Shown: positions 1 through 47,424 of the stretch, piece after piece
How positions within the stretch are numbered: the stretch's first letter is position 1
Layout of the letters: each line of letters begins with the position of its first letter
DNA from: Porphyromonadaceae bacterium
GTDB lineage: Bacteria; Bacteroidota; Bacteroidia; Bacteroidales; UBA12481
Assembly (NCBI GenBank): GCA_007280905.1
Contig: QYQM01000144.1
Coordinates: 1-47,424, forward strand
Length of the DNA: 47,424 bases
Reading direction: 5' to 3'
The notes under the pieces: model-generated
Seen by the model: the letters and a program-made list of their open reading frames with translations, nothing else
Databases searched by the model: none
Told to the model about the DNA's origin: nothing
Program-made: the position numbers and the translations under genes

Positions 1-44
1 GGGCTGAAAGATACCTGGGCAAAGATGCAGGGATGATGTGTTGA
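1..44 (+). other. Possible 3' tail of an upstream gene
   Basis: Two forward frames are open from the window edge and stop within the first 44 bases: one ends ...TWAKMQG at 36, the other ...LGKDAGMMC at 44. Either could be the C-terminus of a gene starting outside the window. Too little is visible to choose a frame or a function. Confidence 0.2.
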
Positions 45-122
45 TTTGACAAACATTAACGGCAAGATGCTCCAGATTTTCGACAGAATTTGGACATATC
101 TTAGCTTTTCTAATCCAATTAC

Positions 123-800
123 ATGAAGATTTTGGTGGTGGAAGATGAGCGCCCCTTGCTTGAATCCCTTGTTGAGTTTATCAGTAAAACAGGGCATATC
201 TGTGAGCAGGCGGACAACTTTAAGATAGCTTTGTTGAAAATTGATTTATATCAGTATGATCTCATCATTCTGGATGTCGGATTACCGGATGGAAACGGAT
301 TAAATCTGATACCAATATTAAAATCCACCCGTCCGGATACAGGCATCCTTATAATATCCGCCAGAACCTCTTTGGATGACAAAGTCAATGGATTAGAATT
401 CGGAGCGGACGATTATCTGACAAAGCCTTTTCACCTGGCCGAGCTGAATGCGCGTATCCGTGCTATTTATCGGCGTCGGAATGCCACCGGAAGAAGTTTT
501 CTGGAGATCGGTGATATTCATCTTTATCAGGATGAATATCAGGCATATGTACAAGATCAACCTCTCAGTCTGACGCGGAAGGAATTTGATTTGTTGATTT
601 TCTTTATCAATAACCAAAACCGGGTTCTGACAAAAGAAAGCATTGCGGAACATTTATGGGGCGACCATATGGATTTGTCGGACAGCTTCGATTTTGTGTA
701 TACATACATAAAGAATATCCGGAAGAAAATTCAGGAACAGGGGGGTAAGGACTATATTAAGACGATCTATGGGTTAGGCTACAAATTCTCGGTTGAATGA
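123..800 (+). CDS. OmpR/PhoB-family response regulator
   Basis: Cytoplasmic transcription factor of 225 residues, the usual length for the family. The receiver domain (about 1-118) has the acidic pair E7/D8, the phospho-acceptor D51 in LIILDVGLPDG, and the switch lysine in LTKPF near residue 100. The C-terminal winged helix (about 128-222) ends in the typical YIKTIYGLGYKF motif. The next gene starts at 797 with a 4-bp ATGA overlap, so the two are translationally coupled and the kinase at 797-2071 is the likely partner. The targets are unknown; the PepSY-like and outer-membrane genes downstream are natural candidates. No convincing Bacteroidota -33/-7 promoter was found in the 122 bases upstream. 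Confidence 0.93.
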   Translation: MKILVVEDERPLLESLVEFISKTGHICEQADNFKIALLKIDLYQYDLIILDVGLPDGNGLNLIPILKSTRPDTGILIISARTSLDDKVNGLEFGADDYLTKPFHLAELNARIRAIYRRRNATGRSFLEIGDIHLYQDEYQAYVQDQPLSLTRKEFDLLIFFINNQNRVLTKESIAEHLWGDHMDLSDSFDFVYTYIKNIRKKIQEQGGKDYIKTIYGLGYKFSVE

Positions 801-2071
801 AACTGTTACAAAAAGTTAATCGCAATTATCTATGGTACACGGCAGTAGTATTCCTTATCGTTAGTTTTGGATTATGTATCACATTAACGAAAATTGTCAG
901 GAACGAAGTAGATGAAAAACTATTCCTTCAATTCCAGATGGTTAGGGAACAAATCAATATTAATCCTGGCTTATCCGGAATTGATCATTTAGTCACGGTC
1001 GAGAAACTGACACTCTTGCGCTCTCCGAGCTTTAACTTTAAAGATACTTTTCTGGTGGAGAAACCTGAACAGGAATTGGAAAAATATCGTTATCTGACGG
1101 CAATTGACACATTGAATGGAAACAGTTATCGTTTTGAGACTTGGGCTTCGCTCATCCCAACAAGCGAATTCCTATGGGCATTGCTGCTTACAGTAGGATT
1201 TGCCATGCTTCTCCTAGTTTTGGGAATGCTGGTCCTGAATCAGCGGATTGCCAAAAGGGTATGGAAGCCTTTCCGGCAATATTTGGATCAGCTCAATGGG
1301 TTTTCATTTGAAAAACCTAAAAAAATTTCCTTGTCGCCATCAGATATTGATGAATTCATGGAACTCCGGCAGGTGCTGGAATCGTTTACAACAAAAGCCC
1401 AGTCTGACTTCAATAGTCTTAAAGAATTTACAGTAAATGCTTCACATGAAATGCAAACCCCGCTGGCTATAATACAGGCCCGACTCGATGATCTTACTCA
1501 GATCGGAACGATGGACCCTGAGCAAGCCAGGCATATGCAAGCCATGCAGCAAGCGCTGAGCCGATTGTCGAGGCTGAATCAGACACTGATTTTGCTTACC
1601 CGTATCGAGAATAATCAATTTTCCGGCCTGAAACCAATTGAACTATCGACCTTTATCACCGGTCAGGTAGAAGAAATTCAGGAACTCGTTCAAATAAAAA
1701 ACCTGAAAATCAGCGTTGACCTAACCGAAAAGGTAGTCATTGTTCAACCGGATTTATTGGATATCGCAATCGGAAATCTAATAGGGAATTGCATCAGGCA
1801 CGCTGCTCCAGGAACCAAGATCAGTATTGCTTTAGATAGTAGATCATTAACTTTTAGAAATGAAGGTCCGCCCGTTTTATCGGATCCCAATATGTTTTTC
1901 AACCCCTTTGTCAAAGGTGATACTGCCTCCGGTTCCCTGGGACTGGGACTGTCATTGGTTAAAAAGATCTGCGATCACTTCCGGTGGACCATAGGGTACC
2001 AATATGAATCAGGATTTCATACACTTAAAATTATTTTCCTGGCACAGGATTACGACAGAATTCCTGAATAG
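797..2071 (+). CDS. Membrane sensor histidine kinase
   Basis: Inner-membrane two-component kinase of 424 residues. Membrane helices lie at about 12-32 and 126-148, bracketing a periplasmic sensor of about 95 residues with no recognised ligand fold. The DHp helix carries the phospho-acceptor H217 in NASHEMQTPL, a variant of HELRTPL that is common in Bacteroidota. The catalytic ATPase domain shows an N-box-like GNLIGNCIRHA and a G-box GLGLSLVKKIC near the C-terminus. The ATGA overlap with the response regulator fixes the start and supports pairing. The signal is unknown. Confidence 0.93.
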   Translation: MKLLQKVNRNYLWYTAVVFLIVSFGLCITLTKIVRNEVDEKLFLQFQMVREQININPGLSGIDHLVTVEKLTLLRSPSFNFKDTFLVEKPEQELEKYRYLTAIDTLNGNSYRFETWASLIPTSEFLWALLLTVGFAMLLLVLGMLVLNQRIAKRVWKPFRQYLDQLNGFSFEKPKKISLSPSDIDEFMELRQVLESFTTKAQSDFNSLKEFTVNASHEMQTPLAIIQARLDDLTQIGTMDPEQARHMQAMQQALSRLSRLNQTLILLTRIENNQFSGLKPIELSTFITGQVEEIQELVQIKNLKISVDLTEKVVIVQPDLLDIAIGNLIGNCIRHAAPGTKISIALDSRSLTFRNEGPPVLSDPNMFFNPFVKGDTASGSLGLGLSLVKKICDHFRWTIGYQYESGFHTLKIIFLAQDYDRIPE

Positions 2072-2105
2072 TTTTAGACTGTATTTCAACTAATTTTTTA
2101 CAATT

Positions 2106-2579
2106 ATGAAAAACAATTTTATCTATGCACCCTTGACAATCCTTGCCTTATTGGTGATGTTTCCCGCCTGCGCCCAGAAAAAGGATGTACCCGAAGCAGT
2201 CAAAAAAGCTTTTGTATCGCGGTTCGCTGAAGCAAAGAGTATTAAATGGTCTTCCGAATCAGTCACTGAGTTTGAAGCCGAATTCAAACTTAATGGCAAT
2301 GAAATGTCAGCCAATTTTGATCCGCAGGGAACATGGATGGAAACGGAATCTGAACTGACTGCTTCAGACTTACCACCAACTGTACTTAAAAGCATTCAGA
2401 CCGACTTTAATGGATTTAAAATTAAAGAGATAGCAAAGATTGAGACTCCGGATCAAGGCATTTCCTTTGAGGTGGCTATAAAAAAAGCTAAAGAGCAATT
2501 TGAACTCGTTCTGGATGGCTCCGGTAAACTCCTTAAAAAAGTTGATTTGAACAAAGAGGAGGAGGGAGAAGAAAAATAA
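2106..2579 (+). CDS. PepSY-like (BLIP-like) periplasmic lipoprotein
   Basis: A protein of 157 residues with an export signal at 1-23 and a possible lipobox ending at the cysteine of FPACAQ. The mature part has two repeats of the beta-lactamase-inhibitor-like PepSY-like fold, recognisable from VPEAVKKAFVSRFAEAKSIKW followed by DLPPTVLKSIQTDF. Such proteins are often encoded beside two-component systems in Bacteroidota, and this one follows the kinase by 34 bases, probably in the same operon. The C-terminus is unusually acidic and lysine-rich (KEEEGEEK). The molecular role is not established; folding or sensor modulation in the periplasm is a family-level guess. Confidence 0.75.
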   Translation: MKNNFIYAPLTILALLVMFPACAQKKDVPEAVKKAFVSRFAEAKSIKWSSESVTEFEAEFKLNGNEMSANFDPQGTWMETESELTASDLPPTVLKSIQTDFNGFKIKEIAKIETPDQGISFEVAIKKAKEQFELVLDGSGKLLKKVDLNKEEEGEEK

Positions 2580-2672
2580 ATAAAAAATAGCCCGGTATAA
2601 CTCAGGTATTTTTGTTCTTACTCCCACCGCTAAAATTGAAATAGCTCACTTTTTTATTAGAATTTCCCCTAT

Positions 2673-3944
2673 ATGAATATTGTAAATCTGGTCTCATTGG
2701 GATTGTTATTACCCATGGTAGCGTTGAATGTCAGTGGGCAGGTGGTTACGAGCACTGATAATCCAAGAGATTTAGCGATCCGGGTTTTTATGGATTGCTC
2801 CAGTTGCGACATCGACTATATACGCAGAGAGATACCATACGTAAACTATGTCCGCGATCCCAAAGAATGTGATGTTCATATACTGGTTACAAGACAATCA
2901 ACCGGATCGGGCGGCAGGGAATATCAGATTGCCATGATCGGAAAGAATAAATTCGAAGGCCAGGATGAAAAGGTGGTTTATACCTCATCTCCGGATGAAA
3001 CCAGTGACCTGATCAGGCAGGGCTATACCCGGATAATTGCCTTAGGACTAATGAAATATGTGGCAAACACCCCTCTGGCCAGTCATCTCAATATAAGTTA
3101 TGACCTTAAGGATAGTGCTGAAAACAGCCAGAATATTGTTGAAGATCAATGGAAAAGCTGGGTTTATAATCTGGATTTGCAAGGAGATTTTACCAAGCAG
3201 GAAACGTATTCCAGTTTGCAATTGGAATCCGGTGTCTCTGCTACCAAGATAACTCCGGAATGGAAGGTTGACCTGAATGGTAATTATTATAGTTTCCAAA
3301 GAACTTATATACTGGAAGATACAACAATTTTATCTCACAGGAACGGTGCTACCCTCAGTAACTTAACGGTAAAAAGTATTGGGAACCATTGGTCCATCGG
3401 AGAAAGATCGCATATCTCAACAGACTCATATTCCAATAATCGGTTTAGCTGGTCAATCTACCCGGCGATTGAATATGACTATTTCCCCTATGCCGAGTCA
3501 AACCGCAAACAGCTGATTTTTCAGTACCGGGTCGGATATGGATACAATTATTACCGGGATACCACCCTGTATGATAAAATTGAAGAGGGGCTTTTTCGCC
3601 ATCAATTATTAATAGCCCTGCAGGTTCGTCAGCCATGGGGTAACATATTCGGTTCACTTCAGGGATCGCAATATCTCCATGATTGGTCAAAGAATAGTTT
3701 AAGTTTCGGAGCCGGAATATATCTCAGGATACTCAAAGGATTATCTCTCACAATAGAAGGACAGGCAGCCTTGATCCACGACCAGTTATCGTTGCCCAAA
3801 GCCGGGGCTACCCCTGAAGAGGTCCTGCTGCGTCAGCAGCAGATTGCCTCACAATATGAATTCGATCTCGAATTCGGGCTTCGGTATACCTTCGGATCCA
3901 TTTACAATAATATTGTTAATCCGCGCATGGCAGGCAACGAATAA
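2673..3944 (+). CDS. Hypothetical outer-membrane beta-barrel-type protein
   Basis: A protein of 423 residues with a signal peptide (about 1-22, ending VSGQ). Residues 30-130 form a small alpha/beta region with the cysteine pair FMDCSSCD and the stretch CDVHILVTRQ. From about residue 160 to the end the sequence alternates aromatic and polar residues in short strands (WKVDLNGNYYSFQRTY, FGLRYTFGSIYNN), as expected for a DUF481-like outer-membrane barrel. The function is unknown. It may be in the operon of the two-component system (94 bases after the PepSY-like gene) and could be its target. The stop codon is followed at once by the heptad-repeat hairpin at 3956-4110. Confidence 0.65.
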   Translation: MNIVNLVSLGLLLPMVALNVSGQVVTSTDNPRDLAIRVFMDCSSCDIDYIRREIPYVNYVRDPKECDVHILVTRQSTGSGGREYQIAMIGKNKFEGQDEKVVYTSSPDETSDLIRQGYTRIIALGLMKYVANTPLASHLNISYDLKDSAENSQNIVEDQWKSWVYNLDLQGDFTKQETYSSLQLESGVSATKITPEWKVDLNGNYYSFQRTYILEDTTILSHRNGATLSNLTVKSIGNHWSIGERSHISTDSYSNNRFSWSIYPAIEYDYFPYAESNRKQLIFQYRVGYGYNYYRDTTLYDKIEEGLFRHQLLIALQVRQPWGNIFGSLQGSQYLHDWSKNSLSFGAGIYLRILKGLSLTIEGQAALIHDQLSLPKAGATPEEVLLRQQQIASQYEFDLEFGLRYTFGSIYNNIVNPRMAGNE

Positions 3945-3955
3945 GGCTAAATCGG

Positions 3956-4110
3956 GGCTCAAGGCGCAAGGCGCAAGTAAGTTTAAAGGAGAAAAGAGAT
4001 GGCCAAGGATTTAAGCAGCTTCGGGCTGCGTTTTATTCCTTGATTTGTTTTTTCTTTTTTCATCCTTACTTGCGCCTTGCGCCTTGAACCTTGAGCCTTA
4101 TTTGCGCCTT
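3956..4110. repeat. Heptad-repeat hairpin element, copy A
   Basis: Left arm 3956-3981 is GGCTC plus AAGGCGC units ending AAGTAAG. Right arm 4065-4110 is CTTACTT plus GCGCCTT/GAGCCTT units. The arms are complementary and enclose about 83 bp. Inside are TTTAAAG just after the left arm, then CCAAGGAT, a small GCAGC/GCTGC stem and TCCTTGATTTG, then a pyrimidine-rich run before the right arm. The same internal words recur in copies at 24116-24260 and 45535-45666. It sits between two forward genes and could also act as a transcription terminator. Confidence 0.85.
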
Positions 4111-4162
4111 GTACTGAATTATTTTCCTATATTGGTATCACCAATTCTTCATTTAATTCCGA

Positions 4163-7075
4163 ATGATGGCACCGAAGCGATCCCGAATAATTATCCTGAT
4201 CAGGATACTGCTGGGGCTTGCCATCATTTTGTTATCCCAGACAGCGGTTGGCCAGGTCAAGAACAGGGGCATCCCTCATATCATTAATTATCCCAAAAAG
4301 GTTTATAACGCGGCTACGCAAAACTGGTGCATTACTCAGGACATCAGAGGATTCATGTATTTTGGCAATAGTGATGGACTGCTGGAATTCGATGGCAAAC
4401 GCTGGCGGTTATACTCCCTGGCCGATCCTTTTATGTACCGTGCAATATTCGTGGCTCTAAGCGGAGACATCTATGTTGGCCTTACCAACGATTTCGGGAT
4501 CATGAAACCCGACGAAAAGGGAATGTTAAAGTATCAGTCTATTTCTCAGAAGTTTCCGCAACTTGCTGTTAGTTTTAATGACATCTGGAAAATATTTGAA
4601 ACTCCGGATGGCATCTATTTCCAGTCGAAAAACAAAATCTTTCTGTATCATAATGATAATTTGGATGTTATCCTACCGGATAAAGAGTTCAACTTTTTAC
4701 ATAAGGTGAATAAAACCCTGTACACTTCGGAACGGCACCTCGGGCTGATCCTCATAACGGGGACTCACACTCAGCGCGCTCCGGGAGGGGAAGTGTTTAT
4801 TGGTAAAAATATCGAAACGATCATTCCTTTTGATGAGACCCATGTGATTATCGGCACGGCTAAAAACGGGTTGTATCTGTATGATGGAAAAACAGCTGTT
4901 CCCTGGGCCAAAGAAGCCTCGGATTTTTTAGCAGAAAATTTCATCTTTTGCGGCACTCAGATCAAAAAGAAATACTTTGCCTTCGGTTCCATCAGGAACG
5001 GAGTGCTGATCATCGATAAAAGCGGTAAACCCATTCAGCATATCAATCAGGCCAAAGGCCTGCAAAACAATACGGTACTGAGCATTTTCTCCGACCGTGA
5101 CAATAACCTCTGGCTCGGACTTGACCAGGGAATTTCTTTCATTGAAATCAACTCACCTATAACGTATTATTCCTACGGTAAATCACTGCCGGGGACCGGG
5201 TATTGTTCAATCAATGCGAACGGATCGATCTATGCAGGCACCAATCAGGGATTGTTTGTAAAAAAATGGACCGATTACGAAAATCCGCTCAGCAACGACG
5301 ACAAATTTATTCCGGTTCCAGGTACACAAGGGCAAGTGTGGTCGTTACGCTTTATAGATAATACCCTGTTTTGCGGTCATAATGCAGGAACATTCATAAT
5401 CAGGAACAATCAGGCTGATCTGATTTCAGACATTGCCGGGGGTTGGGATTACCTGAGGCTGAAAAGCCAACCGGATTTTATCATTGAAGGAACTTATACC
5501 GGGATCTCCATTTTTAGCCGGGATAACGGCAAGTGGACATTCAACCATACCCTGTCAGGATTTAATGAAAGTACACGGTTTATCACTGAAGATAGCGATG
5601 GATCCCTGTGGGTGGCTCATGGCGGACTGGGCATTTTCCGGGTGGTTCCCAACAAGTCGCTGACAGCGGCAACACCGGTGAGGGTGTACAACGAATCTGA
5701 CGGCCTGCCCTCACGATATCGAAATTCAGTATATAAAATTGATAACCAGATACTATTCACTACGATATCAGGTATCTACCGATATAAAAAAGCTACCGAT
5801 TCCTTTGAACCTGATGCCATTTATGCCAGCCTGGTTGGCAAAGAACCGGTCAATTCCTTATCGGAGGATACTGAAGGGAATATCTGGTTCTTCAAACCCA
5901 CAGAAATAGGCATCATACGATCAGGAGGCGGTGATATTAAAAGTGTGGAAAAACGTCCGTTCAACCCATTAAAAAACCTGACCAAGCGAGGTTTTGAACA
6001 TGTAAACGTTATTGATGAAACCAATATTTTCCTGGCCTGCGAAGAAGGATTTGCCCATTACGATCCTTCATTCCCGGCAAAATACCCGGAATCACGAGAA
6101 TGCTATATCCGCTCATTAACAGGAACAGGAGATTCAACCATAACTTTTTTCGGGGGTATGTTCACGAATAAAAACGGCTTACCTGTTGCTAATCAGGATA
6201 ATGATAAACCTATCCGGATTCCCTATGCCTATCATAACCTTCACTTTGAATATTCGGTTCCTCTTTTTGATAATCCAGATGACATACTATTCAGCTATTT
6301 ACTTGAAGGATATGACCATAGCCGAAGCGAATGGTCCTCGGAAGATGTAAAAGAATACACGGGTTTACGGGAAGGTTCGTATGTTTTTCAGGTAAAAGGG
6401 AAGAGCATTTACAACATAGAAACCCCGGATACCTTTATCAGATTTCGCATACTTCCGCCATGGTATCGAAGTGTTATTGCCTTTATCCTGTATATCCTGA
6501 TCGTGTTGGTTATAACGGGGTATGCGGTGAGATTGATTATTGTTAAAATACGCCGGGATAAGAAGCACATTTCCCTGAAACATGAAAGGGATATAAATCA
6601 GGCCAGGCAGCAGCATATCGCGGAATCGCTCGAAGCGGAAATATCACACAAAAACAAGCAATTGGCCACTTCGATTTCCGGTCTGCTCAGGAAAAACGAA
6701 TTTTTGATTCAGCTGAAGGACGAGATAGTAAAAATTGCTGATAAGACTTCCAATCCTGCAGCAGAAGAGAGGTTAAAGAAAATTATGGCCAGTGTTGATG
6801 AAAATTTAGAAGCCGATAATGAGTACGAGCAATTTGAAGATCATTTCGATGCTGTTCATGACAATTTCTTAAAGACCCTTAAAAAACAGTTCCTTCACTT
6901 GACGCCGAAGGACTTGCGGTTGTGTGCATATCTGCGAATGAACCTGAGCACAAAGGAAATTGCCCCGTTGTTAAACATCTCGCCACGAGGGGTAGAAATC
7001 AGCCGGTATCGCCTCCGGAAAAAGATGAACCTGCCCCATGACGCGAACCTCATTGAATTTATGCTAAGCATCTGA
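4163..7075 (+). CDS. Membrane sensor-regulator: beta-propeller, Y_Y_Y domain, LuxR-type HTH
   Basis: A one-component regulator of 970 residues, probably anchored in the inner membrane with its sensor outside. Residues 8-30 are a signal or anchor. About 35-680 form Reg_prop-type beta-propeller blades (repeats such as DNNLWLGLDQGISFIE and DGSLWVAHGGLGIF). About 690-770 are a Y_Y_Y domain (GLREGSYVFQVKG). A membrane helix at about 775-798 is followed by a coiled coil (800-890). The C-terminal 65 residues are a LuxR-like HTH (LTPKDLRLCAYLRMNLSTKEIA). No histidine-kinase or receiver domain is present, unlike hybrid two-component systems of the same layout. Immediately upstream of susCD, it is the likely glucan-responsive activator of this locus. 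ATG at 4163 or 4166 are equivalent starts. Confidence 0.88.
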   Translation: MMAPKRSRIIILIRILLGLAIILLSQTAVGQVKNRGIPHIINYPKKVYNAATQNWCITQDIRGFMYFGNSDGLLEFDGKRWRLYSLADPFMYRAIFVALSGDIYVGLTNDFGIMKPDEKGMLKYQSISQKFPQLAVSFNDIWKIFETPDGIYFQSKNKIFLYHNDNLDVILPDKEFNFLHKVNKTLYTSERHLGLILITGTHTQRAPGGEVFIGKNIETIIPFDETHVIIGTAKNGLYLYDGKTAVPWAKEASDFLAENFIFCGTQIKKKYFAFGSIRNGVLIIDKSGKPIQHINQAKGLQNNTVLSIFSDRDNNLWLGLDQGISFIEINSPITYYSYGKSLPGTGYCSINANGSIYAGTNQGLFVKKWTDYENPLSNDDKFIPVPGTQGQVWSLRFIDNTLFCGHNAGTFIIRNNQADLISDIAGGWDYLRLKSQPDFIIEGTYTGISIFSRDNGKWTFNHTLSGFNESTRFITEDSDGSLWVAHGGLGIFRVVPNKSLTAATPVRVYNESDGLPSRYRNSVYKIDNQILFTTISGIYRYKKATDSFEPDAIYASLVGKEPVNSLSEDTEGNIWFFKPTEIGIIRSGGGDIKSVEKRPFNPLKNLTKRGFEHVNVIDETNIFLACEEGFAHYDPSFPAKYPESRECYIRSLTGTGDSTITFFGGMFTNKNGLPVANQDNDKPIRIPYAYHNLHFEYSVPLFDNPDDILFSYLLEGYDHSRSEWSSEDVKEYTGLREGSYVFQVKGKSIYNIETPDTFIRFRILPPWYRSVIAFILYILIVLVITGYAVRLIIVKIRRDKKHISLKHERDINQARQQHIAESLEAEISHKNKQLATSISGLLRKNEFLIQLKDEIVKIADKTSNPAAEERLKKIMASVDENLEADNEYEQFEDHFDAVHDNFLKTLKKQFLHLTPKDLRLCAYLRMNLSTKEIAPLLNISPRGVEISRYRLRKKMNLPHDANLIEFMLSI

Positions 7076-7085
7076 TTTACTTAAT

Positions 7086-7118
7086 TTGATGTAGTATTGA
7101 TGTAGTCAGGATGTGACT
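7086..7118 (+). promoter_or_regulatory. Three 11-bp direct repeats, candidate regulator sites
   Basis: TTGATGTAGTA, TTGATGTAGTC and the weaker AGGATGTGACT follow each other with an exact 11-bp period. A fourth partial copy, AGGATGTGTAA, lies at 7169-7179. They sit just after the regulator gene and about 180 bp before susC, where one-helical-turn spacing would suit a dimeric or oligomeric HTH activator. Binding is inferred. Confidence 0.5.
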
Positions 7119-7300
7119 GTTATGTGTTTTTCACTAAGTCCCACTTTTATTATTGTCTTAGATTTACCAGGATGTGTAACTGAGTGGTTTCAATCACTAT
7201 GTGCGTAATCTGAATTTATAATCGCTGTTGGCAACTTTAAATCGCGGTTTTTTGGAAGAAGATAATATTGAGAAACAATTTATAACCTAATGCTAATTAT

Positions 7301-10300
7301 ATGTATTTGAAAATTTCACGATTATTAAAAGTAACCGTTGCCGTTATAATTTTCGGCATGGTTGTCGGCTCCGCCGCAGCTCAGGGGCTTTTGGTTTCCG
7401 GGACGGTTTCCGATGAAAAAGGAAATGGACTTCCCGGAGTTAATGTGCTGGTCAAAGGCACTTCCATTGGTATTTCAACTGATGCCTCAGGAAAATACTC
7501 CATCAGTGTACCAAATGCCAAAGCAACTTTGCTGTTCAGCTATGTCGGCTATCTTTCAACAGAAGAAGCTGTTAATGGCAGGGCCGTGGTCAATGTTTCG
7601 ATGAAACCTTCAGCCTATGACCTTGCAGAAGCAGTGGTTGTGGGTTATGGTCTCCAGAAGAAAAGTCTGATTACCGGTTCAATTGCCAGAGTGTCCTCTG
7701 AGGAAATGGCACGGGGCAATAACCTGCGGATCAACCAGGCTTTGCAGGGAAAAACAGCAGGTGTTGTTATAATGAACAACTCTGGACAGCCGGGTGACTT
7801 TGTATCCGTCAGGATCAGGGGTATCGGGACTAATGGCGATGCTGAACCGTTATACATTGTTGACGGGTTGCCAACCAACGGATACGGTATTGATTACCTT
7901 AGCCCGTCGGATATTGAATCCGTTGAAGTTCTGAAGGATGCTGCTTCTGCAGCGATCTACGGTGCCCGCGCTGCCAACGGTGTAATTCTTATTACCACCA
8001 AACGCGGAGGCACAGGAAAAACCCAGATTACCTATGAAAACTATGTTGGCGTTCAGAATCCATGGCGCAAACTGGATGTTTTAAACAAGAACGATTACCT
8101 GATGCTTCAAAATGAAGCAGCCGCAAATGCAGGCCAACCCTGGAAATTCTCACAGGCTATGATGGATACCCTGAAATGGGATACCGATTGGCAGGATCAG
8201 ATGTTCAACTACAACGCTCCGAAAACTAATCATCAGATTACCTTTTCGGGTGGGAACAACAAGGCCAGCTTCATGAGTTCAATCAACTATTATAAGCAGG
8301 ACGGTATCGTGGCCAAAGGTAAATCGCAATTTGAACGTTTTACTTATAAGCTGAATACCGATTGGGATATGAATTTCGTTAAGGTAGGATCGAGCATAAC
8401 TTTAGCCAACCTGAATAGTAAAGGGATTGCAGCCAACGATCATTTTGCAGCGACCAGTCTGATTCAGGCTCTCAACACCCCTCCTATCGTTCCGGTAACC
8501 TTTGCCGACGGTACCTGGGCAACCCCTGAAGATTTTGGAATCGGGATGCAGGAAATCACCAATCCGATCGCCATGTTATCCTATACCAATAGTGCAACCA
8601 ATACGTATAAAGCTGTTGGAAATGCCTTTGCAACTTTCGATTTCGGCAAACTTTCGGATGCTTTAAATGGCTTAAGTTTCCGCACCTCTTTTGGCGGCGA
8701 ATATGCGTTGGTAATCAACCGCGGATATACCCCAAAATATGATCTTGACGCAACACACAAAACTTTGATCAACGGGGTGTCGAGAAGCGAAGACAACTAT
8801 ATAAACTGGAACCTTGAAAACGTTCTGACCTATGATAAAACCATAGGGTCAAGCCATTTTACGGCATTATTGGGACATGCCGCACAGCGCAACCAATACA
8901 GCAATGTAGGCGGTTCTAAAAACGATGTTATCTTCAGCGATTTCGATCATGCCTATATTGATAATGCTGTTGATCCATTGTCAGCCACAATCTATGGCGG
9001 ATATGGCGACCACACCATGTTGTCCTATTTCGGAAGGATTAATTATGACCTGATGGGACGCTATCTGATTACTGCCATTATGCGTATTGACGGTTCATCA
9101 CGGTTTGGTTCCGCCAATAAATTCGGTACTTTCCCGTCTGTGTCGGCCGGGTGGATCTTCACCCAGGAATCCTTCATGAAAAATACAGCCTCGTGGCTAA
9201 GCTTCGGAAAATTGCGTGCCAGCTGGGGCCGGAACGGGAATGAATCCATTGGGGATTTCCGTTACACATCGATCATGGGCACCGGTTCTATTTATTATTT
9301 TGGTATGGGAAAAAATCAGTATAACGGGATGGTTCCTTCCCGGATTGCCAACCCAAGTCTGAGATGGGAAACCTCGGAACAAACCGACCTTGGATTGGAT
9401 CTGGGCTTCCTGAATAACAAAATGACCTTTACGGCAGACTTCTACAACAAAACAACAAAAGACTGGTTAATCGAAGCTCCTGCCCCGCTGCTCGTAGGAA
9501 ACGTTCCTCCGGTAATCAATGGCGGAACGGTTCAAAATATCGGGTTTGACCTTGAATTAGGATATCGTGAACATGTGGGTGAACTGTACATCGATTTTAA
9601 ATTAATCGGCAATACCAATAAAAATACGGTTCTTGATATTCAGAACGAAGAACAGCGGTTACAAGGCGGCAGCGGCGGATTTGGCCAGGCCGATATTGTA
9701 AGGGCACAGGTCGGATCACCGCTGGGTGTATTTTATGGCGTCAAAACCGATGGGATTTTCCAGAATCAAGCTGAAGTTAATGCCCATGTAGATTCGGTTG
9801 GCCATTTAATTCAGCCCAATGCACAACCGGGTGACTTCCGGTTTGTGGATCAAAACGGTGATGGTACTATCGACAGCGAGGACCGCGTAGAAATCGGTAA
9901 TCCTTATCCCGACTTCACCGGCGGCCTCAATCTGACCCTGGAGTACAAAGGTTTCGATATGAACATGTTCTGGTACGCTTCTTTGGGTGCTCAGGTTTGG
10001 GATGCAACGCGCCGTTATGATATGAACTTTACCAATTACCGCGGTTCAGCCCTCGAACGCTGGACCGGCGAAGGCACCAGCAATACTTATCCGCGCCTGA
10101 CCTATTCCGATCTGAACCAGAATTTTAAAACCCCGAGTGACTTCTGGGTAAAGAATGCCGATTACCTGCGCCTGCGTAACCTGAGCCTTGGCTATACCCT
10201 CCCGGTAAAAGTGACAAGCTGGCTGCATATCAGTAAATTGAGAATCTATCTTGCAGGAGAAAACCTTCTGACATTTACCAAATATGATGGCTATGAACCA

Positions 10301-10393
10301 GAAATTGGTGGAGGAGTGTTCAGCTATGGCGTTGACCACGGTATTTACCCGCAAGCCAGGTCGATTTACGGTGGTATTAACGTTACGTTCTAA
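7301..10393 (+). CDS. SusC-like TonB-dependent outer-membrane transporter
   Basis: A protein of 1030 residues, typical for SusC. It has a signal peptide (about 1-27), a carboxypeptidase-regulatory-like domain (about 31-107, VSGTVSDEKGNGLPGVNVLVKG), a TonB-box-like AEAVVVGYG near 110-118, a plug domain (about 118-230, with LYIVDGLPTNG and AASAAIYGARAANGVILITTKRG) and a 22-strand barrel to the C-terminal aromatic GGINVTF. It imports oligosaccharides across the outer membrane with the SusD partner encoded 26 bases downstream. The enzymes of the locus suggest beta-1,3-glucan oligomers, but substrate cannot be read from this sequence. Confidence 0.97.
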   Translation: MYLKISRLLKVTVAVIIFGMVVGSAAAQGLLVSGTVSDEKGNGLPGVNVLVKGTSIGISTDASGKYSISVPNAKATLLFSYVGYLSTEEAVNGRAVVNVSMKPSAYDLAEAVVVGYGLQKKSLITGSIARVSSEEMARGNNLRINQALQGKTAGVVIMNNSGQPGDFVSVRIRGIGTNGDAEPLYIVDGLPTNGYGIDYLSPSDIESVEVLKDAASAAIYGARAANGVILITTKRGGTGKTQITYENYVGVQNPWRKLDVLNKNDYLMLQNEAAANAGQPWKFSQAMMDTLKWDTDWQDQMFNYNAPKTNHQITFSGGNNKASFMSSINYYKQDGIVAKGKSQFERFTYKLNTDWDMNFVKVGSSITLANLNSKGIAANDHFAATSLIQALNTPPIVPVTFADGTWATPEDFGIGMQEITNPIAMLSYTNSATNTYKAVGNAFATFDFGKLSDALNGLSFRTSFGGEYALVINRGYTPKYDLDATHKTLINGVSRSEDNYINWNLENVLTYDKTIGSSHFTALLGHAAQRNQYSNVGGSKNDVIFSDFDHAYIDNAVDPLSATIYGGYGDHTMLSYFGRINYDLMGRYLITAIMRIDGSSRFGSANKFGTFPSVSAGWIFTQESFMKNTASWLSFGKLRASWGRNGNESIGDFRYTSIMGTGSIYYFGMGKNQYNGMVPSRIANPSLRWETSEQTDLGLDLGFLNNKMTFTADFYNKTTKDWLIEAPAPLLVGNVPPVINGGTVQNIGFDLELGYREHVGELYIDFKLIGNTNKNTVLDIQNEEQRLQGGSGGFGQADIVRAQVGSPLGVFYGVKTDGIFQNQAEVNAHVDSVGHLIQPNAQPGDFRFVDQNGDGTIDSEDRVEIGNPYPDFTGGLNLTLEYKGFDMNMFWYASLGAQVWDATRRYDMNFTNYRGSALERWTGEGTSNTYPRLTYSDLNQNFKTPSDFWVKNADYLRLRNLSLGYTLPVKVTSWLHISKLRIYLAGENLLTFTKYDGYEPEIGGGVFSYGVDHGIYPQARSIYGGINVTF

Positions 10394-10419
10394 TTGTTAA
10401 CTATTTAAATCAAGCTAAA

Positions 10420-12024
10420 ATGAAAAAAATACGATATATAGCTTACGCAGCCATTGTAATCTTCGGGATGCAGGCATGTACTAAAAGTTTCCTGGAGCTG
10501 GAGCCCAAGACTGGCCTGGTTGAAGACAATTTCTATAAAACCGAGAACGATGCTTTCCTGGCACTTACAGCAGTTTATCAGGCATTGGCGGTGCAAAACT
10601 GGCAGTTCATTCCGCTCATGTCGGATATTTTCTCGGATGATGCATTCGCCGGCGGAGCCGATGCAGGCGATATGAGCCAATGGCAAGAAATCGAACTGTC
10701 GCGGATGACCGACGCAAACGGTTCAGCCAGTGATTTATGGAACCGGTGTTACACCGCGATTTATCGCGCCAACCTGTATCTGGAAAAAGAAGGCGGAATT
10801 ACCTGGACCAACCCGGCAAACCAAAAGCGTTTTGCCGCTGAAGCCAAATTCATTCGCGGTTACATTTTTTGGGATCTTGCCCGTCACTATGGCTGGGTTC
10901 CGATTATCACATCGGTATTGCCTTCCATCGATGACTATCGCAGTGTTACCCAAAACAACCCTTCGGAAGTTTATACCCAGGTTGCTAAGGACCTTCTCGA
11001 TGCACTACCGGATCTTCCGGATATTGTTCCCTCAACGGAGGTTGGCCGTGTGACCAAATACGCTGCCGAAGCGCTTATCGCCCGCATCTACCTGTATCAT
11101 ACCGGTATAAAAACCGCCATACCTGAATTAGGGCTGACCGGTGCATGGACCAACGGAACGACAACCATTGATAAAGCCTATGTACAGACCGCACTGGATG
11201 ACATCATTACCAATGGCGGATATACGCTTCTACCTAATTATGCTGATCTTTTCGACTGGGCTCATCAAAACAGCAGTGAATCCATTTTTGAATTGCAGTA
11301 TTCCGAAAAAGCTAAATCCGGCGATTGGGGTGGTTGGGGAATTCACGCTAATTTCTCGGTCATCTTTTACGGCATGCGCAACGCTGCCGGGTTTGGTGGT
11401 GTTTGGGATGCAGGATGGAGTTTTGCAACCATAACCTGGTCATTGGTAAATGAATATGAAGCCGGCGATCCGCGAAAGGATGCTACCATTTTTAACGCAG
11501 ATGCCGAATCGGGCACCTATCTTCGTGCTTTCGAAAATACCGGGTATTTTAATAAGAAATGGATGCCCAGGAGCGCTTTCCAGGCAACAGCAGGTTCTCG
11601 TGAACTTAACTACCCGGCTAACTTCATCGATATCCGTTTGGCAGATGTATTGCTGATGGCTTCGGAGATGTACCTAACCGATAATCCATCCAAAGCCAAA
11701 GATTATCTGAATTTAGTCAGAACCCGTGCCATGGGTGCATCGGCTGCTCTAAATACGGTTACCCTGAATGATATTTTGCATGAGCGTCGTGTGGAACTTG
11801 CCGGCGAAGGCTCCCGTAAATGGGATCTTCTCCGCCAGGGCCTCAATTATACCAAAACCAAAATTGACGCCAGCTTCAATGTTCCTTCAACTGCTCCGAA
11901 CAAGCAGGATTTTCAGGGAAGAGCTTTTGATCCGCAAACCTATGGAATGTTCCCGATTCCGGGTGTAGAGATCCGCAACTGCAATACGGGTGTATTAAAC
12001 CAGTATGTACCTAAATATAAATAA
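10420..12024 (+). CDS. SusD/RagB-family glycan-binding lipoprotein
   Basis: A protein of 534 residues with an N-terminal lipoprotein signal, lipobox ending at the cysteine of GMQACTKSFLELEP. The body is the SusD alpha-helical TPR-type fold: the N-terminal NFYKTENDAFLALTAVYQAL region, the central AEAKFIRGYIFWDLARHYG motif, and the C-terminal domain with DILHERRVELAGEGSRKWDLLRQG and FPIPGVEI, both hallmarks of RagB/SusD. It forms the lid of the SusC transporter on the cell surface and captures glycan. The pair with susC is conserved in order and spacing. Confidence 0.96.
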   Translation: MKKIRYIAYAAIVIFGMQACTKSFLELEPKTGLVEDNFYKTENDAFLALTAVYQALAVQNWQFIPLMSDIFSDDAFAGGADAGDMSQWQEIELSRMTDANGSASDLWNRCYTAIYRANLYLEKEGGITWTNPANQKRFAAEAKFIRGYIFWDLARHYGWVPIITSVLPSIDDYRSVTQNNPSEVYTQVAKDLLDALPDLPDIVPSTEVGRVTKYAAEALIARIYLYHTGIKTAIPELGLTGAWTNGTTTIDKAYVQTALDDIITNGGYTLLPNYADLFDWAHQNSSESIFELQYSEKAKSGDWGGWGIHANFSVIFYGMRNAAGFGGVWDAGWSFATITWSLVNEYEAGDPRKDATIFNADAESGTYLRAFENTGYFNKKWMPRSAFQATAGSRELNYPANFIDIRLADVLLMASEMYLTDNPSKAKDYLNLVRTRAMGASAALNTVTLNDILHERRVELAGEGSRKWDLLRQGLNYTKTKIDASFNVPSTAPNKQDFQGRAFDPQTYGMFPIPGVEIRNCNTGVLNQYVPKYK

Positions 12025-12080
12025 ATCAGTGTTCAGTGAGTACGCTACAAATCTGACAAGAATTTAAAAATTATTTACGA

Positions 12081-13823
12081 ATGAAAAATCTAAAATATAT
12101 CCTATTCCTGGCCGTATCGGCCTTAATACTCGGCTCCTGCGAACCGACCGTACTGCCAACACCCGATATTGGTGCAGCTCCAACGGCCGCTGACCTGCAA
12201 ATCACGATAACTCCCGGTGCGGATGCCTTCCATTTTGTGATCGAAAATAAGTCGACTATTACAGGTATAGCAGCCTGGGATCTTGGAAACGGAAACACCG
12301 CCAGCGGTGAAAAAGTAGTTGCCTACTACCCGGTACCGGATACTTATACCGTTAAACTGTCCCTTTATACAAAAGGAGGAAATGCTTCGATAACTAAGAG
12401 TATCACTACTAATGAAACCGACTGGGCCTATTTTTCCGACCCGGTTATTACCTTGCTTTCGGGCGGAATTGATGCAGTAAACGGCAGATCATGGGTAATG
12501 GACAGCCTGGCTCAGGGACACATGGGTGTTGGCCCGGATCTGGCAAACAGCACAACCTGGTGGAGTGCGGGCCCCCTGGTTAAATCTAATAAAGGGCTGT
12601 ATGATGATGTACTGAATTTTAAACTCACCGGTTTCGCTGCAACCTATGATAATAAAGGGGTTAGCTATGTGAAGGATTTCCGCAGGAACGATGCGGCCTA
12701 TTCTAATCCCAGGATGAACGACACCGATTATATGGTCGACTATCCCGGACCAATCTCCGGAACCTGGTCGTTCCTTGTCAGAGACGGTAAAAAGTATCTG
12801 AAATTATCCGGGCCAAAACCGATCTTTCCATGCTTTGATACAGGCGCCAAGGACGGTGAATATCAAATCCTCAACATTTCCGAAAATGGCCTGGAACTGG
12901 CTTGCATCGGCGGTGATGGCAATGCATGGCATTACCTGCTGATTCCCCAGGGGTACGTTTTACCTACCATTAGTTTCGATGCCGTATTTGCTCCCACCGC
13001 CAATCCGAATGAATATGAGTTTTCATTGGCCAACCTGAAAATACCAGCCGGATTATCCGTGACAAATGTGTTATGGACCTTTGGCGATGGCAACACCGTT
13101 GAAACTACCAACCCCAATCAATCGCAGGTAAATACTTTTATGCGCAAAGGCACTTATGTTGTTTCGGTTGAAGTGACTTCCTCGGAAGGTAAAACCTATA
13201 CCAAGGACCTCTCCGTTGTTGTTGTTGCCAACCATCCTGATTATGTGGAATATCTCCTCAATGCCATGGTTATGTACAACGATTTTGGTGAGACTATCCT
13301 GACTCCTGCCGGACTGGATCTGTCCGGTGGTACCGCTACCCTCGCCGTGGTTTCCAATCCGGATCCAAGCACGTATCCTAACCGGAGTAAAAATGTGGCC
13401 CTGTTTACCAAAACAAACAACGACTGGGCCAATGTTTACATCTTACTGCCTGAAGGATACCGTTTTGATATCACAAAACAGACCAAATTCAAAGTGCTTG
13501 TTTACGGTACAGCCGGACAGGAAGTATTAATGAAACTGGAGAATACTGACAGGGCCGGAAATGCGTGGCAAACCGGATGCGAATTGAAACAGAAGATTAC
13601 CGCAACAAACAAATGGGAAATCATGGAGTTTGATTATGCCGGTGCTCCTGCAGGGTTCGACTGGACAGGGGATATTTTCACAACGAATATTGCCACTGAC
13701 GACCGGTTTAATCATGGCTTCTATAATGTGGTTCGGATCATGTATCAGCCGGGAAATCACGATGCAACTTTCAGCGTGTATCTCGATGACATCGCCGGAC
13801 CTCATGTTGCCGGATTAAAATAG
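12081..13823 (+). CDS. PKD-domain surface lipoprotein, probable glycan-binding protein
   Basis: A protein of 580 residues. The signal ends in the lipobox LGSCEP, so it is probably a lipid-anchored surface protein. Two PKD-like domains are visible: about 35-112 (IAAWDLGNGNTASGEK) and about 295-385 (VLWTFGDGNTVETTN). Between them is a region of about 170 residues with no confident family call. The C-terminal part (about 395-580) resembles a jelly-roll carbohydrate-binding module (FDWTG ... FSVYLDDIAG). It takes the place of SusE/SusF as third gene after susCD, 56 bases after susD. A role as an extra glucan-binding protein is inferred from position and architecture. Confidence 0.82.
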   Translation: MKNLKYILFLAVSALILGSCEPTVLPTPDIGAAPTAADLQITITPGADAFHFVIENKSTITGIAAWDLGNGNTASGEKVVAYYPVPDTYTVKLSLYTKGGNASITKSITTNETDWAYFSDPVITLLSGGIDAVNGRSWVMDSLAQGHMGVGPDLANSTTWWSAGPLVKSNKGLYDDVLNFKLTGFAATYDNKGVSYVKDFRRNDAAYSNPRMNDTDYMVDYPGPISGTWSFLVRDGKKYLKLSGPKPIFPCFDTGAKDGEYQILNISENGLELACIGGDGNAWHYLLIPQGYVLPTISFDAVFAPTANPNEYEFSLANLKIPAGLSVTNVLWTFGDGNTVETTNPNQSQVNTFMRKGTYVVSVEVTSSEGKTYTKDLSVVVVANHPDYVEYLLNAMVMYNDFGETILTPAGLDLSGGTATLAVVSNPDPSTYPNRSKNVALFTKTNNDWANVYILLPEGYRFDITKQTKFKVLVYGTAGQEVLMKLENTDRAGNAWQTGCELKQKITATNKWEIMEFDYAGAPAGFDWTGDIFTTNIATDDRFNHGFYNVVRIMYQPGNHDATFSVYLDDIAGPHVAGLK

Positions 13824-13860
13824 TGACTTTCTTTTCATAATTATTAGTATTTGGAAATCA

Positions 13861-13920
13861 GGGGTTACCGTGGAATGTACCGATTTTTTTGGAATTTCTC
13901 TGGTAACCCCTTTCTTTTTT
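13861..13920 (+). terminator. Hairpin with T-tract between the PKD and CBM6 protein genes
   Basis: GGGGTTACC at 13861-13869 pairs perfectly with GGTAACCCC at 13902-13910 and is followed by TTTCTTTTTT. It resembles an intrinsic terminator with a long (32-nt) loop. The next start codon is only about 10 bases further on, so it may set lower expression of the downstream enzymes or act as an attenuator. Confidence 0.6.
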
Positions 13921-13930
13921 GAAAACAAGA

Positions 13931-16213
13931 ATGGCTTTTTTACCCTATCTATATAAAAAAATACTATTCTTCCTTCTGTTAGTTTGGTCGCTTGAAAGTG
14001 TGGGTCAGAGCAATGCTTCCCGGTATTGGGGAATCATGGACGATGTTTCACTCGGCGACACAACTTCTATTTCTCAGTTGCGCATACAATTCGGAAAACA
14101 ACCCGTTTTTGTTTCGCGCATACCGGATTGGAATCCGGCAGGATTGAATTTTCCGGCTGCTGAATGTGATCAGATCAAAGCTGCAGGCAGCATTCCATTT
14201 ATTTCTATCGATCTGTTGATCTCTTTATCAGATATTTTAAAGGGTAAATACAATGCGGTTCTGGAACAATTTGGTGCAAAAATCCATAGTTTCAATAGTC
14301 CCTTGTTTATCCGATGGGCACGCGAGCCTAACAGCGACTGGAATTCCTGGAACGGTTCGAAAAATCCGGAAGGGGCCAGAATTTACACAGATGCCTACCG
14401 GTATGTGGTTGATAAAATCACAGAAGCCCATCCGGCAAAGCCCATTATGCTCGCCGAAACAGGATGTGCCCCCAATGGAGGGGATAAAGCTGTCTGGATC
14501 AACGATCTGTTTCAATCCTTAAAAGTCAATTTCACCCAAATCAGGGCCATTATCTGGAACAATCGCCAAACCTCTGCTGATTGGCGCCTTTCTTCACCCG
14601 CTTCGGCCGCAACTGCTTTTGCAGCAGGACTTTCCGATTCCTCATTTTTGGACAATATATCCGGTTTGGAATCTTTGCACATCAATTTCCCGAAATACAC
14701 CAGGCCTGTAAACCAAGGATTTCTGAGAGCCTCAGGTAAAAAAATTATTGACGGCAATAACCGCGAAATCCTTCTCCGCGGGATGGGTCTTGGAGGCTGG
14801 ATGCTACAGGAGGGTTATATGCTTGAAACCGGCGATTTTGCCGGAACCCGGCATGAAATCAAAGCCAGAATAAAAAACTTGGTCGGACAAGCCGGTATGG
14901 AGCAATTTTACGATGCCTGGCTGGCTAATCATGTCACCAAAGCAGATATCGACACCCTGGCCAGGTGGGGATTTAATTCAGTGAGGCCTGCACTCCACTA
15001 CAACCTGTTCACCCTCCCCATTGAAGATGAGCCGGTAGGAGGCCGGCAAACGTGGCTGGAAAAAGGATTTGTGATGCTCGATAGCCTGGTCTCCTGGTGC
15101 GCTGCCAATCAGATGTATGTGATACTGGATCTTCACGCGGCCCCCGGCGGACAAGGCCGCGATAATAATATATCAGACAGGGATCCCAATAAACTCTCCC
15201 TCTGGGAAAACGCTGCCGGAGTACCGTTTTCCCTGCTTTCCGCAAAAACTGACGATATGGGAAAGCAGATCATACTGACTTTCAATAAACAACTATCCGG
15301 ATTCCCGGCATCGGGATCGCAGTTCACTCTCTCTGTCGGGAGCAAAAACTATGTACCTGATTCTGTCACTTTCGAATCGATCAATCCTCCATCCATAAGG
15401 CTGTGGTTTGGTTCCATTTTTTCAGATACCGATATATTAAAACTTTCCTTCAACGGAAATCAGATAACCAGCTCCGGCGAAGATATTTTAGAACCATTCG
15501 CTGATGTTCCCGTTGTCAATACGATCATCCCGCGATTGCCGATTCCGGGAATCCTGGAAGCCGAGAATTACAGCGTGAACAGCGGTTTTATTTTTGAGCC
15601 CTGCAGTGACACCGGAGGCGGAACAAATGCAGGCTGGACCGATGCAGGCGACTACCTGGAATTTCCGCTACGGATCGCTGAGATGGCCCTCTATCAAGTA
15701 ACCTACCGGTATGCCTGCAATTCCGGGACCTCAAAAGCTGAACTGTTTATTATTGATGACACCATGCAGTCGATGCATACCGTGGACTTTGCAGCTACCG
15801 GCGGCTGGCAGAACTGGAGTTCGGTAACGGTATCCGACAGTTTGCCGGCGGGGTTGAAAACCATCCGGATAACTGCACTGACGAGCGGGTTCAACCTCAA
15901 CTGGATTGAATTTATTAAAGTTCCAGGCACCACCGATTCGATTGTTGTTGCCAAGGCCGCATTCAAATTATTCCCGAATCCGGCGGAAAACTTTGTTATC
16001 TTTGAGATCAGCAATCCCAATGGCAAATCCCGGCAACTGGAATTAATGGATATGCTGGATCGCATTCTATATAAGCAGGATACTCCTTCAACCATTACCG
16101 CAAAATGCACCGTTAATACCTCTGGTTATCTTCCGGGAATCTATCTTATCCGTGTGGGTGATGAACAAACCTTAGGAACTCAACCTCTTTTGATCAAAAA
16201 TATGAAACCATAA
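13931..16213 (+). CDS. Multidomain GH26-like / GH5-like / CBM6 protein with T9SS sorting domain, catalytic domains apparently shortened
   Basis: I choose ATG 13931 (760 residues) over an in-frame TTG at 13919 inside the terminator tail. Domains: signal (1-26), a GH26-like region (about 30-240), a GH5-like region (about 262-427), an Ig/SwmB-like linker (about 430-528), a CBM6 module (about 540-665, ILEAENYS ... WTDAGDYLEF) and a T9SS type A sorting domain (about 678-760, FKLFPNPAENFVIF). In the GH26-like part, likely catalytic glutamates E132 (REPN) and E176 (AETG) are only 44 residues apart, so strands between them seem missing. The GH5-like part stops after DPNKLSLWEN, before the strands that carry both GH5 catalytic glutamates. 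The surface protein may now only bind glucan through CBM6. The GH3 gene begins 5 bases later. Confidence 0.78.
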   Translation: MAFLPYLYKKILFFLLLVWSLESVGQSNASRYWGIMDDVSLGDTTSISQLRIQFGKQPVFVSRIPDWNPAGLNFPAAECDQIKAAGSIPFISIDLLISLSDILKGKYNAVLEQFGAKIHSFNSPLFIRWAREPNSDWNSWNGSKNPEGARIYTDAYRYVVDKITEAHPAKPIMLAETGCAPNGGDKAVWINDLFQSLKVNFTQIRAIIWNNRQTSADWRLSSPASAATAFAAGLSDSSFLDNISGLESLHINFPKYTRPVNQGFLRASGKKIIDGNNREILLRGMGLGGWMLQEGYMLETGDFAGTRHEIKARIKNLVGQAGMEQFYDAWLANHVTKADIDTLARWGFNSVRPALHYNLFTLPIEDEPVGGRQTWLEKGFVMLDSLVSWCAANQMYVILDLHAAPGGQGRDNNISDRDPNKLSLWENAAGVPFSLLSAKTDDMGKQIILTFNKQLSGFPASGSQFTLSVGSKNYVPDSVTFESINPPSIRLWFGSIFSDTDILKLSFNGNQITSSGEDILEPFADVPVVNTIIPRLPIPGILEAENYSVNSGFIFEPCSDTGGGTNAGWTDAGDYLEFPLRIAEMALYQVTYRYACNSGTSKAELFIIDDTMQSMHTVDFAATGGWQNWSSVTVSDSLPAGLKTIRITALTSGFNLNWIEFIKVPGTTDSIVVAKAAFKLFPNPAENFVIFEISNPNGKSRQLELMDMLDRILYKQDTPSTITAKCTVNTSGYLPGIYLIRVGDEQTLGTQPLLIKNMKP

Positions 16214-16218
16214 ATCTT

Positions 16219-18453
16219 ATGAAAAAAATTATTTTCCTCGCAGCAATGAGCATTCTTGGCATTACCGCTTGTAAAACAGTTGTCAAAGAGACTCCTGACA
16301 ATTCCGAAAAGGAGGTGATGAAAAAAGCGGATAGCGTTTTGGCTTTGATGACCCTCGATGAAAAGATCGGCCAGTTAAATCAATTCTCCGGCGATGGCGA
16401 GTTAACCGGTCCGGTTGCCTTAAGGCCTGATTTATTGCAAAGCATCCGGGATGGGAAGGTGGGTTCCATGCTGAACATCAATGGAGCAGATTATACCCGG
16501 AAAATCCAGAAAATTGCCATTGAAGAATCCCGTTTGAAGATCCCCCTGATCTTTGGTTATGATGTCATTCACGGCTATAAAACCATCTTTCCCATACCTT
16601 TGGGAGAAGCAGCATCCTGGGACATTGAAGTGGCTGAAAGATCGGCACGCATCGGTGCCACAGAAGCCGCTGCAGCCGGTCAGCACTGGACCTTTGCCCC
16701 GATGGTTGATATTGCCCGCGATCCGCGCTGGGGACGCATCATGGAAGGCTCGGGCGAAGATCCTTATCTGGGATCAAGATTGGCTGAGGCCAGAGTAAAA
16801 GGCTTTCAGGGCAAAAATCTGGCCGATATCACCACCATTCTGGCATGCGCCAAACATTATGCGGGATATGGGAATGCCCAGGCAGGCCGAGACTATTACA
16901 CCACCGATATGAGCGATAACACCCTTCGTGAAATATACCTGCCGCCTTTCAAGGCAGCAGCAAAAGCCGGTGTGGAAACCTTTATGTCGGCATTCAATGA
17001 CCTGAACGGGGTACCGGCAACCGGTAACAAATATCTGATCCACGATATCCTTAAAACCGAATGGGCCTTTAAAGGGATGGTTGTCAGTGACTGGGGATCG
17101 ATATCCGAGATGATTCCCCATGGGATAGTTGCAAACAAATATGAAGCCGGCGACCTGGCTTTCAATGCCGGGGTGGATATGGATATGGAAGGCAACGTCT
17201 ATCTCACGGAGATGAAGAATCTGTTGAAAGATGGAAACATTACCGAAGCCCAAATCGATGAATCCGTGCGCCGTGTTTTACGGTTGAAATTTCTACTCGG
17301 GCTCTTTGAAGATCCTTATCGCTACAGTAATACTGAACGTGAATCACAAACCTTATTAAAACCCGAATTTCTCGCTGAGGCCCGCGATGCAGCGAGGAAG
17401 TCATTTGTTCTGCTTAAAAACGAGAACCAGGTGCTGCCGCTGAATATATCAGTAAAAAGTGTCGCCCTGATCGGTCCGGCCGCCGATGCAGCGGATGATA
17501 TGATTGGAAACTGGTCGGGACGCGGCGAAGGAAAACATGTCATTACACTTAAAAAAGAACTGGAAACCCGGTTAGGTGCCGGTAAAGTGCTCTATGCCAA
17601 AGGTGCAAACTTCAACGACAGCGATAAATCCGGGTTTGCTGCTGCAATGGCTGCCGCACGCCGGGCCGATATAATCATTGCTGCTTGCGGAGAAGCGGGG
17701 ATGATGTCGGGCGAAAGTATGAGCCGTGCCGATATCTCCATCCCTGGGGTCCAGGAAGAATTGATCCTTGAGATGGCAAAACTGGGAAAACCGATGGTAT
17801 TGGTGCTGTTCAACGGACGGCCGCTAATCCTGACCAAGGTAAACACCTTTGTACCAGCCATTCTGGAGGCCTGGATACCCGGAACTATGACGGGCCCGGC
17901 CTTATGCGATGTTTTGTTTGGAGAATATAATCCCTCGGGGAAGCTTCCGGTTACCTTCCCATATTCGGTGGGGCAGATCCCTATCTATTATAATCATAAA
18001 AACTCCGGCCGACCGGGCAGTCAGGAACAGAAATTCACCTCTCGCTATCTGGATGTTCCAAATGATCCTCTTTTCCCGTTTGGTTATGGATTGAGTTACA
18101 CCCAGTTTGCGTATAACAATCTGATTCTTAGTGAATCCATCGTGTCCGACATCCACCCGCTGGAAGTCAGGGTTGATATAAAAAATACAGGGCTGGTAGC
18201 CGGAACTGAGACCGTTCAACTGTATATTCGCGACCTGGTTGGATCCGTAACGCGCCCGGTTAAAGAACTCAAAGGCTTTACGAAAGTGATGCTGAAGGCC
18301 GGAGAGGTTCAGACCGTCAGTTTTAAAGTGGCCAAAGAAGATTTATCCTTTTACAACCGTGAGGGGGTTTGGGGTACTGAGCCGGGTAAATTCAAAGTAT
18401 TTGTAGGAACCAATTCCCAGAATACCATAGAGGCAGGCTTTGAGTTGAAATAA
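16219..18453 (+). CDS. bglX: GH3 beta-glucosidase, BglX type, lipoprotein
   Basis: A protein of 744 residues, close to E. coli BglX. It has a lipoprotein signal (lipobox ITACK at about residue 18). The GH3 N-terminal barrel shows PLIFGYDVIHGYKTIFPIPL, FAPMVDIARDPRWGR and the nucleophile D291 in GMVVSDWGS. The GH3 C-terminal domain (about 390-620) and a fibronectin III-like domain (about 650-740, ending GTEPGKFKVFVGTNS) follow. It removes terminal glucose from beta-linked oligosaccharides, probably in the periplasm. The start lies 5 bases after the preceding stop, so the two are co-transcribed. In the context of two GH16 enzymes it would complete laminarin-oligosaccharide breakdown. Confidence 0.95.
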   Translation: MKKIIFLAAMSILGITACKTVVKETPDNSEKEVMKKADSVLALMTLDEKIGQLNQFSGDGELTGPVALRPDLLQSIRDGKVGSMLNINGADYTRKIQKIAIEESRLKIPLIFGYDVIHGYKTIFPIPLGEAASWDIEVAERSARIGATEAAAAGQHWTFAPMVDIARDPRWGRIMEGSGEDPYLGSRLAEARVKGFQGKNLADITTILACAKHYAGYGNAQAGRDYYTTDMSDNTLREIYLPPFKAAAKAGVETFMSAFNDLNGVPATGNKYLIHDILKTEWAFKGMVVSDWGSISEMIPHGIVANKYEAGDLAFNAGVDMDMEGNVYLTEMKNLLKDGNITEAQIDESVRRVLRLKFLLGLFEDPYRYSNTERESQTLLKPEFLAEARDAARKSFVLLKNENQVLPLNISVKSVALIGPAADAADDMIGNWSGRGEGKHVITLKKELETRLGAGKVLYAKGANFNDSDKSGFAAAMAAARRADIIIAACGEAGMMSGESMSRADISIPGVQEELILEMAKLGKPMVLVLFNGRPLILTKVNTFVPAILEAWIPGTMTGPALCDVLFGEYNPSGKLPVTFPYSVGQIPIYYNHKNSGRPGSQEQKFTSRYLDVPNDPLFPFGYGLSYTQFAYNNLILSESIVSDIHPLEVRVDIKNTGLVAGTETVQLYIRDLVGSVTRPVKELKGFTKVMLKAGEVQTVSFKVAKEDLSFYNREGVWGTEPGKFKVFVGTNSQNTIEAGFELK

Positions 18454-18464
18454 ACTGAATACTT

Positions 18465-18566
18465 ACCACGGAGACACAGAGATCACGGAGTTCCAAGGAG
18501 ATAAGTCTTTAAACATCTTCGCAAATTCTTCTCTGTGTTTCTCTATGTTCTCTGTGTCTCCGTGGT
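18465..18566. repeat. Inverted repeat of the ACCACGGAGACACAGAG type
   Basis: An 18-bp sequence at 18465-18482 is repeated as its perfect reverse complement at 18549-18566, followed by TTTTTTG. The inner part repeats further CACGGAG / CTCTGTGTTTCTCT words. This is a second repeat family, unrelated in sequence to the heptad arrays. Located between GH3 and GH16, it may terminate transcription. Confidence 0.85.
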
Positions 18567-18601
18567 TTTTTGCTGCTGAATATTTACGAAAAAAATTACT
18601 A

Positions 18602-19390
18602 ATGAGAAATATTTTCCTTTTCCTGGCACTGGTTCTAACCGTATCCTGTGTCAATAATAACCCGGGATCCCGCAAACTCGTCTGGAGTGATGAGTTCAAT
18701 GGAACAGGACTGCCCGATGCCTCAAAATGGAGTTACGATACCATAGGAAATGCAACCGGTTGGGGAAATAACGAATGGCAGAACTATACGGCAGGACGAA
18801 TCGAGAACGCTTTTGTCGAAAACGGAATGCTGCATATCAAAGCTATCAAGGAACCAACCGGCGATAAGCAATATAGCTCGGCCCGATTAATCACCAAAGG
18901 TAAAGGCGATTGGCTGTTTGGCCGGATAGAGGTGCGTGCCAAATTGCCAGGGACTCTTGGTATCTGGCCGGCTATCTGGATGTTACCCACCGATTGGGAA
19001 TATGGAGGATGGCCAAAATCAGGCGAGGTCGATATTATGGAGCATGTGGGGTATATGCCTGATTCGGTATTTGCCTCGGTACATACCGAAAGTTTCAATC
19101 ATGTTATTCGCACCCAGCGAACCAAAGGATTTTACCTGCCCGACCTTCATGAACAGTTCCACGTGTATGCGGTTGAATGGGATTCCGCTATGATCAAGGC
19201 CTTTGTGGATGATAAAATGTACTTTTCATTCAAAAAAGAAGCCGCTAATCCGAAAGTCTGGCCATTTGACAAGAAGTTTCATCTCCTGCTGAATGTTGCC
19301 GTCGGAGGGAACTGGGGAGCAGTGAAAGGGGTTGATGATACCGGATTCCCGCAGGAAATGATTGTTGATTATGTGAGAATTTATCAGTAA
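18602..19390 (+). CDS. GH16 endo-beta-1,3-glucanase (laminarinase-like), lipoprotein
   Basis: I start at ATG 18602, giving 262 residues, because an upstream in-frame ATG lies inside the inverted repeat and would spoil the lipoprotein signal MRNIFLFLALVLTVSC. The single GH16 domain (about 25-262) has the catalytic motif GEVDIMEHVG with nucleophile E142, D144 and acid/base E147; the extra Met after the Ile is typical of laminarinases rather than lichenases. WPAIWMLP and FHLLLNVAVGGNWGG-like sequence line the substrate cleft. It probably hydrolyses beta-1,3-glucan on the cell surface. The second GH16 gene begins 9 bases after its stop. Confidence 0.95.
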   Translation: MRNIFLFLALVLTVSCVNNNPGSRKLVWSDEFNGTGLPDASKWSYDTIGNATGWGNNEWQNYTAGRIENAFVENGMLHIKAIKEPTGDKQYSSARLITKGKGDWLFGRIEVRAKLPGTLGIWPAIWMLPTDWEYGGWPKSGEVDIMEHVGYMPDSVFASVHTESFNHVIRTQRTKGFYLPDLHEQFHVYAVEWDSAMIKAFVDDKMYFSFKKEAANPKVWPFDKKFHLLLNVAVGGNWGAVKGVDDTGFPQEMIVDYVRIYQ

Positions 19391-19399
19391 TACTTTATA

Positions 19400-21220
19400 A
19401 TGACCTCATCCTCTGGTTTTATCAAACTTCTGACCGTAACAATAGTTTTGGCTTTATTTCAGATATCAGCCGGACAAGCGCAGTTCAACGCACTTGTTTG
19501 GTCGGATGAATTTGATTACACCGGACTCCCTGCGGCCGGTAAATGGACCTGTGAAGAGGGTGGCAATGGCTGGGGGAATAATGAGCTGCAGTATTATACC
19601 ATGAACCGGATACAGAATGCCCGCGTTGAAAACGGGGTTCTGATCATTGAAGCACTGAAAGAGAACTACAACGGCAGGGAATACACATCGGCGCGACTGG
19701 TTTCAACCGGCAAAGGTGATTGGCTATACGGGCGGATGGAGATACGCGCCAAACTGCCCGGAGGGAAAGGCACCTGGCCTGCCATCTGGATGCTTCCAAC
19801 CGATTGGGCTTATGGTAACTGGCCCTCGAGCGGGGAAATCGATATCATGGAACATGTTGGATATGACCCCACTCATGTGTTTGGCACGGCCCACACAGAG
19901 ATCTACAATCATAATCTGGGCACTCAGAAAGGCAGTTCGGTAACCGGTTCCGACTGGGAAACCGCTTTTCACGTGTATGCCATTGAATGGTCACCCACCA
20001 AGATCGATTTCATTGTCGACGATAATAAGTACTACACCTTCAACAATGAAGGAGGATGGGAAAAATGGCCGTTCGACAAGCGGTTTCATTTCATATTGAA
20101 CCTAGCTGTAGGCGGAAGCTGGGGCGGTGCGCAGGGAGTGGATCCCTCCATTTTCCCCGGGCGTATGGAAATTGATTATGTGCGGGTTTATCAGATGGCT
20201 GATCTTAAAATTACAGGACCGGCTTATCTGGAACCCGGACAAATAGCAAAGTATCAGGCCACCCGTTTCACCGATGCGGTTTATGATTGGCACATACCAT
20301 CTGACGCTCAGATAACTGCAGGAGCAGGAACTTTCGAAATAACGGTAAAATGGGGAACATTTGAAGGGGATATAGCTTTGAATGTGACCATTGGTACCAA
20401 CAACATCACTGCGGCAAATTTCGTAAAAACAGTTGCGGTTCCCTCTGAGAATACCTTTTGGTTTGGCAATCTCACCGATGGAAACACATCAGATCTGACA
20501 GTAAACACCATAGACGGAAGTACATACGAATTCTCTGAATCGAGTGAAAGCCTCAAGGTGGTTTATTTGACCGTAAATCCCGGCAGCTGGCCAAAATTTG
20601 AACTCACTATACCGAGGCCGGTCAACCTGAAGAATCATCCCTGGTGCGTGATCAATCTGAAAACTTTTAACCTGAGCCATTCCGTATCGCTCCGGTTTGA
20701 TTTTGCCGATATTAACGGTGTTGAAACCAATGCCACGCCCGTTTTCAGGCCAACGATCATAGGAGATGGCCTCTTCCACCTTTATCAGAATAATTATACC
20801 GGCAGGTGGTTATCGTCGTCCCCCGCGGTTGGGCAGGTAGTTGATTCCACCCGGATCATTAAGCTGACAACCTATATAAACGGCGGGGTTCTCGGTCAGT
20901 CGAATAAAACGGACAGTATCTGGATTGAAAGCATCCGGTTTTTAACCAGCCCGCTGACATTGGTTGACCAACAGGAACTTCCGGATAACGCAATCCGCAT
21001 TTTTCCCAATCCTGTAGCTGACCGGTTAACTGTTACTTCCAATAATATCATTGAAAAGATTGAGATATTTGATATCAGGGGGATGCGGGTAAAAAGAATA
21101 ACTGATGTTAAGAATTCCGCTGCCGAAATCAATACCGCAACATTACCTCCCGGGGTATATTTAATCCGGTTCCGTACAGAAGCAAGTTGGGGAAATCCGT
21201 TGAAGTTTGTGAAAAGATAA
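19400..21220 (+). CDS. GH16 laminarinase-like enzyme with PKD-like, binding-type and T9SS sorting domains
   Basis: A protein of 606 residues. It has a signal peptide (about 1-27), a GH16 domain (about 30-270) with catalytic GEIDIMEHVG (E146, D148, E151), a PKD/Ig-like domain (about 272-365), a region of about 150 residues resembling a carbohydrate-binding jelly roll (about 370-520), and a T9SS type A sorting domain (about 530-606, IRIFPNPVADRLTV ... PPGVYLIRF). It should be secreted and attached at the surface by the type IX system, cutting beta-1,3-glucan chains. The GH16 domain is clearly paralogous to that of the lipoprotein enzyme just upstream, pointing to a local duplication followed by domain gain or loss. 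Confidence 0.95.
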   Translation: MTSSSGFIKLLTVTIVLALFQISAGQAQFNALVWSDEFDYTGLPAAGKWTCEEGGNGWGNNELQYYTMNRIQNARVENGVLIIEALKENYNGREYTSARLVSTGKGDWLYGRMEIRAKLPGGKGTWPAIWMLPTDWAYGNWPSSGEIDIMEHVGYDPTHVFGTAHTEIYNHNLGTQKGSSVTGSDWETAFHVYAIEWSPTKIDFIVDDNKYYTFNNEGGWEKWPFDKRFHFILNLAVGGSWGGAQGVDPSIFPGRMEIDYVRVYQMADLKITGPAYLEPGQIAKYQATRFTDAVYDWHIPSDAQITAGAGTFEITVKWGTFEGDIALNVTIGTNNITAANFVKTVAVPSENTFWFGNLTDGNTSDLTVNTIDGSTYEFSESSESLKVVYLTVNPGSWPKFELTIPRPVNLKNHPWCVINLKTFNLSHSVSLRFDFADINGVETNATPVFRPTIIGDGLFHLYQNNYTGRWLSSSPAVGQVVDSTRIIKLTTYINGGVLGQSNKTDSIWIESIRFLTSPLTLVDQQELPDNAIRIFPNPVADRLTVTSNNIIEKIEIFDIRGMRVKRITDVKNSAAEINTATLPPGVYLIRFRTEASWGNPLKFVKR

Positions 21221-21222
21221 AA

Positions 21223-21288
21223 ACTGTCCACTGATGGTGAGGATAACACTGATTTTGGCATTTGCCATCAGTGTTATCAGCGGACAGT
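21223..21288. terminator. Two-part inverted repeat after the glucan locus
   Basis: ACTGTCC (21223-21229) pairs with GGACAGT (21282-21288), and ATAACACTGAT (21243-21253) with ATCAGTGTTAT (21267-21277). The nested stems begin right after the last gene of the locus. There is no T-tract, so it is either a terminator of poor form or another dispersed repeat. Confidence 0.55.
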
Positions 21289-21335
21289 AATACCTGAACC
21301 TTGTGCCGGGCTTTGCCACTTAAATTCCGAAATTT

Positions 21336-21399
21336 TAAATTTTACTTAATTTTGGGATTACATTCCCTAAATTTTACTTAATTTTGGGATTATATTCCC
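21336..21399 (+). promoter_or_regulatory. Two tandem 32-bp repeats upstream of the first DUF4143-type ATPase
   Basis: Positions 21336-21367 and 21368-21399 are the same 32-bp AT-rich sequence with one difference. Each contains TTTTGGGATTA and ends ATTCCC, making a near-palindromic GGGAT...ATTCCC. A further partial copy (AATTTTAGGAT) runs up to the start codon at 21414. The position suggests an operator or promoter array controlling the ATPase. Confidence 0.55.
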
Positions 21400-21413
21400 A
21401 ATTTTAGGATAAA

Positions 21414-22538
21414 ATGATAGAAAGAGTGCTTAATTCGATCATCCGCGAAAGGCTTTTTACCGGAAAAGCAATCATTCTGATGGGTGCCAGGCAGACCGGT
21501 AAAACAACTCTCTTGCATGAGATAATCTCAGGAATGCCGGATACATTGTGGCTCGACGGCGATGTTCCTGAAGTAAAAAAATTATTTGAGGAGGGATCTC
21601 CCGACAGGTTCCGAGCCCAATTTGCCGGGAAAAAACTGATTGTCCTGGATGAGGCACAGAGAATTAAAGATATTGGAATCCGGCTTAAACACCTCACGGA
21701 TCATTTTAAGGAGCTGCAGGTTATTGCCACTGGCTCATCCTCTTTTGAACTGGCGAACGAGGTTAATGAGCCCTTAACCGGCCGGAAATGGGAATATAAT
21801 TTATTCCCCTTGTCCTTCTCCGAGATGATTAAACATAACGGTTACATCAAGGAAAAGAGCCTCCTTACCCATCGTCTGGTTTATGGCTATTATCCGGAAG
21901 TTGTAACCTCTGAAGGGAATGAGAGAGAGGTTCTGAAAAGCCTTTCCGACAGCTATTTGTTTCAGGATATACTAAAATGGGAGCAGATAAAAAAGCCCGA
22001 CAAACTTACCAGGCTATTGCAAGCACTTGCTTTCCAGATCGGGAATCAGGTTTCAGATAACGAACTATCTCAACTGATTGGGATGGACCATAAAACGGTG
22101 GGAAAATACCTGAACCTGCTGGAAAAGGTTTACATAATTTACCGTCTGCCAAGTTTTGCCCGGAATCTCAGGAATGAACTTAAAATGAGCCGAAAGATTT
22201 ATTTTTTCGACAACGGGATTCGCAATGCCCTGATTTCCAACTTTCAGATTCCTGAAATGCGGCAGGATGCCGGTGCCTTATGGGAAAATTTCATGATAAG
22301 CGAACGCATGAAGTACAACCATTACAACCAGAAATGGTGCAATACCTACTTCTGGCGCACCCGTGAACAACAGGAAATCGATTACATTGAAGAATACGAT
22401 GGTAAACTTCATAGTTATGAATTTAAATGGAATCCCCTGTCCAAAACCCGTTTCCCAAAAACCTTCCTGAAAGCCTATCCCGATTGCGAAACACAGGTAA
22501 TCACTCCGGAAAATGTTGATGGGTTTCTGATAGTCTGA
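21414..22538 (+). CDS. Orphan AAA ATPase with DUF4143 domain
   Basis: A protein of 374 residues. The N-terminal AAA_14-type ATPase has Walker A GARQTGKTTLL at about 24-34 and Walker B KLIVLDEAQR at about 74-83, with the sensor-like IATGSSSFEL. The C-terminal DUF4143 part (about 185-340) includes the helical NQVSDNELSQLIGMDHKTVGKYLNLLE winged-helix-like segment and a nuclease-fold-like end (WRTREQQEIDYIEEYDGKLHSYEFKW). Such stand-alone genes are very common in Bacteroidota and archaea with no settled function; the C-terminus recalls restriction-endonuclease-like folds. It has no operon partner and lies behind a tandem-repeat operator. A second member is at 28070. Confidence 0.9.
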   Translation: MIERVLNSIIRERLFTGKAIILMGARQTGKTTLLHEIISGMPDTLWLDGDVPEVKKLFEEGSPDRFRAQFAGKKLIVLDEAQRIKDIGIRLKHLTDHFKELQVIATGSSSFELANEVNEPLTGRKWEYNLFPLSFSEMIKHNGYIKEKSLLTHRLVYGYYPEVVTSEGNEREVLKSLSDSYLFQDILKWEQIKKPDKLTRLLQALAFQIGNQVSDNELSQLIGMDHKTVGKYLNLLEKVYIIYRLPSFARNLRNELKMSRKIYFFDNGIRNALISNFQIPEMRQDAGALWENFMISERMKYNHYNQKWCNTYFWRTREQQEIDYIEEYDGKLHSYEFKWNPLSKTRFPKTFLKAYPDCETQVITPENVDGFLIV

Positions 22539-22591
22539 CAAAATGTAATGAAATCACGTTTCATCCGTATTACTCTCTGAATTGATACCGC

Positions 22592-23110
22592 ATGCATCAA
22601 AAGACCTTCCTGGATCTGATTGAGCCGCTCAAACCCCGATTGTTCGGGTTTGCTTACCGTATGCTCAGAAACAGGGAGGATGCACAGGATGCGTTGCAGG
22701 AACTGATGATGAAACTGTGGAATAACCGGAAAACATTGGCAACAAAAGGAAATATAAAGACCTACTGCTTTACGGCCTTGTACCATGATTGCATTGACCG
22801 GTTGAGAAAACGAAACCGGTTCCGGCTGGTTACCGGCTCTGATCTGATCGAAATCGAGGACAAGGTGAACGTTGACCTGTATTTTGAGAACAATGACCTG
22901 ATCCGGCAAATCCGGGAAGCCATGGACAACCTGCCTTACAAACAGAAGGTTATTCTTGAACTGAGGGATTTCCAGGAGTTTGATTATGAAGAAATTGCTA
23001 AAATGATGAACATGACCGTTAATGCCGTGCGGGTTACTGTTGCCCGGAGCCGTGCAGCGATATCGGAAAAAATGAAAAAGGAGATCAGCTATGGAACAGG
23101 AACACTTTGA
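22592..23110 (+). CDS. ECF-type RNA polymerase sigma factor
   Basis: A protein of 172 residues. Region 2 is visible as PRLFGFAYRMLRNREDAQDALQELMMKLW, and region 4 as LPYKQKVILELRDFQEFDYEEIAKMMNMTVNAVRVTVARSR, the normal order and length for the family. It would direct RNA polymerase to a small regulon in response to an envelope signal. The anti-sigma-like gene overlaps its 3' end by 20 bases and a DUF4252 gene follows, a three-gene layout seen repeatedly in Bacteroidota. The signal is unknown. Confidence 0.92.
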   Translation: MHQKTFLDLIEPLKPRLFGFAYRMLRNREDAQDALQELMMKLWNNRKTLATKGNIKTYCFTALYHDCIDRLRKRNRFRLVTGSDLIEIEDKVNVDLYFENNDLIRQIREAMDNLPYKQKVILELRDFQEFDYEEIAKMMNMTVNAVRVTVARSRAAISEKMKKEISYGTGTL

Positions 23111-23504
23111 TCCGGACTTTAAGGAGCTTTACGATAGATATATTCGCGAAGAGCAGGAAGAGGCCCGGAAAATATACAATGAAATCGCCCCTGAACTCAC
23201 GCTCCCCGCCAGGCACATCCGTCGCTGGTGGTATCCGGTGGCGGCTGCTGTCCTGATACTGACTGCGGGAACCTGGGCGGTGACATCGGACCAGAGCCCA
23301 TTCCGATCGAAGCCCAAATATACCGAAGCTGAAGTAAGACAATCGCTTGAAAAAACCATCCGGGCCTTATCGATCTATAGTAAAACGGTACGGGAAGAAT
23401 TCAGCCGGGTTGAAGATCTCACGGCCATGACCGAGGCTATCAAACCCGGGAAAAGGACCCCGGCCATTGACCCAAAATCAGATTCAAACACCATTAAAAA
23501 CTAA
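23091..23504 (+). CDS. Small membrane protein, probable anti-sigma factor
   Basis: A protein of 137 residues. The N-terminal 45 residues are charged and cytoplasmic, a single membrane helix lies at about 47-65 (WYPVAAAVLILTAGTWAV), and the C-terminal 70 residues would be periplasmic. There is no classical zinc-binding anti-sigma motif, so the call rests on topology and on the 20-bp overlap with the sigma gene. An AAGGAG Shine-Dalgarno-like sequence precedes the ATG by 8 bases, inside the sigma coding sequence; such sites are uncommon in this organism and suggest coupled translation. Confidence 0.72.
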   Translation: MEQEHFDPDFKELYDRYIREEQEEARKIYNEIAPELTLPARHIRRWWYPVAAAVLILTAGTWAVTSDQSPFRSKPKYTEAEVRQSLEKTIRALSIYSKTVREEFSRVEDLTAMTEAIKPGKRTPAIDPKSDSNTIKN

Positions 23505-23509
23505 TTACC

Positions 23510-24118
23510 ATGAAAAAATTTATTCTTATTCTGATGACCTTTCTACCCCTGGCCCTGGCGGCACAGGTGAGTACAACCGGAACCACGGCAACCTCAGTCA
23601 ATCCAACCACCGGACTTGACAGAGCAACCGGTGTTACCTTAATAAACGCAAAAACCGGCTTGACAGAATTATTAAACCGCTATTCCGACAACTTCCGCTA
23701 TAGTTTTTTCGAAGTCAGCGAAGATATGTTTAAGGCTTTCTGCGAGTTGGAATATGCTGATTCAACATCTATTGCCTTGTTTAAAAAGATTAAATCGGTA
23801 AAAATGCTCGAAGTTCAGTACACTCCCGAGGAATTGAAAAAAATGGAAAAGAAAAACGCGGTAACCCCTTATGCTGATTCCTGGTTTTATGACGATATCA
23901 CTAGTGAGTTGGATATTACCGGATACAATCAGCTGCTAAAATCACGCAACAACCATTCCATGGCCCTCTTTCTCAAAAAAGAATTCGGACCGGGCGACAA
24001 TGAATTTCTGCTGATTACTGATAAAATGGTGATTGATATCCGCGGCGATATCATGATCAAAACCATTTACCAGATGGAAGAGATGATGGGGTATGTGCAG
24101 CAGATACTTCCAAACTAA
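23510..24118 (+). CDS. DUF4252 family exported protein
   Basis: A protein of 202 residues with a signal peptide (about 1-19, ending ALAAQ). The mature part fits DUF4252: a region around FKKIKSVKMLEVQYT and a C-terminal half with ALFLKKEFGPGDNEFLLITDKMVIDIRGD. The gene is 5 bases after the anti-sigma gene and is clearly in the same operon. Its role is unknown; family members commonly accompany an ECF sigma and anti-sigma pair, suggesting an envelope-stress function. Its TAA stop is the first three bases of the heptad element (TAAGGCTC), so the repeat supplies the stop codon and may have trimmed the original C-terminus. Confidence 0.82.
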   Translation: MKKFILILMTFLPLALAAQVSTTGTTATSVNPTTGLDRATGVTLINAKTGLTELLNRYSDNFRYSFFEVSEDMFKAFCELEYADSTSIALFKKIKSVKMLEVQYTPEELKKMEKKNAVTPYADSWFYDDITSELDITGYNQLLKSRNNHSMALFLKKEFGPGDNEFLLITDKMVIDIRGDIMIKTIYQMEEMMGYVQQILPN

Positions 24119-24260
24119 GGCTCAAGTAAGGGACAAGGCTCAAGGCTCAAGTAAGTTTAAAGAAATAAAGGTAAAACCAAGGATAAACGTCCGGTGAACT
24201 GACCACACTTCAATCCTTGATTTGACTTGATTCTACTTCTTCATACTTACTTGAGCCTTA
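24116..24260. repeat. Heptad-repeat hairpin element, copy B
   Basis: Left arm 24116-24155 is TAAGGCTCAAGTAAG plus further AAGGCTC units. Right arm 24245-24260 is ACTTACTTGAGCCTTA. The inside repeats the words seen in copy A: AAGTAAGTTTAAAG, CCAAGGAT, then TCCTTGATTTG. The centre differs completely, with a CCGG-containing stretch instead of the GCAGC stem. Both ends give stop codons to the flanking genes: TAA for the DUF4252 gene on the left, and TAA on the minus strand for the peptidase fragment on the right. Confidence 0.87.
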
Positions 24261-24443
24261 TTCCACCGGCTGGGTGAATTTAATCTCATACGCTTCGGAA
24301 TATTGCTGACCGTGACGGGTGGGGCCAACTATTTCAATTCCAGGGAGTTTCTTCAGTGCTTTTAACAGAACTGAATCCTGGGCAATGGCATTTCCTGCCA
24401 GTAACAAAAGCAGGAGCAACAAACTAACAGTAAGCTTTTTCAT
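24258..24443 (-). pseudogene. 5' remnant of an S37-type (PS-10) aminopeptidase gene, truncated at the repeat element
   Basis: From ATG 24443 on the minus strand, 61 residues are encoded: a signal peptide (MKKLTVSLLLLLLLLAGNAIAQ) and then DSVLLKALKKLPGIEIVGP ... EAYEIKFTQPVE. This is the N-terminal part typical of secreted PS-10/S37 tripeptidyl-type aminopeptidases, normally over 400 residues. Coding stops at the edge of the heptad element, whose TAA (24258-24260) is the stop. The rest of the gene is not found in the window. A promoter still stands upstream, so a short secreted peptide may be made. The family call is moderate because so little remains. Confidence 0.6.
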
Positions 24444-24483
24444 ATCGGTCGGATAATAATTTTCGTTACTTTTAACAGGGGCG

Positions 24484-24515
24484 AAAAGATACTCTATTCC
24501 TCGCAAAGAGGCAAA
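24484..24515 (-). promoter_or_regulatory. Promoter of the peptidase remnant
   Basis: On the minus strand, TTTG (24515-24512), a 20-base spacer and TATCTTTT (24491-24484) fit the Bacteroidota TTTG / TAnnTTTG pattern with one mismatch, about 40 bases before the ATG. The -33 part lies in a further short repeat of the GCAAAGAGGCAAAGACGC type. Confidence 0.5.
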
Positions 24516-24605
24516 GACGCAAGGTGCTTGCTGAAACCAATTAAGAAACGAATACTGCAGTCGAGGTTCTTTCATATTGTTTATATTTACAAAAAATAAA
24601 ATGCC

Positions 24606-24803
24606 ATGGGCGCAATAATTATTAAAGCTGATAATCAAAGCAATAAGATACTCGCAGAGCTTGCTAAAAAGCTTGGTGGAAATGTTATGAATTTGAAGGA
24701 TGAGCAGTTCGAGGATTTCATGCTTGGTTCTTTAATGGATTCTGTCAAAACCGGCGAAACGGTTTCCCGGGATTCTGTTATGAAGAAACTAAAGGGTAAA
24801 TGA
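24606..24803 (+). CDS. Putative antitoxin of a type II toxin-antitoxin pair
   Basis: A 65-residue protein, charged and helical, with no recognised DNA-binding fold (KILAELAKKLGGNVMNLKDEQFEDFMLGSLMDS). Its stop overlaps the start of the RelE/ParE-like toxin gene by 4 bases (ATGA), the normal antitoxin-first layout. The C-terminal VKTGETVSRDSVMKKLKGK probably wraps the toxin. The call rests mainly on this partnership. A weak TATATTTA -7-like box is at 24582-24589. Confidence 0.7.
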   Translation: MGAIIIKADNQSNKILAELAKKLGGNVMNLKDEQFEDFMLGSLMDSVKTGETVSRDSVMKKLKGK

Positions 24804-25069
24804 TTATTGAATTTGATAAATCATTTGACAAGGCGCTTGATAAAATCAGGGATAAATCCTTGTTTCCACGAGTTGAAAAAATTATTCTAAATATCGAGAA
24901 ATCAACCTCTTTATCCGAAGTTTCAAACATTAAAAAGGTATCGGGATTTCAGGATTATTTCAGAATACGTATTGGTGATTATAGATTAGGATTTGAGAAA
25001 ATTGGGGTAAATACTGTTAGATTTATCATAATAGCTCATAGAAAAGATATTTATAAGCTATTCCCATGA
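24800..25069 (+). CDS. RelE/ParE-family toxin
   Basis: An 89-residue protein with the RelE/ParE pattern: an N-terminal helix pair (FDKSFDKALDKIRDKSLFPRVEKII), the central NIKKVSGFQDYFRIRIGDYRLGFE and the final VRFIIIAHRKDIYKLFP with the HRKDIY motif of active family members. It would act in the cytoplasm, either cutting mRNA at the ribosome or attacking gyrase; the target cannot be read from the sequence. It overlaps the antitoxin gene by 4 bases and the next gene by up to 4. All usual segments are present, so the pair looks intact. Confidence 0.85.
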   Translation: MIIEFDKSFDKALDKIRDKSLFPRVEKIILNIEKSTSLSEVSNIKKVSGFQDYFRIRIGDYRLGFEKIGVNTVRFIIIAHRKDIYKLFP

Positions 25070-26331
25070 TAAAAATGAACAAATTCCTGATTCTGGCACT
25101 TTTGTTGTTGGTTGCGGCATGTGCTCCCAAAAAACCTTCAGGGGAAACAAAAACCCTTACCGAAAACGGTCAATCCATTTTATATGTCGATATGGATCAG
25201 TCCCGCGATACCATTGATTTTGATATTTCCGCCCTTGTCGATTCATGCCGGGTGATCAGGTTAGAGAACCGACCCGAGGCATTAATCGGACGGGTATCGG
25301 GAATGGCTTTTACGGATAACCGTATTTATCTGTATCATCAGATGAAGTACCTGATGTCCTTTGATTACCAGGGGAAATACCGGGAACAAATCGGAAACCT
25401 GGGGAAAGGACCGTACGAATATGTGTATCTGAACAATTTGGCTCTCAGTGAGAACGGATCTTGGATTCTCGGACAACCCCATCATATTGATCAGTATATT
25501 ATTTTCAATTCAAAAGGGGAAGGCAAAATGTTGGTGCCAAGAAAACTGGGTGGTATTCCTGAGGTGATGATTTTGAATGATAACCAGGTGGTTGAGTTCG
25601 GTTATAAGGGTATCGATGTCGAAAACACAGATGATAAAAATATCAGCCTTTACATCCAGGATTTTTCAGGCAATATCCTCCTCGAACGAAGTCCGCTGTA
25701 CCTTGCCAGTTTTTACCGGATAGGTGGTAATTTCCTACCAATTAGCTTTTATCGGTTCAAAGACCAATTCCACGTACATTTCTCGCGTGACACCCTGTTC
25801 AACCTGAATATCAATACCGGGTCGCTTGTTCCGCTGGCTGTATTTACCGCATCGCAAAACGGATATGACTATCCCCGGATTGAGAAAGAACTGGATGCCG
25901 GTTTGAGCACCTCGCTGGACTATACTGGCAAGGTTTATGCCGAAATTCATGCCGAGACTCCCAGATATTATCTGATACGGCAAATGAAGCAGCAACTTGG
26001 AGCAAATGGTGACCAGACCCCGCAGGCAGTGAACTATTTCTCCGTCGATAAAAAGAAAAAAACCACTCATCCGGTCAGGTTAAAGGATTCTTTCTATGGT
26101 ATGGACCTGGAGGGAGAAGGAAATCCAATACCCTTTCAACATTGGTCGATTATCGATAATAAGTATGGGGTACTTAATTTTCAGGCCATCGAACTGAAAG
26201 AGGAAATTGCCAGGCGGTTGAAAGATCCTCAATTGTCAGCTGAACTTAAGAACAAACTTAAAGCACTGGACAGCAGCATCTCCCAGGAGGATAATCTGGT
26301 GTTGTTTGTGTATTATCTGAAGAAGAGCTAA
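25066..26331 (+). CDS. 6-bladed beta-propeller lipoprotein
   Basis: A protein of 421 residues from ATG 25066; ATG 25075 (418 residues) is equally plausible and avoids overlap with the toxin stop. The lipobox is VAACAPK. The mature protein follows the Bacteroidota 6-bladed beta-propeller pattern: DISALVDSCRVIRLE near the N-terminus, YREQIGNLGKGPYEYVYLN at about 105-125, and the terminal SQEDNLVLFVYYLKKS. Function unknown. It is the first of three paralogues (others at 26725 and 29438) and the only one intact over its whole length. It may be co-transcribed with the toxin-antitoxin pair by virtue of the overlap. Confidence 0.85.
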   Translation: MIKMNKFLILALLLLVAACAPKKPSGETKTLTENGQSILYVDMDQSRDTIDFDISALVDSCRVIRLENRPEALIGRVSGMAFTDNRIYLYHQMKYLMSFDYQGKYREQIGNLGKGPYEYVYLNNLALSENGSWILGQPHHIDQYIIFNSKGEGKMLVPRKLGGIPEVMILNDNQVVEFGYKGIDVENTDDKNISLYIQDFSGNILLERSPLYLASFYRIGGNFLPISFYRFKDQFHVHFSRDTLFNLNINTGSLVPLAVFTASQNGYDYPRIEKELDAGLSTSLDYTGKVYAEIHAETPRYYLIRQMKQQLGANGDQTPQAVNYFSVDKKKKTTHPVRLKDSFYGMDLEGEGNPIPFQHWSIIDNKYGVLNFQAIELKEEIARRLKDPQLSAELKNKLKALDSSISQEDNLVLFVYYLKKS

Positions 26332-26432
26332 ACAATGCTGATGGATATTTTAGCTCTGCATTCAGATTTCACCTCCAGACTTGGAAAGGAGGTCTACCTA
26401 GCAACAAAACATTCTCAATTTCGTTTGAATCA

Positions 26433-26464
26433 TTGAATAGAAAAGGCCAAATGTTCTACCTTTA
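26433..26464 (+). promoter_or_regulatory. Candidate promoter of the second antitoxin gene
   Basis: TTG at 26433-26435, a 21-base spacer and TACCTTTA at 26457-26464, one mismatch to TAnnTTTG, lie 16 bases before the ATG. The same TACCTTTA box occurs before the PQQ-like gene at 30740. Confidence 0.4.
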
Positions 26465-26480
26465 ATAAAAATCAGGGACC

Positions 26481-26663
26481 ATGCTTACAAAGGATAAATT
26501 AAACAGATCGATCACTAACCTGCCCGACTCATTTACCATTGATGAATTAATAGATCAACTGATTTTTATCGAGAAAGTTGAAGAGGGATTAAATCAATCT
26601 GATAAAGGCAAAGTTGTTTTTAATGAGGACGTTAAACTTATTATTGATAAATGGTCAAAATAG
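26481..26663 (+). CDS. Putative antitoxin, partner toxin broken
   Basis: A 60-residue acidic protein (SFTIDELIDQLIFIEKVEEGLNQSDKGKVVFNEDVKLIIDKW) matching a small antitoxin type common in Bacteroidota that precedes ParE-like toxins. The core FTIDELIDQLIFIEKVEEG and the terminal DKW are intact. The overlapping downstream frame begins like a ParE toxin but stops after 20 residues. The antitoxin may persist as an orphan able to neutralise related toxins encoded elsewhere. Confidence 0.65.
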   Translation: MLTKDKLNRSITNLPDSFTIDELIDQLIFIEKVEEGLNQSDKGKVVFNEDVKLIIDKWSK

Positions 26664-26713
26664 TATGGACTGAATTATCAGCGAGATTACTAAAGAGAGA
26701 TAACTTGAAATAG
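26651..26713 (+). pseudogene. Vestigial RelE/ParE toxin start (20 codons)
   Basis: ATG at 26651 overlaps the antitoxin 3' end in another frame and reads MVKIVWTELSARLLKRDNLK, then TAG. The opening VKIVWTE is the typical first strand of ParE/RelE toxins; the rest of the 90-100-residue domain is missing and the next gene starts 11 bases later. A deletion between this point and 26725 is the simplest reading. Confidence 0.55.
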
Positions 26714-26724
26714 ATCCAAAACAC

Positions 26725-27852
26725 TTGAAAAGATTGCTTTCTAATACTCACGTAGTCTGTCTGGGTTTATTCCTGATCTCCTTTCAATCCTGCAAGCATA
26801 CCAAAATAGAAGCAACCTCTGAGGCCGAAAAGCTTCCAATCCACATCGACCTCATTAATAATCTCGAAAATAAAAAAGATCTCTTTTTATCCGATTTTGC
26901 AGACAGTGTCAGCTATGTCGCGCTGGAAACAAGCGACAATTCCCTTCTTCCTGAGATGTCAAAGGTTATCCCGGTTAAAGGAGGATATTTAATCATTGCC
27001 AACAGGCATCCATTGTTCTATTTTGATGCCTCGGGAAAATTCATCCGAAAGATTGGTGGCATCGGTTCCGGACCCGGTGAATATAAATTCTGCTGGATGA
27101 CCCAGTATGATCCGGGGTCAGAGTTGATTTATGTTTGCGAGAACTATAAAAAACTGATTCTGGTCTTTACTCTTGCAGGCACCTATTGCAAGTCGATAAA
27201 ATTCAATGATTTAGCAACAGGGTTTCACGTTTTTAATAACCGTACTATTTTTCTTTATTCCAAATTCTCACCTTCCGATCCAAACTTATCGGTGTTGTCA
27301 TTACTTGATTCAACCGGAACATTAATTTCTTCGTTTGAAAGAACCATTGACAGAGCGCCGGTTTGGTCAGCAAACACGATGGAAATTTATGTTCAATGCG
27401 ATCCATCAGCCATATTGTTGCCCAATTCATTTAGTGATACTGTTTTTCAATTGAACGAAGATTTTGAGGTTACCCCATTCTGTACCTATAATGTTGGAAA
27501 TCATTTAATTCCACCAGATATTCTTGACAATCGCGAATTATTCATCGAAACATCCCAGAACTATATTGCTGAAATTAGTACATGGGCCTATCCTTCGATA
27601 ATAATTACCAGATTTCATTATCAAGGAAAATCATACACCGGATATTATCAGAAGTCTATAAAGGAATTTCATCTGCTAAATAACCCGGATAGCCTAATGG
27701 GTTATATTAAGAATGACCTCGACGGTGGACCTTCCTTTTCCACCGGTACATTCGAATATTACAACGCTTCAACCCAGATATCCTATCGGCTTATTCAGCC
27801 AGTTTACCTGTTGGACTATAAAAAAAAGGCTATTTCACCTCACAAAATATAA
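26725..27852 (+). CDS. 6-bladed beta-propeller lipoprotein, C-terminus frameshifted
   Basis: A protein of 375 residues as it stands. The start is a TTG at 26725, since no ATG precedes the signal peptide (lipobox FQSCKHT). The family pattern is clear: LSDFADSVSYVALETSDNSLLP, then FIRKIGGIGSGPGEYKF at about 103-119. The reading frame ends DYKKKAISPHKI. The family's conserved ending lies downstream in another frame, so one base appears lost in the A8 tract at 27820-27827. Whether this is a fixed mutation, slippage or a sequencing error cannot be told here. Function unknown. Confidence 0.8.
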   Translation: MKRLLSNTHVVCLGLFLISFQSCKHTKIEATSEAEKLPIHIDLINNLENKKDLFLSDFADSVSYVALETSDNSLLPEMSKVIPVKGGYLIIANRHPLFYFDASGKFIRKIGGIGSGPGEYKFCWMTQYDPGSELIYVCENYKKLILVFTLAGTYCKSIKFNDLATGFHVFNNRTIFLYSKFSPSDPNLSVLSLLDSTGTLISSFERTIDRAPVWSANTMEIYVQCDPSAILLPNSFSDTVFQLNEDFEVTPFCTYNVGNHLIPPDILDNRELFIETSQNYIAEISTWAYPSIIITRFHYQGKSYTGYYQKSIKEFHLLNNPDSLMGYIKNDLDGGPSFSTGTFEYYNASTQISYRLIQPVYLLDYKKKAISPHKI

Positions 27853-27950
27853 AGAGGCCTGAAGACCATCAGCAATTTCTGGAGTTTTTAGATTCGTTGA
27901 ATGAGAATGATAATCCGGTCATCATGATCACTTACATGAAAAAAAGATAA
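27853..27950 (+). other. Orphaned C-terminal coding tail of the preceding propeller gene
   Basis: In the shifted frame after the A8 tract the sequence reads KRPEDHQQFLEFLDSLNENDNPVIMITYMKKR and then TAA at 27948-27950 (quoted here in pieces: EFLDSLNENDNP, VIMITYMKKR). It matches the ends of both sister proteins (SQEDNLVLFVYYLKKS and SSENDNPILRIMHL), so it is the missing C-terminus. Confidence 0.75.
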
Positions 27951-27952
27951 AA

Positions 27953-27975
27953 ACCGACAACCGACAACTGACAAC
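27953..27975. repeat. Short ACCGACAAC-type repeat
   Basis: ACCGACAACCGACAACTGACAAC follows the frameshifted propeller tail by 2 bases (two 9-base units plus part). The same unit is found at 30636-30706 and, reversed, at 39734-39750 after another stop codon. It is a third dispersed repeat family, placed at gene 3' ends. Confidence 0.7.
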
Positions 27976-28017
27976 ATTATGGCCAAAAATTAAGAATTCA
28001 AGACATTAAATTCACCA

Positions 28018-28050
28018 TACTGCGCAATTTTTATATATTTTTGTGCAGTA
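28018..28050. promoter_or_regulatory. Palindromic operator over the promoter of the second DUF4143-type ATPase
   Basis: TACTGCGCAA (28018-28027) and TTGTGCAGTA (28041-28050) are reverse complements with one mismatch. The 13-base AT-rich middle and right arm contain TATTTTTG (28036-28043), an exact TAnnTTTG -7 box. The start codon is 20 bases downstream of the palindrome. A repressor, possibly the product itself, bound here would block transcription. Confidence 0.6.
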
Positions 28051-28069
28051 CGTGTAAATATTTTCACCT

Positions 28070-29314
28070 ATGCTACAAGATATCATAGCCGGACAAAAAG
28101 CAGAAATGGAAAAAAAACTCCAGGACCGGTATGTCGAAAGAGAAACCGTATTAAAGGGCTTCGATACCGATCTGATCAGTGTGATCATTGGACCAAGGAG
28201 AGCAGGAAAATCCTTTTTCGCGATGCATTCCGCAGGAACAAAACCGGGCATCGGCTATGCAAATTTTGATGAAGAACGGCTTCTGCAGATCGGGAATTTC
28301 GATGAAATAATTTCGGCGATCCGCGCGGTTTATCAGGACCCGAAGATCCTGCTCTTTGATGAGATTCAAAATGTAAGCCAGTGGGAGATCATCGTGAACC
28401 GATTGCACCGCCATGGCTATAAGTTACTGCTTACCGGAAGCAACTCCCATTTATTAAGCAGTAACCTCGCAACTCATTTGACAGGTCGTCACTTTTGCTC
28501 CTATGTTTTTACTTTTTCATTTAAAGAGATCCTGAGCCTTTTTCCTCCCTCTGAAATCATCGCGGACCTCCAGCATCAATGCTTTGAATACGTTACGAAA
28601 GGAGGCTTTCCTGAAGTCTGGGTCAAAAACTATGATCCCGTGGAATATCTGGCTACACTTTTCGACTCGATCATCCTGAAGGACATTGTGAAACGGTACC
28701 ACGTTCGTTTCCCGAATGCCCTCACCGACCTGGCTCAAATCATGATTACCAATATCAGCGGGGAGTTTTCGAACACTTCAATTCAAAAGCTGGCCAAATT
28801 CAACAGTATCCACACGGCAGCAAAATATCTCGGCTACCTGGAAGAAGCCTTTTTGCTTTTCAGCATTCCACGGTTTTCTTATAAGATATCAGAGCAGCAG
28901 AAAGCGGGGAAGAAATATTATTGTTACGATAATGGGTATTTCCAGGCAAAGGCCTTTAAGTTCAGTCCCAAGACCGGCAAACTTTTCAAAAATACTGTTG
29001 CCATCAATTTAAAACGGCGGGAACTGGAAGGAGCATTGAAACTCTATTTCTATAAAAATCAAAAAAAAGAAGAGGTAGATTTTGTTGTTCAGCAGGAATT
29101 GAAAATCACTCAATTGATCCAGGTGTGCTACAACCTTTCAGATCCGAAAGTCAAGGACCGGGAGATCCGGTCCTTATTGAAAGCCGGTGCTGAATTGCAA
29201 TGTTACCGATTGATTGTGATCACGAATGATTACGAAATAACCGAAAAACATTCCTGGTTCGGGAACTCCGGCGAAATTGAATTCATTCCCTTGTGGAAAT
29301 GGCTGATGCGATAA
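28070..29314 (+). CDS. Orphan AAA ATPase with DUF4143-like C-terminus
   Basis: A protein of 414 residues. The ATPase part has Walker A GPRRAGKSFFAMHS at about 41-54, Walker B KILLFDEIQN at about 94-103 and the sensor LLTGSNSHLLSS. The C-terminal half includes a winged-helix-like stretch (NTSIQKLAKFNSIHTAAKYLGYLEEAFLLF) and a restriction-endonuclease-like end (LYFYKNQKKEEVDFVVQQELKITQLIQVCY) with the EVDFV acidic core. It is only distantly similar to the ATPase at 21414. It stands alone between two propeller genes, behind its own palindromic operator. Biological role unknown for the family; a defence or conflict role is a guess from the nuclease-like fold. Confidence 0.88.
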   Translation: MLQDIIAGQKAEMEKKLQDRYVERETVLKGFDTDLISVIIGPRRAGKSFFAMHSAGTKPGIGYANFDEERLLQIGNFDEIISAIRAVYQDPKILLFDEIQNVSQWEIIVNRLHRHGYKLLLTGSNSHLLSSNLATHLTGRHFCSYVFTFSFKEILSLFPPSEIIADLQHQCFEYVTKGGFPEVWVKNYDPVEYLATLFDSIILKDIVKRYHVRFPNALTDLAQIMITNISGEFSNTSIQKLAKFNSIHTAAKYLGYLEEAFLLFSIPRFSYKISEQQKAGKKYYCYDNGYFQAKAFKFSPKTGKLFKNTVAINLKRRELEGALKLYFYKNQKKEEVDFVVQQELKITQLIQVCYNLSDPKVKDREIRSLLKAGAELQCYRLIVITNDYEITEKHSWFGNSGEIEFIPLWKWLMR

Positions 29315-29330
29315 ACTAAATGCAATAGAA

Positions 29331-29444
29331 ATGAAACCAATCACAACAACCACAACCACCATAACAATCACAACTTTTCTGTTCCTGCTGCTGCTCCTGG
29401 CCACCTCCTGCCGACCAATAAAAAGACGGAAACGGACTTGGTGA
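29331..29444 (+). pseudogene. Detached lipoprotein signal peptide of the third propeller gene
   Basis: ATG 29331 opens 37 codons: MKPI, a run of Thr/Ile (codons from a CAACCA-like simple repeat), FLFLLLLLATSC as signal and lipobox, then RPIKRRKRTW and TGA. The following gene lacks a signal and continues in another frame with KKTETDLVTLDI. Adding one A to the A5 tract at 29420-29424 would join the two into a normal lipoprotein. Confidence 0.7.
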
Positions 29445-30565
29445 CCCTCGACATTATCCCTGCACTAAACCATTACCGGGAGTTCCGGCTGAGCGAAATG
29501 GTCGAATCCATCGAGTACGTGAAACTCGAAACCAGGCCGGAGTGCCTTATTTCCAGCGCTTCGAGAGTGATCGGGGAAAAATACATCCTGCTGCTCAACA
29601 GCCAGCCCCCGCAGGTATTGCTTTTCGACCGGAGCGGAAAATTTATCAGGCTGATCGGAAAGATCGGCAAAGGCCCGGGGGAATACACCTACCCGATCAG
29701 AATCGACCTGAGCCCCGATGAAGACCGTATTATTGTCTATGATATGGTTCAGAGGCGCTTACTGGAGTATTCGCTGGATGGGAATGTCCTGTCAACTCCA
29801 AAAACCCCGGGTGGCGTGGCTGAGGGCCCGTACTATCTCGACCAGGACTATATCGCCTTCATGCAATCCCCCTGGACCGACAGTCTGCATTACCCACGGG
29901 TGGTCGCCATGAATCTCCGGACTGGCGAACAAAAACCTCTCTGGTTCATCAATTACAAGCAAAATCCAACCGAGGTATCAGGTGTTTATCTTAAAAACGA
30001 CTTCTATAGAACAGATGAAGGAATTATTTTTAAAGATGCACTTTGCGATACGATCTATCGTCTGTTGCCTGATTTTTCAGTAAAACCGGTTTACAGTTTA
30101 AAATCTTTCGCCAATAAGCCGATGTACTATCACATCTCTGACCAGGAATTCGATGCACTTGGCGACGTTTCTTTGTCCTGCTTTACTCCCCAATTCCTCT
30201 TCTTTATCGGTGATTACAAAGAACGGTTTCACCTGATTTACAATTCAACCCGGACAGAAGTGTTTCGCTTGCCCAAAGTCAAAAAGTGTCTTGGTGAAGA
30301 TGATTATTCATACGGTATCGTAAACGATCTCGATGGTACGGGCCCATTCTGGTTTTGGTCGGGAAATATCCGTAATAATACAACTTCCAATCAATTCCAG
30401 ATAGTCGATCTGAAGGAACTGATCAAAACCGATTGCTTCACAAAAGCTGATCTTAAGACCAACTGGTATCGCGATCAGTTAAAGAAGCTGGTGGAGGAGA
30501 GTTCGGAGAATGATAATCCAATTCTCAGGATCATGCATTTGCAGGAAACTCCAAAAAACAAATAA
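29438..30565 (+). CDS. 6-bladed beta-propeller protein, separated from its signal peptide by a frameshift
   Basis: The open frame (375 codons from a TTG at 29438) starts inside the mature domain: TLDIIPALNHYREFRLSEMVESIEYVKLE. The family motif FIRLIGKIGKGPGEYTYPI is at about 70-88, and the end, SSENDNPILRIMHLQETPKNK, is complete. TTG is unlikely to be the true start: the proper signal lies in another frame at 29331-29444. As it stands the protein would stay in the cytoplasm or not be made. If the frameshift is real the gene is a pseudogene or switchable; if it is an error the gene is a normal 410-residue lipoprotein. Confidence 0.8.
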   Translation: MVTLDIIPALNHYREFRLSEMVESIEYVKLETRPECLISSASRVIGEKYILLLNSQPPQVLLFDRSGKFIRLIGKIGKGPGEYTYPIRIDLSPDEDRIIVYDMVQRRLLEYSLDGNVLSTPKTPGGVAEGPYYLDQDYIAFMQSPWTDSLHYPRVVAMNLRTGEQKPLWFINYKQNPTEVSGVYLKNDFYRTDEGIIFKDALCDTIYRLLPDFSVKPVYSLKSFANKPMYYHISDQEFDALGDVSLSCFTPQFLFFIGDYKERFHLIYNSTRTEVFRLPKVKKCLGEDDYSYGIVNDLDGTGPFWFWSGNIRNNTTSNQFQIVDLKELIKTDCFTKADLKTNWYRDQLKKLVEESSENDNPILRIMHLQETPKNK

Positions 30566-30581
30566 TCCACCTCACCCTCTT

Positions 30582-30619
30582 CCCCCTCTCCCGCGCTCGC
30601 AAGCTCACGGGAGAGGGGG
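30582..30619. terminator. Strong hairpin after the third propeller gene
   Basis: CCCCCTCTCCCG (30582-30593) pairs perfectly over 12 bp with CGGGAGAGGGGG (30608-30619) around a 14-base loop, 16 bases after the stop codon. There is no T-tract. A close relative, in opposite orientation, is at 33802-33838, so it is also a dispersed repeat. Confidence 0.65.
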
Positions 30620-30635
30620 GCACTGGCAAAATAAC

Positions 30636-30706
30636 TGATAACTGATAACCGACAACCCATAACCATCATAACCATCACAACCCCCATAACCGACAACCGA
30701 CAACCA
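30636..30706. repeat. Low-complexity ACTGATA / ACCGACA / ACCATCA repeat tract
   Basis: About 70 bases made of short related words: AACTGATAACTGATAACC, then CCATAACCATCATAACCATC, then ATAACCGACAACCGACAACC. It belongs with the ACCGACAAC repeats at 27953 and 39734, and resembles the CAACCA-rich start of the signal peptide at 29331. Confidence 0.65.
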
Positions 30707-30715
30707 TCTTTTCCA

Positions 30716-30747
30716 TTTGCATTATTGGAAACCAACCCCTACCTTTA
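30716..30747 (+). promoter_or_regulatory. Promoter of the PQQ-like propeller gene
   Basis: TTTG at 30716-30719, a 20-base spacer and TACCTTTA at 30740-30747 (one mismatch to TAnnTTTG) lie 44 bases before the ATG at 30792, leaving a normal short leader. Confidence 0.55.
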
Positions 30748-30791
30748 ATACCCTATTGATTTTAAGACAGCTAACATAATTTCAACAAACC

Positions 30792-32015
30792 ATGAAACGG
30801 CATTTTTTCTTTTCAGTCTTAATTGTCACCGGCCTGATGCTGGGAGTAACAGGATTTTCTCAAAGTAATGACTTTCCTGGCTGGCGGGGTGCGAACCGTG
30901 ATGGAAAAATCACGGGTTTTAAAGCTCCGGCCACCTGGCCGAAGGAACTGACCAAAGTGTGGGAAGTCCCTGTCGGACTGGGAGATGCATCACCTGTTTT
31001 AGTAAAAGGGAAATTCTATCTGCTGGTCAATCAGGACTCTACCGAGATATTGCTCTGCCTGGATGCTAAAAGCGGAAAACAAATCTGGAAGACTCCCATC
31101 AACAAGGCTCCCGCGATTACCGGAGGACCCGCTTCACATCCCGGACCGCGCAGCACGCCTTATGTTTCCGATGGGAAAGTGTTTACATTGGGTGCCGGTG
31201 GTGTTGTCGCCTGTCATGATGCAAAAAAAGGAAAGCTCATCTGGAAAAACGAGTCCTACACGAAAGAGGTCCCGCAGTTCTTTACCGGTGCCTCACCATT
31301 GGTAACCGATAAATTATGCATCCTTCCGCTGGGCGGCAAGGAGAATGGAATGGTGGTTGCCCTCGATGTGAATTCCGGGTTGGATGTCTGGAAGGTGAAC
31401 GGAATACCCTGCACCTATGCATCACCTGTTTTCATGGCTATAAATGAAACAATCATTGTAGATCAATCCGAAACGGACCTGGTAGGCATTACAATGGATG
31501 GACAGCTGATCGGGGAAATACCCACCCCAGGCCAGCAAAGGTTCTATAATGCGTCGACACCGGTGATCGATGGTCAGAATATTATTGTGGCCGGAGCCGG
31601 AACCGGTACTAAAATGTACCATGTGACCAATGATGGAGGCTATAATTACGGTGAAGTGTGGAGCAACCCTAAGCTGGGTGTCTCCTTTAATACCCCGGTG
31701 TTAAAAGATGGGTTCCTGTATGCCAACGATTCCCGTTTCGGGTATATCTATTGCCTGAACGCAGAGACCGGTGAAACCGCCTGGGCAGATACTGTCAAGC
31801 TCAACAGGTTCGCATCCATGCTCGATCTTGGGCCGGTCATGCTTTCCCTCGCCGGCAATGCAACCATGGTTATCTTTGAGCCAAACGGCACCGCTTTTAA
31901 ACAACTTGCCAGATACAAAGTTTCGGAAACCGAGATTTACGCGCATCCTATAGCAGCTGATAATAAGATCTATACAAAAGATAAGGAAAAGCTGACCTGC
32001 TGGGAGGTGAAATAA
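30792..32015 (+). CDS. Secreted PQQ-like (quinoprotein-type) beta-propeller protein
   Basis: A protein of 407 residues with a signal peptide (about 1-24, ending TGFSQ). The mature part is an eight-blade-type repeat domain with tryptophan-docking motifs such as LLCLDAKSGKQIWKTPI, VACHDAKKGKLIWKNES, VALDVNSGLDVWKVNG and YCLNAETGETAWAD. These resemble PQQ-binding-like propellers (BamB-like or non-enzymatic) rather than true quinoprotein dehydrogenases; no catalytic or calcium-binding signature was identified. The opening DFPGWRGANRDGKITGF is usual for this periplasmic family in Bacteroidota and Planctomycetes. Function unknown. It stands alone behind its own promoter. Confidence 0.88.
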   Translation: MKRHFFFSVLIVTGLMLGVTGFSQSNDFPGWRGANRDGKITGFKAPATWPKELTKVWEVPVGLGDASPVLVKGKFYLLVNQDSTEILLCLDAKSGKQIWKTPINKAPAITGGPASHPGPRSTPYVSDGKVFTLGAGGVVACHDAKKGKLIWKNESYTKEVPQFFTGASPLVTDKLCILPLGGKENGMVVALDVNSGLDVWKVNGIPCTYASPVFMAINETIIVDQSETDLVGITMDGQLIGEIPTPGQQRFYNASTPVIDGQNIIVAGAGTGTKMYHVTNDGGYNYGEVWSNPKLGVSFNTPVLKDGFLYANDSRFGYIYCLNAETGETAWADTVKLNRFASMLDLGPVMLSLAGNATMVIFEPNGTAFKQLARYKVSETEIYAHPIAADNKIYTKDKEKLTCWEVK

Positions 32016-32083
32016 ACCCTATTTCAACCCTTTGTCCATCCCTTTCCCAACCTCTGAAATTTCAGCGGGGTCCAACGGGTGTC

Positions 32084-32091
32084 TACATTTG
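32084..32091 (+). promoter_or_regulatory. -7 box for the 32131 gene
   Basis: TACATTTG is an exact TAnnTTTG match, 39 bases before the ATG at 32131. No clear -33 TTTG was found at the right distance. Confidence 0.45.
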
Positions 32092-32130
32092 TCATGACAA
32101 TTAAATTTTTAAAAGATTAAATTTATCGTT

Positions 32131-32634
32131 ATGAAAAATTCAATTAAGATCACCGTGGGGGTAATGGCAATGATGTTTGCTGTGACCGAATTCTGTTTTA
32201 GCCAGGAATCAACTGATAAGAAAGATCGTTCATTTGGGACAATGGTGATTAATACATATGTAGAACGAGGTAAGGATGATATCAAAGTTGAAAGGCGAAG
32301 AACACTTGATTTTAAAAACGAATCCAAAAAGGCTGAGGTAAAAGTCAACATGACAGAGGAGTATAATTATCTAAAAATCAAAATTATCAGCCAATTTAAC
32401 CAAGGTAGCGTGATCCTCGAAATCGTGGATCCCAAAGGTGAAAAGCAAGGGACCTATACTGCTAAATCAGATGAACCCGTTCTCATTGGTGATAAAACTT
32501 CTACCCGGGAAAGTGTCAATGTGGAAATGGAAAAGACATTTAATCCCCCACTTAAAGGAGAGTGGATCATACGGGCCATTCCAGCTTCAGCAACCGGATA
32601 TATTAGTATCACGATAACACAGCAGTATATTTGA
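32131..32634 (+). CDS. Hypothetical exported protein
   Basis: A protein of 167 residues with a signal peptide (about 1-25, ending FCFSQ). The mature part is charged at first (KKDRSFG ... VERRRTLDFKNESKKAEVKVNM) and then forms beta strands with a regular alternation (YLKIKIISQFNQGSVILEIVDPKG ... EWIIRAIPASATGYISITITQQYI). It resembles small Ig- or jelly-roll-type periplasmic proteins. I do not recognise the family. The next gene, a membrane LuxR regulator, starts 37 bases later on the same strand, so the pair may be one operon. Confidence 0.65.
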   Translation: MKNSIKITVGVMAMMFAVTEFCFSQESTDKKDRSFGTMVINTYVERGKDDIKVERRRTLDFKNESKKAEVKVNMTEEYNYLKIKIISQFNQGSVILEIVDPKGEKQGTYTAKSDEPVLIGDKTSTRESVNVEMEKTFNPPLKGEWIIRAIPASATGYISITITQQYI

Positions 32635-32671
32635 AACAATCATCAATGGTGTCGTTCAAAAGGAGAAATAA

Positions 32672-33688
32672 ATGTTAAACCCGACAATTCTTTTGCGGTT
32701 TGTATTCCTTCTGATTTTTTCGGGCGTAAGTTCTTGTCTGCAGTTACATTCACAGTCTCTTTTGAAAGGACGAATAGTCCTGGACACTACACGTTGGACA
32801 CCAGTAGCCTACCTCTCCAAAATTTCGGATTTCACCCAAATGAATGCCATCTCGAATGAATCCATCATTCAGCGGACAGGCATTGATCGGTCTGGAAACT
32901 TCCGTTTTGACTGTAAAACTCTATCACAGGAGGATCACCTCTACCGGATTCACTTCTCGAAAAAAGGTGAACCTCCTGCTTCGTTAATTATCGGGGGTAC
33001 GGATGAGAACCACCTGTTCCTGATTGCCAACAGTAAGTCGGAAGTGGGAATCCTTATCCGGAGTGGGAATAACCTGATCAGCGGGGTAACTTTCTCGGGC
33101 TATCCCCCAAACAAAGCCCTTCAGGAGATCAATCAGATTGCCGGGTTCCTCGACACCCTGGATTATTACGGACCCGCCGTTAACCGTGATTTTGTGCGGC
33201 AGGCGGTGTATGACAAGCTCCGGCAATATGCCGATACCTGTTCTAATCCCCTGATCTCGCTTTATGCCCTGTATCACAGCCGGTTTGAGTCGGACTACCC
33301 CAAGAATGCTGCATTCTACGATAAATATCTCCGTAAGTGGAAGGCTGAGGATTCCGAGTATTTCAGGGCATTCCGGGCCCAACTGCCAGTCAGGGAATCG
33401 CCGAAAATCCTGCTGCCAATGCTAATCATATTAGGGTTTTTGCTGGCAGGTGCCGGAGTAATCATCTTCATCCGGATCAGAAAAAAGTCTGAAAAAAATC
33501 CCTATCAGTCCCTCAGCGTTCAGGAAAGGAAGATATTCAGCCTGTTAAAAGACGGGAGATCAAACAAAGAGATCTCAGAAGAATGCGGCATCAGTCTGAG
33601 TACGGTGAAATCGCATGTAAATAATATCTATTCAAAGCTCAATATCAGTTCGAGGACGGACGTGATGGATTACGGGGGGGACAGATGA
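32672..33688 (+). CDS. Membrane-bound LuxR-type transcription regulator
   Basis: A protein of 338 residues with an N-terminal signal (about 1-28). About 200 residues follow outside, including a region like the thiol-disulfide-protein accessory domain (LLKGRIVLDTTRWTPVAYLSKI ... LIIGGTDENHLFLIANSKSE). A membrane helix lies at about 247-267 (ILLPMLIILGFLLAGAGVIIF). The cytoplasmic C-terminus is a GerE/LuxR HTH (LSVQERKIFSLLKDGRSNKEISEECGISLSTVKSHVNNIYSKL, a classical match). It would couple an envelope signal directly to transcription without a kinase, the same logic as the glucan regulator at 4163. The final DYGGDR overlaps a hairpin, GACGGACG/CGTCCGTC at 33655-33697, probably the terminator. 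Confidence 0.85.
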   Translation: MLNPTILLRFVFLLIFSGVSSCLQLHSQSLLKGRIVLDTTRWTPVAYLSKISDFTQMNAISNESIIQRTGIDRSGNFRFDCKTLSQEDHLYRIHFSKKGEPPASLIIGGTDENHLFLIANSKSEVGILIRSGNNLISGVTFSGYPPNKALQEINQIAGFLDTLDYYGPAVNRDFVRQAVYDKLRQYADTCSNPLISLYALYHSRFESDYPKNAAFYDKYLRKWKAEDSEYFRAFRAQLPVRESPKILLPMLIILGFLLAGAGVIIFIRIRKKSEKNPYQSLSVQERKIFSLLKDGRSNKEISEECGISLSTVKSHVNNIYSKLNISSRTDVMDYGGDR

Positions 33689-33700
33689 TCGTCCGTCACT

Positions 33701-33985
33701 AAATTCCCCCCGGAGCAGTGTCATCCCGGCGAAGGCCGGGACCCCGTTCCTTATCACGAATGTTCTTGGGAGCGTGCACCAAATTCCCCCCGGAGCACTC
33801 GCCCCTCTCCCGTGAGCGAAGCGAGCGCGGGAGAGGGGTCGGGGGTGAGGTGGATCACGACATTCAGCAAGAGCCGCCTTCAACAGACTCAGTGCAGCGT
33901 CACGAGATCCCGGCCTTCGCCGGGATGACAAGGGCTCAGGGTAAAAAAGAAGGGTGTGGGTGTGGGTGCGGGTGCGCGTTGATGG
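33701..33985. repeat. Composite repeat cluster in a 397-base gene-free stretch
   Basis: The stretch 33689-34085 holds no gene I can support. It contains: an 18-bp direct repeat AAATTCCCCCCGGAGCA at 33701 and 33781; palindromes GTCATCCCGGCGAAGGCCGG at 33720-33741 and its inverse at 33908-33929; a hairpin CCCCTCTCCCG/CGGGAGAGGGG at 33802-33838, related to 30582-30619; and a G-rich tract of GTGGGT/GCGGGT units at about 33955-33979. From there to 34085 it is the leader of the next gene. Confidence 0.85.
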
Positions 33986-34085
33986 GCGAATATCTAAACA
34001 ATCATTAACCTTCGGTAACATTTCTTCACACGGATCCCATTTATTTTTAAGGTGCTATAATTTAAACGCCTTAATCAAACATCCG

Positions 34086-34613
34086 ATGAAAAAATCAATT
34101 CCTATTATTGTTGTTGCCCTGTTTTTGGGGTCATTCCTTTTAACCTCCGGATTTTCCCAGGGCAAAATCGGTCATCTGAATTCTGATGAGCTGATCAAGT
34201 CGATGCCGGAGACCGATAGTATCAACAAGATCCTGAGCGACCTGTCAGATGAATACAAGCGGCTGGGCGAGGACTTAGATGTCAAGTATAATCAGGCATT
34301 GGAAGCCTATACCAGTCAGGCTGAGACACTGAAACCTCTAGAAAAAAAGCTGAAAGAATCGGAGCTGCTGGATATGCAGAAACGCATTCAGGCTTTTACT
34401 TCCGAAACGCAAACGGGTTATCAGAAGCGCCAGCAGGAGCTCTATCAGCCGGTTTTGCTAAAAGCGCAAAATGCAATTAAGGAAGTTGGTAAAGAGAACG
34501 GATTATTGTACATCCTTGATTCAGCGCAAGGCTTGTTATTATATCTGCCGGAAGATGAATCGTTTAATATCCTGCCACTGGTGAAGAAGAAATTAGGGAT
34601 CAAAATCAAATAA
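34086..34613 (+). CDS. OmpH/Skp-family periplasmic chaperone
   Basis: A protein of 175 residues from ATG 34086; an upstream in-frame ATG at 33954 lies in the G-rich repeat and is rejected. The signal peptide (about 1-25) ends SGFSQ. Then come KIGHLNSDELIKSMPETDSI, typical of OmpH family openings, a long coiled coil (about 45-120, rich in Leu, Lys, Glu) and the C-terminal LLYILDSAQGLLLYLPEDESFNILPLVKKKLGI. Family members hold unfolded outer-membrane proteins in the periplasm. The 3' end overlaps the convergent hipA gene by 8 bases. Confidence 0.85.
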   Translation: MKKSIPIIVVALFLGSFLLTSGFSQGKIGHLNSDELIKSMPETDSINKILSDLSDEYKRLGEDLDVKYNQALEAYTSQAETLKPLEKKLKESELLDMQKRIQAFTSETQTGYQKRQQELYQPVLLKAQNAIKEVGKENGLLYILDSAQGLLLYLPEDESFNILPLVKKKLGIKIK

Positions 34614-35874
34614 AAGCTTTGGACATAGAATCCTTCTCTGATGCCGGAATTCCATATTTAGAAGCAACCTTTCGCCAGGTGCTGACCGTTTTCTTGAATT
34701 CCATGAAGATCTTTGCAGCTTCTTCTTTAGGTATTCTGAAATAGGGTGCAACCTGGATGGCCAGATCCGGGTCCAGCGAATTGTCATTTTCCGAAATGTT
34801 CAGGGTTAAACCTCCTCCATACGGATTTGGATTTATATCAAAAGCAGGCGACAATCGCCAACCATCTTTACTCAGAATAAAACCGTGATTTCTGAGATGA
34901 TCATCGGTATTGGAAACACAAATACTAAACAGGATCCTGCGCCATAACTGTTTTAAATCATTTTCGGGATCAGCACTGTTTCGCAAGAGAAATTCAACCA
35001 TCTCCAGATAACTGATTCCATCCTGATGATCCATCCCATCGCTGTAGCCCAGCATGGTCAGGGCTGATGCAAAATGTACCCTTTTTTCTGCCATCCGATC
35101 AAATCGTTTTGTCAGAAATGTATGTTGGTTCCCGGATAGTTTTACAAGCTGCGCATCGGGCACGTCTAATCCCGCCAGTTTACCCAACTCCCAAACAACC
35201 ATTTCCCACGCCCCTGTATCTTTCTCATCTGAGCGGCTCGGAAATTTTGCAATCCAAAGATTTCCAGAAGAATCAATAACACTGGCTTTCGGACGGGCCC
35301 CTCCAAGCGAAGATCCGGGTGCGAGAAGCAGGTTGAGCCATTTCGTATATTCCGGATCATCAAGAAAATTATCATTCTCGATATATTGCGATGCGAATTC
35401 CAGTTCCCTCATGCTTGCCCATGGTGGTGCAGCCAGTCGACTATTATCATTCAGGAAAGGTCCTTTTTCATCCGTTTTAAATCGTAAACCCCCGATCCGG
35501 TGTCCATCATAAACACCTAACAGATAATCAGATTCATACAAGGCCCTTTCACTGCGACCCTCCACCCGGGCTTCGATGGCTTCCCTTCGACGCATGAGAA
35601 ACCGTCCCCACCGGTCAGGGGCTGAATCGAGAAAAATTCCAAAATTGGTTTTATCATTTTGTGGATATTGTGGTCCTTGGTACAGGTTCAACTCCGGATC
35701 AACCACGTGCACCAGTTTTGATTCTATCCAAGACTTTGAGTTTTCAAAAGAAAACAACTCCTTACCCCTGACTGGTATGACATATAGCGTACCCATCTGA
35801 ACAGGAGATTCCAATCCGGCCCAATGAGCATATACCAGTATTTCCTTTCGTTGTCCTTTCATGGATCTCAACAT
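34606..35874 (-). CDS. hipA: HipA-family serine/threonine kinase toxin
   Basis: A protein of 422 residues (ATG 35874, or 35862 giving 418). It has the HipA N-terminal domain (YAHWAGLESPVQMGTLYVIPV) and the kinase core: SSLGGARPKASV as the nucleotide-binding loop, WIAKFPS with the ATP-contacting lysine, the catalytic SNTDDHLRNHGF and the metal-binding SPAFDINPNP. All key residues look intact. In known systems HipA phosphorylates glutamyl-tRNA synthetase and causes persistence; strikingly, gltX lies just beyond the hipB gene on the same strand. hipB ends 9 bases before this start, an operon in the usual antitoxin-first order. Confidence 0.92.
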   Translation of the reverse strand: MLRSMKGQRKEILVYAHWAGLESPVQMGTLYVIPVRGKELFSFENSKSWIESKLVHVVDPELNLYQGPQYPQNDKTNFGIFLDSAPDRWGRFLMRRREAIEARVEGRSERALYESDYLLGVYDGHRIGGLRFKTDEKGPFLNDNSRLAAPPWASMRELEFASQYIENDNFLDDPEYTKWLNLLLAPGSSLGGARPKASVIDSSGNLWIAKFPSRSDEKDTGAWEMVVWELGKLAGLDVPDAQLVKLSGNQHTFLTKRFDRMAEKRVHFASALTMLGYSDGMDHQDGISYLEMVEFLLRNSADPENDLKQLWRRILFSICVSNTDDHLRNHGFILSKDGWRLSPAFDINPNPYGGGLTLNISENDNSLDPDLAIQVAPYFRIPKEEAAKIFMEFKKTVSTWRKVASKYGIPASEKDSMSKAFI

Positions 35875-35883
35875 TTTCTGCCA

Positions 35884-36195
35884 TCAGGTTTTCTTCGGGG
35901 CACGTTGTTTTACCAGCAACCCGGCGTCCTGCAGCTTTCTTCCCAAAAGATCATCTTTCGCAACCAGCAGAAGATCCTGGTCCAGTCCCAGGATCATCAA
36001 CACCTGGGTATAGTGGCCGATCGATACGCTTTGCGAACCTTTCTCGATAGACCAAAGGGTTTTCCGGGTAATACCGGCACGTTCAGCCACCTGAATAGTA
36101 CTGAGATTACGACGCAACCGGGCCAGCCGGATATTCTCGCCAAGCTGCTCCAGAATTCTTTCGGTTTTTGGAAGTAATAAGATTTTGCTCTTCAT
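35884..36195 (-). CDS. hipB: HipB-like XRE-family antitoxin
   Basis: I start at the ATG at 36195 (103 residues, MKSKILLLPKTERIL). An upstream ATG at 36216 would lie before the likely -7 box. The helix-turn-helix (about 20-75) is clear: LGENIRLARLRRNLSTIQVAERAGITRKTLWSIEKGSQ. The C-terminal DDLLGRKLQDAGLLVKQRAPKK is usual in this Bacteroidota antitoxin group. It should neutralise HipA and repress its own operon. The next gene (hipA) is 9 bases downstream. Confidence 0.88.
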   Translation of the reverse strand: MKSKILLLPKTERILEQLGENIRLARLRRNLSTIQVAERAGITRKTLWSIEKGSQSVSIGHYTQVLMILGLDQDLLLVAKDDLLGRKLQDAGLLVKQRAPKKT

Positions 36196-36203
36196 AACGT
36201 TTA

Positions 36204-36211
36204 CAAAATTA
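36204..36211 (-). promoter_or_regulatory. -7 box of the hipBA operon
   Basis: On the minus strand TAATTTTG is an exact TAnnTTTG match, ending 8 bases before the chosen hipB ATG. This would give an almost leaderless mRNA. No convincing -33 box was found. Confidence 0.35.
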
Positions 36212-36262
36212 CACAAATATTTTGAATTTGCATATTTTTATTCACATTATGATTGTTTTTAA

Positions 36263-37840
36263 TTAGCCAATCGTCTGCACCGCCCGGTCAATCCTGGCGA
36301 TCACCTCTTTTGGTCCCAGCAGCGCCATGATATCAAACACCCCCGGTCCCACCGATGAGCCCACGAGGCACAAACGCAGGATGTTCATCACGTTGCCCAT
36401 GTTCAGGCTGTTGGCGACTATGTGTCCCTTAATGAGCGTCTCGAACTCACCAAGGCTCAAGGCGCAAGGCGCAAGGCTCAAGTAAGGTAAAAGGAGAGAA
36501 GTAATATCCTTAAGGATCAGGGGCATTTCGGGGGACCATCGTTTCTTGATGACAGCCTCATCGTATGTTGTTGGCGCTTCGAAAAAGAACCATGCCTGGC
36601 TCCATATATCTTTCACAAACTCAGCCCGCTCCTTAACCAACGAAATGATTTTTACAATCCTGTTCCACTCCACCTCTTCCACTTGGTCCCTGAGCCTTGA
36701 GCCTTGAGCCTTTACCTGAGCCTTGAGCCTTGAGCCTTGAGCCTTGATAAATTCCTCCGCGATTTCCTCATTGCTCTTAAGTAACATATACTGATGATTG
36801 AACCACTTTGCCTTTTCGGGATCGAACCTCGAGCCGGATTTGCCAACGCGTTCCAGACTGAAAGCCTGAATCAGTTCATCCGTGGTATAGATCTCTTTAT
36901 CGGTGCCATCGTTCCAACCCAGGAGGGCCAGGATATTGACGAAGGCTTCCCGGAAATAGCCGGCTTCACGATAGCCACTGTATATTTCATTGGTTTCGGG
37001 ATTATTCCAATTGATCGGGAAAACCGGGAACCCGAGCTTGTCGCCATCGCGCTTGCTCAGCTTTCCGTTGCCGTTCGGTTTAAGAATCAGCGGCAGATGC
37101 GCGAACTGAGGCATGGTATCGGTCCAGCCAAAAGCCTTATACAGCATCACATGCAGCGGCAGCGACGGCAGCCACTCCTCACCCCGGATCACATGCGAGA
37201 TCTCCATCAGGTGATCATCCACCACATTAGCCAGGTGATAGGTAGGCATCCTATCGGATTTAAATAAAACCTTATCATCGAGGGTAGCCGTGTTTACACG
37301 AACCTCTCCCCTGATAATGTCCTGCATCACGATCTCATGATTCTCCGGCATCCTGAACCGGACGACAAAATGCACTCCGGAATGGAGCAATCGTTTAACC
37401 TCATCGGGAGCTAACGTCAGGGAATTTCTGAGCGACTTCCGGGTTTGGGTATCATAAGAAAAGGTCTCCTTGCGGCTCTCGTACTCTTTCCTGATCGCAT
37501 CCAGATCCTCGGAAGAATCGAATGAATAATAGGCCCAGCCACTCTCCAGCAGCTGATCGGCATACTGTTTATAGATCAGTTTCCGGTCGGATTGCCGATA
37601 GGGTCCAAATTTTCCACCCTCCTTAATCCCCTCATCGATCTGTATGCCGCACCATTCCAGCGATTCCATAATGTACTCCTCAGCGCCCGGAACAAACCGG
37701 CCCTGATCGGTGTCCTCGATCCTTAGGATCATGGTTCCCTGATGTTTACGGGCAAAAAGATAATTAAATAATGCTGTTCGAACCCCACCCATATGGAGGG
37801 GGCCAGTGGGGGAAGGAGCAAAGCGCACGCGGACTGACAT
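36263..37840 (-). CDS. gltX: Glutamyl-tRNA synthetase with in-frame repeat insertions
   Basis: Class I synthetase charging tRNA-Glu. I start at ATG 37840 (525 residues, MSVRVRFAPSPTGPLHMGG); an upstream in-frame ATG at 37915 lies in the heptad array. The HIGH-like motif is in SPTGPLHMGGVRTALFNYLFA, and the KMSKS-like loop is KLSKRDGDKLG. The anticodon-binding half (about 370-520) carries two segments coded by heptad repeats: KAQGSRLKAQVKAQGSRLRD (nucleotides 36691-36747) and PYLSLAPCALSLG (36452-36486). Flanking sequence on both sides is normal GltX, so the insertions are in frame and apparently tolerated. Leader sequence reads ATCTTTGC, a possible -7 region. Confidence 0.95.
   Translation of the reverse strand: MSVRVRFAPSPTGPLHMGGVRTALFNYLFARKHQGTMILRIEDTDQGRFVPGAEEYIMESLEWCGIQIDEGIKEGGKFGPYRQSDRKLIYKQYADQLLESGWAYYSFDSSEDLDAIRKEYESRKETFSYDTQTRKSLRNSLTLAPDEVKRLLHSGVHFVVRFRMPENHEIVMQDIIRGEVRVNTATLDDKVLFKSDRMPTYHLANVVDDHLMEISHVIRGEEWLPSLPLHVMLYKAFGWTDTMPQFAHLPLILKPNGNGKLSKRDGDKLGFPVFPINWNNPETNEIYSGYREAGYFREAFVNILALLGWNDGTDKEIYTTDELIQAFSLERVGKSGSRFDPEKAKWFNHQYMLLKSNEEIAEEFIKAQGSRLKAQVKAQGSRLRDQVEEVEWNRIVKIISLVKERAEFVKDIWSQAWFFFEAPTTYDEAVIKKRWSPEMPLILKDITSLLLPYLSLAPCALSLGEFETLIKGHIVANSLNMGNVMNILRLCLVGSSVGPGVFDIMALLGPKEVIARIDRAVQTIG
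36452..36486. repeat. Heptad array inside gltX, arm 1
   Basis: Five 7-bp units on the plus strand: AAGGCTC, AAGGCGC twice, AAGGCTC and AAGTAAG. They encode part of the GltX anticodon-binding domain (read on the minus strand as LSLAPCALSLG). The 36 bases keep frame. The array faces the opposite-sense array at 36691-36747. Confidence 0.9.
36691..36747. repeat. Heptad array inside gltX, arm 2
   Basis: 57 bases of GAGCCTT-type units on the plus strand (TGAGCCTTGAGCCTTGAGCC ... then TTTACC ... then more units), 19 codons long. On the coding strand three 7-bp units spell the heptapeptide KAQGSRL, seen twice. It lies 204 bases from arm 1 and is complementary to it, so the gltX mRNA could fold the two together. 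Confidence 0.9.
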
Positions 37841-37874
37841 AATTGGATTAATTTTTTTGCAAAGATGGGAAAAG

Positions 37875-38040
37875 AAGGCGCAAGGCGCAAGGCGCAAGTA
37901 AGGCGCAAGGCGCAAGGCGCAAGGCTCAAGTAAGGCTCAAGGCGCAAGGCGCAAGGCTCAAGTAAGGCTCAAGGCGCAAGGCTCAAGTAAGGCTCAAGGC
38001 ACAAGGCGCAAGGCGCAAGGCGCAAGGCGCAAGGTTCAAG
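37875..38040. repeat. Large heptad array upstream of the four-helix-bundle gene
   Basis: 166 bp of AAGGCGC/AAGGCTC units (one AAGGCAC, one AAGGTTC) divided by the tetramer AAGT into blocks of 3, 4, 4, 3 and 7 units; block lengths 25, 32, 32, 25 and 52 add up exactly. It is also the 5' flank of gltX on the other strand. With the opposite array at 38482-38550 it encloses the four-helix-bundle gene. Confidence 0.93.
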
Positions 38041-38071
38041 GGAAAGAAGAAGTTGAAAAGGAGAAAAAAAG

Positions 38072-38105
38072 TTTGGTGAATTTTTCCAAAAGGGTTGGAT
38101 TTTTG
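38072..38105 (+). promoter_or_regulatory. Candidate promoter of the four-helix-bundle gene
   Basis: TTTG at 38072-38075, a 22-base spacer and GATTTTTG at 38098-38105 (one mismatch to TAnnTTTG) end 14 bases before the ATG at 38120, inside the enclosed segment. The gene may therefore carry its own promoter within the element. Confidence 0.35.
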
Positions 38106-38119
38106 CATCTATATCCAAA

Positions 38120-38470
38120 ATGATTATTATGAATGACTTACACAAAAGGTTGAAAAAATTCGCTGTTGAGGTTTACCGTTTGACCCTAAAATTTCGGAAA
38201 GATCCTTTATTGACCGACAATATTAATCAATTGATCCGATCATCTGCTTCACCAGGAGCTAATTACGGAGAAGCACAATCAGCTTCCTCAACAAAGGATT
38301 TTAATTACAAAATCCGCCTTTGTCTCAAAGAAATGAGAGAATCCCACTATTGGCTTCACTATTTCCATGAGATTTTCCCCGAATTAAAGGAAACTGACTC
38401 ACTGATTCAGGAAACTGAGGAGCTATGCAAAATACTCTCATCCATCGCTTTCAAAACTCAGAACCGCTGA
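38120..38470 (+). CDS. Four-helix-bundle protein (S23 / 23S-rRNA intervening-sequence type)
   Basis: A protein of 116 residues (ATG 38120; ATG 38129 gives 113). Four amphipathic helices are visible: LHKRLKKFAVEVYRLTLKF, LTDNINQLIRSSASPGANYGEAQ, FNYKIRLCLKEMRESHYWLHYF and the C-terminal SLIQETEELCKILSSIAFKT. The conserved motif QLIRSSASPGANYGEAQSA marks the family, which includes ORFs of 23S rRNA intervening sequences and the Avd accessory protein of diversity-generating retroelements. No reverse transcriptase is nearby. It sits between facing heptad arrays, like the ORF in an rRNA intervening sequence between its stem arms. Biochemical role unknown; nucleic-acid binding is likely. Confidence 0.9.
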   Translation: MIIMNDLHKRLKKFAVEVYRLTLKFRKDPLLTDNINQLIRSSASPGANYGEAQSASSTKDFNYKIRLCLKEMRESHYWLHYFHEIFPELKETDSLIQETEELCKILSSIAFKTQNR

Positions 38471-38481
38471 ATCCCACCCCC

Positions 38482-38550
38482 TACTTATGCCTTATTCCTT
38501 ACTTGAGCCTTATTCCTTACTTGAGCCTTGAGCCTTGAGCCTTGAGCCTT
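38482..38550. repeat. Heptad array downstream of the four-helix-bundle gene
   Basis: ACTTATGCCTTATTCCTTAC, then TTGAGCCTTATTCCTTAC, then four GAGCCTT units. It is the inverse of the array at 37875-38040 and starts 11 bases after the gene's stop codon. It ends 5 bases before the 3' end of the convergent acyltransferase gene. Confidence 0.9.
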
Positions 38551-38555
38551 TTATA

Positions 38556-39674
38556 CTATACTCTCAGGAATATCTTCCTCCGATACAGGAACAGCAAGAA
38601 CAACCACTCGGCTGCCAGCAACCCGATAAACAAAATCACACTTCCCCAGGCTTCACCGGAAATCCGGGATAGTCCGCCAGTGAAAAATTCACTGATGTGT
38701 TCGAAATCGATGATTGATGAACCGAGATAGATTGTGATGGAGTTCATTCCGATAACGGTAAAGAAAAATGTCCACTTTCTGTAGTGCCATACATCGATGA
38801 CCAGGTAAAACAGGGAGAGCAACAGCAGACTGATCCCGCCGGCCAGGAGATTGAATGTGGTAGTCCAGGCGGCTTTGATAACCGGATAAACCGGCATCAG
38901 CAGCAGGGCCAGGATGATAAAGGCAACTCCGGTACCGCTTAGTATCAGTAATTTGCGATATTCGGTCCACACCTTACTGCGTAAAACTTCACCTGCAAGT
39001 GCGCCCATAAGGGTAATTCCGGCAGCCGAAACTATGCATAACAGCCCTTCGGGATCAAAAATATCTCTGTACAGATGGCCCGGTAAAAACATCCGGTCGA
39101 TGTACCCGTTAATGCAACCCTCCGGTGTGAGAACTCCTGCTCCGATACCGGGAACAGGGATGAAATTCTGGATGATGGCATATCCCAGTAAAATTCCACC
39201 AAGCCACATCAGGCGGAAGGAATAGTGCCTGGTATAAAGTACTATGAGCGCAGCGAAAAGATAGCCCAGACCGATCTGCCCGAGCACACTGGCCAGCCGG
39301 ACTTCCCCGCCATCGACAAACCTTAGCTGCAAAAATCCATTATAAATAATTCCAAGCACCACCAACGTCAGTCCGCGCCGCACGATTTTCCAGGCCGTCT
39401 TCGATTTACTGTTTCCCGTATGGATTTTCCCCAGGATGGCATACGAAATCGCCACACCTGAGATAAACATGAATAACGGAAATATCAGATCTTCAAAGTG
39501 AAAACCGTTCCACGGAACATGTTCCTGCTGCTCGGCGAACCAGTTTAGCCAGCGCCAGTTGGTTGCTTTTGCCAATGCCACGGCGAGTTCACCCCCACCG
39601 ATGATCCAGAGCATATCGAACCCGCGGAGGGCATCGAGGGAATGCAAGCGTTCTGAAGGTTTTTTTTCAATCAT
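38556..39674 (-). CDS. DUF5009 / NagX-type membrane acyltransferase
   Basis: A polytopic inner-membrane protein of 372 residues with about ten membrane helices. The opening SLDALRGFDMLWIIGGGELA and the segment FHFEDLIFPLFMFISGVAISYA are hallmarks of the DUF5009/heparan-alpha-glucosaminide N-acetyltransferase-like family. Members transfer acetyl groups from acetyl-CoA across the membrane to amino sugars such as glucosamine. The substrate here is not known. The 3' end lies 5 bases from the heptad array, and no partner gene is adjacent. Confidence 0.87.
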   Translation of the reverse strand: MIEKKPSERLHSLDALRGFDMLWIIGGGELAVALAKATNWRWLNWFAEQQEHVPWNGFHFEDLIFPLFMFISGVAISYAILGKIHTGNSKSKTAWKIVRRGLTLVVLGIIYNGFLQLRFVDGGEVRLASVLGQIGLGYLFAALIVLYTRHYSFRLMWLGGILLGYAIIQNFIPVPGIGAGVLTPEGCINGYIDRMFLPGHLYRDIFDPEGLLCIVSAAGITLMGALAGEVLRSKVWTEYRKLLILSGTGVAFIILALLLMPVYPVIKAAWTTTFNLLAGGISLLLLSLFYLVIDVWHYRKWTFFFTVIGMNSITIYLGSSIIDFEHISEFFTGGLSRISGEAWGSVILFIGLLAAEWLFLLFLYRRKIFLRV

Positions 39675-39733
39675 AGGATTAATTTTAGTTTCGAATCCTA
39701 AATTAAAGAAAGAATTAACAATAACAAGAAAGA

Positions 39734-39750
39734 ATGTTGTCAGTTGTCGG
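39734..39750. repeat. Reverse copy of the ACCGACAAC-type repeat
   Basis: GTTGTCAGTTGTCGGTT is the reverse complement of AACCGACAACTGACAAC, the unit seen at 27953. It directly adjoins the stop codon of the minus-strand dehydrogenase gene, whose TAA merges with the repeat. Confidence 0.7.
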
Positions 39751-40713
39751 TTAAATCAGCCCCTTCCTATGCTTCTCCCCGATCACCTTCAGCATATCCG
39801 CTGTCATGGTCTTCAGATCGTACTTCGGGTTCCAGCCCCACTCGGTGCGGGCACAGCTGTCGTCCATCTGGTTGGGCCAGGAGTTGGCAATGCAAACTTT
39901 CAGTGGATCGGGATCGTAGGTCAGGATAAAATCCGGAATATGCTTTTTGATTTCAGCAGCGATAATCTCCGGATCAAAGCTCATGGCCGTGATGTTGAAT
40001 GAGTTACGATGCTTCAGTTTCTTTGGATCTGCTTCCATCAGATTGAGTGCTGCATCGATCGCATCGGGCATATACATCATATCGAGGAAAGTGCCGGCGG
40101 GGAGCGGACAGTTAAATTTCTTGGTTTTTACCGCAGCGTAGTAAATCTCCACAGCGTAATCCGTGGTGCCGCCACCGGGCAAGGTATCGCTGGAAATGAT
40201 GCCGGGGAACCTGACCCCACGCGTATCCACACCAAAACGGGTATGGTAATAATCGCACAGCAATTCACCGGTTACCTTGGTTACCCCGTACATCGTAACC
40301 GGCCGCTGGATGGTATCCTGCGGGGTAAAATCGAGCGGGGTGGACGGACCGAAAGCCCCAATCGAACTGGGAAAGAAAACAGCACATTTATTCTCGCGTG
40401 CAACCTCAAGCACGTTGTATAATCCGTTTACCCCGATATTCCAGGCCAGTCCGGGATTCTTCTCCCCCACGGCCGAAAGAACAGCCGCCAGGTGATAAAT
40501 GGTATCGATATTATATTTTTTAACCAGGGCAGCAATCTCGGCCGGATTGGTCACATCCATTGTCTCCATCGGTCCGGTCTCAGCCAGCGGACCCTCTGTA
40601 ATGATGCGCTTGTCGCTTCCGATCACATTGTGGTTCCCGTAGCGCCTTCGCAATTCGAGAGTAAGTTCAGAGCCGATCTGGCCACCACATCCGGTTAACA
40701 AGATATTCTTCAT
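39751..40713 (-). CDS. SDR-type L-threonine 3-dehydrogenase
   Basis: A protein of 320 residues of the extended short-chain dehydrogenase family. The NAD-binding GCGGQIGSE is at about 8-16 and the catalytic YGVTK (Tyr-x-x-x-Lys) at about 140, with SSIGAFGP as the serine-bearing strand. The sequence matches NAD-dependent L-threonine dehydrogenases of the epimerase type rather than zinc-dependent Tdh. It oxidises L-threonine to 2-amino-3-ketobutyrate. The kbl gene, whose product cleaves that compound to glycine and acetyl-CoA, is divergent across 190 bases, so the pathway is complete and may share a control region. Confidence 0.88.
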   Translation of the reverse strand: MKNILLTGCGGQIGSELTLELRRRYGNHNVIGSDKRIITEGPLAETGPMETMDVTNPAEIAALVKKYNIDTIYHLAAVLSAVGEKNPGLAWNIGVNGLYNVLEVARENKCAVFFPSSIGAFGPSTPLDFTPQDTIQRPVTMYGVTKVTGELLCDYYHTRFGVDTRGVRFPGIISSDTLPGGGTTDYAVEIYYAAVKTKKFNCPLPAGTFLDMMYMPDAIDAALNLMEADPKKLKHRNSFNITAMSFDPEIIAAEIKKHIPDFILTYDPDPLKVCIANSWPNQMDDSCARTEWGWNPKYDLKTMTADMLKVIGEKHRKGLI

Positions 40714-40843
40714 AGGTAGTGCTAATATTCAGATAATTACGAAATCAGACTGTAAAACTAAAAGTAACAATTTCAGGCAAACATCTCAATTAATCGCCTT
40801 ATTATTACTGATAAAAATCACCTATTCTTATAAGCCTGAATCC

Positions 40844-40873
40844 TTTGTATTTACTGCAAAGTTGGTAATTTTG
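40844..40873 (+). promoter_or_regulatory. Promoter of kbl
   Basis: TTTG at 40844-40847, an 18-base spacer and TAATTTTG at 40866-40873 are an exact Bacteroidota -33/-7 pair, 30 bases before the kbl ATG. It is the best promoter in the window and supports the start at 40904. Confidence 0.7.
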
Positions 40874-40903
40874 GCACTTCAATCGGATCATAATTTCTAT
40901 ATC

Positions 40904-42091
40904 ATGTACGAGAAGTTTCAGAAGCACTTACAGCATCAGTTAAACGAGATAGAATCAGCAGGATTATTTAAGAACGAACGTATTCTGGTATCGCCCCAGG
41001 GTCCGGAGATCAGGACTTCAGCCGGACAGGAAGTGTTGAATTTCTGCGCCAATAATTACCTCGGATTTTCCAATAATCCCAGATTGATAGCAGCTGCCAA
41101 GGCCGCTCTGGATTCTCACGGATACGGCATGTCGTCGGTCCGCTTCATTTGCGGTACCACCAATCTGCATAAAGAACTGGAAAAATCGATCTCCGATTTC
41201 TTCGGAACCGAAGATACGATCCTCTATGCCGCGGCTTTTGATGCCAACGGCGGCGTTTTTGAACCCCTTCTCACTGATGAGGACGCCATCATTTCAGACA
41301 CCCTAAACCATGCTTCGATCATCGATGGTGTCCGTTTGTGCAAAGCCCAGCGGTTCCGCTATTCGAATGCCGACATGGAAGATCTTGAAGATCAGCTGCA
41401 GCAGGCCGCTCCCTGTCGGTATCGCCTGATCGTTACCGACGGGGTATTTTCGATGGATGGAAACGTGCCTCCGCTCGATAAAATCAAGGCCCTGACTGAT
41501 AAATACGATGCGATGATCATGGTGGATGAATCGCATTCCGCCGGCGTAATCGGCAAAACCGGTCGCGGTATCACCGAACAATTTAACCTTCGAGGCCAGG
41601 TGGAAATAATCACTGGCACATTGGGTAAAGCTTTTGGCGGCGCTATCGGCGGATTCACAACCGGTAAAAAAGAGATCATCGGAATGCTGCGTCAACGCTC
41701 ACGGCCTTACCTGTTCTCTAATTCAATCCCGCCGGCCATTGCCGCTGCCGGAATTGAGGCTTTCAAAATCATGACCAGCTCCACCGAACTGCTCGATAAA
41801 CTGCACGAGAACCGAAGCTATTTCGTTGAGCAGATGACCCGTATCGGATATAAAATCAAGCCAACCCAATCCGGGATCTGTGCCGTGATGCTCGGCGATG
41901 CCAAACTTTCCCAGGAAGTGGCCACCCGCCTGCTCGCTAAAGGTATTTATGTGATCGGATTCTATTTCCCGGTTGTCCCCAAGGGTGAAGCCCGTATCCG
42001 CGTGCAACTCTCCGCTGCCCATACCCATGATCAGCTTAAAAAAGTGGTGGCAGACTTTGAGAAAGTGGGTCGTGATCTGAATATAGTGTGA
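40904..42091 (+). CDS. kbl: 2-amino-3-ketobutyrate CoA ligase (glycine C-acetyltransferase)
   Basis: A PLP enzyme of the alpha-oxoamine synthase family, 395 residues from ATG 40904, the usual length; an upstream in-frame ATG at 40862 lies in the promoter. Motifs include NFCANNYLGFSNNP, DTILYAAAFDANGGVFE, HASIIDGVRLCKAQRFRY, VDESHSAGVIGKTGRG and the PLP-lysine site TGTLGKAFGG, all matching KBL. It converts 2-amino-3-ketobutyrate and CoA to glycine and acetyl-CoA, completing threonine breakdown with the divergent dehydrogenase. A second, more divergent homologue is at 44287. Confidence 0.95.
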   Translation: MYEKFQKHLQHQLNEIESAGLFKNERILVSPQGPEIRTSAGQEVLNFCANNYLGFSNNPRLIAAAKAALDSHGYGMSSVRFICGTTNLHKELEKSISDFFGTEDTILYAAAFDANGGVFEPLLTDEDAIISDTLNHASIIDGVRLCKAQRFRYSNADMEDLEDQLQQAAPCRYRLIVTDGVFSMDGNVPPLDKIKALTDKYDAMIMVDESHSAGVIGKTGRGITEQFNLRGQVEIITGTLGKAFGGAIGGFTTGKKEIIGMLRQRSRPYLFSNSIPPAIAAAGIEAFKIMTSSTELLDKLHENRSYFVEQMTRIGYKIKPTQSGICAVMLGDAKLSQEVATRLLAKGIYVIGFYFPVVPKGEARIRVQLSAAHTHDQLKKVVADFEKVGRDLNIV

Positions 42092-42186
42092 TTAGCGTAA
42101 CACGCTCACTGTTACAGGCCATACATCAAGGTGTACAACCTTTTTATTGTTACAAATCATTGTCCAAGAGCAACTTTTTTATTGAT

Positions 42187-42214
42187 TTTGATATACCGCA
42201 ATTCGATATTTTTA
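42187..42214 (+). promoter_or_regulatory. Candidate promoter of the ligase-ACP-synthase operon
   Basis: TTTG at 42187-42190, a 16-base spacer and TATTTTTA at 42207-42214 (one mismatch to TAnnTTTG) lie 29 bases before the ATG at 42244. The spacing is a little short. Confidence 0.4.
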
Positions 42215-42243
42215 AGTCAGAGTAACCATTAAACCTGACTTTC

Positions 42244-43950
42244 ATGTCAAATATCGGATCGTATGACGACCGTCTGAAAAATTTCAGCTGGTCGATTGCA
42301 GAAAAGGAACTCGGGTACAAGCCCGGAGATACTATCAATATCGGTTGGTACTGTACCGATCGGATTTGCCAGCTTGGAAAGGCCAATAAAACAGCCCTCA
42401 TCTGGGAAGGCCGCGATGAGGATAATATGCGCAAGTATTCTTTCAATGATTTGCGCATCCTGAGCAATACCTTCGGGGCATTCCTCCGGAGCCTGGGCAT
42501 TCACGACGGCGACCGGGTCTGCCTCTTCATGGACAAAGTACCCGAACTTTATATCGGGTTCCTAGGCATCCTGAAAATCGGTGCCGTTGCCCAACCGCTA
42601 TTCTCAGCCTTTGGAGATGAATCTCTGTATGTGCGGCTTGAAAATGCAGGCACAAAAGCGATAATCACCACACGGAAACATGCCTCAAAAGTTCAGAAAA
42701 TCCTCGATAAACTCCCCAAGCTGGAGCATATCATCGTGATAGATGACGAAGGCAAAAAGGCCCTGAAAGAAAAAGAAATTGCTTTCTTGCTTGACAAAGC
42801 AACTCCGGTGGAGCATTTTGATGTGTTCCCGGCCAAGGCTGAATCTCATTCGCTATTGCATTATACATCAGGCACTACCGGTCAGCCTAAGGGAGTAAAA
42901 CACGTTCACTATTCCTTGATCTCACAATACCTTACCGCTAAATGGGTACTGGATCTCCTGGATGATGATATTTACTGGTGCACGGCCGATCCGGGCTGGG
43001 TAACCGGCACCAGCTACGGAATTATAGGACCATGGAGCCTGGGCATCACCCAGTGCGTAAAGGATTCCGGGTTCTCTGCCGAAACCTGGTACCGGTTTAT
43101 CGAAAAACATAAAATATCGATGTGGTATTCAGCCCCTACCGCCATCCGTTCCCTGATGAAGGCCGGTAATGAGGTAGTGAGACAATTCGACCTTTCGTCG
43201 CTGCGCCATCTGGCCAGCGTTGGAGAACCACTTAATGCTGAGGCCGTTATCTGGTCTGATAAAATGATCGGTAAACCCTTCCACGATACCTATTGGCAAA
43301 CTGAAACCGGGTCCATCATGATCACCAATTTCCCCGGGATGAAAATCAGGCCGGGATCGATGGGCAAAGCCTTCCCGGGACTCACATCAGCCATTCTTGA
43401 TGCCGATACCTTTGAACCGATCACAGAAGTTAATAAGCCCGGACTGATTGCCTTCCGCTTCGACTGGCCGGCACGGTTAAGGACCTATTGGAACAATCAG
43501 GAAACATTCGACAAAAAATTCAAAAACGGATGGTATATCACAGGTGACCGCTCCACCATCGATAAAGATGGCTATTTCTGGTTCATCGGTCGCGATGATG
43601 ATGTAATCAATACCGGCGGCCATCTGGTCAGTCCGTTTGAAGTGGAATCGGCCCTGCTCGAGCACGAAGCCGTAGCCGAATCCGCCGTAGTTGCCAAGCC
43701 CGATGAGGTCAACATGGAGGTGGTGAAAGCATTTGTCACGCTCAAACCTGGCTTTGTTGCCAGCGATGAACTGGAACTTGAAATCATGAACTTTATCCGG
43801 AAAAAGCTCTCGCCGCTCGCCATGCCGCAGGAGATCGAATATATGGATCTTCTCCCCAAAACCCGCAGCGGAAAAATCATGCGCCGTGTACTCCACGCCA
43901 AAGAATGGGGCGAAGAGATCGGCGACATATCAACCTTGGAAAATGATTAA
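42244..43950 (+). CDS. AMP-forming acyl-CoA/acyl-ACP synthetase, acetyl-CoA-synthetase-like
   Basis: An adenylate-forming enzyme of 568 residues. The P-loop-like signature is LLHYTSGTTGQPKGVK, the adenine-site region YWQTETGSIMI, the hinge region GYFWFIGRDDDVINTGGH and the catalytic C-terminal lysine in KTRSGKIMRR. The stretch YWCTADPGWVTGTSYGIIGP is like AcsA-type acetyl-CoA synthetases. It activates a carboxylic acid to acyl-AMP and loads CoA or a carrier protein. An acyl carrier protein gene follows by 71 bases and an alpha-oxoamine synthase after that. So the true acceptor may be the ACP, with substrate length unknown. Acetate activation is the conservative alternative. Confidence 0.88.
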   Translation: MSNIGSYDDRLKNFSWSIAEKELGYKPGDTINIGWYCTDRICQLGKANKTALIWEGRDEDNMRKYSFNDLRILSNTFGAFLRSLGIHDGDRVCLFMDKVPELYIGFLGILKIGAVAQPLFSAFGDESLYVRLENAGTKAIITTRKHASKVQKILDKLPKLEHIIVIDDEGKKALKEKEIAFLLDKATPVEHFDVFPAKAESHSLLHYTSGTTGQPKGVKHVHYSLISQYLTAKWVLDLLDDDIYWCTADPGWVTGTSYGIIGPWSLGITQCVKDSGFSAETWYRFIEKHKISMWYSAPTAIRSLMKAGNEVVRQFDLSSLRHLASVGEPLNAEAVIWSDKMIGKPFHDTYWQTETGSIMITNFPGMKIRPGSMGKAFPGLTSAILDADTFEPITEVNKPGLIAFRFDWPARLRTYWNNQETFDKKFKNGWYITGDRSTIDKDGYFWFIGRDDDVINTGGHLVSPFEVESALLEHEAVAESAVVAKPDEVNMEVVKAFVTLKPGFVASDELELEIMNFIRKKLSPLAMPQEIEYMDLLPKTRSGKIMRRVLHAKEWGEEIGDISTLEND

Positions 43951-43963
43951 TATGGGACGGGAC

Positions 43964-43985
43964 GGGACGGCCTTAGTGCCGTCCC
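43964..43985. other. Hairpin between ligase and ACP genes
   Basis: GGGACGGC (43964-43971) pairs perfectly over 8 bp with GCCGTCCC (43978-43985), preceded by two more GGGAC units (43954-43963). There is no T-tract. It could partly terminate transcription or stabilise the upstream mRNA, giving different levels of ligase and ACP. Confidence 0.6.
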
Positions 43986-44021
43986 AGCCATCAGAAATAA
44001 AAATTATAAAATAATTGCATT

Positions 44022-44270
44022 ATGCCAGACATTAACGAAATGAAAAAATCCATCCTCCAGTATGTAATCAAAGAATACGCTGAGGAAGACGACGATGTGA
44101 CCTTTGATACCCCGCTGATTTCCGGCGGATTGGTTGATTCCTTTTCGATGGTTTCCCTCAAACGGTTCCTCGAGGTGAAATACAAAATCTCGATCCCCGA
44201 CGAGCGAGCCACCCCCGAAGCCTTCGACAACGTCACAAAGATTGCGAACCTGGTTTTGGAATATCTATGA
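44022..44270 (+). CDS. Dedicated acyl carrier protein
   Basis: An 82-residue acidic protein with the phosphopantetheine attachment motif GGLVDSFSMVSL, serine at position 40. Its sequence (EDDDVTFDTPLISGGLVDS ... EVKYKISIPDERATPEAFDNVTKIANLVLEYL) differs from housekeeping AcpP, which has DSLD(T/S)VE in this position. It is placed between an acyl-adenylate ligase and an alpha-oxoamine synthase, so it probably presents the acyl group to the latter. It will need a phosphopantetheinyl transferase encoded elsewhere. Confidence 0.88.
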   Translation: MPDINEMKKSILQYVIKEYAEEDDDVTFDTPLISGGLVDSFSMVSLKRFLEVKYKISIPDERATPEAFDNVTKIANLVLEYL

Positions 44271-44286
44271 TGTAATATCAATTAAA

Positions 44287-45534
44287 ATGGGATACAGCGA
44301 ACAAACCAAAAAAATCTACCGTGACCAGCTCGACGCCATTGCTCAGGCAGGCCTCTATAAGCAGGAGCGGTTTATCCATTCACCCCAGGCAGCCGATATT
44401 GAAGTGGAATTCCCGGCCGGGTCGGAGTTGAAAAAAGTCATTAACATCTGTGCAAACAATTATCTCGGATTATCCAGCCACCCTGCTGTGATCAAGGCCG
44501 CCCATGAGGGTCTCGATTCGCGCGGCTATGGGATGTCTTCCGTCCGGTTTATCTGCGGAACCCAGGATATCCACCGGGAACTGGAGGCCAGGATGACCAA
44601 ATTTCTGGGCACCGAGGATACCATCCTGTTTCCTTCGTGCATGGATGCCAATGCCGGTGTTTTTGAGGCTATTCTGACTCAGGATGACGTGATTATCTCC
44701 GACCGCCTGGTTCATGCCTCACTCGTGGATGGAATCCGGCTCTGCTCGGCCATGCACGATACGTTCAAGCACTCCAACATGGAACATCTGGAGGAAAAAC
44801 TTCAGCTTCATGCCGACAAGCGGATAAAGCTGGTGGTCAACGACGGGGTTTATTCCATGGACGGCGATATGGCAAAGGTTGATGAATTAGTCGCCCTATG
44901 TGAAAAATACGATGCCATGCTGCTGATCGATGAATCTCACTCATCCGGCTTCATCGGCAAAACCGGTCGCGGCACCCATGAACATTACGGAATGATGGGT
45001 AAAGTAGATATTATCACCACCACCTTTGGCAAAGCACTTGGCGGAGCCTCCGGCGGATGCGTGAGCGGCCGGAAGGAGATCGTTGCCATGTGCCGTCAGA
45101 AAGCACGTCCCTACCTGTTTTCCAATACGATCGCCCCGGTTGTGGTAGCCGGAGTGCTGAAAGTGCTGGATATCCTGAATGAATCAACCGAGCGCCGCGA
45201 CAAGCTCGAGCGCAATGCCGCCTATTGGCGGAAAGGCCTCACCGAAGCCGGGTTTGTTCTCAAAGAGGGCGATTCCCCCATCGTTCCGGTGATGTTGTTC
45301 AACGCCAAACTGGCCCAGGATGTCTCCCGCGACCTGTTCGCCGAAGGGGTTTATGCCGTCGGATTTTTCTTCCCGGTGGTTCCCAACGGCCAGGCCCGCA
45401 TCCGCACCCAGATCTCTGCCGGGCACGAGATTCATCATCTCGATAAAGCCCTCGGGGCCTTCCGGAAAGTGGGCAAAAAGTACGATATTCTCGGGAAGAC
45501 GAAGCAGGAGATTATTGACCGGTATGGTCAATAA
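44287..45534 (+). CDS. Alpha-oxoamine synthase, KBL/serine-palmitoyltransferase-like
   Basis: A PLP enzyme of 415 residues from ATG 44287; an upstream in-frame ATG (44242) overlaps the ACP gene and is rejected. The family motifs are conserved: NICANNYLGLSSHP, HASLVDGIRLCSAMHDTF, VNDGVYSMDGDMAKVDE, LIDESHSSGFIGKTGRG and the PLP lysine in TTTFGKALGGASGG. It is clearly related to the KBL at 40904, with differences around the substrate site (DTILFPSCMDANAGVFE, TTTFGK). Such enzymes condense an amino acid with an acyl thioester and lose CO2. An ACP gene 16 bases upstream suggests an acyl-ACP donor rather than CoA. The product is unknown; an aminoketone, sphingoid or sulfonolipid base is possible. 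Confidence 0.85.
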   Translation: MGYSEQTKKIYRDQLDAIAQAGLYKQERFIHSPQAADIEVEFPAGSELKKVINICANNYLGLSSHPAVIKAAHEGLDSRGYGMSSVRFICGTQDIHRELEARMTKFLGTEDTILFPSCMDANAGVFEAILTQDDVIISDRLVHASLVDGIRLCSAMHDTFKHSNMEHLEEKLQLHADKRIKLVVNDGVYSMDGDMAKVDELVALCEKYDAMLLIDESHSSGFIGKTGRGTHEHYGMMGKVDIITTTFGKALGGASGGCVSGRKEIVAMCRQKARPYLFSNTIAPVVVAGVLKVLDILNESTERRDKLERNAAYWRKGLTEAGFVLKEGDSPIVPVMLFNAKLAQDVSRDLFAEGVYAVGFFFPVVPNGQARIRTQISAGHEIHHLDKALGAFRKVGKKYDILGKTKQEIIDRYGQ

Positions 45535-45666
45535 AAGGCGTAAGGCTCAAGGCTCAAGGCGCAAGTAAGTTTAAAGAAATAATAAGGAAACCCAAAGGAT
45601 TAAGAGGAGCTACTACCCTTCAACCTTTTTCCTTATTACGCCTTGAGCCTTTAGCCTTGTGCCTTT
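45535..45666. repeat. Heptad-repeat hairpin element, copy C
   Basis: Left arm 45535-45568 (AAGGCG, TAAGGCTCAAGGCTC, AAGGCGCAAGTAAG), right arm 45631-45666 (CCTTATTACGCCTTGAGCC and degenerate units). Inside, AAGTAAGTTTAAAGAAATAA and CCCAAAGGATTAAG match copies A and B. It lies immediately after the stop codon of the synthase gene. Confidence 0.85.
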
Positions 45667-45671
45667 TTTAA

Positions 45672-45679
45672 TATCTTTG
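45672..45679 (+). promoter_or_regulatory. -7 box of the small exported-protein gene
   Basis: TATCTTTG is an exact TAnnTTTG match, 7 bases before ATG 45687. The transcript would be nearly leaderless from that ATG, or the true start is the next Met codon at 45744. No -33 box at the right spacing was found. Confidence 0.5.
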
Positions 45680-45686
45680 CGGCAAG

Positions 45687-45998
45687 ATGAGATTCGCTGC
45701 CGCCATACGTATCCTATTTGTGCTGATCCTGGCCTTATGCTTTATGAATCAGCATAATAGCAACATGATAAGTTCGGTCTTCGCCAATCAGGAGATGACC
45801 GGTCATCCGGTCTCAGCGGGTAGCTTTTCTTCACATGCAGTCCCTGATGTCTATCATGGCGACGATATTATTGCAGAAATGCCGTTCATGGACTGCCCGC
45901 CTGAACTGATCCGTAAGGTTGCCGTCACCTTTTTCGTACCGGCTCCGGTAATAGCCAATCCTTCCCAATGCTGGCAACCGCCGGAATTCCGCTCCTGA
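45687..45998 (+). CDS. Small hypothetical membrane or exported protein
   Basis: A protein of 103 residues with an N-terminal hydrophobic helix (MRFAAAIRILFVLILALCFM). The remainder is short and of no recognised family, with two Cys (MDCPPE and SQCWQPP) and a HGDDIIAEMPF stretch. It begins just after a perfect -7 box. It ends 71 bases before the CDF transporter gene on the same strand, so a role in metal homeostasis is conceivable but unsupported. It may not be a real gene. Confidence 0.45.
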   Translation: MRFAAAIRILFVLILALCFMNQHNSNMISSVFANQEMTGHPVSAGSFSSHAVPDVYHGDDIIAEMPFMDCPPELIRKVAVTFFVPAPVIANPSQCWQPPEFRS

Positions 45999-46019
45999 CC
46001 ATTTTTCAGTTCCCAATGC

Positions 46020-46042
46020 AGATACTTGTTTTGTAAGTATCT
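46020..46042. promoter_or_regulatory. Inverted repeat upstream of the CDF transporter, candidate operator
   Basis: AGATACTT (46020-46027) and AAGTATCT (46035-46042) are perfect reverse complements separated by GTTTTGT. The repeat ends 27 bases before the ATG at 46070. It is a plausible binding site for a metal-responsive repressor, although a small hairpin in the leader is also possible. Confidence 0.4.
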
Positions 46043-46069
46043 GATATCTAATTATTAGCATTAACATTT

Positions 46070-46957
46070 ATGGTACAAGAAAAGAACAGGGTTGCTTTTA
46101 TTTCCGTTTTGGCAGCCATATTTTTAACAGGATTTAAACTGATCGTCGGGCTGGTTACCGGAAGTCTGGGAATTCTTTCAGAGGCCCTGCACTCCGGGCT
46201 CGACCTGGTTGCAGCTGTGATCACCCTTTTCGCAGTTAAAGTTTCAGACCGGCCAGCCGACAAGAATCATCATTACGGACACGGGAAAGTGGAAAACCTT
46301 AGTGCACTGATCGAAACCCTGTTGTTATTCATCACCTGTTTCTGGATCATTTACGAAGCCATGCACCGCCTGATCCTGGGTAAAACGGAAATTGAAGTGA
46401 CCGCCTGGAGCTACATTGTCGTCGTCTCTTCCATTATTATCGATTTCTCCAGATCCAGGGCGCTGAGCCGTGTTGCCAAAAAATATAACAGCCAGGCCCT
46501 CGAAGCCGATGCGCTCCACTTCTCCACGGATATCTGGAGTTCAAGTGTGGTTCTGCTGGGCCTCATCTGCGCCAATTTCGGATTCTTCTTTGCCGATTCT
46601 GTCGCAGCCCTGGTAGTGGCCATGATTGTGATCTATGTATGCTATAAACTGGGAAAGCGTTCGATTGACATGCTGCTCGACCGGGTATCACCGGAAATTC
46701 AGGAAAAGATTGAAAACTCAATCAATCACGTAACCGAAATTACTCATTACCACGATCTTAAAATCCGTTCGTCGGGTGCTGATACGTTTGTTGAGGTTTG
46801 CATTCATGTCAAGCCCGGACTAAGCATCGACGAAGCGCACCAAATCTCTCATCACGTTGACGATGAGATTAAAAAGAATGTCACCCGGGCTCATGTGCAT
46901 ATTCATACTGAACCGGAGACCGAGACTGAAATTGCCGATCCGATTATAAACAAATAA
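46070..46957 (+). CDS. Cation diffusion facilitator (CDF) metal transporter
   Basis: A protein of 295 residues with six membrane helices (about 10-205) and a cytoplasmic C-terminal domain (about 210-290). The metal sites are visible as EALHSGLDLV in helix 2 and ADALHFSTDIWSS in helix 5, each with His and Asp at the expected spacing, plus HHYGHGKVE in the helix 2-3 loop. The C-terminal domain has the typical HVTEITHYHDLKIRSSGADTFVEVCIHV and HISHHVDDEIKK-like pattern. It exports Zn2+ or related divalent metals in exchange for protons. A zinc-ribbon protein gene is 11 bases downstream. Confidence 0.93.
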   Translation: MVQEKNRVAFISVLAAIFLTGFKLIVGLVTGSLGILSEALHSGLDLVAAVITLFAVKVSDRPADKNHHYGHGKVENLSALIETLLLFITCFWIIYEAMHRLILGKTEIEVTAWSYIVVVSSIIIDFSRSRALSRVAKKYNSQALEADALHFSTDIWSSSVVLLGLICANFGFFFADSVAALVVAMIVIYVCYKLGKRSIDMLLDRVSPEIQEKIENSINHVTEITHYHDLKIRSSGADTFVEVCIHVKPGLSIDEAHQISHHVDDEIKKNVTRAHVHIHTEPETETEIADPIINK

Positions 46958-46968
46958 AAAATACTGAA

Positions 46969-47259
46969 ATGGATTGTCCAATCTGCAAAGTGCCACTCGT
47001 AATGGCCGATAAACAAGGTATCGAAATCGATTACTGTCCGACCTGCCGGGGTATCTGGCTCGATCGTGGTGAGCTCGAGAAGCTCATTGAACGATCCGTC
47101 CAGCCCTATCCTTCACAGCAGGGAAATTTTTATTCTGAAGGCAATCGCCCGTTTGATCATCATGATAAACATGACGATGAGCATGGCTCTCACGGCGGGT
47201 ACGACCAGTATGGCCGCAAAAAGAAAAGGGGACTGTTGGGGGATTTGTTCGACTTTTAG
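46969..47259 (+). CDS. zf-TFIIB-type zinc-ribbon protein
   Basis: A 96-residue protein with an N-terminal zinc ribbon of the CPxC-x(n)-CPxCRGIWLDRGELEKLIE form, in which CPICKVPLVM and CPTCRGIWLDRGEL supply the four cysteines. The C-terminal half is histidine- and aspartate-rich (FDHHDKHDDEHGSHGGYDQYG) and ends KKKRGLLGDLFDF. The family occurs widely in bacteria without known function. It follows the CDF transporter by 11 bases, so the two are probably co-expressed; the His-rich region may bind metal. Confidence 0.85.
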   Translation: MDCPICKVPLVMADKQGIEIDYCPTCRGIWLDRGELEKLIERSVQPYPSQQGNFYSEGNRPFDHHDKHDDEHGSHGGYDQYGRKKKRGLLGDLFDF

Positions 47260-47283
47260 CAGAGACGCATAATTATCCGTCCC

Positions 47284-47396
47284 TACTTGCGCCTTGAGCC
47301 TTACTTGCGCCTTGAGCCTTGAGCCTTGAGCCTTGAGCCTTGAGCCTTGAGCCTTGAGCCTTGAGCCTTGAGCCTTGAGCCTTGAGCCTTGAGCCT
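47284..47396. repeat. Long heptad array at the window end
   Basis: 113 bp of GAGCCTT units (with GCGCCTT and ACTT at the left, 47284-47310), the GCCTTGA orientation. It holds about a dozen near-identical tandem units, the most homogeneous of the window. The facing arm is not seen within the window, so it may lie beyond the edge, or this is a solitary array. The remaining bases to 47424 show nothing else. Confidence 0.92.
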
Positions 47397-47424
47397 TTAT
47401 TTATATATTAGCCTCATGATATAC

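Follow-up and report, generated by a model that had tools for sequence, protein, structure and literature searches.

An S23 four-helix-bundle gene between facing heptad arrays and its place in a probable class of mobile elements

Homing endonuclease genes are small genes that travel with their own insertion, and MITEs and REPIN/RAYT systems combine gene-less inverted pairs with rarer gene-bearing copies. The intervening sequence (IVS) in the 23S rRNA of Coxiella is 428 nt long, carries an S23 open reading frame (ORF), three GACAGAT heptads (their number varies) and terminal inverted repeats, and is cut by RNase III (PMC4990558). The same source notes that rRNA IVS have been known for more than 25 years without their function or origin becoming clear, mobility being only a hypothesis, and another study places 23S_rRNA_IVP in rRNA insertions of CPR bacteria (PMC11270868). 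Heptads are also described as arrays: for TAACTGA, the mechanism of spread is given as unknown (PMC4679880), and two xanthomonads are reported to contain 70 and 75 heptad pairs in convergent orientation (PMC4692102). The solved S23 protein XCC0516 comes from one of the two, X. campestris. No link between PF05635 genes outside rRNA and facing repeat arrays was found in a literature search, most subscription journals lying outside it.

The window, i.e., the whole stretch of 47,424 nucleotides analysed here, is contig C97 of the source genome (G000; 4.39 Mb, 185 contigs). From arm to arm, its gene-bearing element spans 37875–38550 on the forward strand, the right limit being supported by a second copy (contig C107), whose similarity ends at the right array. 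The left arm (37875 to approximately 38041, + strand) is a 166-bp AAGGCKC heptad array, which TRF reports with period 7, 24.6 copies and score 159 and also as a 32-nt unit with score 223. It is followed by a four-helix-bundle gene of the S23/IVP type (38120–38470, + strand, 116 aa), matching PF05635 in Pfam (E = 7.3e-13; 49.1 bits, cut-off 33.8) and the “four helix bundle protein” TIGR02436 in NCBIfam (72 bits, cut-off 24); a later ATG (38129) is common to the C107 copy. The stop ends at 38470, and 11 bases on begin degenerate TTATTCC units, followed by a clean inverted GMGCCTT array to 38550; this right arm is annotated at 38484–38550 on the − strand. The best inverted pairing of the arms joins 37932–37998 with 38484–38550 (67 nt, 79%). 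TRF, Pfam/NCBIfam and inverted-repeat pairing agree with the first-pass annotation, which had described an AAGGCKC array, an S23-type gene and an inverted array 11 bases past its stop.

The S23 ORF is the sole gene of the element. Since it matches only PF05635 and TIGR02436, no transposase is seen in the element by Pfam and NCBIfam, nor do these databases recognise any nuclease, recombinase or transposase domain in the S23 protein. Neither a Y1 transposase (PF01797) nor a reverse transcriptase (RVT_1) was found on C97, and each has three matches elsewhere in the source genome. Rfam has no match anywhere in the window, PADLOC defence annotation has none for three S23 proteins, and a search of 50,697 phage records with one S23 protein gave none at E 1e-3.

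We use the term S23 element for one PF05635 gene between facing tandem-repeat arms. Like MITEs and REPIN/RAYT, such elements comprise gene-less inverted pairs alongside rarer gene-bearing copies, but their tandem-repeat arms differ by locus and they contain no Y1 transposase. Of the traits of DNA transposons and MITEs, inverted termini are present, whereas the evidence for a target-site duplication is mixed: 5-bp direct repeats occur at two of the seven sites compared below, the window copy not being among the seven, and both belong to one subfamily. As in homing endonuclease genes, a small gene travels with the insertion, but it has no nuclease domain and several target sites. The first-pass annotation had likened the locus to 23S rRNA IVS, and this likeness is borne out: the IVS of Coxiella, and of Leptospira as cited there (PMC4990558), have an S23 ORF as their only gene, terminal inverted repeats, variable heptads before the ORF and a length of about 0.4 kb, and the window element has the same inverted termini and heptads before its ORF. 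Unlike those IVS, it sits between gltX and another protein gene and not inside an rRNA gene, its tandem arms are often longer and gene-less copies are dispersed. None of four short 16S/23S signatures was found with up to two mismatches in the loci then examined, a search that partial rRNA genes could escape. We therefore do not regard the window element as an rRNA IVS, since it is similar in build but outside rRNA.

Published heptanucleotide repeats (TAACTGA, cyanobacterial STRR, GGGAATC/GGGGAYT) resemble the arms in being 7-nt tandem, dispersed and mostly intergenic and in occurring in Cyanobacteria and Bacteroidota (PMC4679880); in contrast to the arms, no S23 gene or mobile unit is tied to them in the available parts of PMC4679880 and PMC4692102. 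S23 also bears a family resemblance to Avd of diversity-generating retroelements, as stated in PMC10053308, whereas the window differs from these retroelements in lacking a reverse transcriptase on its contig.

Facing arms were scored by aligning the 300 bp upstream of a gene with the reverse complement of the 300 bp downstream, with cut-offs at the 99th percentile of mismatched flanks: 34 for the source and related genomes (5046 pairs) and 30 for a wider set (5931 pairs). Five of the seven PF05635 genes of the source genome have facing arms by this score, built from AAGGCKC (two genes), GTGTGGGTTTGGGT, ATATGCTAAT and AATTTAGAGTTCCG; L001, with repeat TTTCAGAGT, scores 27 and was counted by eye as the sixth, and the seventh (L004) scores 18 and has no facing arms. 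In the source and related genomes together, scores above 34 were obtained for 44 of 77 PF05635 loci and for 2 of 142 ORFs next to them, of which the higher-scoring one is a PF13366 nuclease gene. A further 22 loci, most with weaker matches, add 12 above the cut-off (56/99 in total); these 99 derive from 125 matches, 100 of which were taken, one having no downstream flank, and the 25 left outside arm scoring are mostly weak or partial. The wider set covers about a dozen phyla or more, including Bacteroidota, Patescibacteria, Omnitrophota, Acidobacteriota and Planctomycetota (labels assigned from record titles), and there 38 of 80 loci exceed 30 versus 12 of 246 neighbours; nine of these 12 were sent to Pfam, and the five shorter than 130 aa were all PF05635 themselves. 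At least 583 contig relatives matched, of which the best 80 were kept, and the choice of the 80 wider-set loci by a tight conserved pattern biases them to typical S23. Fisher tests give p = 1e-22 (relatives) and 3e-17 (wider set), values that are only guides because the loci are related. The arms of 43 of the 99 and 42 of the 80 loci do not pass; the failures include some typical S23 genes (e.g., L038 at 18) as well as two of the seven in the source genome. For cyanobacterial plasmids, 32 records matched, 13 were taken around the S23 match and 12 were scored; seven are above 34, including the near-duplicate pair L147/L148, and the arms of L312 were judged by eye.

The first-pass annotation had tied the gene to AAGGCKC arrays and suggested looking for such arrays in the flanks of related genes. 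Facing arrays are indeed strongly enriched on both sides of PF05635 genes, but AAGGCKC itself is not the common factor: other repeats are found at most of the PF05635 loci examined, which rules out an AAGGCKC-specific link and places the link at the level of the gene family and not of one repeat. Nor, as far as two-sided framing goes, are arrays equally common beside other genes, an outcome that had been named as a refutation: period-7 arrays frame 16 of 96 S23 genes on both sides versus 1 of 131 neighbours in the relatives, and in the wider set 6 of 77 versus 2 of 224. When an array on one side is enough, the figures are 31/96 versus 17/131 and 16/77 versus 19/224; one-sided heptad arrays beside other genes are thus fairly common, as expected from scattered gene-less copies. 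PF13366 (GxxExxY) genes are also framed. Their matches number 53, of which 27 were taken and 26 scored; 17 are above 34 and only nine above the 99th percentile of their own mismatched flanks (53), a higher cut-off because PF13366 arms share themes. Framed PF13366/GxxExxY nuclease genes include L087:7485-7856, L112, L116, L117 and L127.

The arms have a recognisable grammar. Of the 76 armed loci scoring above 34, 47 have a best period of 7 or 14 nt (24/44 in relatives, 16/25 in contigs and 7/7 in cyanobacterial plasmids, the last figure containing one near-duplicate pair), and G exceeds C in the 5′ arm of 68 (39 in relatives, 22 in contigs, 7 in plasmids). The median arm is 40 nt (quartiles 31.5–60, 75 loci). 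PF13366 arms have a best period of 8–10 in 14 of 17 cases and never 7. Arm sequence tracks the protein over short distances only: the arms have a mean similarity of 0.54 in seven pairs with at least 70% protein identity versus 0.14 in 617 pairs below 30%, and for two 90%-identical S23 proteins of G001 the arms differ (similarity 0.36).

Comparisons of filled with unfilled insertion sites came from cyanobacterial plasmids, at seven sites, six of which have plain empty counterparts; the records compared were 1 of 2, 1 of 17, 4 of 48, 4 of 44, 5 of 19 and 1 of 25 listed. At the first site, the element is present in Trichormus (L144) and Scytonema (L302) and absent in Microchaete (L299) and Nostoc linckia (L300), which are 98.5% and 99.0% identical to L144 and lack exactly 428 bp; the insertion is bordered by the direct repeat GTAAT, single in the empty site. 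L302 has the same insertion as L144 with a left arm 14 bp (two units) shorter. Twelve records cover at least 80% of this stretch, three with the gene and nine with no such gene listed; three of the nine were read, two being empty and one (L301) holding a decayed remnant. At the second site, Nostoc L142 and L310 are filled versus five records without the insert. The direct repeat TTCTA is exact in L310 and has one change in L142, and the empty records have TTCTA (three) or TTTTA (two), with a difference in the adjoining base too. The third site is in L141, where an operon as in L142/L310 has another S23 element at the next gene junction, with about 36 bases of other DNA after the right arm. Nostoc edaphicum (L138) is filled between nrdB and nrdA versus Calothrix L250 (85% identical) at the fourth site, and Calothrix L147 is filled in an integrase operon versus L303–L306 at the fifth; in both, the filled copies lack a few bases of the empty site. 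The sixth lies between cas10 and cmr3, filled in Picosynechococcus PCC 7003 (L312) versus 7002 (89%), and the seventh between cas6 and cas4, in Anabaena 90 (L140) versus a 99%-identical Dolichospermum plasmid.

No clean direct repeat was found in Calothrix L147, Picosynechococcus L312, N. edaphicum L138 or at the second site of L141, and none is readable for Anabaena L140, as the relative holds another repeat there. The 5-bp direct repeats are thus seen at two of seven sites, both in one subfamily, the other five showing small losses, filler or no clean duplication. The insertions seen sit at gene boundaries. Because no arms are left at plain empty sites, the arms arrive or leave with the gene: S23 gene and arms come and go together as one unit, which is what the strain comparison suggested in the first-pass annotation could reveal. 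No movement has been observed in the laboratory, and the manner in which the element would move is inferred. As separate observations, the Dolichospermum record (L249) has, at about 1305–1560, a different palindromic repeat (GTAGGTTGGGTT...AACCCAACCTAC) instead of the S23 element, and three cyanobacterial plasmids (L137, L140, L312) carry an S23 gene within a CRISPR-Cas operon, twice at cas6/cas4 of type I-D and once at cas10/cmr3 of type III-B.

The second copy in the source genome encodes a protein 92% identical to that of the window. Its similarity covers only 37989–38553 of the window, the left limit being the end of C107. C107 shares its downstream flank with G006:C503 and the window copy does not, which puts the window copy at a second site. 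The orthologous site of the sister species G007 holds a short gene-less facing array pair, where the gene was either lost or never came; some armed elements are passed on vertically, at one and the same site in different species. Between the window and C107 copies, dS is 0.61 and dN 0.04 (dN/dS 0.07); therefore the duplication is not a recent one, and selection acts on the protein. Among the best 30 S23 pairs, dN/dS is 0.05–0.17 in 17 and 12 are saturated; for L302/L144, which are 98% identical, the value is 0.86 and rests on very few changes. The S23 protein is thus under purifying selection. Arm-less homologues in close relatives, which would have spoken against the link, occur in part: G005:C447 holds a 75%-identical S23 gene that has no arms, in a genome with only three AAGGCKC 14-mers versus 315 in the source genome. 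Such arrays are also abundant in G006 (212), which has AAGGCKC-armed S23 genes as the source genome does. Arrays also occur in G001 (57), G009 (41), G007 (26), G011 (17) and G004 (13), with no AAGGCKC-armed S23 gene at the loci looked at in these five; the arms of G009:C276 (AAGGCTTGAGGCTT) are similar to AAGGCKC.

The arrays are not due to chance, since AAGGCKCAAGGCKC occurs 315 times in the 4.39-Mb genome versus 2 for a reversed control pattern. Within the window, gene-less facing-array elements lie at 3942–4111 (arrays + 3961–3974 and − 4072–4110, an inverted pair) and 45535–45666 (+ 45542–45562, − 45645–45665); at 24116–24264, a left array (+ 24117–24148) is followed by a degenerate right half, with a weak copy at 24239–24264. 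Of the gene-less same-arm elements listed in the first-pass annotation, those near 3956 and 45535 are therefore facing pairs, and 24116 has only a weak right half. Absent from that list were a facing pair at 36451–36747 (+ 36452–36479, − 36692–36745), in frame inside the gltX coding sequence as seen in translation, and a one-sided array on the − strand at 47286–47397 (TRF 16.4 copies), 27 bases from the contig end. In-frame facing AAGGCKC arrays occupy two inter-domain spots of gltX in the source genome, G006 (C596) and G007 (C74); gltX of G004 (C126) seemingly has other repeat-like inserts at the same two spots, and that of G005 has none. The window holds further short-repeat arrays of the AACCGAC/TGATAAC kind (27940–27975 and 30628–30704), a TTCTCTGTGT repeat like the arms of GxxExxY elements (18529–18557) and a 32-bp unit in 2.3 tandem copies (21336–21406). 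Several S23 genes or arrays lie at contig ends (G001:C505, G001:C578, G001:C733, G005:C748, G000:C107), so the elements are probably more numerous than short-read assemblies show.

Among the first 100 listed sites (27 arrays), neighbouring arrays less than 700 bp apart are facing in all six cases and never back to back, and these six gene-less facing pairs outnumber the two gene-bearing ones found genome-wide. This excess is what one would see if the arrays were independent REP/MITE-like or slippage repeats that act as insertion hot spots and the S23 genes captured passengers, and the arrays without a gene at the window's site in G007, the pairs inside gltX and the likewise framed PF13366 genes fit as well. 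We consider this reading unlikely nonetheless: the plain empty plasmid sites hold no arms, two-sided framing is enriched at S23 genes and arms track the protein among close relatives.

The comparisons establish that two-sided framing is enriched, that gene and arms are present or absent jointly, that purifying selection acts on the protein and that the source genome holds a second copy. In our judgement, it is probable that S23 elements are a widespread mobile class, each with one PF05635 gene, which is the sole ORF of the window's element, between facing tandem-repeat arms. Both the framing and the joint presence and absence support the earlier idea of an IVS-like mobile element in which the gene belongs to the arrays. 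An S23 element would measure about 0.4–0.9 kb, with arms mostly of 7-nt period and a G-rich 5′ arm, and gene and arms would be inserted together, which in the observed cases happened at gene boundaries; the 5-bp direct repeats of one cyanobacterial subfamily suggest a staggered cut. Gene-less facing pairs may be copies whose gene was lost or that were mobilised in trans, and 23S rRNA IVS may be rRNA-resident members. We infer, without binding data, that the S23 protein would bind heptad-spaced repeats and mark the element ends; the inference is based on two solved relatives with five chains per entry (2rld, 2gsc), five heptads amounting to about 35 nt, near the median arm. A host or trans-acting enzyme would then cut and join.

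A trans-acting reverse transcriptase is possible for this step because PF05635 resembles Avd (PMC10053308). Going further, S23 could be a reverse-transcriptase accessory like Avd, with elements spreading by retrotransposition; the bAvd family PF22296 matches three homologues, below its cut-off, and the source genome has its three RVT_1 matches. We find this doubtful, as none of them is on the window's contig and no evidence ties reverse transcriptases to armed S23 genes. As to the arms themselves, they pair around the gene in the folded transcript of the window element (z = −6.1). An RNA stem kept by selection is unsupported: in the sense RNA, G-U-keeping mismatches between the arms are the minority (73 vs. 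112; 24 loci with more and 31 with fewer among 75; p = 0.005 if sites were independent), and a DNA-level role is therefore at least as likely. It is highly improbable that the arms act as RNA, as an RNase III stem or regulator site, with S23 a host regulator and the framing a regulatory device: the strong pairing in the folded transcript, the G-rich 5′ arm in gene sense and RNase III cleavage of the Coxiella IVS, as given in PMC4990558, would suit it, but G-U-keeping mismatches are not favoured, and precise presence/absence and 5-bp repeats would remain unexplained.

Returning to S23 elements as mobile units, we offer a broader hypothesis only tentatively, holding it to be possible and no more: they would be a transposon class without a classical transposase of its own, in which a pentameric ring reads the heptad arms and gene-less offspring seed the heptanucleotide repeats of Cyanobacteria, Bacteroidota and other phyla; rRNA IVS would be stranded copies, and GxxExxY (PD-(D/E)XK) elements, with arms of 8–10-nt period, a sister class. 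Heptad-armed S23 elements outside rRNA, present at filled sites and missing from empty ones, are a candidate answer to the question of function and origin of rRNA IVS. They may also be a candidate source of widespread seven-letter repeats, and they would give the common “four helix bundle protein” a role, together with a simple rule for annotation.
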